This document shows, in pieces, positions 1 through 64,000 of a stretch of DNA of 64,000 bases (positions are counted from its first letter, which is position 1; every line of letters begins with the position of its first letter). Location of the stretch: contig NC_089985.1 of the NCBI RefSeq assembly GCF_036417845.1, positions 31,702,583 through 31,766,582 of the forward strand, in the 5' to 3' direction. The position numbers and the translations under genes were made by a program. Under the pieces are notes generated by a model. The model was not told where the DNA came from. It saw only the letters and a list, made by a program, of their open reading frames with translations, and searched no databases. This DNA comes from Apteryx mantelli. Its lineage: Eukaryota; Chordata; Aves; Apterygiformes; Apterygidae.

Positions 1-439
1 TTCCTCTTGCACTAAGCTTCACAGCAAGCTCCAAGAAAAGCTCCTCAGACTTCTTCAGCAGGGCAAAACCAACATTTTTCTCCAGGCTTGCTCTCCAAAA
101 TGGCTGGACCATTTTAAACTCATTTTTTCCCCAAAATGAGACAGCCTGAGGCAGACATCCAGCATGGAAATTGAAAGCATGGATGGTTAAAACCCTGACA
201 AAATTACAAGCAAAACCGAAAACAGGGTCTTATCTTGAGAACTGTTGGGCAAATCTTAATAATAGATGGTACCACCAGCCCCGCCTCCAGTAATCCCCAT
301 CCTCAAGCAAACTGCTTCCAGACACCAGCTCGGCAGCACAACAGCGCCCATTTCAAGTCACTCCTCGCCTGTGCAGACACTGAAATTGAAACAGAATGAC
401 AGCACGATAATTTAGGGGAAAATTACATTTTCTATATAA

Positions 440-660
440 CTTTCATACATGACTATATTTAGCAGATGGAGAAACAAAGTATATGTATTCAGTAAATATA
501 TATTTTTATATCCATAAAATTATAAACACATATGTATGCACCACAGAGATCTTCATAAAGTCTATTTTAAGATGCCGTTCACATGCAGATCATTAAAGTC
601 CGCAATATAGTTCCTTTGCCATATTATTATTATAATAAATACGGAAAATAAATACACAGT
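440..660. promoter_or_regulatory. AT-rich, motif-dense block (candidate conserved non-coding element)
   Basis: This block is strongly AT-rich compared with the flanks. It contains ATAAATA/TATAT motifs and homeodomain-like AT cores, with no long homopolymer and no open frame. It resembles intronic enhancer-type sequence. Conservation was not tested. Confidence 0.25.
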
Positions 661-2289
661 TCCCAACTCTTGAAGGTCATGAGAGACCTAAAGATGATCC
701 TGTTCTCTTCTGGTCGCCCTCCTTAGTGCCATTTCAAGGGAAAATTGGTTTCACATGTGGGCTGACTGCACCTCGCAGCATGATTTTGCCTGCAAACCTA
801 ATTTAGCGAGCTGCCGAAAGGCTGCAATGTAGGCAAGCATCAATTCCAGGCCTCCAAAATCCACAGGGTCAATGTCAGAAACAAATTCCTCGCCTGACAG
901 ACTGATAGCCTTGCAAGAAGAGCAAAACAAGCAGCTTTCCACCTTCCGTGTTCAGGAGGCATTAATCACACTCGCATCGCTCCAACTATTGGAATTTCTG
1001 ATCCAAGCTGATGAATTTCCTCTCTGTGCCCATTTCAGCTGTTCCCGAGGTCTGGGCGCTGCCTGTGGGGAGGGATGCTGCCTTCCTCTTCCTGCTTCCA
1101 TCACGGCCAAAGCCAGGAAACAGCACAACTTTCTCCACCTTGTTTCCTCCGACTTCTGTCCCGGGGGAGTTCACGAGGTTTTAATCAGCACCTGGCACTG
1201 TATCTATCAGATATGCTAATAAGGTACCTTTACCTTAACAAACACCCTCAAGAGCAGACTCATCTATCTTAATTGGTAAACGCTTCATTAATAATGCAGC
1301 CGAGGAGTCTCAGAGCTAGAAATATAAATAGCAAGTTCTGATGCAAGGGCTTTTTTTGTTCTATCTGTACAGATTCAGAAGGGCTCTGCACAGCCCTGAC
1401 TCACTGCTCGTCGCCGCAGACAGAGGAGCCCTTTGCAGGGTACACAAAAAGCTCCATTCTGCCTTTGCAGAGACCAAGTTCAGATCATCCCTTCACAACA
1501 GGGAAAGAAAGGCACGCTGGATGGCATTCCTGGGCTCGAAGGCACTGGAGAGCCCACGAACCCGTCAAGGCATATCACAGGGGTCAATGTGACAACGCTA
1601 CCGAGACAGTGGCTTCCAGCCCGCTGATCGATTACAGGAAAAGCATTAAAACGCCTATTCAGTTAAGTCACAAATTCCAGTCCTATGATTAACGCTGCTC
1701 TTAGCCAGAGAGCAAAGGCTCAAACATCCCAACCAGAAGGGATGTCTGAAGAAAAAGATCTTGTGTGTCTGAGGCTACATATTCTGCAACAAAATGACCC
1801 CAGGCCTACCACGTTAATCTCCAGCTTTCCATTTTAAGGACTTAGCCAAAACAAGACAGAGGAACCTCTGAAACCCAGCACTACTTATGAATTCCAGGGG
1901 TGTTGAAATAGCAGACTTGGGCTCTCCTTTTTCTTATAAATTCATCCTGCAGACAAAAAGCCAGACAATTAGGGATTTTAAACATACTCAGTCCAGCTGG
2001 AGACTTGATCTTGCTGATCTAATCAAGTTTCTTGGAGCGATGGCCTTTATTTGTACACAAGACCATTTTTATCACTCTCTCTGTAAAGCTCTGCTTATCA
2101 GTCCCTACAGCAGCCTGTATGGGTCATGAATTGCTAGAGGTTTAAACCTAAACATAGAAGAAGAAGTAAGTGGGGTTTCTTGAGTTTGGATACAACAGTT
2201 GTTGGCAAATATCTTCTTCCTATTGGCACTTGCAAGGCACCCAACTCAGCCAGTATCTAAATAAACAGAAACTGTTAGATCAAATCCCA

Positions 2290-2307
2290 GATTTGGGATC
2301 CCAAATC
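2290..2307. repeat. 18-bp perfect palindrome
   Basis: GATTTGGGA is followed directly by its reverse complement TCCCAAATC. A further partial copy, CAAATCCCA, precedes it at 2281-2289, so more than one hairpin register is possible. The function is unknown. Confidence 0.9.
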
Positions 2308-5300
2308 CAGACAATTTGGGGCAAAAATTTAAATATTGCAAGCAAGGAGGTTTCGGACACTTTTCTTGGGAAAAATTGCCAAACCAACTTTGTTCCAGAT
2401 TCAACTATAGTGTTTCCATCTTAATTTTATCTAAGCAACCCTTCTCTGACCCCAACTCTGATAACTCACAAGTCTCTTTCTGCATTATTTATGGCATCTT
2501 TCTACAGCAAGTGGTCCTTCCAAATAGTCAGAGGCCTGCTTTCAGAGAGTTTTTAAAGCCATTCTAGTATCAAGCTTGAAAACAAGGTTGTTGTAGAAGT
2601 GTATGTCTTACAAAGTTTCAGTGTGACCTCAGCTGCTGTGTTGAAATCCCATTTGGAAATGCTTTCTGGGCACGTGTGAAACTGCTCCTGATCGGAAGAA
2701 AAAGGCAGGCCTGAGATTTCCAAGGGGTCAGAAATAGTTGAACCTGGAAATGCTGCTTTTTCCCAAACCCTCTCCCAAATCCCATCTAGTGCCTGTGGGA
2801 TAATGACAGCAATAAACCTTTAACAGGACACTTTTCAAAGGTTAACAACATACTTTTCTGTACACGTTACAAAGAGCAGACCAACAACACTTCCTAGCAA
2901 AGTGGCATCAAGACAGGATTTTGCAAAGTGAATCTGAGGGCAGCACATGGACACAACCTCCTTGTACCTAACTGCTGACCATGAGCAGAGGGGCTCAGAG
3001 TTGCCCAGCCCGGCTGGTGCCTCTGGCTGGAAGTGTCTTGTAGGAGACAAATGCATCATTGTGCAGGATGCTTTGGAGAGGGCCAGCCCGACAAGACATG
3101 AAGACATGGAAAACCGATTTTTCTGGCCAGCCTGAGCTCCCCAGACACTGCTTGTTCCTGCCTCCTGCCCCACCAATGAAGGGTGCTCTACAACAGCAGT
3201 TAACATGATCCTCACTGAAATCCAGATGACTAGCAGTAGTGACCTCCCAGTCCTGCCTGCGAACCAGACATACACCCCGGTTTTAATTTTCTTTGTCCTC
3301 TGTAGCATTTTCTCTACCAAAGCTGTCTTTGCCCCCACTTTCTTTTCAAGCCCTGCACTGCCGTCCTGCTGACTGCTCCCAGCCAGCTCACCCTGCGCGT
3401 GAGACGCAGGGCAGGGCCACTTGGGCCCACCACGTCCTCCCTTGCCTCCACAGACCTCGCTCCCAGCAGGGCTCGGGCCAGCCCTGGGGCCAGGGCTGCT
3501 GCAACGCAGCAGTCTTCCCACAGGAAACCACAGTCACGCACTTACCCGCGTAAAGCCCGGGTCAAGGAGTTACAGCAAACCCTCCCCTGGCATGGGAAAT
3601 TGCAGTCGAGCGTGCCCCAGGGCTGATTCGCAGCAGCCAACAATTCAAAGCTAAAATTCATCTGGCTCCTTTGCTGCTCCCACACCTACCTCAGCGAAAG
3701 CCTGTCCATAAGAGACTAACATTTAAGCAACCAGCTCTGACTACAGTAAATCTCCTTCTTCCCTTTTTTTTTTTTTTTTAATCCATAACCACCAGCTTTA
3801 AAGCTTTAAATCAATATCCCCTCTTGCGATCTGCATTCAGCAAGGAATTATTCACATGGAGCGCTTTAAAAATTAAGCTAAACCCTGCAGGGCCCAGGCC
3901 AAACTTAAATCACAGCAAAGCTTTAAACACTGGATCAGGGACACAGCATGAGCCATGTCCTGGTCTTAGATGCAAACGAAACGTAGAAAACAAAGCCAGC
4001 GTTACTACGTTAAAAAGAAAAATCATAAACTGTCCGTGCTGCGGCTTCTCCTAGGGACACAAGAGAAAAAGGACTTCCTTCCATGAAGAGAGGTCAGCCA
4101 ACTCTAGTCAAACTTCTCGCAAAGCAAAAAGACTGATTGTCATCTTCTGAGGGAGAAAATAGCATCTGATCCATCCCTCGGGTGGCATGCCGGCCAGGTG
4201 GGACTCTCGCAGAGAGGAAGGGTGGGTAAGGAGGGGCAGCGCCACTCGCTCCATCCGCAGCGGCACCCGCATCCAGTGGAGCAGCAGGTCCTCAGCTCCT
4301 CCCTGCCAGCTACAGCTGGCCCCAGGCTGGACAGAACGTGCCAGATGCCGAGCTGAGAGTCCACACCGTCCCTGGAGATGCCAATTTTAAGGAGCAACTG
4401 AAAAGGAGCAGGGGGGAAAAAAAAACACAACCCAACCCAGCGCCTGTGTGCGCCCTACAGGAACATGAGGCAGGAAAGGATGGATGCAGGAGGGCAGACA
4501 GAAGAGTAGGGACTCTGGATCTCAATGAAAGATTGAAAAAGGGAGAAAAGTAGAAACTGGCTGGAGACCTGCTGCCAGCCTGTCCCCCCATCACTCGGAA
4601 ACGCGGGTCCTTCTCCCCGGGGACTCTCCCACACTGCCTGGAGCATCGAGTTACTTTCCACTGTCTGACACAGGTCTCTTCTCGAACCTGAGACAGGGTC
4701 TAGCCCTCCAGGTACAAGACCACCTGTTGGGGGAAGACCTCTTATTTCCCCAGCTCTCTTCCCACCGCAGGGACACGCCCAGTTGCTGGCCCAAAACAAG
4801 ACTCAATGAAGACAGACAAGGGCGAAGGAGCTGGAAGGAGGCTTAGAAGCGGGTACAAAGCCAAGAGACGCAAAGCAGGAGGGTCTCCCGGCCCCAAATG
4901 CCCCCAATCTCCACTCTCACCTTGCCCTCTCACAGGTACGAGGTGCGCAGGGGGCCTCCAGGCTTGAAACCTCCTCGGCACAGAGGTTAAGCCCTGAGTT
5001 CGACCTTTCCAATGCCCACACACAGCCATTTCTCTGGCTTTCCATCACTGGGGTGAACACCCAGGCCTTAATATTTGTAAAGTCCTTAGGAAATCCTTGG
5101 AGGGGAAGAGCAGAGTATTATTATGAAATAATAGCTTTTTATTCGGTTCCATCTGAAAGCAGCGGTTCTTTGTTCAGCCCTGTGCTGTTTAAGCCAAGGG
5201 TTAAAACTTAACTCACTTGGATTTAAGAAGGCCGTCCCCTGTGGTGGGGGAGAGGCAGACTTCTGAAGATCTGAAGAACAAGATGTCTTTCTAACGTGTT

Positions 5301-5666
5301 TGGACTCCAATAAGCAGCTTTAGCTCTAACAATAGGGGGCTGAAAACCCAAATGCCCCAAAGCCTAGAGGCAATCAGGACTGTTTAAGCATCCACAACTG
5401 ACATTTCTAACACCACCTGAAATGTGTATTTTCCTTTCTGTTTCAAAGCCTTATTTTCCAATCAGATTATGTGCAGGATAAATACCCTTATACGGTGACA
5501 GCAGGCACTGCACAAGAAAATTGGGGATAATGGTAAATGCAAAGATTTACAGATACTTATCTCAGCATCTGCAAGATGTATTAGCTTTGAATTCGGTGTT
5601 CAAACACAATGTCAATCACCAGAGCCCAGAGAAACTGCAAACTTGCTTAGCCAAACTCAGCCCAAA

Positions 5667-5690
5667 GAAGAAAGAAAGAAAGAAAGAAAG
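5667..5690. repeat. (GAAA)n microsatellite
   Basis: About six tetranucleotide GAAA units, purine-only on the plus strand. A plain microsatellite. Confidence 0.9.
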
Positions 5691-6239
5691 TAAAAATAGA
5701 AATGCAGAGCTAGGTTTTTAGAAATTGTCTCCTGAATGGAAAGCAGCAGCCACATACATGAACTGCCAGGCTCATTCATGCTGATGGAGAAAACCCACAG
5801 TTGAGCGACCGAGAGAAATAGCCTGGGCTCGTCAAGAGATTGTGGGTGGCACGCCACCACAGGAGCCTGCAAGTGGGCAGGCGAGCCCATTGCCACTGAG
5901 GGACACCGCGGGTCCAACACATCCTGGTATAGAAGACCTGGCTGGACCTCTCCAGTTGGCCGGCAGTGCCACGAAAGCACAGAGCTGCTCTGATTGCCAG
6001 CACCTTCCCCAGCGCCTGCTTTCAGCACTGAACGTCTTTCACACCCCTGAAGTCAGCTGGGCACCCAACCGATCCTCCAGATAAACAGCCTGACATCTAA
6101 CAGCACGGCTCAGGCTACAGCCATAGATCATCAACAGAAAAAGCAAAGCTATTATCTGAAATCTTATCTGGTCGCTGCAGAAACGCAGCAGAGAAGGTCA
6201 ACTTTCCATCATTCAGCAAAGAGACTCAGCGCTAGCACA

Positions 6240-6500
6240 TAAAGAAACACTAAAAAATATCACTGTTGAGTTAAGACAACTTTGGGGTTTCTGCTTTGCA
6301 GCCAAATATCACTCAGCGGCCATTAAACAGATTTTTTAGCCATCAGTGGAACATTTGAAATTCCATGAATTTGAAGTTTATTATTTCCATGATACAGTTT
6401 ATATTTTTTTCAGGATTTATACTCCTTGGCTTCACTCTTTCAGCTATAAATAAAGCCATTTGCTAAGTTGGCTGATACACCACAGTCCATGACTGGCACA
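6240..6500. promoter_or_regulatory. AT-rich candidate conserved non-coding element
   Basis: This is a long AT-rich block with TTTATTATTTCC, ATTTGAAATTCC and CTATAAATAAAG-type motifs and no repeats. It is compositionally distinct from both flanks. An enhancer-like role is inferred from composition only. Confidence 0.25.
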
Positions 6501-9500
6501 TTTATGCAAGTTGGCTGAAAAACAAGACGGTTCAAGGAATCGCCAGAAATACTAAATCCAGTTATTTCAAATCCATTTAAAAACATCTAATAAATCTGCA
6601 GGGATCACTTGATATACAGAACTGGCTAAACTCAAGTAGTTGTGCTTCTGCTCAGCATCTCTGACGTTTATGGAGTGGCTGATGTGCATTTTACAGCTTT
6701 CAATCTCAAGTCCTTCACAGTCCATCACAACAAAACCATGTCTCTGGACAGTCTTCAGAAAGGAAGCTAAGAGAAAGAAATGGCAAAAGAGATCCAGCAA
6801 AACAGTCTTATAATATTCCCCATGTCAGCCCCGCAAGAAGCTGGAGATGCAACGGAGACCCACATTGATGGTTTCCATTTTGGGGGGCAAGCATGAGGCA
6901 GGAGTGGAATGGGGTACACAGGGGTCGCTGCACCCTGACAGGACTCCCAGCATGGCAAGGCTGCCTCTGGCACGTCCCAAGACAGGCAACAGAACTGCTA
7001 TCTGCCAGCAACGTGCCACCAAGCAGGATGCAGGAGGGCCAGCATGAAGCACAGACTCTGCTTCAGAGACTCACAGGTCTCTGAAGCTCTAAGCCAACCT
7101 CCAGCCAAGGGCAATGCTCCACTTCTCTGACCCGATCATACCCCAGTTCTTACCAACAGTTCAGCAAGCATTGCTTTATCTGCTCCACCTCAGACATACC
7201 ACACAAGAGGATAACCCATGTATCGCTCAGGAGAGCTGTCTCCACTCACCTAGATCTCACTGAAGATACCTTCCTTGATACAGAAGATACAGCAGCTTCA
7301 TAAGACAGAGCATAATGGTCTGTTTTGTCAACGTTACACCTACAATGAATCTTTTTTGCAGAGCTGTGTTGCCCCTGGGGCTTGTTCACACTGTGTCTTT
7401 GTACACTCAAGACGTTCTCATCATGTGTTATGGCTGCAACGAGTGGTGAGAGACGCTAGGAGGGAAAAAGCACCAAGTGGACTAGAGTGCTGCAACTTTG
7501 ATCTTTCTTTAAGTCAATGCAAGTGCACACATCACAAGCAAAAAGCAGATTTGGAAGCTGCTCTGGTCCATCAACAAGCTCAGGAAAGATCGTGAGCCTG
7601 CACAGCTACTTTCTAAGTCAAAGGGAGTTTGAGAGCTTTAAGTCCCATGAAGCTGGGCCAATGCAAAATACTGCATGGGACTAAATAAGCACATCTTTTG
7701 AGGTAAATGGAAACTCTGAAATCCATCCAACTGTCAGAACTCCCTGGTTAGTGAGAGGCAAATGACAAAAGACCTGATCACAGGAGGTAAAAATAAAGAT
7801 ATCCAACTTAACATTTTTTATCATAGCATTCATAATCTGTGCCCTGGGAACTAGTCAGAAACAGAAAGGAACTCTAGCCTCAGGACACATCAACAGATCT
7901 CACGCCAGCACACAAGGGACCGACGGCAGCTTTGCTTCCCTGGTAAGACAAGTACGCCAACAGAGAAGGTACAGAAGTCTTCTCGCCAGAAAGGGGCTGT
8001 GCAGGGAACCCAGCTACAGAGGTGCGGGCTGAATATTCATCAATAGGAGCTTTTGCACATTTGTTTTCCAAATAAAACAAAAACCTTGCAAAGCTGCTCA
8101 GACAGGTGAGGATCAGCATTGCAAAAGCAACGCAGGCCCTCCAGGAACAAACTCAAGGCACGTGCTGTCCTCAGCCACAAGAGAGCAACTCAAGCCCTGG
8201 GGAAACTGCAAAAATTTGAGTCTTGGTTAGGCAAGGCAGAGGGGGAAAAATAAACTGGTTAATACTGAAGACATGGGCCAGGGCATGCCTCACGGCCTCC
8301 CCTGCTCCAGGCAGCTGTGTGTCCAGGCAGGAATTGATTTTCTCTCAGCCACTAGAAGAGGCCATGAATCATCTTCTGAGTTTTAGTCTGGAACTATCTG
8401 ACCTCCCAGACCGACAGCTTGGATACACCCCTCCTAGCTGCAGGTTGGGTTTGCCTTACTTGAAAGAAATACTACTGCTCTTGATGCCCTCCTCTCCCTT
8501 TGTAGCCCTCAAACAGCAGCAATAGTTGGCTGTCAGCAACCATGTTTCATCCACAGAAACGCCAACCATTTCAGAGCGTACAACACTGATAAATGCGAAA
8601 ACTGGTTGGGTGTTTTTATCGCTCCACACTGGCTGGTGAAAAGCTGAAGAGGTTACAGCCCCCAACAGCATGCTGCCACATAATTCACTTCCCTACTGCC
8701 CCCAACCCTCCAAGGACACCACCGCCAACCAGCAGTGCAACGCTCAGTGCCCGAGGCGCAAGCCAACGCCACAAACGCCTCCTCTGCCTCTCCTCCTGCC
8801 GTCCAGAGCCGAGAAGCAATCGTTTCCTGCTCCTCCCTGGCGCAAGAGCTCAGAAATTGCTGAGTTCAACCTTACTTATCGCTGGATGTAGTGCAGTTCT
8901 GCTTCCTAATCCCCTACATCTGCATTTTGTACAGCCCTTTTCTAAGGCTCTTCAGATTTGTTCTACAGTTTATCATCCTGCTCAAGCAAGATGACGCATC
9001 TTTAAACTTTCCACTCAAAAGAAGCGCTGAGGGATGAAGCTGTTCAAAACCCAAGAAGCTGCCCCAGAAAACAGTCCCCACAGAAAACGGTCAGCAGGCT
9101 TGATTTGAAGTCATAAACTTGATGAGACAAGGGATTATCTTTTGTGTTGCAAACCCTCCTGGGTTGCTGGTATCATAACAAAATAAACACTGGAGAACTT
9201 TCCTTCTTTGCTTTGCTCAAAACTAGGCAGATGGCAAAAAAATCCTGAGCTCTGAAAGCTCAAATGAAAAACATTTCTGTGCTCCTACCTGAAAAGCATA
9301 AAAAGGCTTCTCAGCATGGACCTAGCAAACAGCCCCATCTCCTCTCCCCCATTCAAGATGTCCTTGTACTTCTTCAATTCAGAAAATTCTAGAGCAACCC
9401 AGATCCTACAGGCCCAAGCAGAAGTTTTCCCACTGATACAGCCCAGCGGTCAGAATGATTTATCATAGTCTCTAGAAGCTCAAATATACTTAGGAAGTTT

Positions 9501-11150
9501 TAAGGCCCTTGGATCCAAATGATAAGGCAACCAGCCCAGCCTGGGTGGTGCGAGAGCCCAAGAGGAGCCAGGCAATGCAGAGGCAAAGCAGAACAAGATC
9601 TGGGTTTGAGCAGATACTTCCTTCAGAGTCAACCCTCACGTTCTCCGTTCCTTCTCCTTACACGAATCTGAGCCTCACCCCTCTGCAGGCCCCTGGGGAC
9701 ACCCATCACGCAGTTAAGAGTGTTCACCCTGGTTCACCCAGACTTCAGGGTTTTCAGGGTCTCAACAGCACACATGCACCAGGCCAAACTAAACAGATGG
9801 AAGAGAGCTTGCCCCGGCTTTCCACCAGGGCTGCCCAAACATGCAAACACCTCCTGTGTCTCACCATCACTTTTTAAAGAACTTAACCGCTTTTGAAATT
9901 TTGTCAAATCTCACTGAAATTCAATGTCAGCTCTGAAGTCACTGGACAGAGGCAGGGGATGGGGAACCATTTCTCCTTTTTTCTTTGAGCACCTCTCCAC
10001 TCAAAGGGGAGCTCTTTGTAGGGGTTCGAGCTGCATTTCAATGAAGCATTGCCAGAAGAGGAAAACCCAGGATAAAAACAACCGAGCAGCTCTGCCATCT
10101 GCATCAGGTCTGCAGGAGGCCGAGGTCTCTTCCAAACACACAGCCGAGAGGGCCCCATCGAGGAACCGCACGGCCCGACAACCCCCAAGAGCGCACACTG
10201 CCTCCCACATCAGAGAGGAACCTCCTCCAAGCCTGGAAGGATCATTTGTACCAAGGACTGTATTGAATTAGGAGATCATTGGAGATCCTGCCGCAGCTCC
10301 CGTTAAGAGCATACGTGCGGCTTGCTCTCGTCGTGGGCCACCACTGCCATGGCCAGTCTGGTCTGGCCGAGGCTACCGGGCTCAACCTCTGCCACCTCAG
10401 CTGAGCCCTGGGATGATGTGGGCTAAAGCACAGGAATACCCGGTGGCCCTTATGCACTTGGTTTATCATCTGGAGAAGGCAGGACCCTCCGTGGCGCAGG
10501 CGAGGCTGCAGCCACTCTGGTTCCAGTGGGGAACGGCTGTCGCTACATGTGCGACCAGTTGTGCACACTCCGCTCTAGTGATGCTAACACATTTGGAGGG
10601 GGGGGGGAAGCCCTTCAGTTAGCACAAGCTGGCTGCTTTTGCTGTAAGAGCTAAGCTACATGCTGTGACTGCTTGTGCAACCATAAAAGCTTGCACTGGT
10701 ATGTCTGGCTTCCTTAGATCTGAATTCATCATCTTTTTAAAGGGGGGGGGGGAAGGGAAACTCTAAAAAGAGAAAATGCATTTAGTCCCCACCAGGTGAC
10801 TTCTTTAAATTGCAGGGTTTTGCAAGTGGATACCCTGCACCTCTGCTATGGGGGCCAGAGGAGAACCTGCTAACGCCAGCAGCAGGGAAGCAGCCGGTCT
10901 AAACCCCATCCCCTCGGTGAACGTATATTCTTCCCCGAGCGACCGCGTCCCAGCATGGCACAGACGGCTCCATCAGCGACAACCAAACGCGACACTGAGT
11001 CCAGCCGGTTTCTCTCGTGGTCCGACCGCCCTGGAGGAGGCACAGCCGTCCCACCGCAGGGACAAAACGCAATGAAATATTTAAAGGAATGCTTCTTCCC
11101 CAGGCCAGCTTCACCCTCCTTCTGCCCGCATCTCCGTGCCAACGCCAGGA
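6501..11150. other. Intron stretch with no recognised gene
   Basis: No coding, RNA or mobile-element signal is supported. The notable content is two poly-G runs (G10 at 10598-10607 and G11 at 10742-10752), both polymerase-slippage-prone and G-quadruplex-capable. Open frames here (for example 8593-8994 plus and 9509-9877 plus) lack domains and are judged to be chance. Confidence 0.6.
10598..10752. repeat. Two poly-G runs (G10 and G11)
   Basis: Uninterrupted G runs lie at 10598-10607 and 10742-10752, about 145 bp apart on the same strand. They are simple homopolymers. Confidence 0.85.
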
Positions 11151-11159
11151 GTGCAGGGC

Positions 11160-11900
11160 CGCGTTTCGGCAACAGAGGGAAGCTGCCGAATGGCGGAGTT
11201 GGCAGAGTTTCGGTACTTAACGCGTTACAATAGGCCGCGTTTGCCTTTTCTCAGAAAGGAGCAGCCGACGCTGTGAAGCGGTTAAAGCCAGAGACCCGCG
11301 CGAGGCCACCGCCGCACACGGGCTCCAAAGCCTTTGTCTGCCCCTCCGAGAGAAATTTCATAATACGCAAGGGTGAGCAGTCAGCAAAAGACTTGGATCT
11401 CTCTACTCACAACGGGCCTGAATACATCTTTGATTGGTTATGTATTAGAGGAACCGTCCCCAGCGTGGTGCCAGACATGTGCGACGCAGGTCGGGCTCTG
11501 ACGCGGCGGCAGCAGCAGGAAGAAGAATTCAATTCAAGCAGCAGGCTCGAAGGGAAAAAAAAAATCATCATAATAATAACAATAATGTGAAAATGTGGCA
11601 ATTATTTCAACCCAAATGGTTTCAAGCTATTACTGGTTCAATAAGGGCTTGCCTGGAAATTAAAGGCTAGAGCACTTGTGGTTTCCCCCCTGCAGACGAG
11701 GCTGAGAGCCAGTTCCCAGGCTGCAGCTCCTTCACCCATACGGGCATTTCCCCCTCATCCTTCCCTGCCGGGCGAGGGACCCGCTGCCCGGCTCAGGGAC
11801 CGTCTGTCGGCCGCGCCGGTGGCAGGACCCCGGGATGCCGGCGGGCGCAGGCAGGCTCCGAGCCCGGCTCCGGCAGCACTCCTGCCCTGTTGTTCCAGGC
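11160..11900. promoter_or_regulatory. Intronic CpG-rich islet
   Basis: CpG dinucleotides cluster at 11160-11330 and 11740-11900, in contrast to the CpG-poor flanks. It lies directly next to the AT-rich motif block at 11945-12800. It could be an orphan CpG island (alternative promoter, lncRNA start or enhancer-linked island). No first exon with a convincing donor could be picked. Confidence 0.45.
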
Positions 11901-11944
11901 GAACAAAAGAGGCGCAGCGCAGCAGGCCCCAAGAAGGGTGCCTT

Positions 11945-12800
11945 CCCTTTAACGAACGCGATTTCCAATTCCAGTGAATATTCATAAAATTACTCCGGCT
12001 CTAATTTGTATAAAATGACAGCCTGCAAACCAGGGATGATTGAAGAGGACCAAAATCATTTTGTTTGATTACAATCTCCCCTCCCTTCCGCCCCCCCCCA
12101 ACCTTCATTATCTTTTATGTCTATTTAAACTCTGGACACTGCATATTCATCTCAATTCTCCCTCCATCTCTCCTTCTGTTTGTGGGCTACTGCTTTTTCT
12201 TTTTTTTTTTTTTAACCCTCCCTCCTCTCCTCCTCTCATTGTAATTTTCATCTTGCTTCTGTTGTGCATTCAGGGATTTGAGGAGGTTTTCTGGGGGGTG
12301 GGGGTGGGCTTCATTAAAAAAAAAAAAAGAAAAAAAAGTGTGTTGTCTGGATAGAAAATTACATTTGCATGCTCGAGGGGCCTGAGGGCTTCTCTGTGGG
12401 CTTGGCAAAGATCCTACCTCGGGGAGGGGGGGGGAGGTGGAAGATGCTGATTTGATTTCCTCCTCTTCCCACCCCTTCCCCCCTTTCCCTTCCATATTAT
12501 AAATGTCTGCCTGATTTTTCTTTTCTTTTTCTGCATGTGCAAACCACTTGAAGAACAATGGCACAGATTAGAGGCCTTCCTTAGGGCTGTTTATGAATGC
12601 AGTTGTGGAGTTCAGCAAAGCAGAAACATTACATACAGTAATTGGACATTTAATTACTAATGAAGCTAGCAACTGAGGTTTTTTTTTTTTTTGCAAGGGT
12701 CTGAAGCAATGTGACAGACCCTCCAACTGCAGGTTTAATTATGGCTGGAGATGGGCTTAATACTCAATCTTACACTCTATTACCCTCTTGAAAGCCCTTT
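11945..12800. promoter_or_regulatory. Candidate conserved enhancer cluster with pyrimidine tracts
   Basis: Two motif-rich AT blocks (11945-12070 and 12545-12800) flank pyrimidine- and G-rich low-complexity sequence (about 12075-12530). The second block has a SOX-type AACAATGG (12554-12561) and clustered homeodomain cores TAATTG (12639-12644), TTAATTA (12650-12656) and CTAATGA (12657-12663). This is typical of developmental enhancers. Conservation has not been checked. Confidence 0.4.
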
Positions 12801-15800
12801 GCCTTTTATTCATAATTTTTTGTACCCCTTCCCCCTCCAAGGAGGGAAACATCGTAACGCTCGGGCCATGGGACAGGCTCACACTTCCGCCGCTCCTCGA
12901 TTGCTGCAAGCCGATGCAGCACCAGTGGGCAGACCTCAGACGCGTTCCTATGGATCCAGCCCTCAGAGGAGCACGGAGGGAAGAGACCTGCCTATATGGC
13001 CTCAAACATACAAAACTCATCCTCACAAGGTCATTTCCCAGTTTTGCTCCAACCTAGTTTTTAACGTCTCAGACGGCAGGTTTCCATCCCTTTCTTTAAC
13101 AAGCCGACTGCACAGACCATTGTCTCCCACTCAGATTTCTTTTCCTCCTGGTATTTAGCTTATGTTTTCTTTTCCTTCCTCCCCCAACCTCTTGCAAAGT
13201 CACTGTCTTCTCCACAGCCCACAGGGCAAGGGAGACGAAGGCCTGGCCGGAAGACCCCACGCTGCTGGGGAGCCCAAGCAGGCTCTGGGCAGCACGAAAG
13301 CAAGTCTTGTTCCCAGAAACAGAGCCCCTAGGGCTATAACCAGGCATGTGTGCAATACTGCGCTGCTTCAGGGAGGCAGCAGGAGATGAGCAGCTCATGG
13401 TTCTGTGTAGCGAGGCAAAAGAAGTCAAGCCAGGTTCATTTTGGTACCCAAGGTGCCAACCCTACTACTGGCAGCACACATCTGAGGATCCCCAAAAAAC
13501 AAGCCAGTCACTGCACCACCACTCATCTCCATCCCGTCTCCGGCAGAGGTGACAACATCTACAAGGAAGTAGAGAGAAACTCTCCCCTGCTTCTGGCAAG
13601 AAGCACTTTCAGGACTTCCTGAGCTGGAAGTTGCATCTGGACCATCTGGTTTAATAACCACCATCTAATGCTGAAACCGGGCTGGGATATGGCTGTTAGT
13701 AAGTTCAGAGCTTTTTGATCTCTCTCTGCCTTGCCGTGACTTTCACTCATTGTCACTCCAATTTCCCTCTTCAGGTTAAAGGAGAGTGACTGCTAGGCAA
13801 TCCCACCTCCTCAAGCAGAGTGCTAAGCTCCAGGGAGCAGAACCTGGAGCTTCTGCTGATCAGAAACTTCTAATTGATTACAGATGAATGCTGTGCAGTG
13901 AAACTATTGGATTTTAAGAGCACAGAGAGCACTTTTCTAAAATGTCATATGCATATGGGGATTTTTCTTTCCTGGTTTTAATGACAAGGTGCAAATGTGG
14001 AGGAGAAAAGGCAAGAGAGGGCAGAGTAACAGATGTCAGGAGATGAAAAATACTCTCAAAGAATAAGTCATCCATTTCTTCCTCCAGATTTCCCAGCACG
14101 CTCCCCTGCCTCTTTAAGAGTGTAAGCTCTCAAGGTTAGCTCATGCTAACACTCATGTGCGTTACAGAGCATGCGGTCAGCGCTTAGACAGGAGCCATCA
14201 ATTTAACTGTACTGTCCTTATGTAGCAGGACCATCTCCACTGGTCTCAGGGTGCCAAGCCAGTGGCTAGGACTCATCTCTGTGGGAAAGTTACACCAGTT
14301 TAGCTAAATCCATTGCAAAAAAGGAGCAGTCCGTTTCACCTACCCCACTTGCACAGCTAACAGTGGGATTCCTCTCCCAACCAGAGTGTCTCAGGCTCCT
14401 CTACAGTCAACGGCAAGAGGGTAATGCAACCTACAGACCCCAAAGCAGTATGTGAGCATCACTTCCTGGCAGCACCGGTCTCTCTCCAGTGACTAATCGG
14501 ATACTGGAGAACTGTGCTGAACAAGACAATTAACTTTTAGATGGCTGACAGCAGACAAGAGGAATGCTTCTCAAAGAGCACTTGCTTGATGCAATTGCAC
14601 CCCAGGACCTGCCTTCAAAATGTGGGATTCAGACAGTTAGTGTGTCAATAGGTTGCTGGCACCATTTAGAGGCCCTGCTGTTCTGCCTCCAACTTGGATC
14701 CCAGACAACTGACTCCTGGCTGTTTCCAGAAGCAGGTACCATGCCCCTTGGACCAGAAACAAGAGTCTGCACTAAGCCTCTCTCTAAACTCTGGCCAGTT
14801 CCTCGGCTAAATTCAACACCGTTTTGTTGCACAAGTGCAGCCCACGAGGACAGTGGGTTCAGGAGATGCAGCAGTCCAGCTGCTGTTCAGAGAAGAGAGA
14901 TAGGCTGCAGGAACCCCCATGGAAACACCACCACAACCAAAACTGCTCATTATGATGATTTACCTGGCACGCTATGAGGGTACAGCCCCCATCCCAAGGC
15001 ACTTGGGGTTAAGCAATTGCTCCACCATGCCTGGCCTCCCACCAGCTCTCACAAACATTCATTTCAAGGGAGATCCCTCCCTTCTGCTGTCCCCACACAT
15101 GGGAGCAGCCAAACAAGAACTATTTTAACGGCCTTTGAGATGATTTCCAGGCCACCATGCACACATTGTGAGATGCAGCTGATGGAGTCAGTCACTGTTT
15201 TAATGAGATAAGTCTTCTCAGATCCCTTTTCAAATCAGGCTAAACAACAGGGGACCACAACAAAGCAGGGCAGTTTGGGACATGAAGAGGATGCCTTTTA
15301 GAAAGGACAAACAGCCAGCACACGCCTGCATGGACAGACTGCACCTTTGCCAGATCCCACTATTGGAAACCAGGGGCAGCCACTCAAGAGAGCTCTTCTG
15401 CACCACGCACTGTCCCACCAGCTACCTCGGCATGCGGCTGCCACTTCACGTTTCAGAAGAATGCCAAGTGTCCTCAAAAACAACCCCTGGGAACCGCTCG
15501 CCGGCGGCTGGCCCTGCTTGCTGGGAGCCAGTTCAGTGCTACGGAAATGCTCACGCCAGACCCATCTGCTTTTTTGTGTGCCACAGAATCTCGACCGGCT
15601 GACTCATGTCAGCGGTTCCAGGTTCTCAGAAACCCCCAGGATGGTGAGATCATCTTCCCAGGGTCACCAGTACCCAAACATGTTGTCACACCCATCCAGT
15701 GCTGTCAATATCAGATGCATTTCAAGCTATTTTACAGCAATAATGATGAATGAAAAACACAACCTAAATACAGATTATATGGCAGAACCAAGCCCTGATG

Positions 15801-17886
15801 TGAGCTGCCTTCGACTCACAGAGCAACACAGCTCCATGCAGCCCTCTCCATAAGAAATCGCAATTTGCTCAAGTGACTCACAACTGCTGCTGTCCATCTG
15901 AGAGCCTTTAAATGGGGCCTGCTTTTGAGAAAAGGCTCTACCCCCTCCTGCTGAAATCTGGGCCTCTTCAAGATGTCTCAAGTCAGACATTCAACGCTTA
16001 ATTGCTTTTGAAGACCAAAGAACCCCTCTCCATTCTCCTCCCATGTGTTTATCTTCTGCAGAAGTCAGCTGCTGAGCTTGCAGGAGAAATATCAAATAAT
16101 AACAAAAAAAAAGTTTCATGTTTCACACCCACTGCCATTAATCATATTTGCAACATCTTCCCTTGTTGCCTTAAAAATGCTTATTTCCAGACCCCAGCCA
16201 GCTTCCGCCCTACAACCACAGGAATGGCGCCCAACAGAAACTGCTTCTACGGAGAAAACATACCAGCAGGTATGAGAAACCATTCCCCTACTCTTTGAGG
16301 TCCAAAGACCCTTCAAGACCCTTGAGACCCTTCAAGTTTCTCCAAAGAGTGACTGCAGACCCCCTCCAGACCCGCTTGCAGACCATCCCGAGGCTGGGCT
16401 GACCAGTGTGCACTGAGAAGCTGGTCAGACTGGAGCAGAGATCAGAAGGGATCCCCAATCTCTCAGGCTGGAGCTCCTTATCCCACCCAAACTGGCCTCC
16501 AAGTCCTGACTCACTGCCATGGATTTTCTAGCCTGTAACCCCACTGCTCAGGGATTCCACCCTTCAAAAGATGCTCAGAAACCACTTCTGCCTAGAGAGA
16601 AATGGCATTGCATGAAGTTCCTAGATGAACAGATCTGCTGGAAAGGGAAGATGAAACTAGAGATAATGGAGGACAAATCTCTGCTTCAGCCTTTCTCTCC
16701 TGGACTTTCTGCTTGAAACACTGCCGGGCTGTCCTTCTGGAGCAGACTGCTCTCCCAGCTGCCCCGTCCCTCTTCAGGAACAGGGGGATGCCACTGCTGC
16801 CGCTGGTGGAGCTCCTTTTGGTGGGGAGAGCACCTGGCAGATGTGGGAGCAAAATTTAGGGGAGGCTGCCCCAGAGCAGATGCCGTTTGTCATTGCCCAA
16901 TGGGTTAGTGCAGCAGGAACCCACTTTGCTGCCCCCGAGACTTTTACCAAGGGGAAACCTTCACTCCTGGTCCAGAGGGGTTTCCAGAGGGCGAGACCAA
17001 GTGGGAGCACAGGGACTGCCCCAAGCCACCCACAAGCCCTGCCACGGACCCAAGTGCTCCCACCTCTCTCCCCTGCTGCCGCACCCGCTCTCCTCCTACT
17101 CCCTCCATGCTTTCAGCTGAGCAGAGATCAGCCTGGCTCCACAACTCATTGTACCTCACCAAGCCTGAGGACAGAGAAAAACAGAGCTCAAAAATTCACA
17201 CTGGGGAAACTCACTCTCCAGAAAGGCTAGAAAACAGCAAGCAAGCGCCATGGTGTTGCTCAACATGGAGTCAGACAAGTGGGGCCCTTCCTGTTATTCA
17301 TCACTGGGTTTGGAAGTGAAATGGGCATAAACAACCCTGCTGGCCCCCAAGGATCCTGGCCAGGCGCTGGAGAGCTCATGGGGCCAGCCGCTGGCTCCCT
17401 CCAAAGCCAGCTCCTTACGATGAACAGCCAGCGCCAAACCACCCTGACAGCATCTCCCAGGAAAGGCAGCGCGCTCTCCCTGCAAACCTCAGTAAAACCC
17501 AGTTGGAGACATCTGCTGCTCGCGGAGAGCCCGTTGTCATGACAGAAGAACACAAAACCCTGAAGCTGGACCCTCTTTCAACATCTATAACTTGCTACAG
17601 CTGTTCATTTCATCTTCTAAAAGCCAGCGTAAGCTGATTTGCAAAGAGCCTGTATATGTAAACTGCACCATTTCTCCAACATAAATAGTACAAACCTGGT
17701 TTATAATTTCAGCAACTTGATGTTTTCTTGGCCAAGAGCAAGCCAAAGGAACTGGAGATAGAAACAGTTTGAGCAAGTCTGGCCAGCCACACAACATGAT
17801 CTGAAAAGGTCCCAAAGGGATGGCTCTCGCAGCCGTATGACTACACAGCAAAACAAGCACCCCTTCACTGCAGCTCTCGCATGCAA

Positions 17887-17901
17887 ACACACACACACAC
17901 A
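17887..17901. repeat. Short (CA)n microsatellite
   Basis: A run of alternating A and C within a longer AC-rich context. Short and unremarkable. Confidence 0.85.
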
Positions 17902-19417
17902 CTGCGAACAGTGGCCACGCAAGCATTTTGCACTGGACACACACTCCACCCACCCCACGGTGTTCTGCACACCCCAGGGACCAGGAGAGATTTATTGCAA
18001 AAAGTTGGCAAAATCTAAGAGACAAACCAAGTGCAAAACACATTTAGAGTCATAAATATTCCAAATCTAATCCTGCTCCTGGTCAGGCCAGGCCCTGACA
18101 TCTGTATTTTTAGGACAACAAAATGTTCTGCTTCCTCTTATAATACCTGGTGAAGACAGATGAGGAGAGCACGCTGGTGTGGAGGGGCTACAGCCTTCGC
18201 AGCCACCATCCTACCACTCTTTATCTCATCCCAGTCCCAAACAGCCAGGACGATTCGGCAATTGCCGGCAGCGGTGCCAACCTCATGTGGACAAAGCATA
18301 AGGAGCTTCATGCTCCAAGTACAGATCTGTTTTTACGCAAACCTGCATCACACATGGCATCTCCTGAAGGACACAAGGATCTGCACACGTTCACAAACAG
18401 CAGCAATGCTCTACTATGCTACTTGCACACTGTATGTAAAGTACCCATTAAATACAAGTACTTTGTGTGCTGCCATACTAAAGCGATGCTTTTTTCTTTG
18501 TTCCCTGGTGCAGAAAGCATCCTTTGAGCTAGCTAGATTTCAAAGCTCTCCACTCCTCACTGCAGCCAGAGATAAATACATTAGGATGCAAGGAATTAAT
18601 AACTTAAGACAACAATTTTGAATTTAATAGAAAATGTTCCTCCCACCTCTCGCTCTGAAGAGGAGGACGGCTGTTAAACCTGTGCAAAACTTGCATTAAT
18701 TCACCAACTGTTTCCATGGCAGAACCTGGTGATGCAGTGAAGCCAGTGACTTCATTTCCTGAGGACATCAGATCTTGCTCTATATTAAAAATATGTTTTT
18801 GTACCTTAGGTCCACAAAAGAATGCTGGATTTTAGGCTCCCATGGAAATCTCCAGCAAGGCTTGTACCTGAGCAGGAACCAGGAGAGCAAGCCTTTTATG
18901 GACCTGCAGCTTAGCCTTTCACCCTAGCATCAGCAACTAGCCCGATTTGCAGCTTCTGCATGGAGACAGCAAGACAGTAGTAGTTTGTCAGGAAAATCAC
19001 CTCCTTGCTTCCTTCACTGCCCTTGAGAAAAATATTATGCTCACATCTGCTGCTCATGTTTTGATCCTGAAAGCAAGGAGATGTTAATGCAGCTCAGAGA
19101 TAAGATGGGCAGGAACCTCAGAAGACAAATCTGCCATACGAGTAAAACACCCATCAGCGAGAGGCAGAGGAGACGATGGAGACATTAAACACAACCGAGA
19201 AATCAACAGCGTTATTTCCAGGGCAATCAGTGGCGAGATGGAGTAGCCATTTTACACACCTGAGCTATCTTCGGCAGACTGCTGACACTCACTTCTCTCG
19301 TCTCCCAACTGTGCAATTTATTTTCATAGTTAATTAAAAGGAGAGATCAACATCGACCAGCAGCAATCAGGCAGCACCTTAGCTATTTTTGGAACAAAAA
19401 GCACAGGACAGAAAGTG

Positions 19418-19455
19418 ATCTTTTCTACCCATCTCCTTTGATGGGTAGAAAAGAT
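19418..19455. repeat. Perfect 16-bp inverted repeat with 6-nt loop
   Basis: Arm 1 (19418-19433) is the exact reverse complement of arm 2 (19440-19455), with loop TCCTTT. The arms contain TTTTCTACCCATC and GATGGGTAGAAAA. A perfect arm this long next to a short loop is unlikely by chance. The pairing stops abruptly at both outer ends. Confidence 0.92.
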
Positions 19456-20104
19456 ACCTGAAATAAATGATCTTGTGTGCTTCTCTACAATTTCTTTGTT
19501 TTGTTTTCATTTAACATCGTTGAGCATTTTAAAAAAAGACCCACTCTCATGAATCCTCTCCTAATCAAATGTTCTAGTTAAAATGCATCATGCTCCATAG
19601 ATTCACCTTGGTTTTGAAAGCTGGGTTTTAATCTGGAGGACAAATAACTCTGATCCCAAAGTCAAAAGAAACAATGTTCAACTGATTCAACACTGTAAAA
19701 AAAAAAAATAAAAATAAAAACAAAAATCTACCACAAGAGCTAGACCGTAAATAAGAACATTTGCCTTTCCTTCCTTTGCAAAGATGATGCTGAAAGGCAA
19801 GATCAGCTTTTCCCAGGTCTGTACATCATCCAGCATAACAGTAGGGTCTATCCAGATACAAATATTTACTCTGATTTCTTCTAATGTACACACCTGGAAG
19901 GCAAGGTGATGTTTACAGATCACAAAGATCAATTTAACTGGTGTCCTATTTGCCCTGCTTAGCTTCTCTAGCAAAGCCCTGTAATTTAAATCTTCATATA
20001 CATGTGTAATTAGGGTATCTAGTTGAAGATCAAGCAGGGCATGGAATAAAGCTAAACTCTTCTCCAGTAAATCTGTCACTTTCACAAAATAAGTTATTCT
20101 GCCC

Positions 20105-20135
20105 TGAGGTTAAAAGCACAGGCTCCGAAGAGAAG
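20105..20135 (+). mobile_element. MIR-like SINE fragment (5' part)
   Basis: GAGGTTAAAAGCACAGGCTC resembles the tRNA-derived head of the ancient MIR family, which as I recall reads like GTGGTTAAGAGCACGGGCTC. The match is only about 30 bp long and diverged, so it is a weak assignment. Confidence 0.35.
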
Positions 20136-22992
20136 AAAGTCCCAGCAGCAGCCGAGCACCAGCATGCCCATCACCGGGATAATACGTCCCACCTCCTTCA
20201 CAAGAGACCAGAAAGCAAGAGTGCCGTGCTGTTTGCCAGAGACGCGCCAAGTGTCAGGGTAGACTTACAACCAAGTCGATCGTACATACAAGATTCTCAG
20301 AAAGAGGAATTCGGAGCGATCCCTGGGCATTCTTGGTCAGATGTCGGCCTCAGCTGCACCTCCTGTCCATGCCCTGAAGCAGCTGCCAAGGCAGCACCAA
20401 CCCATGCTCTTCCCCTTCGCAAGCATTGAGGACAGCTGTAAAACCCTTCCTGCCACACGGCCCAGCTGGCACTGCCAGCCCGGGGCCAGCCCCCAGATGT
20501 CCCACCCTGAAACAAGCCCCCAGCATGGTTTAAGTCACATCGGGAGCCGTGAGGTGGCCAGAAATCAGGATCCCACCAAAAAGCATCTTAAGGTCATGCT
20601 CAGAAGAGCGGAGCAAGAACCCTGCCCGAGGTTACTGTACGAAAATGCATTTCCGTCCCTCTCAGTTAGGGTACATGCTTTCATTTAGTTTCCTGGAAAG
20701 AAAAAGGATTAAAGAGGCCAATTTCTGACTTGTGAGCAGATTTGTGCATGTTTGACAACATCCCGACCGTGCGAAACAGCGCGGAACCGCTCCTCTGCCC
20801 CCAAGTGGGATCTTTCCCTGTTTGCCAAAATACATCTAAATATTTTGTGGAAATATAGCATCACATACAGGCAAAGCTTCTCCCTCCAGTGCTTTTTTCA
20901 TTCCAGCATCTAATTGGCTTGAGGACTTGCCCTCACAGGGACCAAATCACAGGGAAAGAAGACATTAGCTAAGTGTATTAACACAAGATCTGCATCTCTG
21001 CAGGAGAAGAGCACACTTTATCATAGCTCAAAATAGCTCAGAAATTGATTTTGTTTAGATGGGCTTTAGAAATAAATCATTTATCTGAGACCAAGCCTGG
21101 TACATCTCATCCCCAAAAGGTGTTTCTTTTCCCCACAGAACATTACAAGCACATCACCTTAACCTTATGAAGAGCCATGCTGGTAAGTAAGGTACTTGGT
21201 GGCAAACAAGCACTGGTAATATCTCCTCCCTAATAAAAAAACTTGCTGTGAATCTTGCACCAATTCGACACTTCCCCACAGCTTCACTAGCAGATGAAAA
21301 TGGATTTTGAGTGGAAAGAGCCTTACTTTAATCACAAATCTCCAAGATGACAGCTACACTGCAAAAATGAAACACATTCATGAAGTCCCACAGGAAAGAT
21401 CAATGGTTTCAGGTTTCAGGGAGATTAGACTGTATATTTTTTAAAAGGTTCTCCAATATGAATTTGGTTTAGACAAAAAGAAGAAAGTGGGGGAGAAGCG
21501 TAATCTATAACACTTGTTCTTTCTGAGTTAGAAAGCCATTTATTATTTTGGAGACACTTCTGCAGCACAATTCCCAAGCCACCAAGAATGTGATTTTTAC
21601 AGCAGAATTAACCATTATAAGCAGAAAGTTGAGCTCCTGGCATCCTGAGGAGACCTGGCACAGCCTGCAACCAGCATGCTTGGAAAGAAGGAGCTGATCC
21701 CTTCCACTTCACTCCCATTACAGGCCTTGTGACCAGCCTTGCCAAAGAAAGCAGCCACCTCGAGCCCTGATCCAACCTGTAGAGACTCTCCACGAACTGA
21801 ACAACAGAGCTTCTTGCATCAGGTAGCCCTTCGTCTCTGCTAGAGACCTTCAGAGGCAACATCCATCTGGTAAATATATCCCTTTTCCTAGTCATCCAGG
21901 GGTGAGATCAGGTGCATAGTCCATCAATTAAAGCAGGGCTGAGACTCCCCACCAGCCCTGAGATCTTACACCCAAATGTTTGCCAACTGTTTCCTAAAAC
22001 TGGAGACTTTGTCATCTTCTGAGCTTCTCCAAAGTGAAGAGTTTATTGGCCCAGGCACTTACAATTTAGTTAAAGTGCATATTAACAAGAGAACAATGAT
22101 TTCAGGAAAAGAAAAACCTTGCTGCATTTCACATGTACTGGAATACCTTCACCCTCTGAGCTCCTTCTGGCTATGCTGCCCACGGCCTTCCAACTCTGCA
22201 ATTCCTTAAGGCAGCAAGCAACAAAACAGAGCCATTCCCTGTGCTATCCAGCTTGATCTGACACCATGGGAAGCTAAGGAGACTAGAGCAGAACATCTTC
22301 AACCCTTTTCTGTTTGCAGATCTCTATTCATTTTCCCAGGGAAAATGTAACCCCACAGCATGAACAACACTAATGACATGAATATGAACAACATGAATGT
22401 AATCCCCCACCACCACATGAACATCAGCTTCCTGAAACTGGGCCGGGTTTTCTTAGCTTGCCTTTTGCAGATCCTTTATGGTAATCCTCTAATTTTCAGG
22501 CCCTCAGACCTCAATTTGAAACTCATTGGGCTGGACAGCAGAAGAGACACAAAGAAGGTAAAGGTGGAAAAAGAAGAGAAAAAGAGGAATATGAATTTGG
22601 AAGAGAAGCTGGCAGAACACAACTACAAAAACACAAATAAAGAAGAAAAGATGCTAAGTTAAAGCCAAATAAGCATCAAAACGTGTTGTCGCATTCCTCT
22701 CATCTTCTGCCACTCGATGGCAGAGAGGCCAACTAAAAGGCACTGCAGAAGGCTGATGGTGGACGTATTTGCAACTTTTTGCCTTGTAATACTCCTATTA
22801 GGTGCAGGTTTTGTTTAAGTTAATTGTGTGTACCTGCTGTGGTACATTATAGGCAAGTTCTCAAAAATAGCAGGAGTCTAGTATTTCATTTAGCAATTGT
22901 ATACACTCTCTTTCTTTGTCTAATGGCACAGAAAGCAATTCCAGAGTAAAATCCATCAATGAAAGATTGTGGGGAATGGGCTGCTGCCCTAC

Positions 22993-23024
22993 CCCATCCC
23001 ATCCCACCCCATCCCATCCCATCC
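22993..23024. repeat. (CCCAT)n pentanucleotide microsatellite
   Basis: About six CCCAT units with one CCCAC variant. The stretch is pyrimidine-rich with regular A, and is probably length-variable. Confidence 0.9.
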
Positions 23025-26000
23025 ATGCACCTGACGGGGAAGAAAGCAACTTGGACACAGACTGGGAGAAACTAATCCCAACAGCACAAATGTCCAAATA
23101 CCAGAGGGCAGAGTCCAGCCCCCCCGCTCTTAGCAACTGCAATGAATAATACCCATCTGAACGTCAAGTGAGCATTAAATCAGAAAGGAGCCCAGTCTCT
23201 CCAGCACTCCAAGCCCTGCTAACCCCCATTAATTTCAGCAAGGCGCCCTCCCAGCAGGGCAGGGCTCAGAGCTCCACCATTCCCAGCAATTCACTCTTCA
23301 TTGCGCTGCTTGCAGAAGATTCACATGAGCAAGCAGGCAAACACTAAGGAAAGCAAATGGCCAGGTTCTCCCACTCCCTGCATCTTCTGAAATGCTGGGC
23401 AAGCAGGGACATCACAACAGATCCTCTTGCAATGGGGACACAACTGCAAGAGGGAGGCTCAGTGGGGAACCAAAGACCAATAACAAAAGGCAGAGAGATG
23501 GATGGACAACATCACAGACCATTCCCAAATGGAACAAGTTATTCAAAGACATCCAGGAGGAGGTTAGAAAAAATTAGGAAATTTGCATGGGAAAAGCAGA
23601 AGAGAACAGTTCTCTGAAGACTGAGTTTTTCTTTTCCCTCCTCTCCCTTTTTCAAGGTTTAAGCAGGGCAGAGCACCCTTTCCTCTGCCCGAAGCAGCAG
23701 CAGGAAAAGGAGCCAAGATTCTCTATCAGCTGCTAGCAGGCAGCTCGCAGCCAGCTCTTGCAGGGAAGCAAGGTCCAGGTTACCTCCCAGGAGACAGCAA
23801 GGACCTCTCCTGGTGGACAAAATGGAGAAGGGCTTATTTATTTTAGCTGCTATGAAATGTCTGGATGCCAATGTTCTTTGGAGAAAGGATGCGTGTCAGC
23901 TAGCCAGTCTGCTACTCAGTGAGGGTGAAACATCAGCTGTACTTGGCCTCTTATAAGGTTTGCTGCCCAGGCATCATCTAATTGTCACTCCAGTTTACAA
24001 GCTGATGATTTGTGTTAAGATAAGGCTGGATGAATTTCTGGCAGCATGCTCAGAGCACACAGGAGGCCCAGACCTAAAGAAAACTAATTCAAATCACCTT
24101 CCCGGTCTGAAGTGCCCTCCTGACCATTGGTAGCAGTGGGTCTAGAGAAATGGGATAGTGCAGCAAGGATCATTAGAGGTCCAAGTGGGCAATTTAACCT
24201 CAAAGATCAAAAGCCTGCTCACTTGGAAAAAAATTCACTTGTTTAAAGTGCCAGATGGACCTCACATGCTGATCTCTTTCCAAAGCAATAAAGACTATGT
24301 AAGCACACATTTCAACCGGCCCTGGAGCCAGCACAATGGCGAATGGTGTTCCTATCCTACAGAAAATGGTCTTCTCACCCTAGCCAGAAACATCCCTACC
24401 ATGCTCCAAACCACTGACCTCTGCTGAAGATGATAGTGAGAGATCACAAAAAGGAGCTGAGATGGATCCCTGAACCCTCCTGGGTCATTCAGGTAGGAAA
24501 AGCCTTCCAAGATGAACCACACTGAGCCACCTCAGCTGGGGTTCACCTTACCCTAGTCTGGACATAACAACAAAACCTCCCATCCTAGCTGCCCATCCAC
24601 ACTCCCTCTACCACTGGGGTCGCTTCTGGGACAGGGCAGATACAAAGCACCCATCTCTCTCATCCGCAAAGGGAACCAAGACAGAGACCAAGAGAAGCCT
24701 CCGGGCAGGTGAAACAAACCCACAGTGGGCAACCCCAGGGCACCCCCCACCCATTCCCACCACGCTGTCAAGCTGCTCTCCACTGGCACGCTCGGAGGCC
24801 TTACCAGCCCATCACTGCCCCACAGACTAGCAAGAGGGCACAAATTACAGCATTTTTCCCTAAGAAAACATGCTGAACTGTGGCACAGCATAAGGTCTCA
24901 TCCAAGAGAAACTTCCAATTTCACTTGATTTGGGAACCCATCCAAGTTCAAACTGAGGACTCAGGCAAATCAGACTATTGCATATCTGTGTTCTAGCTCA
25001 AATTAGACTCTCTTTTTTCAAAAAAGCTGTGCGTGTACAGTGCCCTAGTACCCCCTCTGCATCCCAAACTTAGCAGGCTTTTTTCCACATTACAAACTCC
25101 AAAGGCAGCTAATTAGCCAAGACTCAGCAAACTCGGGTTAAAAAAAGAAGCTGTTTCAACTGTCAGGGAGGCAGATGGCAACGGCGCATTTCAGACACTG
25201 CAGGCTGCATCAGCAATTTCTCCACCCGATGGTGTCTGAACACGGGAGGACTGCAGATTCAAGGCAGCTCAGCGGTCTGTCTGCCAACAGGCCACAAACA
25301 GGTGACTCATCGCCATGAAAAATTTTTCCCCTGCTCACGTCACACAGCCTGGAAAGGCATCTGACTTTATTTATTAATTTACTAGAAGTTTTCACCCGTC
25401 ACAAGTTGGCCCTCGCCCAGCAGTCCCAGTCTCACACAGAGACGTAAGCATATTACCACCAGCACATCCACAGCCTGGGAGTTTCTCAGGGCATCTAGAA
25501 GGCAGCAGTTCACTCTGCTTTCCCCAAAAGTGTTTCTCACCTCACTCACCCGGATGCAGGAAAAAGACAGGGCTACTGCCACTGACGGGGCAGTAAAAAC
25601 TGTCATGGGAAAAACTTGTGCTGGATACCAAAAGCAGCAAGAGTGGTGTTCATGCAGCCCAGCTGACTCTTCAGAATAATCCCTTATGCCAGCAGGAACT
25701 CAGCCAGGTAGATGCGATTTAATTAAAATGACGTCAGTTCACGCTGCAGGAGTCGGAGGTCCCTCTGGACATGGCCCCCAGTGGTCAGATGTCAGGCAGA
25801 CTAGCAGAGGTCAACACCTGCTCCAAGCCCATGCTCCTGCTTTCCTCTCTTGCTTTTAACCAGCCTTCCCTTCAGACACCCCCAAGACATGCCATTCCCA
25901 GTGCCCTGACCCACCGCTAGCACGGTAAGCCATCAGCCTGCATGGGAAGCAGCGCATCTTACTTGCCAGCACTGCGGTGTCTTCCTGACCCTCTCAGTCC

Positions 26001-28600
26001 TGTCCCAGCCCTCCCGGACCTCAAGGCATGTTCCAGGCAAGAAGGAACTGCAAGGGCACAGCAGTCACAAGGAACTGCAGTGCATTCCTCTCCATGTGGT
26101 ACAGGATGTTTGATGCACACTGGGAATCCCCAGAAAACCTCTGGGACTAGCCATGGCATGTGGGTGAGGTGGCATGTTGCATTAGGCCATTTCCAGGAGT
26201 CCTGGACCCTTGGAACCAGGGTGACAACACATACTATGGTTGGCCTTGGGCCCCATGCCCAAAGAGCACTCAGCTGTTGTGCTGAGTGGACCACAGACAA
26301 GAAGACACTCTTTGGTCTTTCAGATGGTCAGTTAAGCATTTGCAGGTTCTCCCACTGCCCATAGGTAACACTCGTAAAATTTGTAGCATCTGTGGGCTCA
26401 TTGCATGATCCAGCTCAGTTAGAGATTGAGGGTTGCAAAGAAACATCTGTCAGGAGAACCTGCGTCACACTCCCAAAATACCCATCTGTGATAACAAGGG
26501 GCAGCTGACCAGTTTCATCTAGAGCATGACCACAAAAGACCAAGATCTCCAGATGCCACCACGAACCAGCCCCAATACAGCAAATGTCCCTGTTTCCTAT
26601 GCCCACTGCAACTGCTGAGGAAAAGAAGCTAACCCCACTGAAACACACTCACAACAGAAATAAAACACCAAAAACATCTCCATGGTAGCCCTTTTTACTT
26701 AATGTTTGCAGAAAGAGGAGCATACCCAGGAACATCTTGTCCTCAGCCAGAATCAGCAAGACCTTAAAACACAATAAACGGATCACATACAAACATTTCT
26801 GAAGGGATGACATTGCCAGGGTTAAAAAAAATGGCTCTCCACACAGGCACCCATGCCCAGCTTCAAAGATAAAGTGAACACAACATGACCCTCCAGACCA
26901 AAACCACCATGAGGGTGTGGAATGGTCTCAAAGCAGGGAGAAAACAGGAAATTCAGAAGACATTGGAAAGCTCCTCTCCAAAAGCCATGTGTCATTTGGG
27001 AAAGAAAAGAGCCCAAGGCAAAAAACAGCTCAACAGCTACGGCAGCCATTCAAAGAGAAACCAAATCCCAGCACATCACCCAGGCTTCAACTTGTTTTGT
27101 CCAGATCAGGCTTCCTCCATGCAGACTGGCTGCCTTCTCCAGCCTCTTCCTTCCCTCTTTAGCCAACTCCTGCACTAATTTCACCACACTGGAAGGATCC
27201 AAGCAAGACTACAAAACCAAAGGGAGATATGAAGATTGCCTTCACATCTCCTTCTGCACTTGCCCAGTTTGCTTTGCACTGGAACCGCAGATGGAGAATC
27301 GCAAGCCAGGGAATTCGTGCAGCTGGGGAAGGTCCCACCCCTCTGCAGCTAGGGCACAATACACGTCCGTGAGCATGTCCCGCAAGGTGAGGAGACCTTG
27401 AGCAATGGGTGCAGGTAGGACACCTCATCTGAACAGACAGCAGAGTCCAGTGAGGGGGCAAGGACTCCTGTGCCCACTGCCCCGGCCTCGACTTTGCGGG
27501 TGGACATCTGGGCTCCTCATCCACAAGAATTGACAGGGTCCAAAGGATAAAAAGGGACTGGAGCAAAGAAGCTGGCTGCTCCGTGAGCAGTATTAAAGCC
27601 TCTTCAAAACATCTGGCCCGTGCTTAGGGACTACTGATCAATAGCAATCGATTCTTGCACATCAGCAGGATTTTGCAAGTGCCTGGTATACTCCTGAATG
27701 AAGCCATTAGCACCTACAATCTCTAACTAATAGCCTGTAATGAAGGGGTTTTACCTACGTTAATAGCAGGCCGGGTGATAAACAGGAATTTCACTATCGA
27801 TGTTCACTGGGGTGAGGGAATCCTGTGGCTGCAGAGGAGAAAAGACACAAGCAAAGACAACATTGGCACACTGGGGAACTGGGTGATTTGGAGGAACAGC
27901 GAAGGAACAAGCCTCTAAAGAGCCCAAGCGAAAGAAAACTAAGAAGGGCATCCAAGAAAAAGAATTTTTTTTATCATAGAAAAGTAAATCACTAACATGG
28001 GCAGCCTGTTCCAGCCTGCCCAGGGGAACCTCTGAGACAAAAGAACTAAGCAAGCACAATATATTGATTAAACCCAAGATGAAATACATTTACCCCGTCT
28101 TTTAAAAGCCACGTATTTCCACTGGGGAAGCATGGTTCCCTGGGAAACAGTCCCTCACATGGCCCATTGACGCCCACCAAAATTCAAGCAATAGCCGGAG
28201 CTTCCTCTAGTTCCAACATCTCCCTCCCGCAAGGATGCTCTAGGGCCTCGTAGAAGGGTTGGGCTCCCACTGCTGCCTTCACCCGTGCTCCTCGCCATCC
28301 CTGGGCAGCAAGTTACGGTGGCCTTCCTCTAGGGACCTAGCAGGGATGCAGCTCCCTCAGACCTCACCCTCGGCACGCAGAAAAGCCAAGGAGCCCCCAG
28401 TCCGAGGCCACAGGCCAGCCCTGCGAGGGTTAACCCTGCCACCACTTCCCACTCTGCGGGTTTAATGCGCCTAGAGCTGCAGCAAGGGTGTTAAACTCCT
28501 ACACTTGCAGTTCAAAGGCAGCTTTGCAGCGCTGAGCGGTCTTAAAATGTACGGCTTTTCAGAAGTGTGACCTTTTCACAGGGTTTCCAATTCAGTTAAG
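23025..28600. other. Intron stretch with no recognised gene
   Basis: No coding or RNA signal is supported. The only repeat trace is a short CR1-like phrase at 27995-28025. Several overlapping open frames at 26885-27566 on both strands have no consistent coding signature. Confidence 0.6.
27995..28025 (+). mobile_element. Possible CR1 LINE trace
   Basis: CATGGGCAGCCTGTTCCAG closely resembles a phrase common in the 3' part of avian CR1 elements (GGGCAACCTGTTCCAGTG, from memory). The similarity ends after about 30 bp, and no CR1 3' terminal octamer repeats are seen. Very tentative. Confidence 0.3.
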
Positions 28601-28639
28601 ATTTGTTTCCTCCTTTTTCGAGCACGTAACTAATTGTAG

Positions 28640-28950
28640 TCACGAAACACCTCCTCCAACGGCAGCGCGCAGATGGGCCAGGCTCCCTGCAGGCCTGCAA
28701 ATGTCACGACCGGCTCCCTTCGGCTATCGCGACGGCCTTTCTGCAAAGGTTCGAGGGCACGGAAAGTCACCAGGCCATCATCTGACGCTCAAGCACTCGC
28801 ACACCTTGTCCGTAGCCAAACACGGCTTCTACCCAACCGGCCTCTGCTGCGGCGCGGGGCGCAGCTCGGCCCCACATCCCACTGCGCGACACCCAGCTGC
28901 GGGTCTCCCACCCCGCACCGAGATGCTAGCGGCTCTGGTGTTTTCCGGAC
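28640..28950. promoter_or_regulatory. Intronic CpG-rich islet
   Basis: Dense CpG from about 28640 to 28950, including GCGGCGCGGGGCGC, is embedded in CpG-poor intron. No donor or start can be assigned. Confidence 0.4.
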
Positions 28951-29056
28951 TGCAATCCCCGAAGCAAAACTACCTCTGCACAAACAAAGCCTAGCCTTAA
29001 ATGAACAGGACGGACAGACAACTCTCTTTCACACTTCATTTATTTCCTTGCACATG

Positions 29057-29094
29057 AGCTCAAAAGTTGCATATCAGCTCAAAAGTTGCATATC
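29057..29094. repeat. 19-bp perfect tandem duplication
   Basis: AGCTCAAAAGTTGCATATC occurs twice head to tail (29057-29075 and 29076-29094) with no mismatch. It is probably a recent slippage event. Confidence 0.95.
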
Positions 29095-30127
29095 AGCTTT
29101 CTGCCATTTTCCCCCCATTCCCACTATGGGCCAGGAATGCCCTTTGAAATATCTCAGATATCGGTCCCTCCATGGGCAGCAAGTCGGCTCTCGAAGGCTG
29201 CCAAACCCAAAGAGCGTGCCACCACCCGCTGCCCAAAGCAGCCCCAAAGCTCTGCTGCTGCTATGTTAAAACCAGGAGCCTTGTTTCAAATCGCACCCTT
29301 CTTCCAGGGTGCCCAAGTCATCATTGGATGACAAACTCCACGATGGAAGGGACATATCTGCAGAGGTATCCCCATGATCCCACAGGCAGGCTGACTTACA
29401 TTATTTTAAAATGCCCGGGTTTAGTAATCTAAGTAAAGCAGCTGACACATTCATTAGGGTGGTAGTCAAGCAGTGTAGGAACTGGTTTGAAACCCAGGAC
29501 CAGATTAAAAGCCCAGTGTGACTGTGCTGCTGACCCTTACCAGTGCCGGCACGCCAAGTATTTCTGAGCTGTTCGACCGGACACAACGCAGTCCCTGAAG
29601 TTCACAAATTACTAATCCAAGACACTATTTGCAAGGAACATATTGTTTTTGTGTCAACAAAGCTTCTCCAAACACAGGGCACAACATCACAAAGTTCAGA
29701 GTCTGGGTTACAAACTTCCCCGCTGAACTTTGGGCCAAACACGGGGAACCTCCAGCCTTACTCCGACCTTCATAAACCTGCCGCACAGCTCCCAGACCTG
29801 CACATGGGCATTTTCGCTACCCGTTCCATATTCACCGCCCGGGTTTGTTTGGACGCGTTCTGCTCACGATTTGCTCTTTGGAGCAACTCCAAATCTGCCT
29901 CCCTCTTAAGTTTTCCTACAATATAGTCATTCAAACTGATTGCAAACATGAGAAGCTCTGTTTGATTTCTCTACGCACACTAATTCTAGACTAGGTCACC
30001 AAACTATTTTCATAGTTGTGTCAGCACTGTCTAGACAAACCATTAAAAACAGGATGCAACGATCATCAGAAATGCAATGTCAAGTTCATGCCCGGAGATA
30101 CTGTGGAAGCCACAGGGAGAAAAGAGG

Positions 30128-30149
30128 AAAAAAAAAAAAAAAAAAAAAA
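30128..30149. repeat. Poly-A run (A22)
   Basis: Twenty-two uninterrupted A. The upstream sequence is not a recognisable SINE or processed pseudogene, so this is listed only as a homopolymer. Confidence 0.9.
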
Positions 30150-30329
30150 TCTGTCATTACATGGTCCACTCACACAGTTTGGCCAGAGCTGGCTCAGCCG
30201 CCACTTCTGTATTTAAGCAGACTTTACTGATGTTCACCAGAAAAATGCATGTTTAACTGCAATTAAGAAAAATACACTGAGAACAACAGGCCCAGGGAAC
30301 AGCGGGATCTTTGGAAGGGTTCATCCGAG

Positions 30330-30560
30330 CAGCAGCGTGTGCTCCGTATGGTCGCGCCCAGGGCTGCCTACCTCGTGCCGCTGGGTAGTATCCCACCGCA
30401 CCGCCGACGCCAGACCGTCAATGGGAGGCCAGCAACCACGTCCCATTTTCATGCGGGAATACGGAGCGCCCCTGCAGCACGAGGAGCAGCGAGGGGTCCC
30501 GGACATGGCTGCCCCCCGCCAGCCTCCCGCAGCTTCCCATCGCTGCCACCAAAACCCTAA
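30330..30560. promoter_or_regulatory. Intronic CpG-rich islet
   Basis: A short CpG cluster (for example CACCGCCGACGCC near 30394-30412) is followed immediately by a long AT-rich block (30600-31800). It is an orphan islet or a by-product of local GC conversion. Confidence 0.35.
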
Positions 30561-30779
30561 CTTCGTCCCCACCGAGCAGTTTTTTTTTCCTAGCATTGTG
30601 CCTCAGAAATTTGGCTTTCCGTTTTTTTTGCCACTTCTTAACATGGAACTCTTCCAAATGCCAAAAAACACAAGTTGTAATCTTGGCAGAAAAGGATGCG
30701 CTTACAAAAATCATCACTCTGTCAAAACAGAAAAATAATGCAGGAGCTGATCTGTGCACATTAATCCGCTGCAGTCAAT

Positions 30780-31800
30780 GAGGAGACAATTTCCCTGGAG
30801 AAAGTCATACATTAAAAGGAAAAAAAAATTGGAAAGAAAAAAAAAAGATTAATGTGACTTTGAAATATCACAAGCACCGTTTATCTTCCTCCTGCCACCA
30901 CAGTTTTTTGTCTTTTTTTTTCCTTTTTTTAAATACAAAGAGCCTTAAAATTCACTGCAAATACATTCCTTCTGCCTCAGATGTGCAAACATAGGTGCAT
31001 TACAGTATAGCAAAAATATAAATATAGTACCACCTGCTCCCTCAGTATACAGCCTTAATGTTTTAAATTAATTTAATAAAAAAACGTAATTGCTTTTCAC
31101 TGACACAACCTTCTAATTACACTCAGAGTAGATACATGCTTCTCTGAGCTCCTACGTATGTTAGCAATTTGGTCACACACAAAGTTCAGCCCTTGGCACT
31201 TCTGTGTCAGCATCAAAGCCGCACACAGAATATTGTTCCCCGACATACATTTAGCAACAGATACAGAGCTCAGGCTCTGCCACAGGTATGACCTGAAAAT
31301 TCAAGCAGTCATTCTCTTTCTGAGGCAGTACTAAAAGATCTTGCCAGCTAAAAAATAAGTCTCAATCTACATAACGTGAAGAAGAAAGCAACACTCAAAA
31401 CTGAGTTGGATTATGTGAACTCAGCCTTTGGCAATTCTGAAACAAATGAGCTCACCATCCCATTTATATTCTCATTTTCCTTTTACACATGTCCCATAGA
31501 TCATAAATATACATTAATAACTGCAACACTCAAAGTTTACATTCAGCGGTAACATTTAGGATCAATACTCTTCAAATGACCTTTAATAATAATGAGCTAC
31601 CATAACACTGTCTTGAGGACATTAAATTTTTATTAGAAATACTTTATTACAAATGTTCAAACCCATCTCTGTGCACTTGCGTGCCCATACAAATATACTC
31701 CTGCCATTATATTTTTCCTTGATGAAAACAAAGTCTTCCAAGGCTTTTGAAAAATGTGCAGTATGGAGGCTTTAGAGCTTTCACATTTTCAGCTTAGGGT
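30780..31800. promoter_or_regulatory. AT-rich block, candidate conserved non-coding elements
   Basis: About 1 kb of AT-rich sequence without strong repeats. It includes TTTTAAATTAATTTAATAAA near 31070 and GTAATTGC near 31087, plus TAATAATAATGAGCTACC near 31585. Homeodomain-type cores are frequent. There are no open frames of note. A regulatory role is inferred from composition only. Confidence 0.3.
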
Positions 31801-32514
31801 TTCTTTTTGTTTGGTTGGGTTTTTTTAAATCAAAACCCACAAACCAAGGGTTGGAAAATCACATTTTCAAAGAGATAAATAGGAGATAAATGGCTTGAAC
31901 AGGATGGGACTGAGCTCCCGAACACCATCAGCCCTCAAGGAAGGAAGGTGGACACCGAGACCGGGGCAGCAGCACCTGCCGGGCTCCACGGAGCACCCTG
32001 GCTTCCCAGGAAGTGGCTCCGCTCCCATTCCCTGACTTGGAGGGGACTCAACGGGGTCCCCCATCCGAACCAGTCCTTTCACACAGCTCCGACTCCCAGG
32101 CAGCGGAGACAGTGTTTTCCTCTGACTGGAAAGCTAAAAATGGAAAAAAGGGGGAAAACAAAAAAAAAAAACCCAAACCCCTCAAAAGAACAAGGCTGGG
32201 GTATGGGGAAGGGAGAAATCAGTGAAACGCACAACATCCCACTGAGATCCAGTCTCTTCCCCCCCCCCCTTTTTTTTTTTTAAATGTCCAGTCAAGCCCA
32301 AAGTCAGATTATACCCAAGTCTCTCTGCCCATTTTGGGTGTTAAAAAAAACTCAAGGGCAGAGGGTTTGTAATGATTTCTTTCTTCTTCAGCTGCAAGTC
32401 CTGGACTCAAACTATAAAGAAAACTGATTTTAGTAAGACAATGAAACCAAATGGATGGAGGTGAAGTCAGACAAAGGAAGCAGGCAGGAGAACAGAACAA
32501 ATCTCTCTGCAATG

Positions 32515-33260
32515 TCAGCAGATGCTACTTCTAAAATTTGCTAATTAAAAACATTAAAGGCAACACCGTGTATTGCAGTTAATGTCCCTTTAACAACCTA
32601 CCTTTGTTCAGTACAGTTACCCTGCTGTTACAAGCTCCCCAAACTTGACGGTAATTGTAGCACAAGCATGTTTTCACATTTCACTCTGAATTTCTTGGAG
32701 TCTCAATTCTGAAAAAAACCTTTCCATATTGTTTCTCTTATTCACACTTAGCTATTGCGGGCTGGGGGAAATAAACCCCTCAGTTAACATTTGCACCCCT
32801 GGGTCTCTGGGGGCCACCGCGGCTCATTTGGCCGCGGGAAAGGCCCCAGCGCACCGTCTTCACGGGGCTGGCGACAAACCCGCCACGGGCAATTCCCGCT
32901 GCTCAGTGACCCGAGCGCAGCCAAGTCGGAGGAGAACGGGAACGGGAGTCTTCTCGTTTGCTACCCGTCCCCACATACTGATAAAAAGAATGATTACACT
33001 TTTAAGTTCGAACAATTCCCTGCAGTTGTAGCCATGTCATATCTAGATTGTCTAATTTACATGCATATTCATAATCCCTGTGTATTTAATTAAATTCTTC
33101 AATCCCTGGAGTGTCTTTCCTAAACAATAGTAATTTATCTTGCACAGATAAGGGTGCCCTCGATTTATTCCACTCTGTAGCTAACAGCATTTCCTTCTGA
33201 TCAAGGGTAGGAAGCAGCCTCGAACAGAGGGAATCTTTAAATATATTTAAATTGCAAGAT
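32515..33260. promoter_or_regulatory. Candidate conserved non-coding cluster
   Basis: Two AT-rich blocks flank the islet at 32800-32960. The left one has GCTAATTAAAAAC and GGTAATTGTAGC. The right one has CTAATTTACATGCATATTC, TTTAATTAAATTC and a GATA-type CAGATAAGG. Their motif density, lack of repeats and complexity suggest a conserved enhancer pair, but no alignment was made. Confidence 0.4.
32800..32960. promoter_or_regulatory. Short CpG islet between AT-rich blocks
   Basis: About 160 bp rich in CpG (GCCACCGCGG, GGCCGCGGG, CCCGAGCG) is sandwiched between AT-rich motif blocks at 32515-32760 and 32985-33260. Confidence 0.4.
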
Positions 33261-33460
33261 TAGACCGCTTTTCTTTCTTTTTCTATCTCACCCTAAGTTA
33301 CCCTCTTAAATGATAAATACGTTCTCTTGAGCTCCAAGGAAAACCTTTCACCTAACATCCTGATAACGGCTGCATGCTCCAAATGCAAAAACGCTGCCCG
33401 CAAATGCTGGGCTGGAAGAGATGAGACTCGGCATCCCAGGCTACCCTGCAGTGGGGTTCC

Positions 33461-33518
33461 CTCCAGGACGGTCCACGGGACACCCCCTGCTCCAGGACGG
33501 TCCACGGGACACCCTCTG
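33461..33518. repeat. 29-bp tandem duplication
   Basis: CTCCAGGACGGTCCACGGGA begins at 33461 and again at 33490, a 29-bp head-to-tail duplication with a near-identical remainder (ACACCCC against ACACCCT). The period is not a multiple of three, which argues against coding here. Confidence 0.93.
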
Positions 33519-33774
33519 CTTGCCCCCTTCACCAAAGGCTGCAAATCCCTCCATCACACCCCACAAGCCCTGCTGAAAAATCTAAAAAGTCACAGCCACG
33601 GGGAGTCTCAGGAGGACAAAGTCCTTGATCTTTCCAGCAAATATCCCAAGGCCCTACGACAGCGACACTAGTGCTTGCGAGGCTATTACCCAACCGATAA
33701 CCTCCGGCACCTCGGAGATGGACAGACAACACGGCAGACCCAAACAGCTCGGAAAGCCCTTCAGAGAGGCTTCT

Positions 33775-33905
33775 TCCTTTGGCATGCTAACCCTGTGCAA
33801 ATATTAGCATGGGGAAATTAATTCAGCCTCCAATTAGAAAAGTGTTAAAATATTTAGCAAAGTCAAACTGCCAAGAACATTGAGATTGGAAGGAAGGAAA
33901 AAAAA
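33775..33905. promoter_or_regulatory. Candidate POU/homeodomain element with inverted arms
   Basis: An 8-bp inverted pair CATGCTAA (33783-33790) and TTAGCATG (33804-33811) brackets an octamer-like GTGCAAAT (33795-33802). TTAATT and CAATTAG follow within 30 bp. The arrangement is compact and looks like a developmental regulatory site. This is inference. Confidence 0.35.
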
Positions 33906-36900
33906 AGTCTTGTGCTACAACACATTCATTTTTTTATTAATACAGTTCTCGTGGCCTGTGAAAACTACAGCTCTATCAGTCCTAGCGTCTTCTTCGCTGC
34001 CCTCCTCCCAAACCTCATTGCACCATTCTAGGACAGCGTTGAAGTAGGGTAGAGAAGCATTGGTTTCTCCAACAGCCGCGTCTGCTCTACTGGCTGCATT
34101 ACACCACAGGTAACCAGGGGAAGCACTGTTCTGCTCTGGCTGCGTTTCCTTTTTTTTTCCTTAAGTATCCACCCATTGGCCAACACAGGATAACCCACCC
34201 ATTCTTACGTTCTCCAGCTGCTCCCAGCCAAACCCCTTGAAGTCCCTAGAGATGCTGCTACTGTGAAAATGGGGGCAGGTTTCTGCTGCCAGCTCTTTCC
34301 CAAGTTGCAGCACCCAGAGCAGAAGCACATGGGAAAGCCACCAAACCCCTCCAGGAGGAAAGGCCACCTTCTGCCACCTGGGTGTCTCTGCACCAGATTC
34401 CCCAGAGCAACCCAGGCTTTCCAGGAGGTCTGCACTACACCGGCAGGTCCCATAAACTCAGACGACCTGTAACCAAGGTCTCATAACCAATGTCCTGTAA
34501 CCTCGGACAAACACTAGTCAGCTCTGCTTTGAGCATGTGGATTCCCATCTTCCAGTTTCATATGCAGCATCATCCATCCCATCCTCCTCCGGGTGGTGGG
34601 GGACCACTCCTGCAGCCACCCAACCCCTGCTTCACTGCATCACCACACCGCAGCCATGGCATAACAACCACATGCCTAAAGCTGCATCTGGCTGACACAA
34701 CGAAGGGCCGTTATCCCTTAAAACGAGTTGCTTTGCCTCTCGTTCAAGAGCCCTTTTTCAGGAAAAGTAGCAGACAAGGAGGGGAGTGGTATCTTCAGTG
34801 CTTGAGTTGGGCACAGCGCTGCCCTGAATGGGAAGGGGCTGCACAAGCCCACCTCCCCATGTAAAGCAGGACTCAGGGCTCACCTGGAACAGCCAGTGGG
34901 ACAGCAAGCGGCTGAAGGCACCACCCTCCACCAGCGCCATCCTCCACGGACGCAGCCTCCGATTGCCAAATCCTTTTCCCCAAGAATTCTTAGCTGGATT
35001 CAGACATTCCTAGGCTGTTATTTATTTTAGTACTTGCAGCTCTCTCTGGAGCATGCAGGGACGTTCTGTCTTAAAACCTGCTGGATCTCATGCCAAAAGG
35101 ACATCTGCTTGGAAGGCGGCTTCTCCTGCAGACCCGGCCCTGGAGGGTTGAATTCCCGTCTCTGCAAGATCCCAAACATGCCCTCGCACCCGCAAAGCCA
35201 AGCCAGTTCACAGCAAAGCCAGCAGCAAGAAAAGCCACTCAGGCAAACCACAGCTCTCATTTCCACTTCAGAGGCCTCACAAGATTTTTAGACCTTGGAA
35301 ACATTTCTTCCTACTCAGGGCATTTTTAGGTTAATGGTTCATCAAACCTCACAGTCCAGGAAACCATCGAGTGGCTGACCGATGCATGGGTGTGGGAACG
35401 GGTGAGGAAAAACAGCCTCCCAGACACTGGCACTTCGCACAGCGCTCGAACCACAGGCTCTGGGCTAAGCTGGAAGCCACCAGAAACAAGCCAGACCCAG
35501 GCAGGCGGGCGGCACGGGGAGGGAAAGCCTGGCTACTGCCTTGTGCCTCTTTCAGACATGGCAAACACACACAGCAAATAATCACTTATCAAAACCAAGG
35601 GCTTGGATCCCATTTCCAGGACGCTCTCCAAAGTGCAGTGTTGCCACGTCAGAAGCAGTCATGCCCGCTAAATCCTTCGTCTCGTTCTGCAAACCCCTAC
35701 AGCTGCTGGGTTGCACCAGTAGCACTGAGGGAAGACAACACCATTTGCAGAGGGAATATGTGACATACGAGTTCTTCCTCTGGCCAGGAAAAGGTCTGTC
35801 AGTGTAACAGAACAGTGGTTCTCTGCACTGATTTTATTTGCCTGAGCCTTAGTTTCCATGCTATACTCAACTGCAAAAGAATAACGAAACATTGGCCATT
35901 TCAGGAAGAGCCCTCCATGTCCCACAAGCACATCCTTCTTGGAAAACTAGTGTTTTCAAGCAAGTCCTCCAAATTTGGACAATCCCAAGCCATTCCCTTC
36001 ACATCATGAAATCATTCTCCCACATCACCAACTCTCTTTTCTGTAGCAGAAGTCAAGGACTATGGAGCCATGGCTAAGAACATTTACCAGTTCACCTTCA
36101 GCCTGCTCAGATTTTTTTTTAAGTTTTAAAGATTTTACAGGGTCTAGGTAACAGCAGATTTTTATTGCAATAAAGACAGACAACAGAGGAAAATTTCTCT
36201 CTGCTCCCTCTCCCAGTTAGCATAGCACCAACATGCTTCCAACAGGGTATGACTTCCCCATTTACATTTCTGATACACCACTTGGAAATTAGCCCACTGT
36301 GAGCCACTAGCAAAAACTTACAACTTAAGCAAGGTGCTAAGCATGCGAATCTTTCAAATGAAGTCACCATTTTGAATTTTAGAGATAACGGCTGTTTGCA
36401 CCACATGGGGGCTGCTACTCAGTCACTGTGGACCCAGCGATGCCTCTGAAGATACCTGCTCATCCCACATGATTGCAGCAACATGGTCAGGATGTGATGA
36501 GAAACCAACTTCCTGTCTTCTTCCAAATAACTGGGCAGCAAATATCTGTTCCCGACACATCTTGTCTGCACAGGAACAGCCTGATGACTCCCTCATCCAT
36601 CCCTGATGCTGAAGCAGCAGAAAGCAAGGAGACGTGCTGCCCTTTGCCATGCGCGTGCGGTGATGGTTGAAGAGCCAACTGCCCTTGCGCCACAGGGGAG
36701 CGCAGCAGGCAGTAGTGCTGCGGTGCTGTGCCCCGGTTCTGGAAGCCACAACTTCATAAACCATCAACTGAACCTGCTCCTGCATTGCAATGACCTGGCT
36801 GCTCACAAGCATGTCTGAGCCAGCCTGAAGAGTGTTTCACCCTGCGCCAGGCTGAAGAGCATTTTATATGGCAGGACAGAGGCCATGAAGCTAAAGCAGA

Positions 36901-39425
36901 CTGAGTCAAATTCAAGATGAGATGGAGAGCGCTCAAGGAAAGGGAGGAAACACATTTGTGCCATCCAGGGGATTCCGGGAAAGAGCAAAGGGCCTACGCT
37001 ACATTCTGCACCATTCAGAAACCCCAGCTTGGAAAACACTCCAAAACTCAGTTTGTTCTTGATCATCCTTGCAAGCACCTGCTTCACACCTGCCATTGCC
37101 AAGTGATATTTTCCACAGTGGGAAGCAGGGGAACAGGAACACACAGCGAGCAGCACATCAGAAGCCATTAGGTTCACCATCCCACTTGGTGGCACATCCA
37201 TCACAGTGCCTCTGTGACCTTGAGGTCTTTAGAGAGCTCAGCCAGCCTCAACAACCCCCCAACACACCAAAATAACATTTCACAAATGAGGTTTACAGCC
37301 CGGTTTTCCAACTTTCAGGACAGATGCCCTTATTTTAGCAAGAACGTCAAATACGGATAGCCCATGATTCATGGATCAAATAGAGAGGGCTTAAAGAGGA
37401 GAGACTCAAGGGGGAGAAGATACTTCTCAGATAGGAAAAAAAGAAGAAAAACATAAGATTTACCTCAAAATGTAACAGACCCAGGGGACAAATTAAAAAA
37501 GGAAACCATAAAATGCTTGCCCAACTGCTTTAATTCTCACATCTGGTACTTCACAGTAAAGTTTCCTGTACTGTGTATAATTAGATATATGTGTACATGT
37601 ACATACAGATTTTTCTGAGATTTTTATGTACAGATCTTAATCCCAAAGAAATTCTTAACTGTGCTCACTGAAAAAAGCTGCAGCAAGAGTTGCTGCGGAA
37701 GAAAGGAATAGCATCACCTCACACATCAAGGTCTCAGAGACGCTGCGATGTAAATATGCAGAAGTTGCAGCCTGTGGTCTACAAACTAATCCAAAGCATT
37801 ACTGGAAGGCAGCAAGAAAACACCGGCTTATTGTTAGTCACCTTCGGCTCCCACGTGGGGCCCTGCAGCTCCAGGGACATTTGAAAGACCTGCAATTTGG
37901 AAATCAGCTGCAAATCCCTGACCTAAAGCAACTCGCTAGGAATCAGTATAAATATTGTATCGCGTTCCTGTCGCAGTGCCTGTTCTGGCTGTCTGGCTCA
38001 GCCCCAATCTGGGCCACTTCACACTCCCAGACGGCGGAAACACTGCAACAGCATTGCTGCAGACAACACATCAGTATTACCTGGAAATTGGGGATGGGGT
38101 GTCCTATGGGCAGCATGTCAAAACACCAAATTGCAAATGCAGGTCACCGACTAATCACCCTCACGGCCTGTGGCTCTTCCTGCAGCAACCAGAGGTCCCA
38201 CCTCTTTGGTCCAAGATGCGTCCAGCATCCCAGGGATGCTCTCGGGCTGAGCAGCCAAGGCCACGCAGTATCCCCTGGTGGGCTCTTTGGGGCACACGTT
38301 CAGAGCCACACTCGCCTTACAGCACCCTTACAGTGCCAGGAGATTGGCTGCTCGGGAGCCTCGCTGACAGAGTCCAGGGCAAAGTCAGGCAGGTTCCCCA
38401 GAACAACCCCATGCTCATCCTGGCCCGACTCCTACTGTAAAACAATAAAGGGCCTTTTTTGATTTATTAGAAAAAGATGAGGCTTGCTGGGGGGAGGTTG
38501 ATCCATGAAAAAGTTATTTATCTGGAGATGGGGAACAGAGGGGAAACACAACAGAAAGAAATAAGGCCACTGATTCCAGTGCTAAAAATCCACCAAGCCA
38601 AATAGATATCAATAGAGGTCTTAAGGACCTCCAAGAGCAGTACGTCCTAGACCAGAACACGCCCCAGACACCCAAGAGACAGCAGTAATGGGAATGGGAG
38701 AAGGGGAAGGTGAGACCAGTGTATGTGCAACGGGGATCAACTCAGTTTGCAATCTCGGTCTCATACTAATCATTTTGATGCAAAGGCAAAGAGATCTCAA
38801 ACTCATCCAACTCATGGTGCATCTCCTGCCAACCCTAGAATCCACCCAAATGCCATCACACTGTATAATTAAACACTTAAAACGTGCAGGGAGGGAGGGA
38901 AGTTATCCCCATCTATATCGGAAGCATCCTGAGCTCTACTCGGGTGCAGTAAGGAGCAACACAGCTGCAAAGTACCCAAACATCAAGACCACTGTAGCAC
39001 ATCGCCCTTGGGATCCATGAGATGGGCACTCCCGGGAGAGACCTGCCAACGTCTCCAGGAAGCATTAGGAAAATTAAAATAAAGAAAGAAGGCTGCATGT
39101 CCACCAGCAGAGCTAAGAGGATGAGGTGCTTCTCTGGAAACATCCAGGGTCTCTACTAAGAGGGCTGCAGCCTCGGTGCACAGGGAGAGAGGACGAGCGA
39201 GCAGGGCAAGAGGAACTGGCTGGATGTTTATCCCATCCTCATCTTTGTGTTATCAGTACCCCGGTATCAGCATTGTTCAAAATGGCTGCTTAGATGGTTG
39301 CCAGCAGCAACAACAGAATCTGTCCATCTGCTGGCATTCTCCTTAATCCATCTCAAACACTCTTCTTCTTTCGAAATGCACACAGGAAAAAAAAAAAAAA
39401 AAGCCCGCCTTGTACAAAGAAACAC
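33906..39425. other. Intron stretch with no recognised gene
   Basis: Ordinary intronic sequence. The landmarks are a MIR-like fragment (35837-35886), the palindrome TGTACATGTACA near 37590, and A16 at 39387-39402. No exons, RNA genes or mobile elements are otherwise supported. Confidence 0.6.
35837..35886 (+). mobile_element. MIR-like SINE fragment (core 3' part)
   Basis: TTTGCCTGAGCCTTAGTTTCC and the following AACTGCAAAAGAATAAC resemble the MIR core phrase (from memory, TGTGCCTCAGTTTCCTCATC then TGTAAAATGGGGATAA). It is diverged and short. Confidence 0.4.
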
Positions 39426-39429
39426 AATC

Positions 39430-39650
39430 ATCCTATAACAGAGCCTTTTAACTAGATTTTATGCCACCCCTGTTTCCAGGACACACAGACAAAAGTTAAT
39501 TTTATGATAAAAGAACCAGTGTAAGGTGCTTTTTTGTTATGAGATCAGAAAGCAAATGGAATTTGAATTGTCTGCAGTGGCATGTATCTGACAAAGATTA
39601 ATTTAAACAGATATTGTCTCTGAAACCAAAGTCCATTGAACGGCTTCACA
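39430..39650. promoter_or_regulatory. AT-rich candidate conserved non-coding element
   Basis: A motif-rich AT block (GTTAATTTTATGATAAAAG, AAGATTAATTTAAACAG, GATATTGTCTCTGAAACC) without repeats, lying just before the CpG islet at 39850. An enhancer role is inferred from composition only. Confidence 0.3.
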
Positions 39651-39849
39651 GCCTATCAACCATGCGAAAGCAGCTCCTTCAGCAGCACTGCTGACTCCAC
39701 CACTTTCTTTAAAAATGGCTTAACCTATTTCGCGTAAGATAAAAGGTCATATATAGTTCCATTTTACAAGCCCATAATAGCCAAAGCCACACCAAGCAAG
39801 GACAATTGGAAGAAAATAATAACGGGGGGGAGGGATTTCCTCCCCCTTC

Positions 39850-40290
39850 ACGGACAGATGCTCCGCACTTGCTGTGGATTTTTCAAAGCGTGCCGGTGGC
39901 GAGCAATTCCAGGGCTGCTGAGGAGCTCGAAATATTTCAACAACGCGGGAATATAACAAAATCCTGGGGCCCCTGCAGTTTCCCGGGGCCGCGGCGGAGC
40001 GTGCCCCGGGCTGAGGTCCTGCCGCGGGGTGGCCTGGCCCGCGAACGGCACAGGGCGCTGCTTTGGGAGACATATACAGAAACAAAGATTTGAAGGAGAG
40101 CAGCCAAGCTGCCGGTTCCCCAGCGTCGCGAGCGGGGACAAGGCAAGTGGGAGACCCCGGGCGCCCACGGCCCCCATCCCTCTCCGCACACCGGGGTATT
40201 ATTTCCCCCTTTAATCACAAGAAACCCATCTGGGCATGCCATCGGCGGGCTGTGCGGGTCGAGGCGGCTGCTCACGCTTCAGTGGGACCC
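39850..40290. promoter_or_regulatory. Intronic CpG island (strongest orphan islet)
   Basis: About 440 bp with dense CpG, including GGGGCCGCGGCGGAGCG near 39984-40000 and GCGTCGCGAGCGGGG near 40122-40137. It is among the strongest CpG clusters outside the exon 1 island. It could be an alternative ZSWIM5 promoter or a lncRNA start. Frames are open on both strands because of the composition, so coding cannot be argued from them. Confidence 0.5.
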
Positions 40291-40739
40291 CAAAAAGAGT
40301 AGTCGAAATCCAAATCCTGCAGTTTCTTTCCTTTTTATTTCCAGTTTATACGGAGCACCACAGGGAAAACACTACCAGGCAGATTCAGAGTACTCGATAC
40401 AGGACCAGCCCAGCTTTGGGAAAGGAACGAAGAAGCAGCAAAATAAAAGATGACAGCCAAAAACACTTTTAATACAGTTTCAGTACTTTCAAGAGGAAGC
40501 TTCTGTACGCAGTACAGCCAATGAACTGTTACCAAAATAAACACAACCGGCTTTAAAAAAAAAATAAAATAAAAATTTCTTTATCATCTTAAAGAAAACA
40601 AAATAGATGAGAACCAGTGACAGAGAAGGGAAATCACGTTCATTTTTCATCCTCCAGATGCATTTCTTCTCATTTGGCATCCGAAGCCATTGTAATCCAT
40701 TAATGCAAATTTTATTTATCTTAGGAACCCGTTTGTTGC

Positions 40740-41110
40740 TCTGCCACTCATCTTCATCAAGGCGTCCCGACGCTTGCTGTCGGGGCACAGCACGCAGCAT
40801 CCTGCCACCGCTGCCTTCAAACCACGCAACCCCAATAACGCGTAATTGCTACTACTGGCGTTGTGAGCCGTCGCCCCCACGCCGGTGTTCGCTGGAGGAT
40901 GCGGGCCAGGGGTACCAGAAGGTCCTGACGTCTCATCGCCTGCGTCCCCTCCCTGCAGAGCCCCCACGAATTTGCCACACGGTGCAGCATTGCCCGTCAT
41001 GAGCCTCCCTGTCGCCCCGGTTTTGAAAGCTGGACCCACATACGTGCATGCAAGTTTTACAAGCAGCATGCCGGCCAATCGGCATCCCGGCGGATCTGCC
41101 TCCCGAGCGC
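40740..41110. promoter_or_regulatory. Second intronic CpG islet, paired with 39.85-40.29 kb
   Basis: CpG-rich sequence (CGTCCCGACGC, GTCGCCCCCACGCCGG) follows 450 bp after the previous islet. An AT-rich gap with A/T homopolymers (40550-40600) separates the two. Confidence 0.4.
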
Positions 41111-41444
41111 ATTTGTTGCTTTGTTTTTAAATGATGTGAGAAAAGCCAAAAAAATAAAAATCTCTGGCAACACACACCTAGAATGCAACAAGGAAAAGCC
41201 CAGGATTTTATCATTTTGTGCACAACTCGAACTGCACCATTTCGCAAGGACTAACCCTGATCCTGCTTGAACTCCTAAGCTGTAAGCTTGAGACAAAAAA
41301 GCAAATGCTCTTAAAACGAAGCACTAGAAAATCCTTTGGGAGAGAAGTGCGGTGGTGTCATGCACAGGTGAATCCTCAGCATTCAATAAAACACTCCCGC
41401 AGTACCAACCAAATGGAAGCTATTCGTATCTAAACTTCAGGATT

Positions 41445-41471
41445 AAAAAAAAAAAAAAAAAAAATTTTTTT
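41445..41471. repeat. A20 followed directly by T7
   Basis: Twenty A abut seven T, a homopolymer junction that can fold back on itself. No retroposed body is recognised on either side. Confidence 0.9.
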
Positions 41472-44400
41472 GAGTTCACGCTCTTGGAACATTTCATTGT
41501 AAAAACACAAAGATGCTTTGCCCCTACACCCCCCAACAAGTGGAGGGAAGCACTACACAACTGCTTTTGCAAGACATATGTTTATGCAAGACATTATCAG
41601 GCCCATTCCCAACTCTAATTGCAAACACCCAAGAAGCCAGGTCCATACATCTCACTCTTACAGTTGTGAAGATCGGGTCAGAAATGCAAACGCACCGAGT
41701 CCTGCTTTTCCGAGCATGTGGACAAGCAGTTTCAGCACCTCAGCTCCAGCCAGTCGCCCTCCCAAAGAACGGCAGGACCCTGCCACGGTCACGCATCCTG
41801 CTGCACCCGTGGCAGGAGACAGCGGCAAAACTGGTCCCACGCAAGAGGTGGGCTTGTTTCGCAGCATTTATTAACGTAGCCAAGGTTCCGTGTCTTTGAG
41901 TTTTGGTTTTCATTAGAAAACAGATCAATTTTGTATTGATGCTGATGCTGGAGAAAGTCAAGACTCAGCAGAGGCAGGAACCAATTATTCAGAAAAGCTA
42001 TTTTCCTCCCTTTCCCTCATTCCCAGAAGACCAAGAGTGTGACAACACCCGTGATATAACCTCTTCAGGACGGCATCCAACGGAGAGGAAGGACATACTA
42101 GAAGTTCATTTCCATATCCTCAAGAAAAGCTCTTCCACACCTCCGGCTCCTTGCAAAGAGTGCCTCAGGGCTGGGTAAAACAAAATTGCCCGCTCCAGGC
42201 GTGGGTGGGAGAATGCAGATCTGACTCGCTGCCTGCCACCTCCTGAGCAAAGCCAGGACTGGACACGAGTGTCTCCAGGTCTCTAGCGAACCTCACCAGT
42301 GACACCCCAAGGAGAAATATGCATAAGAAATAAGAAATAAGGGCAGGGGAACAAGCAAAGCCTCCCTTCCCCTGGCTCTACGGTGGGAGCCGACCCCCCG
42401 CTCAGCAACCCCCGGGGCCACCATGGACCAAACAGCCACCGCAGCCTTTCCACCAAGGGACACTTGCTTGGGTCTCCCCTCCGCTTGGCCACCTCTTTCA
42501 CCAAACCCAGAGGAACTTTGGGGCTGTTTAAGACTCACCATCAAGTTTGAGAGGAACCAGCCAAGGGGCCCCAAAGCTATGGGAGCAGCAGGCCGCCAGC
42601 CGCCAGAGCAGTCACACTGGCTTTACTTCTGAGGGAAAAAAGCCTCATCTGGTGTATTATGCAAGGCCTGGTGTTATGGAGGAAATGGAGCTCTTTCGAC
42701 TTTGAATACCGAGAGAACGTGGACTTGATCCCACCACCACACCAAAGGGGAAGAAAACTCCTCAGTACGTTTCAAGGCTCAGGATCAAATCCCACTATGA
42801 CTACAACATAAAATAACAAGGAAAAATCCCTTATGTAAGCCCAGCACAGCCCAACTGCTTTCCGCTCCTCGGAGTGTGGTCAGATGCACAGAAAGCAGAG
42901 CCTTGCGCTCTCAGGAAGAACAGCAATTCCACTAGATTTCCAGGGCAAAATTTTCCCTGTTCAAACCCAAAATGTCGTTATTCAGCAACATGAACACTGC
43001 TGCTCTAGGACAGAGTCTCGGGCTCCTGCTGAAACCCCCTGTGCTTGGCTACCTTGGACGAGGCATGTCCAACTCGCACAAAACGCTGTTCCTTCCGAAA
43101 TCACTGCAGCTCCTTAGCAGCATTAGCTATTCCGATCTCAAGCAAAGTGGGCAGAAGGGGAAAAACTTGCATCACAGCTAAACATAGAGCTCACCATCAC
43201 ACCTAAATGCAAAATCTCTAAAATTAAATGCCAGCACTATATTAGCCCTGCAATTCATTTTGCTTTCTGAGCTAAACTGAGACGGAGAGCAGAGCCCGAG
43301 TGCAACAGGCCTGCTGCCGAGACAGGGGAGCTGAAGGTTAAGCCCAAAACCGCCAAAGAAAGGCGCTGAAAACTCACTGCCTTCTTCCCAGATCAGGTTC
43401 TTCTCCAAGGTTAGGTTCATATATATTTAAACGAAATATATAAGCCCATAAACACTCTCTTCTATCCTAATGCTAACAAGATTTTTTAACATATGCTTCC
43501 AAAGAAAATTAAAAGCTCACACACCACAAGTGGCAATTCACAGCCCAAGAGCTGAATGTGGCTTTACAGAGATACTCAGATGACACGTTAATATTTTAAG
43601 CTGTCCAAAAGTCCTATCTTAGGTTAAGAGGGAATAATCATAAAACATCTAACATCAAAGCAAGCATCAAATAGCAGCAAAGCACATTCCCCTGCACAAA
43701 GCTTCAGAAACAAAGCACACAGGCACATGTGTTTCATGTTACTGCAATTTTAGCACAGTTAAATATTTCCTAGAAGATTCCTTCTCTCTGTGACCAAAAT
43801 TAAGATCTGCTGTAAACAACTTGCATGTTGGAAGCAGAGAAAGCCAGTTTCCCACCTTGGCGAAGCAGAAACGGATAAAAGCATACATAAGCTGCGAACA
43901 AACTCCCATTGCCTGTTTATGCCAGAAACCAGAACTTGTCACACGTTCTCTCTGAAAAAAAGAGAGTCTTCGAGCCTGCTTCTTCTTAAAGCCAAAACTA
44001 AATATTATTTTTCTTGTGCTTTATTTTTCAGGTCTCCTTAGCGTCTTTAAACTAGCACCATTCTGCCCGCAGGAATTAACCACCTAGTTAAAAAGATGCC
44101 TCTACTTCAGATGATCTGTTTACAGTTCTAAAAAAGACCCAAAAGCCAATAAATAAATCCGCTCAAAAAAATCCAAGTTAAAATTCCAGCTGTCAAAGTT
44201 TTGCTAGCTCTCTCCGCACTACCAGCAAGAAACTCTGGTGTTTTTAACCATCTCTGATTCCAGTTTCTGTAATATACTCCAGAACACACTCAAGGAATAT
44301 CTCACCTATGAGGGAGCAGCAATAAACAGATCATAAGGTTTAATGTCTAACAATTCTTCACTTTAATTATATATGTTAAGAAAAAGTAATTAGGAAAGTA

Positions 44401-44640
44401 AAGGGCATAATATATGTTTAAAAAGTTCAAAAGTTTCCATCATGATAGGACTCATTAACCTCTTCTGGCCCCTTTTATGTGGTCTAAAGTATTTTAATAT
44501 ACATGGTAGGATAAAGTAAGCTACCTGTAAACAGATAAAATAAAAATGAATTGGTAAATTGGGAACACATTGTACAACCATTCCACCCCAAAATTAAGAG
44601 CGTATAGAAAAATTAAACTCCCTTAGTAGTGTGCTGATGG

Positions 44641-44692
44641 GGGACACCAGGTTTCAACATGAAAATAATGTTTTCATGAAACATGGTGTCCC
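44641..44692. repeat. Imperfect long hairpin (about 22-25 bp arms)
   Basis: Arm 1 (44641-44665) starts GGGACACCAGGTTTCA and arm 2 (44671-44692) ends ACATGGTGTCCC. The arms pair along their whole length except for one mismatch and a 3-nt bulge, around a 5-nt loop TAATG. It could be a MITE-type or SINE-internal palindrome. At 52 nt it is short for a microRNA precursor. Confidence 0.85.
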
Positions 44693-45759
44693 TTCCAAAC
44701 CTGTTTCTGCTGGATGCAGTCTTAAATCTAGACCCAGAAAGAAACTAATCTTTACATAAAACACAAACAATCCTAACCAGACCTAGAGAGCCCCATGAAA
44801 GTGTTTTCTCCAAAACAGACAGCCCTATAAAGCAGCGTCCCATCTACATCTTGAAAAAGAAAAACAACTGTATACAAATTTGGACTCTGCCCCACACTAC
44901 ATCGCAGGTGAGGGAGACCAAATGCTTGCCTTCTCTTTCTGTTAGGAAAAAACTAACAGCAGTGTCAGCCACCTTAAAGCGCAGTAACTCATTAGTATTT
45001 TCCCCTCTGAAGCTGCATTTCAACGGGCATATTTACAAACGCTCCGATAAAAGCTGGAAGAGGTAGTTCAACAAAAAGCCTCCACGCCAAAGGCTGCTCT
45101 AAAGCTGCAGCTTCTGAAACGCCGAAGGCCATCCTGCAGGTAGCACGTCGCCCTCAGTCTTCGACCAAACAGGAGGTGGTCGAAGCCGAGCTAGAAAATT
45201 CCCCGCGCCTCTATGTCCAGCTTAATCACCCAGAGGAGGAACAGCACGCCACCGCGGGAAGGTACGCGGGACTGACCTGCAAAGCATCAGATAAAATATG
45301 CAGGATCAATTGCTGCTTGGAAAACCAGGCTCGCTCCAAGTGTTTACAAAGCCAGCGCATTTTTAAAGCTCTGCTTCATTGTTGCTCTAACAGCAAAAGT
45401 AAATTCTGCATATGTACTTATGGCTGGACTGCATACCACTACATCGGGGCACAAAGGCTTATCTTGGAGAGTTCCTATTTTGCAGGGGAGGTATGCGGTA
45501 CACACCGTATACGTTTCCAAGGGGTTAGCTGTAATGTAGAGAGTAACACCAAGCTTGATGCCTACTGTTAACAGTAAAAGTACCCTTCCAAAAGCAATTA
45601 GAAAAGAGTAACTCCCACCCAAAATCGCCACAGATACTTGCCTGCCCATAGGCAGACGCGACAACTCAAGGGCAAACCGTATTATACTATATTAGGAAGT
45701 GCAGACTAGAAACACGAATTTGTTATACTGGATAATAGCCTACTGTCAAAATCCACTGA

Positions 45760-46000
45760 AGGTCTTTTCTCTCTCCAAGAACCCAAGAGATAATGGTGTA
45801 AAACTTTTGTTCATAAATATTTATGTGAGCGAACTTGTTAAAAATTAACCGCCACCGTTAAAGGTTTTGTATCCTTTAGAATTCCCAGCATGCAATGCCA
45901 TTGCATGCTTTATATTAAGCCTGGCATTTCTGCATTCCTTTCCTGCATGCTTTTGTCATTTGTCTAAAAATTAAAAGAAAAAAAAACCCACACACCACAC
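45760..46000. promoter_or_regulatory. AT-rich candidate conserved element with octamer palindrome
   Basis: The block includes CATAAATATTTATG-type sequence, repeated GCATGC motifs and the 23-bp palindrome at 45887-45909. It is distinct from its flanks and free of simple repeats until the CA-rich end near 45988. Confidence 0.35.
45887..45909. repeat. 23-bp palindrome (11-bp arms, 1-nt centre)
   Basis: AGCATGCAATG and CATTGCATGCT are exact reverse complements around a single C. Each arm holds GCATGC and an ATGCAAT octamer-like core. Two facing POU/octamer-like half-sites would fit dimer binding, which is inference. Confidence 0.92.
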
Positions 46001-46669
46001 ACACACAAAGACGGGATCTGTACACATAATAATAAAGCAGTTTTTAAGAAGACAAAGATGCCTGTGTTCAACATCCAAGATCTTTCTCTGAGCAGAAAAA
46101 AAAAAAAAATCAGTTTAATGACTCCAGTGAGATCAGGGTTTAAGCCTCGTTTAAGTTTTACTAAGCATAAAGGAATTATTAGCTGATAACGTGGGCATAT
46201 ATGTTTTCCTCAAACCTGCCAGATTTGTAAGCACAAGGGAGTTCTAGACCGAAACATTTTGTCCACGTGACTCCAACCCTCGCCCCACCATGCCATCGTC
46301 AACCTCCAACAAGGCCATTCCAGTTGGATTTTATTTTAAAATTTTTCAAAGAGATTTTCCAACCACAGAGAGAAGGAATTTCATGTCTGTACAATTTGGG
46401 GTTTTTTTTTTCTTTTTTTCGCAGGTCTGAGTCAGAAATGCAACTGTACAAACATCTGATCTTTATTAGCGACCATCTCCACCACGCAAACATCAGGTTG
46501 CAATGCTGCGAGCCCACGGTTGCCCATTAAAGAGATCGTTTGAGGGGAACGGTAGTTTTGATTCAGCACTGCCAAGCATCAAGCAAGCCAGGGCTTTTTC
46601 CCAGGCTTAATGGTTCCCATATAAGCCGACAACCAAGTTCCTGTCTTAATTGCAAACACACACACGCAC

Positions 46670-47300
46670 AGCGTGTTTGCGTCCCGGGTGGCTCCAGCTC
46701 TTCTCCCTCACCTTTTGGGGAGCATCCTCAGGACGGACGCGGAAAGCCGGCAGAAAACATCTCCTTTCCACCGTGCCCGCCCGAGACAAACACGTCGCCC
46801 TTCGCAGCGTTTTGCTTCGTGCAAACCTTCCCCCACGTCCGTGCTGCAAAGGAGGAGTGTGGTCACGGCCCCTGGACCCCCCCAGGCCTCGCGCCTTCTG
46901 CGGGGGGCAGAAACGGAGCCGTCCCATTGCACCACATCTGCTCAAAGACGAGGTGCACTGAGGACAACACCCCAAAATCACCTTTCTCCAGGAAAACGCC
47001 CGCGGCGAGCGGTCTGCCCCCCTTGGGCGCTGCGAAAACGAGTAAGCTGCCGCACGCGGGCTCCGTCCGCCGCCAGCACTTCCAGAACGTGCTGCTGCAC
47101 CCGAGAGCTTACGTTTCGGCAGACAACGGGTGCGAGCTCTAATTTCAAAGCTCAGGAGACGGTTTAGACTTGTCAAGGGATGTGCAATGCTGGAGACGGG
47201 ACCATCCCCGTCCTCTGGCTCGCCGGCTCCGGGCGCTACGGGAGCAAGCGCCCACAGAGGCGACGAGGAGCCGGCACACCACACGGGGAGAGCATTTGAA
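46670..47300. promoter_or_regulatory. Intronic CpG island 1.4-2.0 kb inside intron 1
   Basis: CpG-dense sequence separated from the exon 1 island by about 1 kb of AT-rich DNA (47380-48170). Both strands are open over about 200-235 codons (46540-47142 plus, 46646-47353 minus), which reflects stop-codon scarcity at high GC and not coding. It could be an alternative first exon or an intronic regulatory island. Confidence 0.5.
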
Positions 47301-47529
47301 TGCTGGATGCCACCGCTGCCACTTCGGGACTGCTTTGCAAGCCACGCACACACCTGACCCCAGCCTCACCCAGACAGTTTACAACATTAACCTCTTCCGA
47401 GCCACATTTAAAAGAAAAGAAAAAAAAATCCTCTTTAATTAAAAAAAAAATCCTTTGTACAGAACCAGCCCTGATTTTAGGCAACCATTACCTAGATCTC
47501 CCACGCTGGCTGCGGCTCGCATCCACACT

Positions 47530-49494
<1,965 letters not shown>

Positions 49495-51290
49495 TCAGCC
49501 CGGCTCCGCCGCCTGCCCGCCCGCCCGCCGGGTGGGAAACCCCGGCCCGGGGCCGCGCCGCGCCGCGGGGCTCGGAGGCAGCCGCGGCACCGGGGCCCGC
49601 GCTGAGTCGGGGCAGCGGCGGGGCAAGGCTCGGCCGGCGGTGCCACCGGCGTCCTGGAAGCGCCCGGCGGCCAGCGAGGACCCTCCTGCCCCTCGGGACG
49701 GCCTGCGCCCCCAAACGCCCTGCAGCCCCGAGCGGGTTCTGCTCCCCTCGGCACCCGGCCCTCGGGTTCGCACCAGGTACCCGAGCAGCGCGCTGTGCTT
49801 TCCGCGCGCGTCAGGATTAGCTGCTGCTTCTAAAGCCTTGTAGTAAACATGCTCATCCCACCCCGCAGCATCCCCGAAGGAAACTCAGCCCGAGGGAACC
49901 GAGACCCGCCGGCGGTGCTAACCCCAGGGGAGCTCTGCCCGGCCCTGAGCTGGGGCTGCGATACCGCGAGGGCCGTTGTTGCGTGTTGTCTCGTCGGCAC
50001 CGTGGAAAGCAGGGAGACGACTCTTCTGCGGTTGCGGCAGCCCCCCAAGAACCGCACAGAGCTGGGCGGATGGGGGGAGCAGGGGCGGCTGCTGCCCTTC
50101 GGGGCCTGTCACCCAGCTCCCATGCCCGGGGGGACGCCAGCCCAGGATTTTCCCCAGAAATGCATTCCCCTTCCTTTGTCCTGTCTAATTTTAGGTGACT
50201 AATCTTTGAGTTATAGTAGCTCTCAGAGTTCAGTTTTCTTACTCTGTCGCTCTTAGGTTCAGTGCTTCGAGCAATCTTAAAACGATTCCCTTCCACCTGC
50301 ATTTCAGCCACATCTAGACTGTTACCAGTTTCTCCCTTGCCGCCAACATCACCTGTTTATTCTTCCTGAAAGAACAAGTGTATGTTCCCTGGAAAAACAG
50401 GGCGACACAATTAGAGAACAGGAAATAATGATGCACCTTTGCCACAAGATCAAGACCAAGATCTCCTTAGGTCTTCTTAGACCCAGAAGGAAGGAATGAG
50501 ACGCTCAGGCGGGTAACAAGAACGGCCAGAGTTCCTGCCGCAGCAATGGGAGATCTCCTTTTTAGAGAATAAGCCACATGGTAATCGAGGAAGGTCACAA
50601 AGAGGTTTCCCTGAAGGGCAGAGGTGTTCCTGGTCTTGCTCAAGATGGTCAGTGCTGACCTGTGGCAGGGCCTGGTAATAGGCACGAGGGACACACCGAC
50701 TGGTTTACCTTTTCCCCAGGAATTGCTCCCCCTTTCTCTCGCCCTGGAGGACAGTTCACCTTCCATAAGGGCTTACTGCAGTGGGGAGCACTTGTGAGCA
50801 CGTTGGACTGGGCACTTCATCACACCCACCGGCTGGTAGCAGCTGCTGGCATTTGCCTCATCCCCTCTGCTCATGGGTCAGCACCAGGAGCTTGGGGAAC
50901 TGGGGGGGGCTTTTTCCACTTCTGCCCCTCTCTGACTGTCTAAAGGGATCCCACAAGGCCATCCCAAACCCTCCTCCCACCCTAAGGCAGAGCGAGGTGT
51001 CCCAGCGGACACCAGTCTGGCAGGACATGGAGCACTGCTGGCGTGGAGGTGGCAGGCGCTGGTGTCACATGAGCCCGACTGTGCGGGAGTTTCTGCCAGC
51101 ATCTGAGTCTACCGGTGGCTGGGCGGATTTGCTCAGGCGGGATGCACGGGAGCACGTGGGAGCACTTGGATGCGGCACCTCAGTTTTTCCAGTCCCTCTG
51201 TGGCCAGTCTCTGCAGAGCTCACCTAGTGACAACCTTGAGTGTCCTTACTTATGTCGTCCCCAGCCTGTGCCAATAAAGAGGATTTTAGA

Positions 51291-51850
51291 CTTCAGCCCA
51301 AGCGCTGATGTTATTCACAATGAGCTGGTTTTTCACTGCATAAAACATATAATCCACATTCAAATCAAAGCAAGGTCGGTGCAGCAGGTGGACAGACTGT
51401 CTCTGGGGGGTTAGTCTGTTATTTCAAAGACAAATCAATCTATTTTTTTCTCTCCCTCTTCATCTGAGCATTTCTTCCTCTCTCCCCATGTCTCTGTGTC
51501 TCTCCCTGTTCTTTTCATTACTGCCTTGAATTTTGCAAGCGGGGAGCTCTCCTCCTCCCGGAGAACACGGACAGACCTCTTCTCCCCAGGGAAGGATGCA
51601 AAATGTCAGCCTCCCGCCCAGCCCCTGATGCTGCTCATTCAGAGCCTGGAACTAGGTACATCAATAATTCACTGCACGCTTTCCATAACCCAGCCATTTG
51701 CCGAGCCTCTGACACCATCAGCCTCAGTTCCCCTCCTGCGTTTGGCGTTGTTCGGTCGGGGTCTCTCTGTGCTGTAACGTATCAACTTCAGCCATTCTGG
51801 CCCAAGCACTGATATTATTCACAAAGTGCTGATTTTCCATACTGGCCCCA
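51291..51850 (+). repeat. Diverged direct repeat, two copies about 505 bp apart
   Basis: CTTCAG, CCCAAGC[G/A]CTGAT[G/A]TTATTCACAA and a following GCTG[G/A]TTTT occur in the same order at 51291-51340 and 51786-51850. The second copy has a 9-bp insertion after CTTCAG. This is either an old duplication or two copies of an unidentified old interspersed repeat. Confidence 0.7.
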
Positions 51851-52254
51851 GAAAGCATTTTATTGTAAGTGCCTGGCTAGAAAATTTTTTGACCAAAGGG
51901 GTTGGAGCCCCCATGGCTCTACAATGCACTTACTGCCTCTGCAATGTTCTAGCATGGGAAATTCTTTAGGTTTCAGCTCAATTAGAAGTCCAGTTTTAAG
52001 CTGCAGGTACTATGAGGAGAAAAAAAAAAACATGCTTTCCTCTTGCCAGAAACTAACTTCAAGAGCACCTACAAAGAGAGTAGAAAAGAGTCCTGCTGAG
52101 ACCCACTCTGCTCAGCTGCTCTCCGCAGGTTTCCTTGCCTCAGAAAAAGCCCTAACACCAGTCCCCGAGCCCTAACTCAAGCCTCTGGCTATATTGGGGA
52201 GGAAAGTACATTGCTGCATCAAGCAAACAACCAGCATCCAGGACTGCTGGGGTC

Positions 52255-52320
52255 CATTCTCAGCTCTGACACTGCCATGTGGTTTTGGATATCTCACTTC
52301 TGCCACATCTTTGTGCAATA
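52255..52320 (+). mobile_element. MIR-like SINE fragment (core)
   Basis: CAGCTCTGACACTGCCATGTGG then TTTGGATATCTCACTTCTGCC follows the order of the MIR core (from memory, GGCTCTGCCACT, GCTGTGTGACCTTGGGCAAGTCACTT). It is diverged but collinear over about 65 bp. Confidence 0.4.
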
Positions 52321-55018
52321 GGGCCCGATCAGGCTGCAGATACACAAATCTCTGTGCTTTCTTCTGCTGCGGACATGGACCAAGTGCCCATAGCTACCAC
52401 AAGGGTACCCAGATACCAAGCACAAGGGGTGGCTGCTCTCTTCATACGCTCCCACGTGCACACCTCTGGGTGGCTGCACTCCTCTCTCCCCTCCTTGCCC
52501 AAACTGCATCACCAGCAGAAACCCTCACAGCCTTTTCCTGGGTAGAACAAGGCCTGGGCAATTTCCCCTCTGTTTGATGCTCCCATGCCTCTTTGACCTT
52601 GCTCTGACTCTGAACAGTAGTTTAATGTTGTGCCCTCTATAACATGGATAACAGTGGCTGAGCCTTGCAGAGATAACAGCAGAGCTTTGCAAGACCCAGT
52701 GAGCACCAAGAAAGTCCTCTGATGACAGACGAAGATAGACAATAGCAGCAGAAGCTTTATGGCAATTAATGATTGGAAATGAGCTAGATAGTGGAGTGCA
52801 GACAGCCATCAAGTTCCTGCTCAAGCCACCCAGAGGATTTGCTGCTCCAAAACAGCCAAAGTCGGGTTTATCGGCAACCAGACTCCCTGTAACAGCCGGC
52901 AGCCCTGGGCACTCGTTCAAAGCGTGGCAGTCTCTGCCTTTCCCATGTCACTAGTGCCACTCAAAGCAGCAGTAAAAAGGACATGGGGGAGTAACACATC
53001 ATGCAGCTCCCCTGGCTTAATGCATTCAGGAGCAGAGGGATTTATTCCCCAGGATTTGTTCCTTAGCATCCCTGGGGATCCGATGTCTGCAAAGGGGCAG
53101 AGACCTTTGCGCTATGTACTAACTGGCTTTGCAAGCGAGGGGTGCAAAATAGTTTGATTGCCCGTGGAGCTGAGCCACATGGTTAGATGCTCCAGTGTCT
53201 GGTAAGGTCTCCAACAAAGTGTAAGTCTGAGCTGGCGCTTTCTGCCATCAAGCTGTCCGAATCCCCCAGGGATACTCCACTGACTCATTAGCACTGAGTT
53301 CATGCTATGCTCCTCTTTCAGCAGGGACACAACACAAAGTGGCTTTTCACCACCCGGCTACTTATTTCATGAAACTTTCAGCAACTGACAGTCTCAGGGA
53401 CCTCCTTCAGATGTGACTGCAATTGCTCGTGCGCTCAAGAGAGAGATGCGCGGACTGAAAGCTCCCCTCTCCCCTCCCCAGGCATGTGCTGAATCCAAAG
53501 CTCGTGTGTAGGATGGATGCTCTCACACTCGCTTAAATATGGGAACACCTCCGCTCGCCTGTATCTTTCTGTATCTGCTCAGATGCAGAAGAGTTTAAAG
53601 CAAGGGATGCTCGGGCTGGGCACTGCTGTTTCTCTGCCCTTCGTCTACTACCAAAGGGGAGAGCGATCCCAGCTCTGCAAGCAGAGGAAAACCTCAGGCC
53701 ATCCTTTGACAGCACGTTGCCTGAAGCAAGCCCAGCTTCCAGAATCTAACAGCCAGATGTGTGAGGCCACGGGGTGGTAAGGAGGCCACCGACTGCGTGC
53801 AGGCTGCATTGCCCCGTCCACCCTGCCCTGGCGTGGGGCTGCTGCATGCCGCAGGCGCAGGCGGTTGAACCCAGTGGGAATCCCGGGGGCTGGTGGCAGG
53901 AGGCTGAGCGGGTCCCGGCTGGGGCTGCCTTCCCTCGCAGTCCCTGTAAGACAGCAAAGTGCTGAGCCACTGCCTTGCCATAGAGATTTCTGCACTCTTC
54001 CAACAAATGCATTTGCTGTGGAGGCCAGCAGCAGAGCAGCAATTAAGTGCAGAGGAGCTGCTGGGCAAAGACCCTCTGCTTCCAGGAGAAATGGTCGTCT
54101 CTCACCTCCCCAGAGCAGACGCTAATAGCACAGAGCGCTCCAGAAAGTTACTCAGCCCTGCGTGGAGAGCCGGCTGCCAGCCCGGCCGGCCTGGCTCCCG
54201 CGGTGCTGGGCTCAGCACAGAGCCGCCCTCCAGCACATCGCCCCCATCTTGGTCATTGAAGCTCCCTCCCATTAATTAGAAATGCTAAAATAACCAGGCA
54301 ACCATACTGCAGGCTGAAAGAGCAGGAATAAATCATAGAAAAGCGAGGAGTAACCAGGATGTTCCTGTTAGCCTTTCGTATCGGGGCTGCCCTGACTTTG
54401 GAGACATGAGCGGGCTGCAGGGTCCAGCGGGGTGGAAAGGCAGGGTCAGGACAGGATTGGGGCTCGTCCCCCCACATCAGCAGCTACAGCCCTGCGGGAG
54501 GAGTGTAACTCCATGACCAACCACCAAATGCTCGTCATGTCCCTCCTATTCACCTGCCCCCCTTTCCCTGGGATCAGGCCCAGAGACTCACACCGAAACC
54601 ATTCGGGACACGCGGCCCTGGCTCCAGCCCCGGGCGCAGAGGTGCCTTCCTGCTTGCCCGCACCCAAGGCAAGGCATGGAGCCCACACTGCTCCGGGGCG
54701 TTTAGGAAATCCTAAAGCGGGCAAGGATGGGCAGCAGGGCAAAGCACAAACCCCGTTAATGTGAACAAATGGTTCCTCACGGGTCAGCCAGGACACACGG
54801 ACAGCAGACAGGTCGGGCGCTCCCGACTGGGGCTCGCTGGGCATCGATGCTGGTCTCCAAATCTTAGCGGTGGAGCGTGGGTAACCATGGGGTAACTTAC
54901 CCCAGTGCGGTGGCGCCTGCGTGGCACGAAGGCTCTGCACAAGCACCGGGCACCAGCTGCCTCCAGCCGTGGGAAGCACCCCTGGCCAGGGCTCTCCCTA
55001 GGGGCGCATGCAGCAAAG

Positions 55019-55190
55019 CTGATTGGCTGCTGGGCACAGTGCCGCGAGGCTGATTGGCTGAGTGAGCACAGTGCCGCGAGGCTGATTGGCTGGGTGGCTA
55101 CAATGCCACAAAGGGCTGTGTGGCTACAATGTCGCGTGGCTGATTGGCTGGGTGGCCAGAGCACTGCGTGCTGATTGGCTGGGTGGCTAC
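55019..55190 (-). promoter_or_regulatory. Minisatellite of NF-Y/CCAAT boxes (five perfect sites)
   Basis: CTGATTGGCT occurs at 55019, 55050, 55082, 55140 and 55171, giving spacings of 31, 32, 58 and 31 bp. The reverse complement AGCCAATCAG matches the full NF-Y consensus, and it reads on the ZSWIM5 sense strand. The 58-bp gap holds a decayed unit in which the ATTGG core has been lost (around 55111-55120), so the array is about six units of 27-32 bp. NF-Y sites spaced near 31-32 bp (about three helical turns) are known in regulated promoters. The array lies 5.7 kb upstream of the ZSWIM5 ATG. It could be a distal enhancer, a promoter of an unannotated transcript, part of an old LTR, or a neutral minisatellite. 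Confidence 0.85.
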
Positions 55191-55429
55191 ATCCAGATGT
55201 GGCAATGAGAAAGGGAGGCGATGTCGCTGCGGGGGGCTCCTGCCCAGACCTGATGGGTCCCCGTCTCCCTTCATTTGGGTCGTGCAGCCCCACCTGGGCA
55301 GTGCACAGGCCACTGCAAGGATGAGTGTTTATCGCAACACCTGCGAGGATGAGACCTGCTGCTCTCTTCCCCTGCTACGTGCCACCTTTCCACCCAGGGA
55401 AACACTCCCATCTCCAAAAGAAAAGGCCT

Positions 55430-56100
55430 GATAAAACCAGCTTTGGCAAAAATCAACTCATTTCAACTCAATTTATAATATTTGTCCATGTGTCTATTAT
55501 TTCTGGTCTTTACAAAAGGTTTTACTATTTTGCCTGACTTACTGTTCTGTGATTCCTCAAATGCCTCTAAGAAACTCAGTGTCACATCTGCCATCTTCCA
55601 AGGCCACTTTCAGCAACAGGTTTCATGAGCCATAGCTCAGGAATTTGGAGCATCTGTGGCCATTCCCAGGTCATTTCTTACTGTTCATTTTAACAATTAA
55701 TTCTAAAGAAGTTTCCACTGGTACATCAATGTGAGGCAGTTCCTCTAGTGGGTCCTTTGTGAGAAAAAGGCTCCAGTCTGGGACATCTTCCGTAGTGAAA
55801 AAAACAACGAAAATCATTAACTTAGTTCTTTTATGGCTTTATCAGGGTTCTTTCTTTAGTTCAGGAATCATTCACCTTAAGTAAGGCTTTGTGTCTTTTT
55901 GGTATACATCACCATGCTCTTTAACAGAAGCTGCTCCATAGTAACAGCTGGGTCCCACACACTCTTCCACAGGAAATCAAGTTCATCCTTTTCCCCCAAC
56001 TAGTTGCTTTAAGAAGCAGTCAGTTATAATGGTGAAAAATGTAATTCCTCCATCTTGTGCCCTCATAACATTTTTAAATTAGCACCTGACTTTCTTATTC
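55430..56100 (-). other. AT-rich segment with a short coding-like remnant of unknown origin
   Basis: A sharp drop in GC sets this block apart from the flanks. On the minus strand a frame ending in TGA at 55671-55673 reads as plausible protein over about 43 codons from around 55800, including VPDWSLFLTKDPLEELPH and IDVPVETSLELIVKMN. Upstream of it the frame is interrupted. No family is recognised. It may be the decayed end of a retroposed gene or of a transposable element, or chance. Confidence 0.3.
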
Positions 56101-59054
56101 CAACTTAGACACTTTATGCCAGCTTTCCCAATGCCAGCCCAGGGTGTGCAGCGCCCCAAATGCCAGGTCCTGCTGCCCGAACCAGCCCTGCCAGTCCCTC
56201 ACATCGAGCCTGAGCGTCTCTAAACCACCTGATGAGAGAGCAGGACATGGCAGCTCGATGTTGTGGGAAACCAAGAACTGTGCCCAGCTAGGCTCGAGAA
56301 GAGATGGATGGAGAGAGAAACAGCAAATCTGCCCTTGCATTGCAGCCTGTTGCAAGAAGGAATAGCTTGCCATCTGCTTTCCTTGCAGTAGGGCAAGAAG
56401 AGGGGAGCCTGAGCTTTGACAAAGGTCCTGTGAACGCCTGGACCAGCTCAGGATCCAGCTCAGCCTTGGGCGTCTGATCCATGCTGCAAACCTGCATGTT
56501 CTGGGCCTCACATTTGGCTGGCCAGACACCTCTGTCCTGGGGTGCTGCGGTATTCATGGGGCTTTGTCTGCTCTCATGGGGCTCCTTCCAGCCTCTGGAT
56601 CAAAAAAGTAAATAACAGAAGCAAACTGTTCTCTCCATGCCACCTTTCATTGCTGGTGAACAAAGTTAGGAGCTATAGAACAGCAGTGTGGAGAAGTGGT
56701 TGTTTGGTTCCCGCACCACGATGGCCGAACCATGCCAGGGAGGTGAAGCCACACCAAGCTGCACCGTGGTGGCACCGCGCGTGGTGACAGGAGCTACAGG
56801 GGAGGCGGCGTGCAGAGGGAGACGGGGATGACCAGGGCCATATCAGACACGTTTCCTCGGCCCCACCTGCACCAGTCTCCAGCTCGGTGGCCACACTGGG
56901 GACACCAGTCACCAGAGCTGGGTCGTTTCTGCGGCTGCTTTCTCCGCTCTGCCCCATCTCCATGGGAGATCCTGCACCAAAACAAGCCTGCACCTAGTCA
57001 CCAGGGACTTCAGCAAGTCAGCCAAAGCCAGAGACAAGCTCTCCAGCTCTCCTTCCCTGGCTCCCAACCCGCGATGGAAATACGCGGCTGCCGTCCCCGG
57101 GCAGCGACATTCCCGCTGCTCCCGCACAGGCGAGAGGGGCCTGGCTGGGCTGGACTTGGGGGGCAGAAATGCAGCCGCCTGCATTTATTTTGCCTAACAA
57201 CAGTGATCTCTCTGTATATTTTCATTCTGTTTTCCTAGGCTCAGCTGCCTCCTCAATGAAATGTTTCCAAAGCAGCCCGGCTTGGCAGCACGCCAGCCCC
57301 GGCTGCCAGATGAATGGGTGGAGGAGGAGGGACCCATTCCTCTTCTTGACACAGCATCGCTGCACAAGAGGCCTCTGTTGACATTAGGACTGGCTGTTCC
57401 CCATCCCCCGAGAGGACCCTCCTGGCCTTGGTGGCAGCAGCGCGCAGGGCAAGGGCAGCAGGCTGCACGTGACGTGGCACCGGGGTCTGCCCTGCTCCTC
57501 CGAGGTGGTGGCAGAGCCGCGGACACGGGGTACCGCGAGGCATCCTGGCAGCAGAGCATCCTTCCTCTTCCCTCCCACCTCATGGCGATGATGGCTCGGG
57601 GGGGTCTTCCTGGCCCTGGGCTACCAAACAAAGCCTCCTGCTTCGTCCTCACCCCCTCTTTGACCCATGTGGATTTACACTTGGACACTCGTTCCCAGCC
57701 TTGCACAGCTCTGGACAGCAAATTGTTTCTCTCCCTTTAAATCTTTCATCTTTCTTTTTAGTTGAAAACGCCTTGCCCAGGAGAGTTGCACCACAGCCTG
57801 GGCTCTGTGGGGCAGCAGGACATGATCAAATGTCCCCAGCAGCCACCAGGGACAAGAGGCTGTGCTGGCCAGCGGAGCAGCCCCTGGTGACAATAATATA
57901 CAGCCTGGCACCGGCTTCACCTAAACCCTGGCCGTAACGCAGACACACAGGACTGCCCCAGCATCCCTGCAGCCTCATCGCAGCCGCAGGCTAGCTCCTC
58001 CCCAGGAGCCTGTGCTGTGCCCCCCAGCCTGGCTGGCCCCACGGCAGCCGCAGGACACCCGGGGCTGGTCGCGGGCTGCAGCGGGGAGACGTCCCCCTTC
58101 GCTCTGCATGCGGAGGTTTTGCATAGAAGCAGCCCTACATGCCCACCGGGTCACCCAGCAAGACCCACAGCAGCCCCATCCCCTTCTCCAGGCACCCATC
58201 GCAATATCACCTCCCTTCCAGCCCCCCAGCTTTAGGAGCCATGCAAGGGAGAGGATGTGGAGTTTAACAAAAAGGCTGAGGAAGCATTTGGAGATAAAAG
58301 TCATCAGCATTCTTCCAATCTGCACCTCTCACCGCTGGCCGGCTCCTCTGGCATCTCCACAGCCACTGTGGTCCCTGGAAGGTTTCCAGCTGCCACGGCC
58401 ACGCTGGTGGGAGCATGTATTAACCAAGACTGGGAGAGCTTTGCTGTTCAGAGCCGCATTTCAATATCAAACGCACAGCAAATCTTCCCGTTTCCCTTTC
58501 CAGACCAGAGGGACGAAGCTCATCAAGAAACTTGCAGCTGCTTAAGAAAGAAGAAAAAAAAAAAAAAACTTACTGCAATTCAGCAACTTTGCTGAAGTCG
58601 CTCTGGGAGACAGCGCAGAGTTGGTCTGCAGTGCAGGGAGAGCCAGTAACGAACGGAGCAGCCACTGGATCCGGGACTCAGAAAATACAGCTGGTGAGGC
58701 CTCCCCTACCTTCTCTGCCCCGATAGGGGTCAGGTAGCTTGAAATCCTCCCTGATAGACCCGAAACCTCTAGCGAGGATGGAGATGCCACCCTGTGCTCC
58801 AGCCAGAGCCTTGCCGTTGCTTCGCTGCATGGGACACCCATGGTTCTGTGTGCTGCCAACAGCTCGCTCCTCTCCCTGCAGCGGGCTCTGAGCTGCGGCT
58901 GTACGGTGAGTGAAACCCGGGAAGGACTGATGCCCAAATCTTTCCAGGCTTTGGGATTTTGGAGACACTCTGCATGCTTTATAGGGAGCATGACCCAGAA
59001 AGGGCCTTTCTGGGCCCTCCCAGCAGAGGCTCACAGTGCACCACTCTCCCCACT

Positions 59055-59100
59055 GTATTTTGTCAGCAGGGAAACTGAGGCAGGCAAGGCTTGCGTGGTG
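59055..59100 (-). mobile_element. MIR-like SINE fragment (reverse)
   Basis: ATTTTGTCAGCAGGGAAACTGAGGC resembles the reverse complement of the MIR core (from memory, TTTACAGATGAGGAAACTGAGGC). Homology beyond about 45 bp is unclear. Confidence 0.45.
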
Positions 59101-61676
59101 TAAGGCAATGGGTTCAAACCTGAGCACCTCTCACCCTCCGCGTCAGCTGGTGCTGCCCTGGGCAAAGCCCGGAAAGGGCTGGGGCAGCCGAGCAGCACAT
59201 GGGTCTGGCAGGACATTTCTGCCCTCTCCTGAAAGCGACACAAACTAAGGCACCGCAGGACAGAGGGTTCAGCGTGGGGAGCTCATGGTGCAGTATGTGC
59301 ACCCCTTCCCCACTCCCCGAAAACACGGTGCCAGCTGCTGTCTGCTCCTTGCATTCCCTAAGAAAGATTTCAAGGCAGACGGGTGAGAAACCCTGTCTGC
59401 TGCTGCCATGGAGGGTTTTCAAAACACCCACCACAGCAGACTCCCAGAGAAGGCGACCACCTCTGGGGAGACGCACGGCAGTGGTGCACAGCACCGCACA
59501 GCACCGCAGGAGGGGCTGGGCAGTGCGGTGAGAAGTGGGTTGGACTGAGCTGGGACTTGGCTCTGTATCTTAATACAGAAAGCTTTGCAAAGGAAGTCAT
59601 AAGACCAGCAGAGGACTGCAGAGATTTTCCTCTTGCACTGGCAGGGTAAAGAGCAGCTGAAGTGGCTCCATGGCTCTAATTTTAAGACAGAAGTAACATG
59701 GTCACAGCTTGTCCATCTGCACTGGGGGGGGCTTGGTGCCTGCAAATGTGTCTGCCACATCACTGGGACACAGCAGTCTCTCGGTCTCTCCCAAGGGTCT
59801 TCATTCTTCTGGGAAGATCACAACCCAAGCCAGGATGGTCCCAGACCATAAAAAATACTTTTGGCAGTGATCGAGTAATTTCATTGTTAAACAGAGAGTG
59901 ATAAATGTATTTATAAATCCAGAGAATAACCTTAACGATGCCACCTTGGTACATTCATTCATCAGGATTTAACTACGCATTACATATCCTCAGTTACTGA
60001 CATGGGAACATGAAGGTGCCCGTGTTCTTTGTACACCTGAACCATGGGGCTTGATTACCCGTGTCCTTGACGCATGCACACATATATTTCCTCATGCATG
60101 TCCCAGCAGGCATGTGCTACATCTGTGCAGCGCTGGATTCCCACAGGAGACATCCATGTGCAGTTCCCTGGTGTCCCTGCAATGCTGGCTCTGAAGGTTG
60201 CTTTTTTGAAGACAGTCTTTGTTGTCAGAAAGGGATCCAAGATGGAAAAAGAAAGCAGAAAACCTAAAGCACAGACAGTTTTAAGTGCTGCTGCTAACCC
60301 TAACCCAGGAGTGACAGCTGCCCCAGGGGCTGGCCCTGGTGCTTGGTGGGGAGGCTGCTCCACCAAAGCTCTCCAAGGCAGTCCTGCTTGGACCATGGGG
60401 CAAGCCTCCAGAGCAGCCTGGGAGCCAGCAGGACAGGAGAGGGCTGGGGATGTGCATTCTGCTGCCTTCTGGGCAGGGGCATTTCAAAGGCACTTCTCGA
60501 GACAGTGCTAGGACAGCGGGACAAGAAGCGCTGCCCAGATTTTTAGCCTCACCTTCCCAAGCACCATGGGAGCAGGACCTGACCTGACCACAGTAACCCT
60601 CTGTGGTCCCTGAGCAAGGCTGCTCTACTGGGCTCTGGGGACTCAGGGACACATCCAGCTCTTGCCGGTGACCAGCACCCGCCTCTGCAAGCCGAGGACC
60701 AGAGTCTGGCTCCCAACAGCACGCGGCAGCACATCGTGGGGACACGCACTGTTCCCACCGCCCGTGGTGCGGAGAGGGCTCTGCCTGGATCTGGTGGAAA
60801 AGAGGCCAGCCACGCATCGATAAAATGAATTAGTTGTCTCAGCAGCACCGGCAAAATAAGCAAGAGGAGTGGAGCCCGTGAGGCCCGGCCTGCTTTGTTT
60901 CAATTACAGCAGCTGCCAGAAGAAGATAACCTCGATATTGATGGCAAGAGCAGCAGACAGAGGTGCCCTTGGGGGCTGCTGGGAGCAGGTAGAGGAGGAA
61001 GGGGGGAGGAGGAAAGGAGTGAGAGAGACAGACGAGGGGGATCAGGGTCTCTGCGGGACCCCACACCTCTGGCTCTTGGCACAGCCAGTGCCAGTGCCCC
61101 ACGGGAGAGCAGGGCCGACTCCACTGGGCTGGTGAGAAAGACCCGTCTGATTGCACTGCCCTTGTCCCCACGGGGACCATCTGCTGTTCATCCTGGCTCT
61201 TGCCCCAGCTGCTGGGCAAAGCATCTCCTGGCAGCTATGGGCAGAGGGATGCAGTCTCCCAGGACATGGGGCAGAAATTCAGCTCAGAGTCTGAGACAGG
61301 ATAAGCATCAGCACATGGACCCATATAACTCTAAGCAGAAAAACCATCTCCTTCCTTCCCATCAGCAGCGAGGAAGTCCCCAGATCCCCGACGCTTGACT
61401 GCCCTCACATCCCCATCTTGCCATGGGCCCCATGCTGCCCTCTCCATCACGCATCCCCCTCTCCCATCACGCACACATCCTTGGCCAATCCCCATGCTGG
61501 AGGACAGCCCCATGTCCGTGTCATCATGAGGATGACTGTAGCATCCCAGCAGCTCACTGTCAGCTCCAGCCACCTCTCAGCAACACCAGCAAGGAGCGAA
61601 GTGGTTCCCTGGGCAAACAGCAGACGGGGTGCCAAGCGAACAGATCTGGACTGCACAATCCCACCCTCACGCAGCA

Positions 61677-61695
61677 GGGGGGGTGGGGGGGGGGG
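61677..61695 (+). repeat. G-rich run (G7 T G11)
   Basis: Seven and eleven G are separated by one T. This is a strong intramolecular G-quadruplex candidate on the plus strand. Confidence 0.85.
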
Positions 61696-62084
61696 AGTCC
61701 CAACATCTCCAGCAGCCACAGTGTGGGCTGAAGTGAACCTCACTCAAAGCTCTTGCAAGGTTCAAGCCTTAAAGGAATATTTTCAGGTCCTGCAGTCTGG
61801 GACCCACTAGCAATCAGGTGGTAGGTACTATTTAACTTAACAAGGCCTCAGGCTCACCTGCAACCCCCACTTGTGCTGGGTCTCTGCAAACCCCCATTTA
61901 ATCTCTCTTCCTTCTCTCTTTTCCCCACATCCCCCCAGTACCCCCCAACCAGCTCTAACCCGGCAGGATCTCTGTCCCCACAGCCCACTCCACCCCACAG
62001 CCCAGGGCAGGCAGCCCCACATCACACCTATAAGCCATACGTCCAGGTGCCCAGCCAAACTTCCCCCAGACAGTGCGGGGTTAA

Positions 62085-62140
62085 TGCTCTGCCCTCACAG
62101 AGGCTAAGGCCTGGGTTCAAATCCTGCTTTCACCAGGTCA
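62085..62140 (+). mobile_element. tRNA-derived SINE (MIR-like) fragment with B box
   Basis: CCTGGGTTCAAATCCTGCTTTCACC contains a near-consensus pol III B box (GGTTCAAATCC), preceded by GGGGTTAATGCTCTG at the distance expected for a MIR head. There is no cloverleaf, so it is not a functional tRNA gene. Confidence 0.5.
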
Positions 62141-62403
62141 GAAAGCAATGGGCAGGTATGAAAAGATGACTGTTTCTTCAGTCTCCCTCCTGCTTACCTC
62201 CAGTTCCCTCCACAGGGGAATGCAAATCTCCTCTCATGCTGCTGCTTTGTGGAGTCCACATGCTGCCCAAATCCCTCCATGCTGGGAGAGACAACCAGGG
62301 CCTTCCTGTACCACGTCAAGCCGGGGCTGAGCAAGACCCCCACCCTCTGTGAGAAAGGGGCACCACCAGAAGCCAGGCGGAGCAGGATTCACTCCACAGA
62401 GGC

Positions 62404-62409
62404 TTTATT
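62404..62409 (-). terminator. Candidate poly(A) signal on the minus strand
   Basis: AATAAA on the minus strand is followed within 15 bp by a GT-rich stretch (CTCTGTGGAGTG), as at a real cleavage site. A single hexamer is common by chance, so this is only suggestive of a minus-strand transcript ending here. Confidence 0.25.
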
Positions 62410-63145
62410 CATGATCTCAATATTCACATTCCTCTCAGACCACCGACCTCTCTTCCCCTCCAGGATTTTCACCCACATCCTCCCAGGGCTGTGGGCCCTG
62501 GACACGGCCCCTGGGTTTCTGAGAGGGGGCAAGGCCACCATCTTGCGGCCACCCATCACCACTGCACATACCTGTGTGCGAGACATGGAGGTCCCCAGGA
62601 TATGGCAGCTTTGGGGGTACAGGGTTTGGACCATTGGAAGTGGTGACCTCCTATCAGCACCCACTCCTAACACCACCAGCATCTGGGCTCACGTCTCATG
62701 GGGTGCACACTACCCCTCCATTCGCTCCCTGGCCAAGATGCCCAGGGATGCTGGGATGGGCAGAGGCTCTGCTGGCCATCACTGCTCACGTCCCAGTTCT
62801 GTCTCCTCCACCCCTGCTCTGCTGCTCCATGCAGTGTCATCCTGCAGTGACCGAGGAAGTCCCAGTTTGCACTACGGGCTTCATTGAGCATGGAAAGGCA
62901 GGTGTCAGCAGAGGAAGAGTCAAAACTGAGCCCTAGGGCAGAAAAGGCAGCATCTTTTGGTGTCCGAGGGGGATCTTCATCACAGGGTGGGAATATGACC
63001 TACATGAGGGATGCTGAAGGGGGTTGTTAAATCAATGCTGCTGGTGACCAGCAACCTGAGGGACCAGCAAGTCCTTTCATGCCTCTGGGAAGTGTGTTGG
63101 CATGGTTTGCACAGCACTGGGTTCACCAAGGCAGCCCAGCTCTGC

Positions 63146-63373
63146 TTAGTGGTCATGTCGCTCCTGCTCCTGGCCCTTGGGATCGGGCTTGCTGTGGTCT
63201 CTGTGGTGGTGGAGACCATGGGCAGCACGCTGGCGGTCCGCACTCGGGTCTGAGGCTTTTTCACTGCTGACCATGTGGTGTTGAGGATGGAGAGGGTTGA
63301 GCTGGTGAATGGGCAGCTCTGGCTCCTTCTCCTCCTGTTCAGGAAGCGGGCTCGGATTTGCAGGGACCTCCAT
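63146..63373 (-). CDS. Possible small open frame after a splice acceptor (hypothetical, weak)
   Basis: A minus-strand ATG at 63373 has a strong Kozak context (CACCATGG) and lies 13 bp after a good acceptor (TTACTTTCTCCAG). The frame runs 75 codons to a TAA. It is acidic and Pro/Glu-rich at first (EVPANPSPLPEQEEKEPELP) and His-rich later, with no recognised domain. The opposite strand has a rival frame with a hydrophobic segment over the same bases, so at most one of the two is real and possibly neither. Confidence 0.15.
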   Translation of the reverse strand: MEVPANPSPLPEQEEKEPELPIHQLNPLHPQHHMVSSEKASDPSADRQRAAHGLHHHRDHSKPDPKGQEQERHDH

Positions 63374-64000
63374 GGTGCTGTTAGCCTGGAGAAAGTAACA
63401 CAAAGATTGGTGTGTTATATGAATGCACACACTGCCCCACAGTGACCTCGCAAAAGCACATATGTGCTGGGATGAAAGCAGAAGAGCATCAGTCATAGGG
63501 AAAGCTGCACAAGTCGGAGAAAAGCCTCTCCAGCCAGGACCCAGTACACAGTGAGGACAGAAGAGATCAGAGCACGCAGACAGCAAAGTTCTTTACGTAT
63601 GTCCCTTGGCTCAAGCTGACTGTGGTCCAGGGAATTCCTGTGCCAGAAAAGAGCCTTTGCATTTAATAGTCCTAGATGGATTTTTCTTCTGTGAAGTGTC
63701 TAATCACCTGCTGAGCCCAGAGCCGAGAACTACATATTTTTCTTTGCTCTGAGCTTGCCACGACTGGGTCCATTGCATTCCCCTTCCTTATATCAGAAGA
63801 GACAATGACCCTAGTCTGCTTTTCCAGGCCACTTGTTATACTCCTCCACTATAACCCTTTCAGTCCCCTCCTTTTCAGCCTGCAAAACCCTGATCTATTT
63901 AGCTACCCTTATTCCAGAGCTTTCACCACCTTCCCTCTCAACCTTTTCCAGTCCTACCATCAGCAAGAGCAGATCCGCACACAGGCTTGAAGATGTGGTG

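What the first reader, a model, noticed from the sequence alone, without database searches (positions are those of the whole stretch)
55019..55190. Helically phased array of five perfect NF-Y (CCAAT) sites upstream of ZSWIM5
Five exact CTGATTGGCT copies with 31, 32, 58 and 31 bp spacing, the 58-bp gap holding one decayed unit. The conserved part of each unit is the NF-Y consensus AGCCAATCAG, while the linkers vary more. That pattern is what selection on binding sites would leave, or it marks a minisatellite that happened to amplify a CCAAT box. A spacing near three helical turns puts all sites on one DNA face.
Basis: partly seen in the sequence, partly recalled or inferred. Interest (0 to 1): 0.7.

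Follow-up and report, generated by a model that had tools for sequence, protein, structure and literature searches.

The report
CCAAT-box minisatellite upstream of ZSWIM5
A short tandem repeat upstream of a bird gene that looks like ZSWIM5 carries five perfect copies of a common transcription-factor docking site; it is real and apparently single-copy, but it looks like an ordinary minisatellite, of a kind reported to act as an enhancer at one human gene, and nothing here proves that it is used.

Summary
Window 55018-55191 is a degenerate six-unit minisatellite (about 32 bp per unit) with five exact CTGATTGGCT (NF-Y/CCAAT) cores at 55019, 55050, 55082, 55140 and 55171. The sixth unit lost its core by a 7-bp deletion. 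The array lies 5.65 kb upstream of a ZSWIM5-like start codon (name from recall plus synteny), outside the CpG island, and matches only itself in a 1.5-Gb genome.

The 58-bp gap is 5.5 helical turns, so the last two sites face away from the first three. Cores are invariant and linkers are not, but other minisatellites here show much the same contrast (0.132 against 0.136), so this is weak evidence of selection at most.

New here: CTGATTGG triplets occur at 11 further places plus a dispersed family, against none for the one control octamer answered. Three further control octamers did not complete.

Best reading: a minisatellite that amplified an NF-Y-compatible CCAAT box, like the human ABO minisatellite. 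Function is plausible but undemonstrated.

The parts
55018..55191 (+). whole minisatellite, about 32-bp period, 5.7 copies
   Evidence: TRF; one match in own genome at E 0.001
55018..55048 (+). unit U1 (31 bp), core CTGATTGGCT at 55019-55028
55049..55080 (+). unit U2 (32 bp), core at 55050-55059
55081..55113 (+). unit U3 (33 bp), core at 55082-55091
55114..55138 (+). unit U4 (25 bp), core destroyed by a 7-bp deletion (GCTGATT missing, GGCTG kept)
   Evidence: alignment
55139..55169 (+). unit U5 (31 bp), core at 55140-55149; linker differs most from the others
55170..55191 (+). unit U6 (partial, 22 bp), core at 55171-55180
48678..49365 (-). ZSWIM5-like exon 1 coding part (start codon at 49365; inferred GTGAGT donor after ...DNALQV+G), in a CpG-rich stretch at about 48.0-50.0 kb; the array's CCAAT reads in the sense of this gene
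   Evidence: no Pfam match; name from recalled sequence plus synteny

Best explanation
It is a degenerate, single-locus minisatellite. A stretch of about 32 bp that contained a full NF-Y-type CCAAT box (AGCCAATCAG in the sense of ZSWIM5) was duplicated in tandem to about six units, by slippage or unequal exchange (inferred). The units then diverged, and one lost its core by a 7-bp deletion. The five intact sites should be bindable by NF-Y (inferred), at spacings of 31-32 bp that are common in promoters shared by NF-Y and c-Fos. The most likely state is a by-product of minisatellite turnover with no maintained function, or at most a weak distal regulatory effect on ZSWIM5. Shown: array, units, deletion, position, one genomic match. 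Inferred: duplication mechanism, NF-Y binding, lack of constraint.
For: TRF array and units. Pairwise linker differences of 0 of 10 to 9 of 19 columns, as in an old minisatellite. Core-against-linker contrast like that of other minisatellites: 38 TRF arrays examined, 7 with ATTGG or CCAAT in the consensus and 31 without, mean 0.136 against 0.132, P 0.33; this array has 0.13, and by that unbiased rule its best 10-mer is GGCTGGGTGG, overlapping but not equal to the CCAAT core, because the deleted unit counts. 5 of 15 control arrays reach an invariant run of 12 or more in five of six units, while this array scores 11 by the same rule. One core deleted outright. Phase broken by the 58-bp gap. Not in a CpG island (o/e 0.46). 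No unusual DNA folding (z 0.20).
Against: The longest invariant run falls on a transcription-factor consensus, with column-shuffle P of about 0.001 and a more conservative P of 0.01-0.02. All five control arrays that reach 12 are less variable (0.05-0.36 of columns, against 0.44 here); of the 9 controls at 0.41 or more, one reaches 11 and the rest 3-9. Two of the seven arrays hold ATTGG or CCAAT without the NF-Y core; the five CTGATTGG-type arrays have 0.11-0.18, mean about 0.146. Strongly diverged arrays such as C105:96940 are not seen by TRF and so are missing. CTGATTGG triplets recur at 11 other non-dispersed places against 0 for the reversed octamer.
Confidence: 0.62

Rival explanations
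1. A working NF-Y-bound distal enhancer or alternative promoter of ZSWIM5, in the manner reported for the human ABO minisatellite: several NF-Y trimers bind, open chromatin and raise transcription from the CpG-rich promoter 5.7 kb away, with strength set by copy number.
For: Full NF-Y-type cores in one orientation at 31-32 bp, near the CCAAT-dimer peak at 31 bp (PMC4982600, passages and section 14); the ABO precedent about 4 kb upstream with allele-specific copy number and reporter effects (PMC2988417 passages); invariance of the core and the divergence-matched part.
Against: No functional data; contrast not above other minisatellites; two of five sites out of phase; array outside any CpG island; orthologous loci not available. 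For ABO itself, an abstract of 2021 (PMC8016878, listing and abstract start only) names the CpG-island promoter, a +22.6-kb site and an intron-1 site as regulators, and the word minisatellite does not occur in that paper.
Confidence: 0.28
2. The array is one member of a genome-wide class of NF-Y-core minisatellites that recur because selection, or a mutational preference for this core, favours CCAAT arrays in this bird. (Not exclusive of the other readings.)
For: 49 triplet matches: by their letters 25 in one dispersed repeat family and 24 in 12 separate places, against 0 and 0 for the backward control; 22 ATTGG at C2, 18 at C25, 17 at C36, 13 at C105:96940 with linkers in which TRF sees no repeat.
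Against: Only one control octamer was answered; all places were found by the core itself. In 214 kb of held sequence, 33 octamers with 4 G+C other than frames of the NF-Y core each form a triplet at one place (38 of 7762 in all); scaled naively to 1.5 Gb that would be about 30 places per octamer, although these stretches were not random and are likely richer in minisatellites than the genome, so an excess for CTGATTGG is not established. By the rule (4 or more boxes, gaps of at most 45) the ZSWIM5 array itself is not called a cluster.
Confidence: 0.2
3. A fragment of a transposable element or LTR with a repeated CCAAT enhancer, like human LTR12/ERV9.
For: LTR12 carries such arrays (PMC11853044 passages); this genome has a dispersed family with CTGATTGG at 31 and 39 bp.
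Against: The array matches only itself in the genome at E 0.001, with the tool's caveat that common words are skipped; window 53001-57500 has no match at E 0.01 to the 11 dispersed-family loci tested, of 25 rows; window 53500-57000 has no other strong match within the window.
Confidence: 0.03
4. The core serves another factor (NF-1 half-site TTGGC, or Y-box proteins) rather than NF-Y.
For: CTGATTGG is also the classical Y-box and contains TTGGC (recalled).
Against: Invariance covers the whole 10-bp length of the NF-Y matrix; no paired NF-1 half-site is kept in all units (alignment, by eye).
Confidence: 0.05

Closest known systems
Human ABO gene upstream minisatellite (CBF/NF-Y motifs, about 4 kb upstream of the start codon)
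   Same: Tandem minisatellite several kb upstream of a gene with a CpG-island promoter, units with a CCAAT/NF-Y site; distance here 5.65 kb
   Different: ABO has allele-specific copy number and reporter evidence (PMC2988417 passages; the original papers were seen only as references); here no binding, expression or polymorphism data. Unit length differs (43 bp recalled for ABO, about 32 bp here)
LTR12/ERV9 U3 tandem repeats
   Same: Repeated CCAAT boxes in short tandem units, NF-Y-bound (PMC11853044 passages)
   Different: About 41-bp units inside a retroviral LTR with about 5,000 copies (abstract start); this array has one genomic match and no TE similarity found
CCAAT direct dimers at 31 bp in NF-Y/c-Fos promoters
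   Same: Same-orientation CCAAT boxes at 31-32 bp (PMC4982600)
   Different: Those are promoter-proximal dimers; this is distal and minisatellite-born. The paper's methods say edge-to-edge while its discussion counts from the first C, so exact equality of 31 is uncertain

Membership tests
Minisatellite (VNTR-type tandem repeat) | Head-to-tail units of 10-100 bp at one locus | tested here: met
   TRF period 32, 5.7 copies; one match
Minisatellite (VNTR-type tandem repeat) | Copy-number polymorphism between individuals | not testable with these tools
   one assembly only
NF-Y-bound array (ABO type) | Full NF-Y consensus in the units | tested here: met
NF-Y-bound array (ABO type) | NF-Y occupancy and enhancer activity | not testable with these tools
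   no ChIP, ATAC or reporter data held
NF-Y-bound array (ABO type) | Cores under stronger constraint than linkers | tested here: inconclusive
   P 0.001-0.02 within the array; contrast equal to that of other minisatellites; invariant run at the upper end of equally variable controls, 1 of 9 reaching 11
Helically phased array on one DNA face | All spacings close to whole turns | tested here: not met
   phases 0, 0.95, 0, 0.52, 0.48 and resultant 0.20 at 10.5 bp per turn; 0.38 at 10.4 and 0.31 at 10.6
LTR12-like TE enhancer | Dispersed copies or LTR context | tested here: not met

The most novel reading that the evidence does not exclude
This bird genome carries a recurrent class of tandem arrays (12 places, up to 22 boxes each) whose common part is the full NF-Y core, kept in one orientation while linkers erode. 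Such arrays would have arisen separately and been repeatedly recruited or preserved as NF-Y platforms, and the ZSWIM5 array would be a small member.
Probability: 0.15. Interest if true: 0.7.

Novelty: new member of a known kind. Interest (0 to 1): 0.33.

Why it matters
If the array is bound, it is a further natural case, besides ABO, in which minisatellite copy number could tune a gene through NF-Y. The recurrence of CTGATTGG minisatellites in this genome is the wider point: it would let one ask whether minisatellites repeatedly supply NF-Y arrays, with several loci in one genome as replicates. The controls also show a trap: a conserved motif-like core within a minisatellite is not by itself a sign of selection.

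Tried and rejected
Coding repeat: rejected, because spacings of 31 and 32 are not multiples of three; none of the 5 window frames given to Pfam had a match, the ZSWIM5-like exon included. Structured DNA: z 0.20, 114 of 200 shuffles fold as well. CpG-island promoter at the array: o/e 0.46. TE origin: one genomic match, no similarity to the dispersed CTGATTGG family. MHC-type X-Y module beside the core: looked for by eye only, none seen. Viral collection: one contig holds a 27-bp repeat with CCAATCAG, taken as chance. Core-against-rest test across eight arrays gave 0.84-0.92 against 0.53-0.76, but units there were cut at ATTGG, so it is biased; in the unbiased control the arrays did not differ from other minisatellites. 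CR1 tail motifs: two patterns, none found in the window. Pfam on ten long frames near the C105, C25 and C36 arrays gave one sub-threshold GST_C_2 match, not pursued. Literature: no paper in the held library holds both ZSWIM5 and NF-Y; among the 20 listed of 57 papers, none looked from title and abstract start to be about bird NF-Y minisatellites.

Full report
Observation. The array was read directly. Exact CTGATTGGCT occurs five times in the 64-kb window, all within 55019-55180 on the + strand, spaced 31, 32, 58 and 31. TRF, which knows nothing of the motif, calls 55018-55191 as a 32-bp repeat with 5.7 copies and 72% matches. Alignment gives six units; unit U4 (55114-55138) is 25 bp long and lacks GCTGATT, so its CCAAT box was removed by a deletion, not by point decay.

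Setting. A minus-strand exon opens at 49365 with [11 protein letters not shown] and runs to an inferred GTGAGT donor after about 48678, in CpG-rich sequence. I recognise ZSWIM5 from recalled sequence; Pfam gave no family for this frame. On the far side of the array, a 441-aa frame with a glyoxalase domain (L028:7201-8523, HPDL-like) and two frames with CAF1 matches, one above and one below the Pfam cut-off (L029, TOE1-like), follow; the other 5 of the 8 frames scanned had no match. This fits the human order ZSWIM5-HPDL-MUTYH-TOE1 as I recall it; MUTYH was not looked for. The array is 5.65 kb upstream of the ZSWIM5-like start codon and about 16 kb from the HPDL-like frame (coordinates). It is not in a CpG island.

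Helical phase. At 10.5 bp per turn the five sites have phases 0, 0.95, 0, 0.52 and 0.48, with a resultant of 0.20 (0.38 at 10.4 and 0.31 at 10.6). The 31- and 32-bp steps are near three turns, but the 58-bp step is 5.5 turns. The first three sites share one face, the last two roughly the opposite one. 'All sites on one DNA face' is therefore wrong.

Is the core constrained? Within the array, 0 of 10 core columns and 15 of 23 other columns vary; the invariant run is 12 columns. Column shuffles give P 0.0012 (circular), and a null that throws the 16 changes at random gives 0.02. Leaving out CpG columns changes little (0.002 and 0.015), but leaving out U5 gives 0.024 and 0.062, and using U1, U2, U3 and U6 alone gives 0.086 and 0.19. 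The main control was other minisatellites of the same genome. Of 38 TRF arrays (period 20-50, at least 4.5 copies, under 90% matches) in the roughly 230 kb that I held, the 7 with ATTGG or CCAAT in their consensus have a best-10-mer minus rest contrast of 0.136 on average and the 31 others 0.132 (P 0.33); the ZSWIM5 array has 0.13, and its best 10-mer by that rule is GGCTGGGTGG, because the deleted unit lowers the CCAAT part. Limits of this control: the stretches were picked because they hold CTGATTGG arrays, two of the seven are not NF-Y-type arrays (the other five average about 0.146), and arrays too diverged for TRF are absent. In a second test, 5 of 15 control arrays reach an invariant run of 12 or more in five of six units, while this array scores 11; but all five are less variable (0.05-0.36 of columns against 0.44), and of the 9 controls at 0.41 or more, one reaches 11 and the rest 3-9.

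Elsewhere in the genome. The array with its edges (211 bp) matches only itself. A search for three CTGATTGG at gaps of 3-33 gave 49 matches, and 0 and 0 for the pattern read backwards. By their letters, 25 of the 49 belong to one dispersed repeat family (sites 31 and 39 bp apart); ten loci compared with L033 match it at 93.8-97.1% in two pieces that total about 2.7 kb, and none of these 11 loci matches the window around the array. The other 24 fall in 12 places: C2, C8 (this one), C13, C15, C17, C19, C25, C29, C35, C36 and two on C105. Some are large: 22 ATTGG at C2, 18 at C25 and 17 at C36. At C105:96940 there are 13 ATTGG in one orientation over about 420 bp, and TRF sees no repeat there. 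Three (C13, C19, C29) sit in CpG-rich, promoter-like sequence. These places were found by the core, so their core conservation cannot be used as evidence. Whether CTGATTGG forms more arrays than other octamers rests on one control octamer. Against an excess: in 214 kb of held sequence 38 of 7762 octamers with 4 G+C form a triplet; five of these are frames of the NF-Y core with 4-7 places each, the other 33 have one place each, which, scaled naively to the genome, would be about 30 places per octamer. The held stretches are not random, so neither number decides it, and the further genome-wide controls did not complete.

What is known. A minisatellite with NF-Y motifs about 4 kb upstream of the human ABO start codon, with allele-specific copy number and reporter effects, is described in PMC2988417 (passages), citing earlier papers that I saw only in reference lists. 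A later ABO paper (PMC8016878, listing and abstract start only) names other sites as regulators. LTR12 repeats carry 5-17 units of about 41 bp with NF-Y sites (PMC11853044 passages). Direct CCAAT pairs peak at 31 bp in c-Fos-bound promoters (PMC4982600, passages and section 14). In mammals NF-Y targets a 10-bp matrix centred on CCAAT (PMC6843132 passages). ZSWIM5 and NF-Y occur together in no paper of the library.

Verdict. The feature is real and correctly read, except for the phasing. It is a new member of a known kind: a minisatellite with NF-Y-compatible cores upstream of a gene. NF-Y binding is plausible, regulatory function undemonstrated, and selection not shown. The recurrence of CTGATTGG arrays in this genome is the most interesting lead and needs proper controls and other bird genomes.

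Noticed in passing
G000:C105:96672-97090 (L016): Thirteen ATTGG boxes in one orientation, 10 of 12 spacings 22-40 bp, with no TRF repeat over them. Other arrays lie at C105:88567 and C105:89834-89984 (six boxes at exactly 30 bp).
   Followed up: partly
L032 (G000:C2, around 171643914): 22 ATTGG boxes in one orientation over about 0.9 kb, spacing mostly 39-46 bp, next to CpG-rich sequence.
   Followed up: partly
L033 and 24 other rows: Dispersed repeat family with CTGATTGG at 31 and 39 bp spacing; ten loci match L033 at 93.8-97.1% over about 2.7 kb. Nature not determined, only observed.
   Followed up: partly
L001:1-91 (viral-collection contig IMGVR_UViG_3300017706_001303): A 27-bp perfect repeat that contains CCAATCAG; taken as coincidence.
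   Followed up: partly
window 48136-49494, - strand: ZSWIM5-like exon 1 with long Ala/Pro/Gly runs in GC-rich sequence.
   Followed up: no
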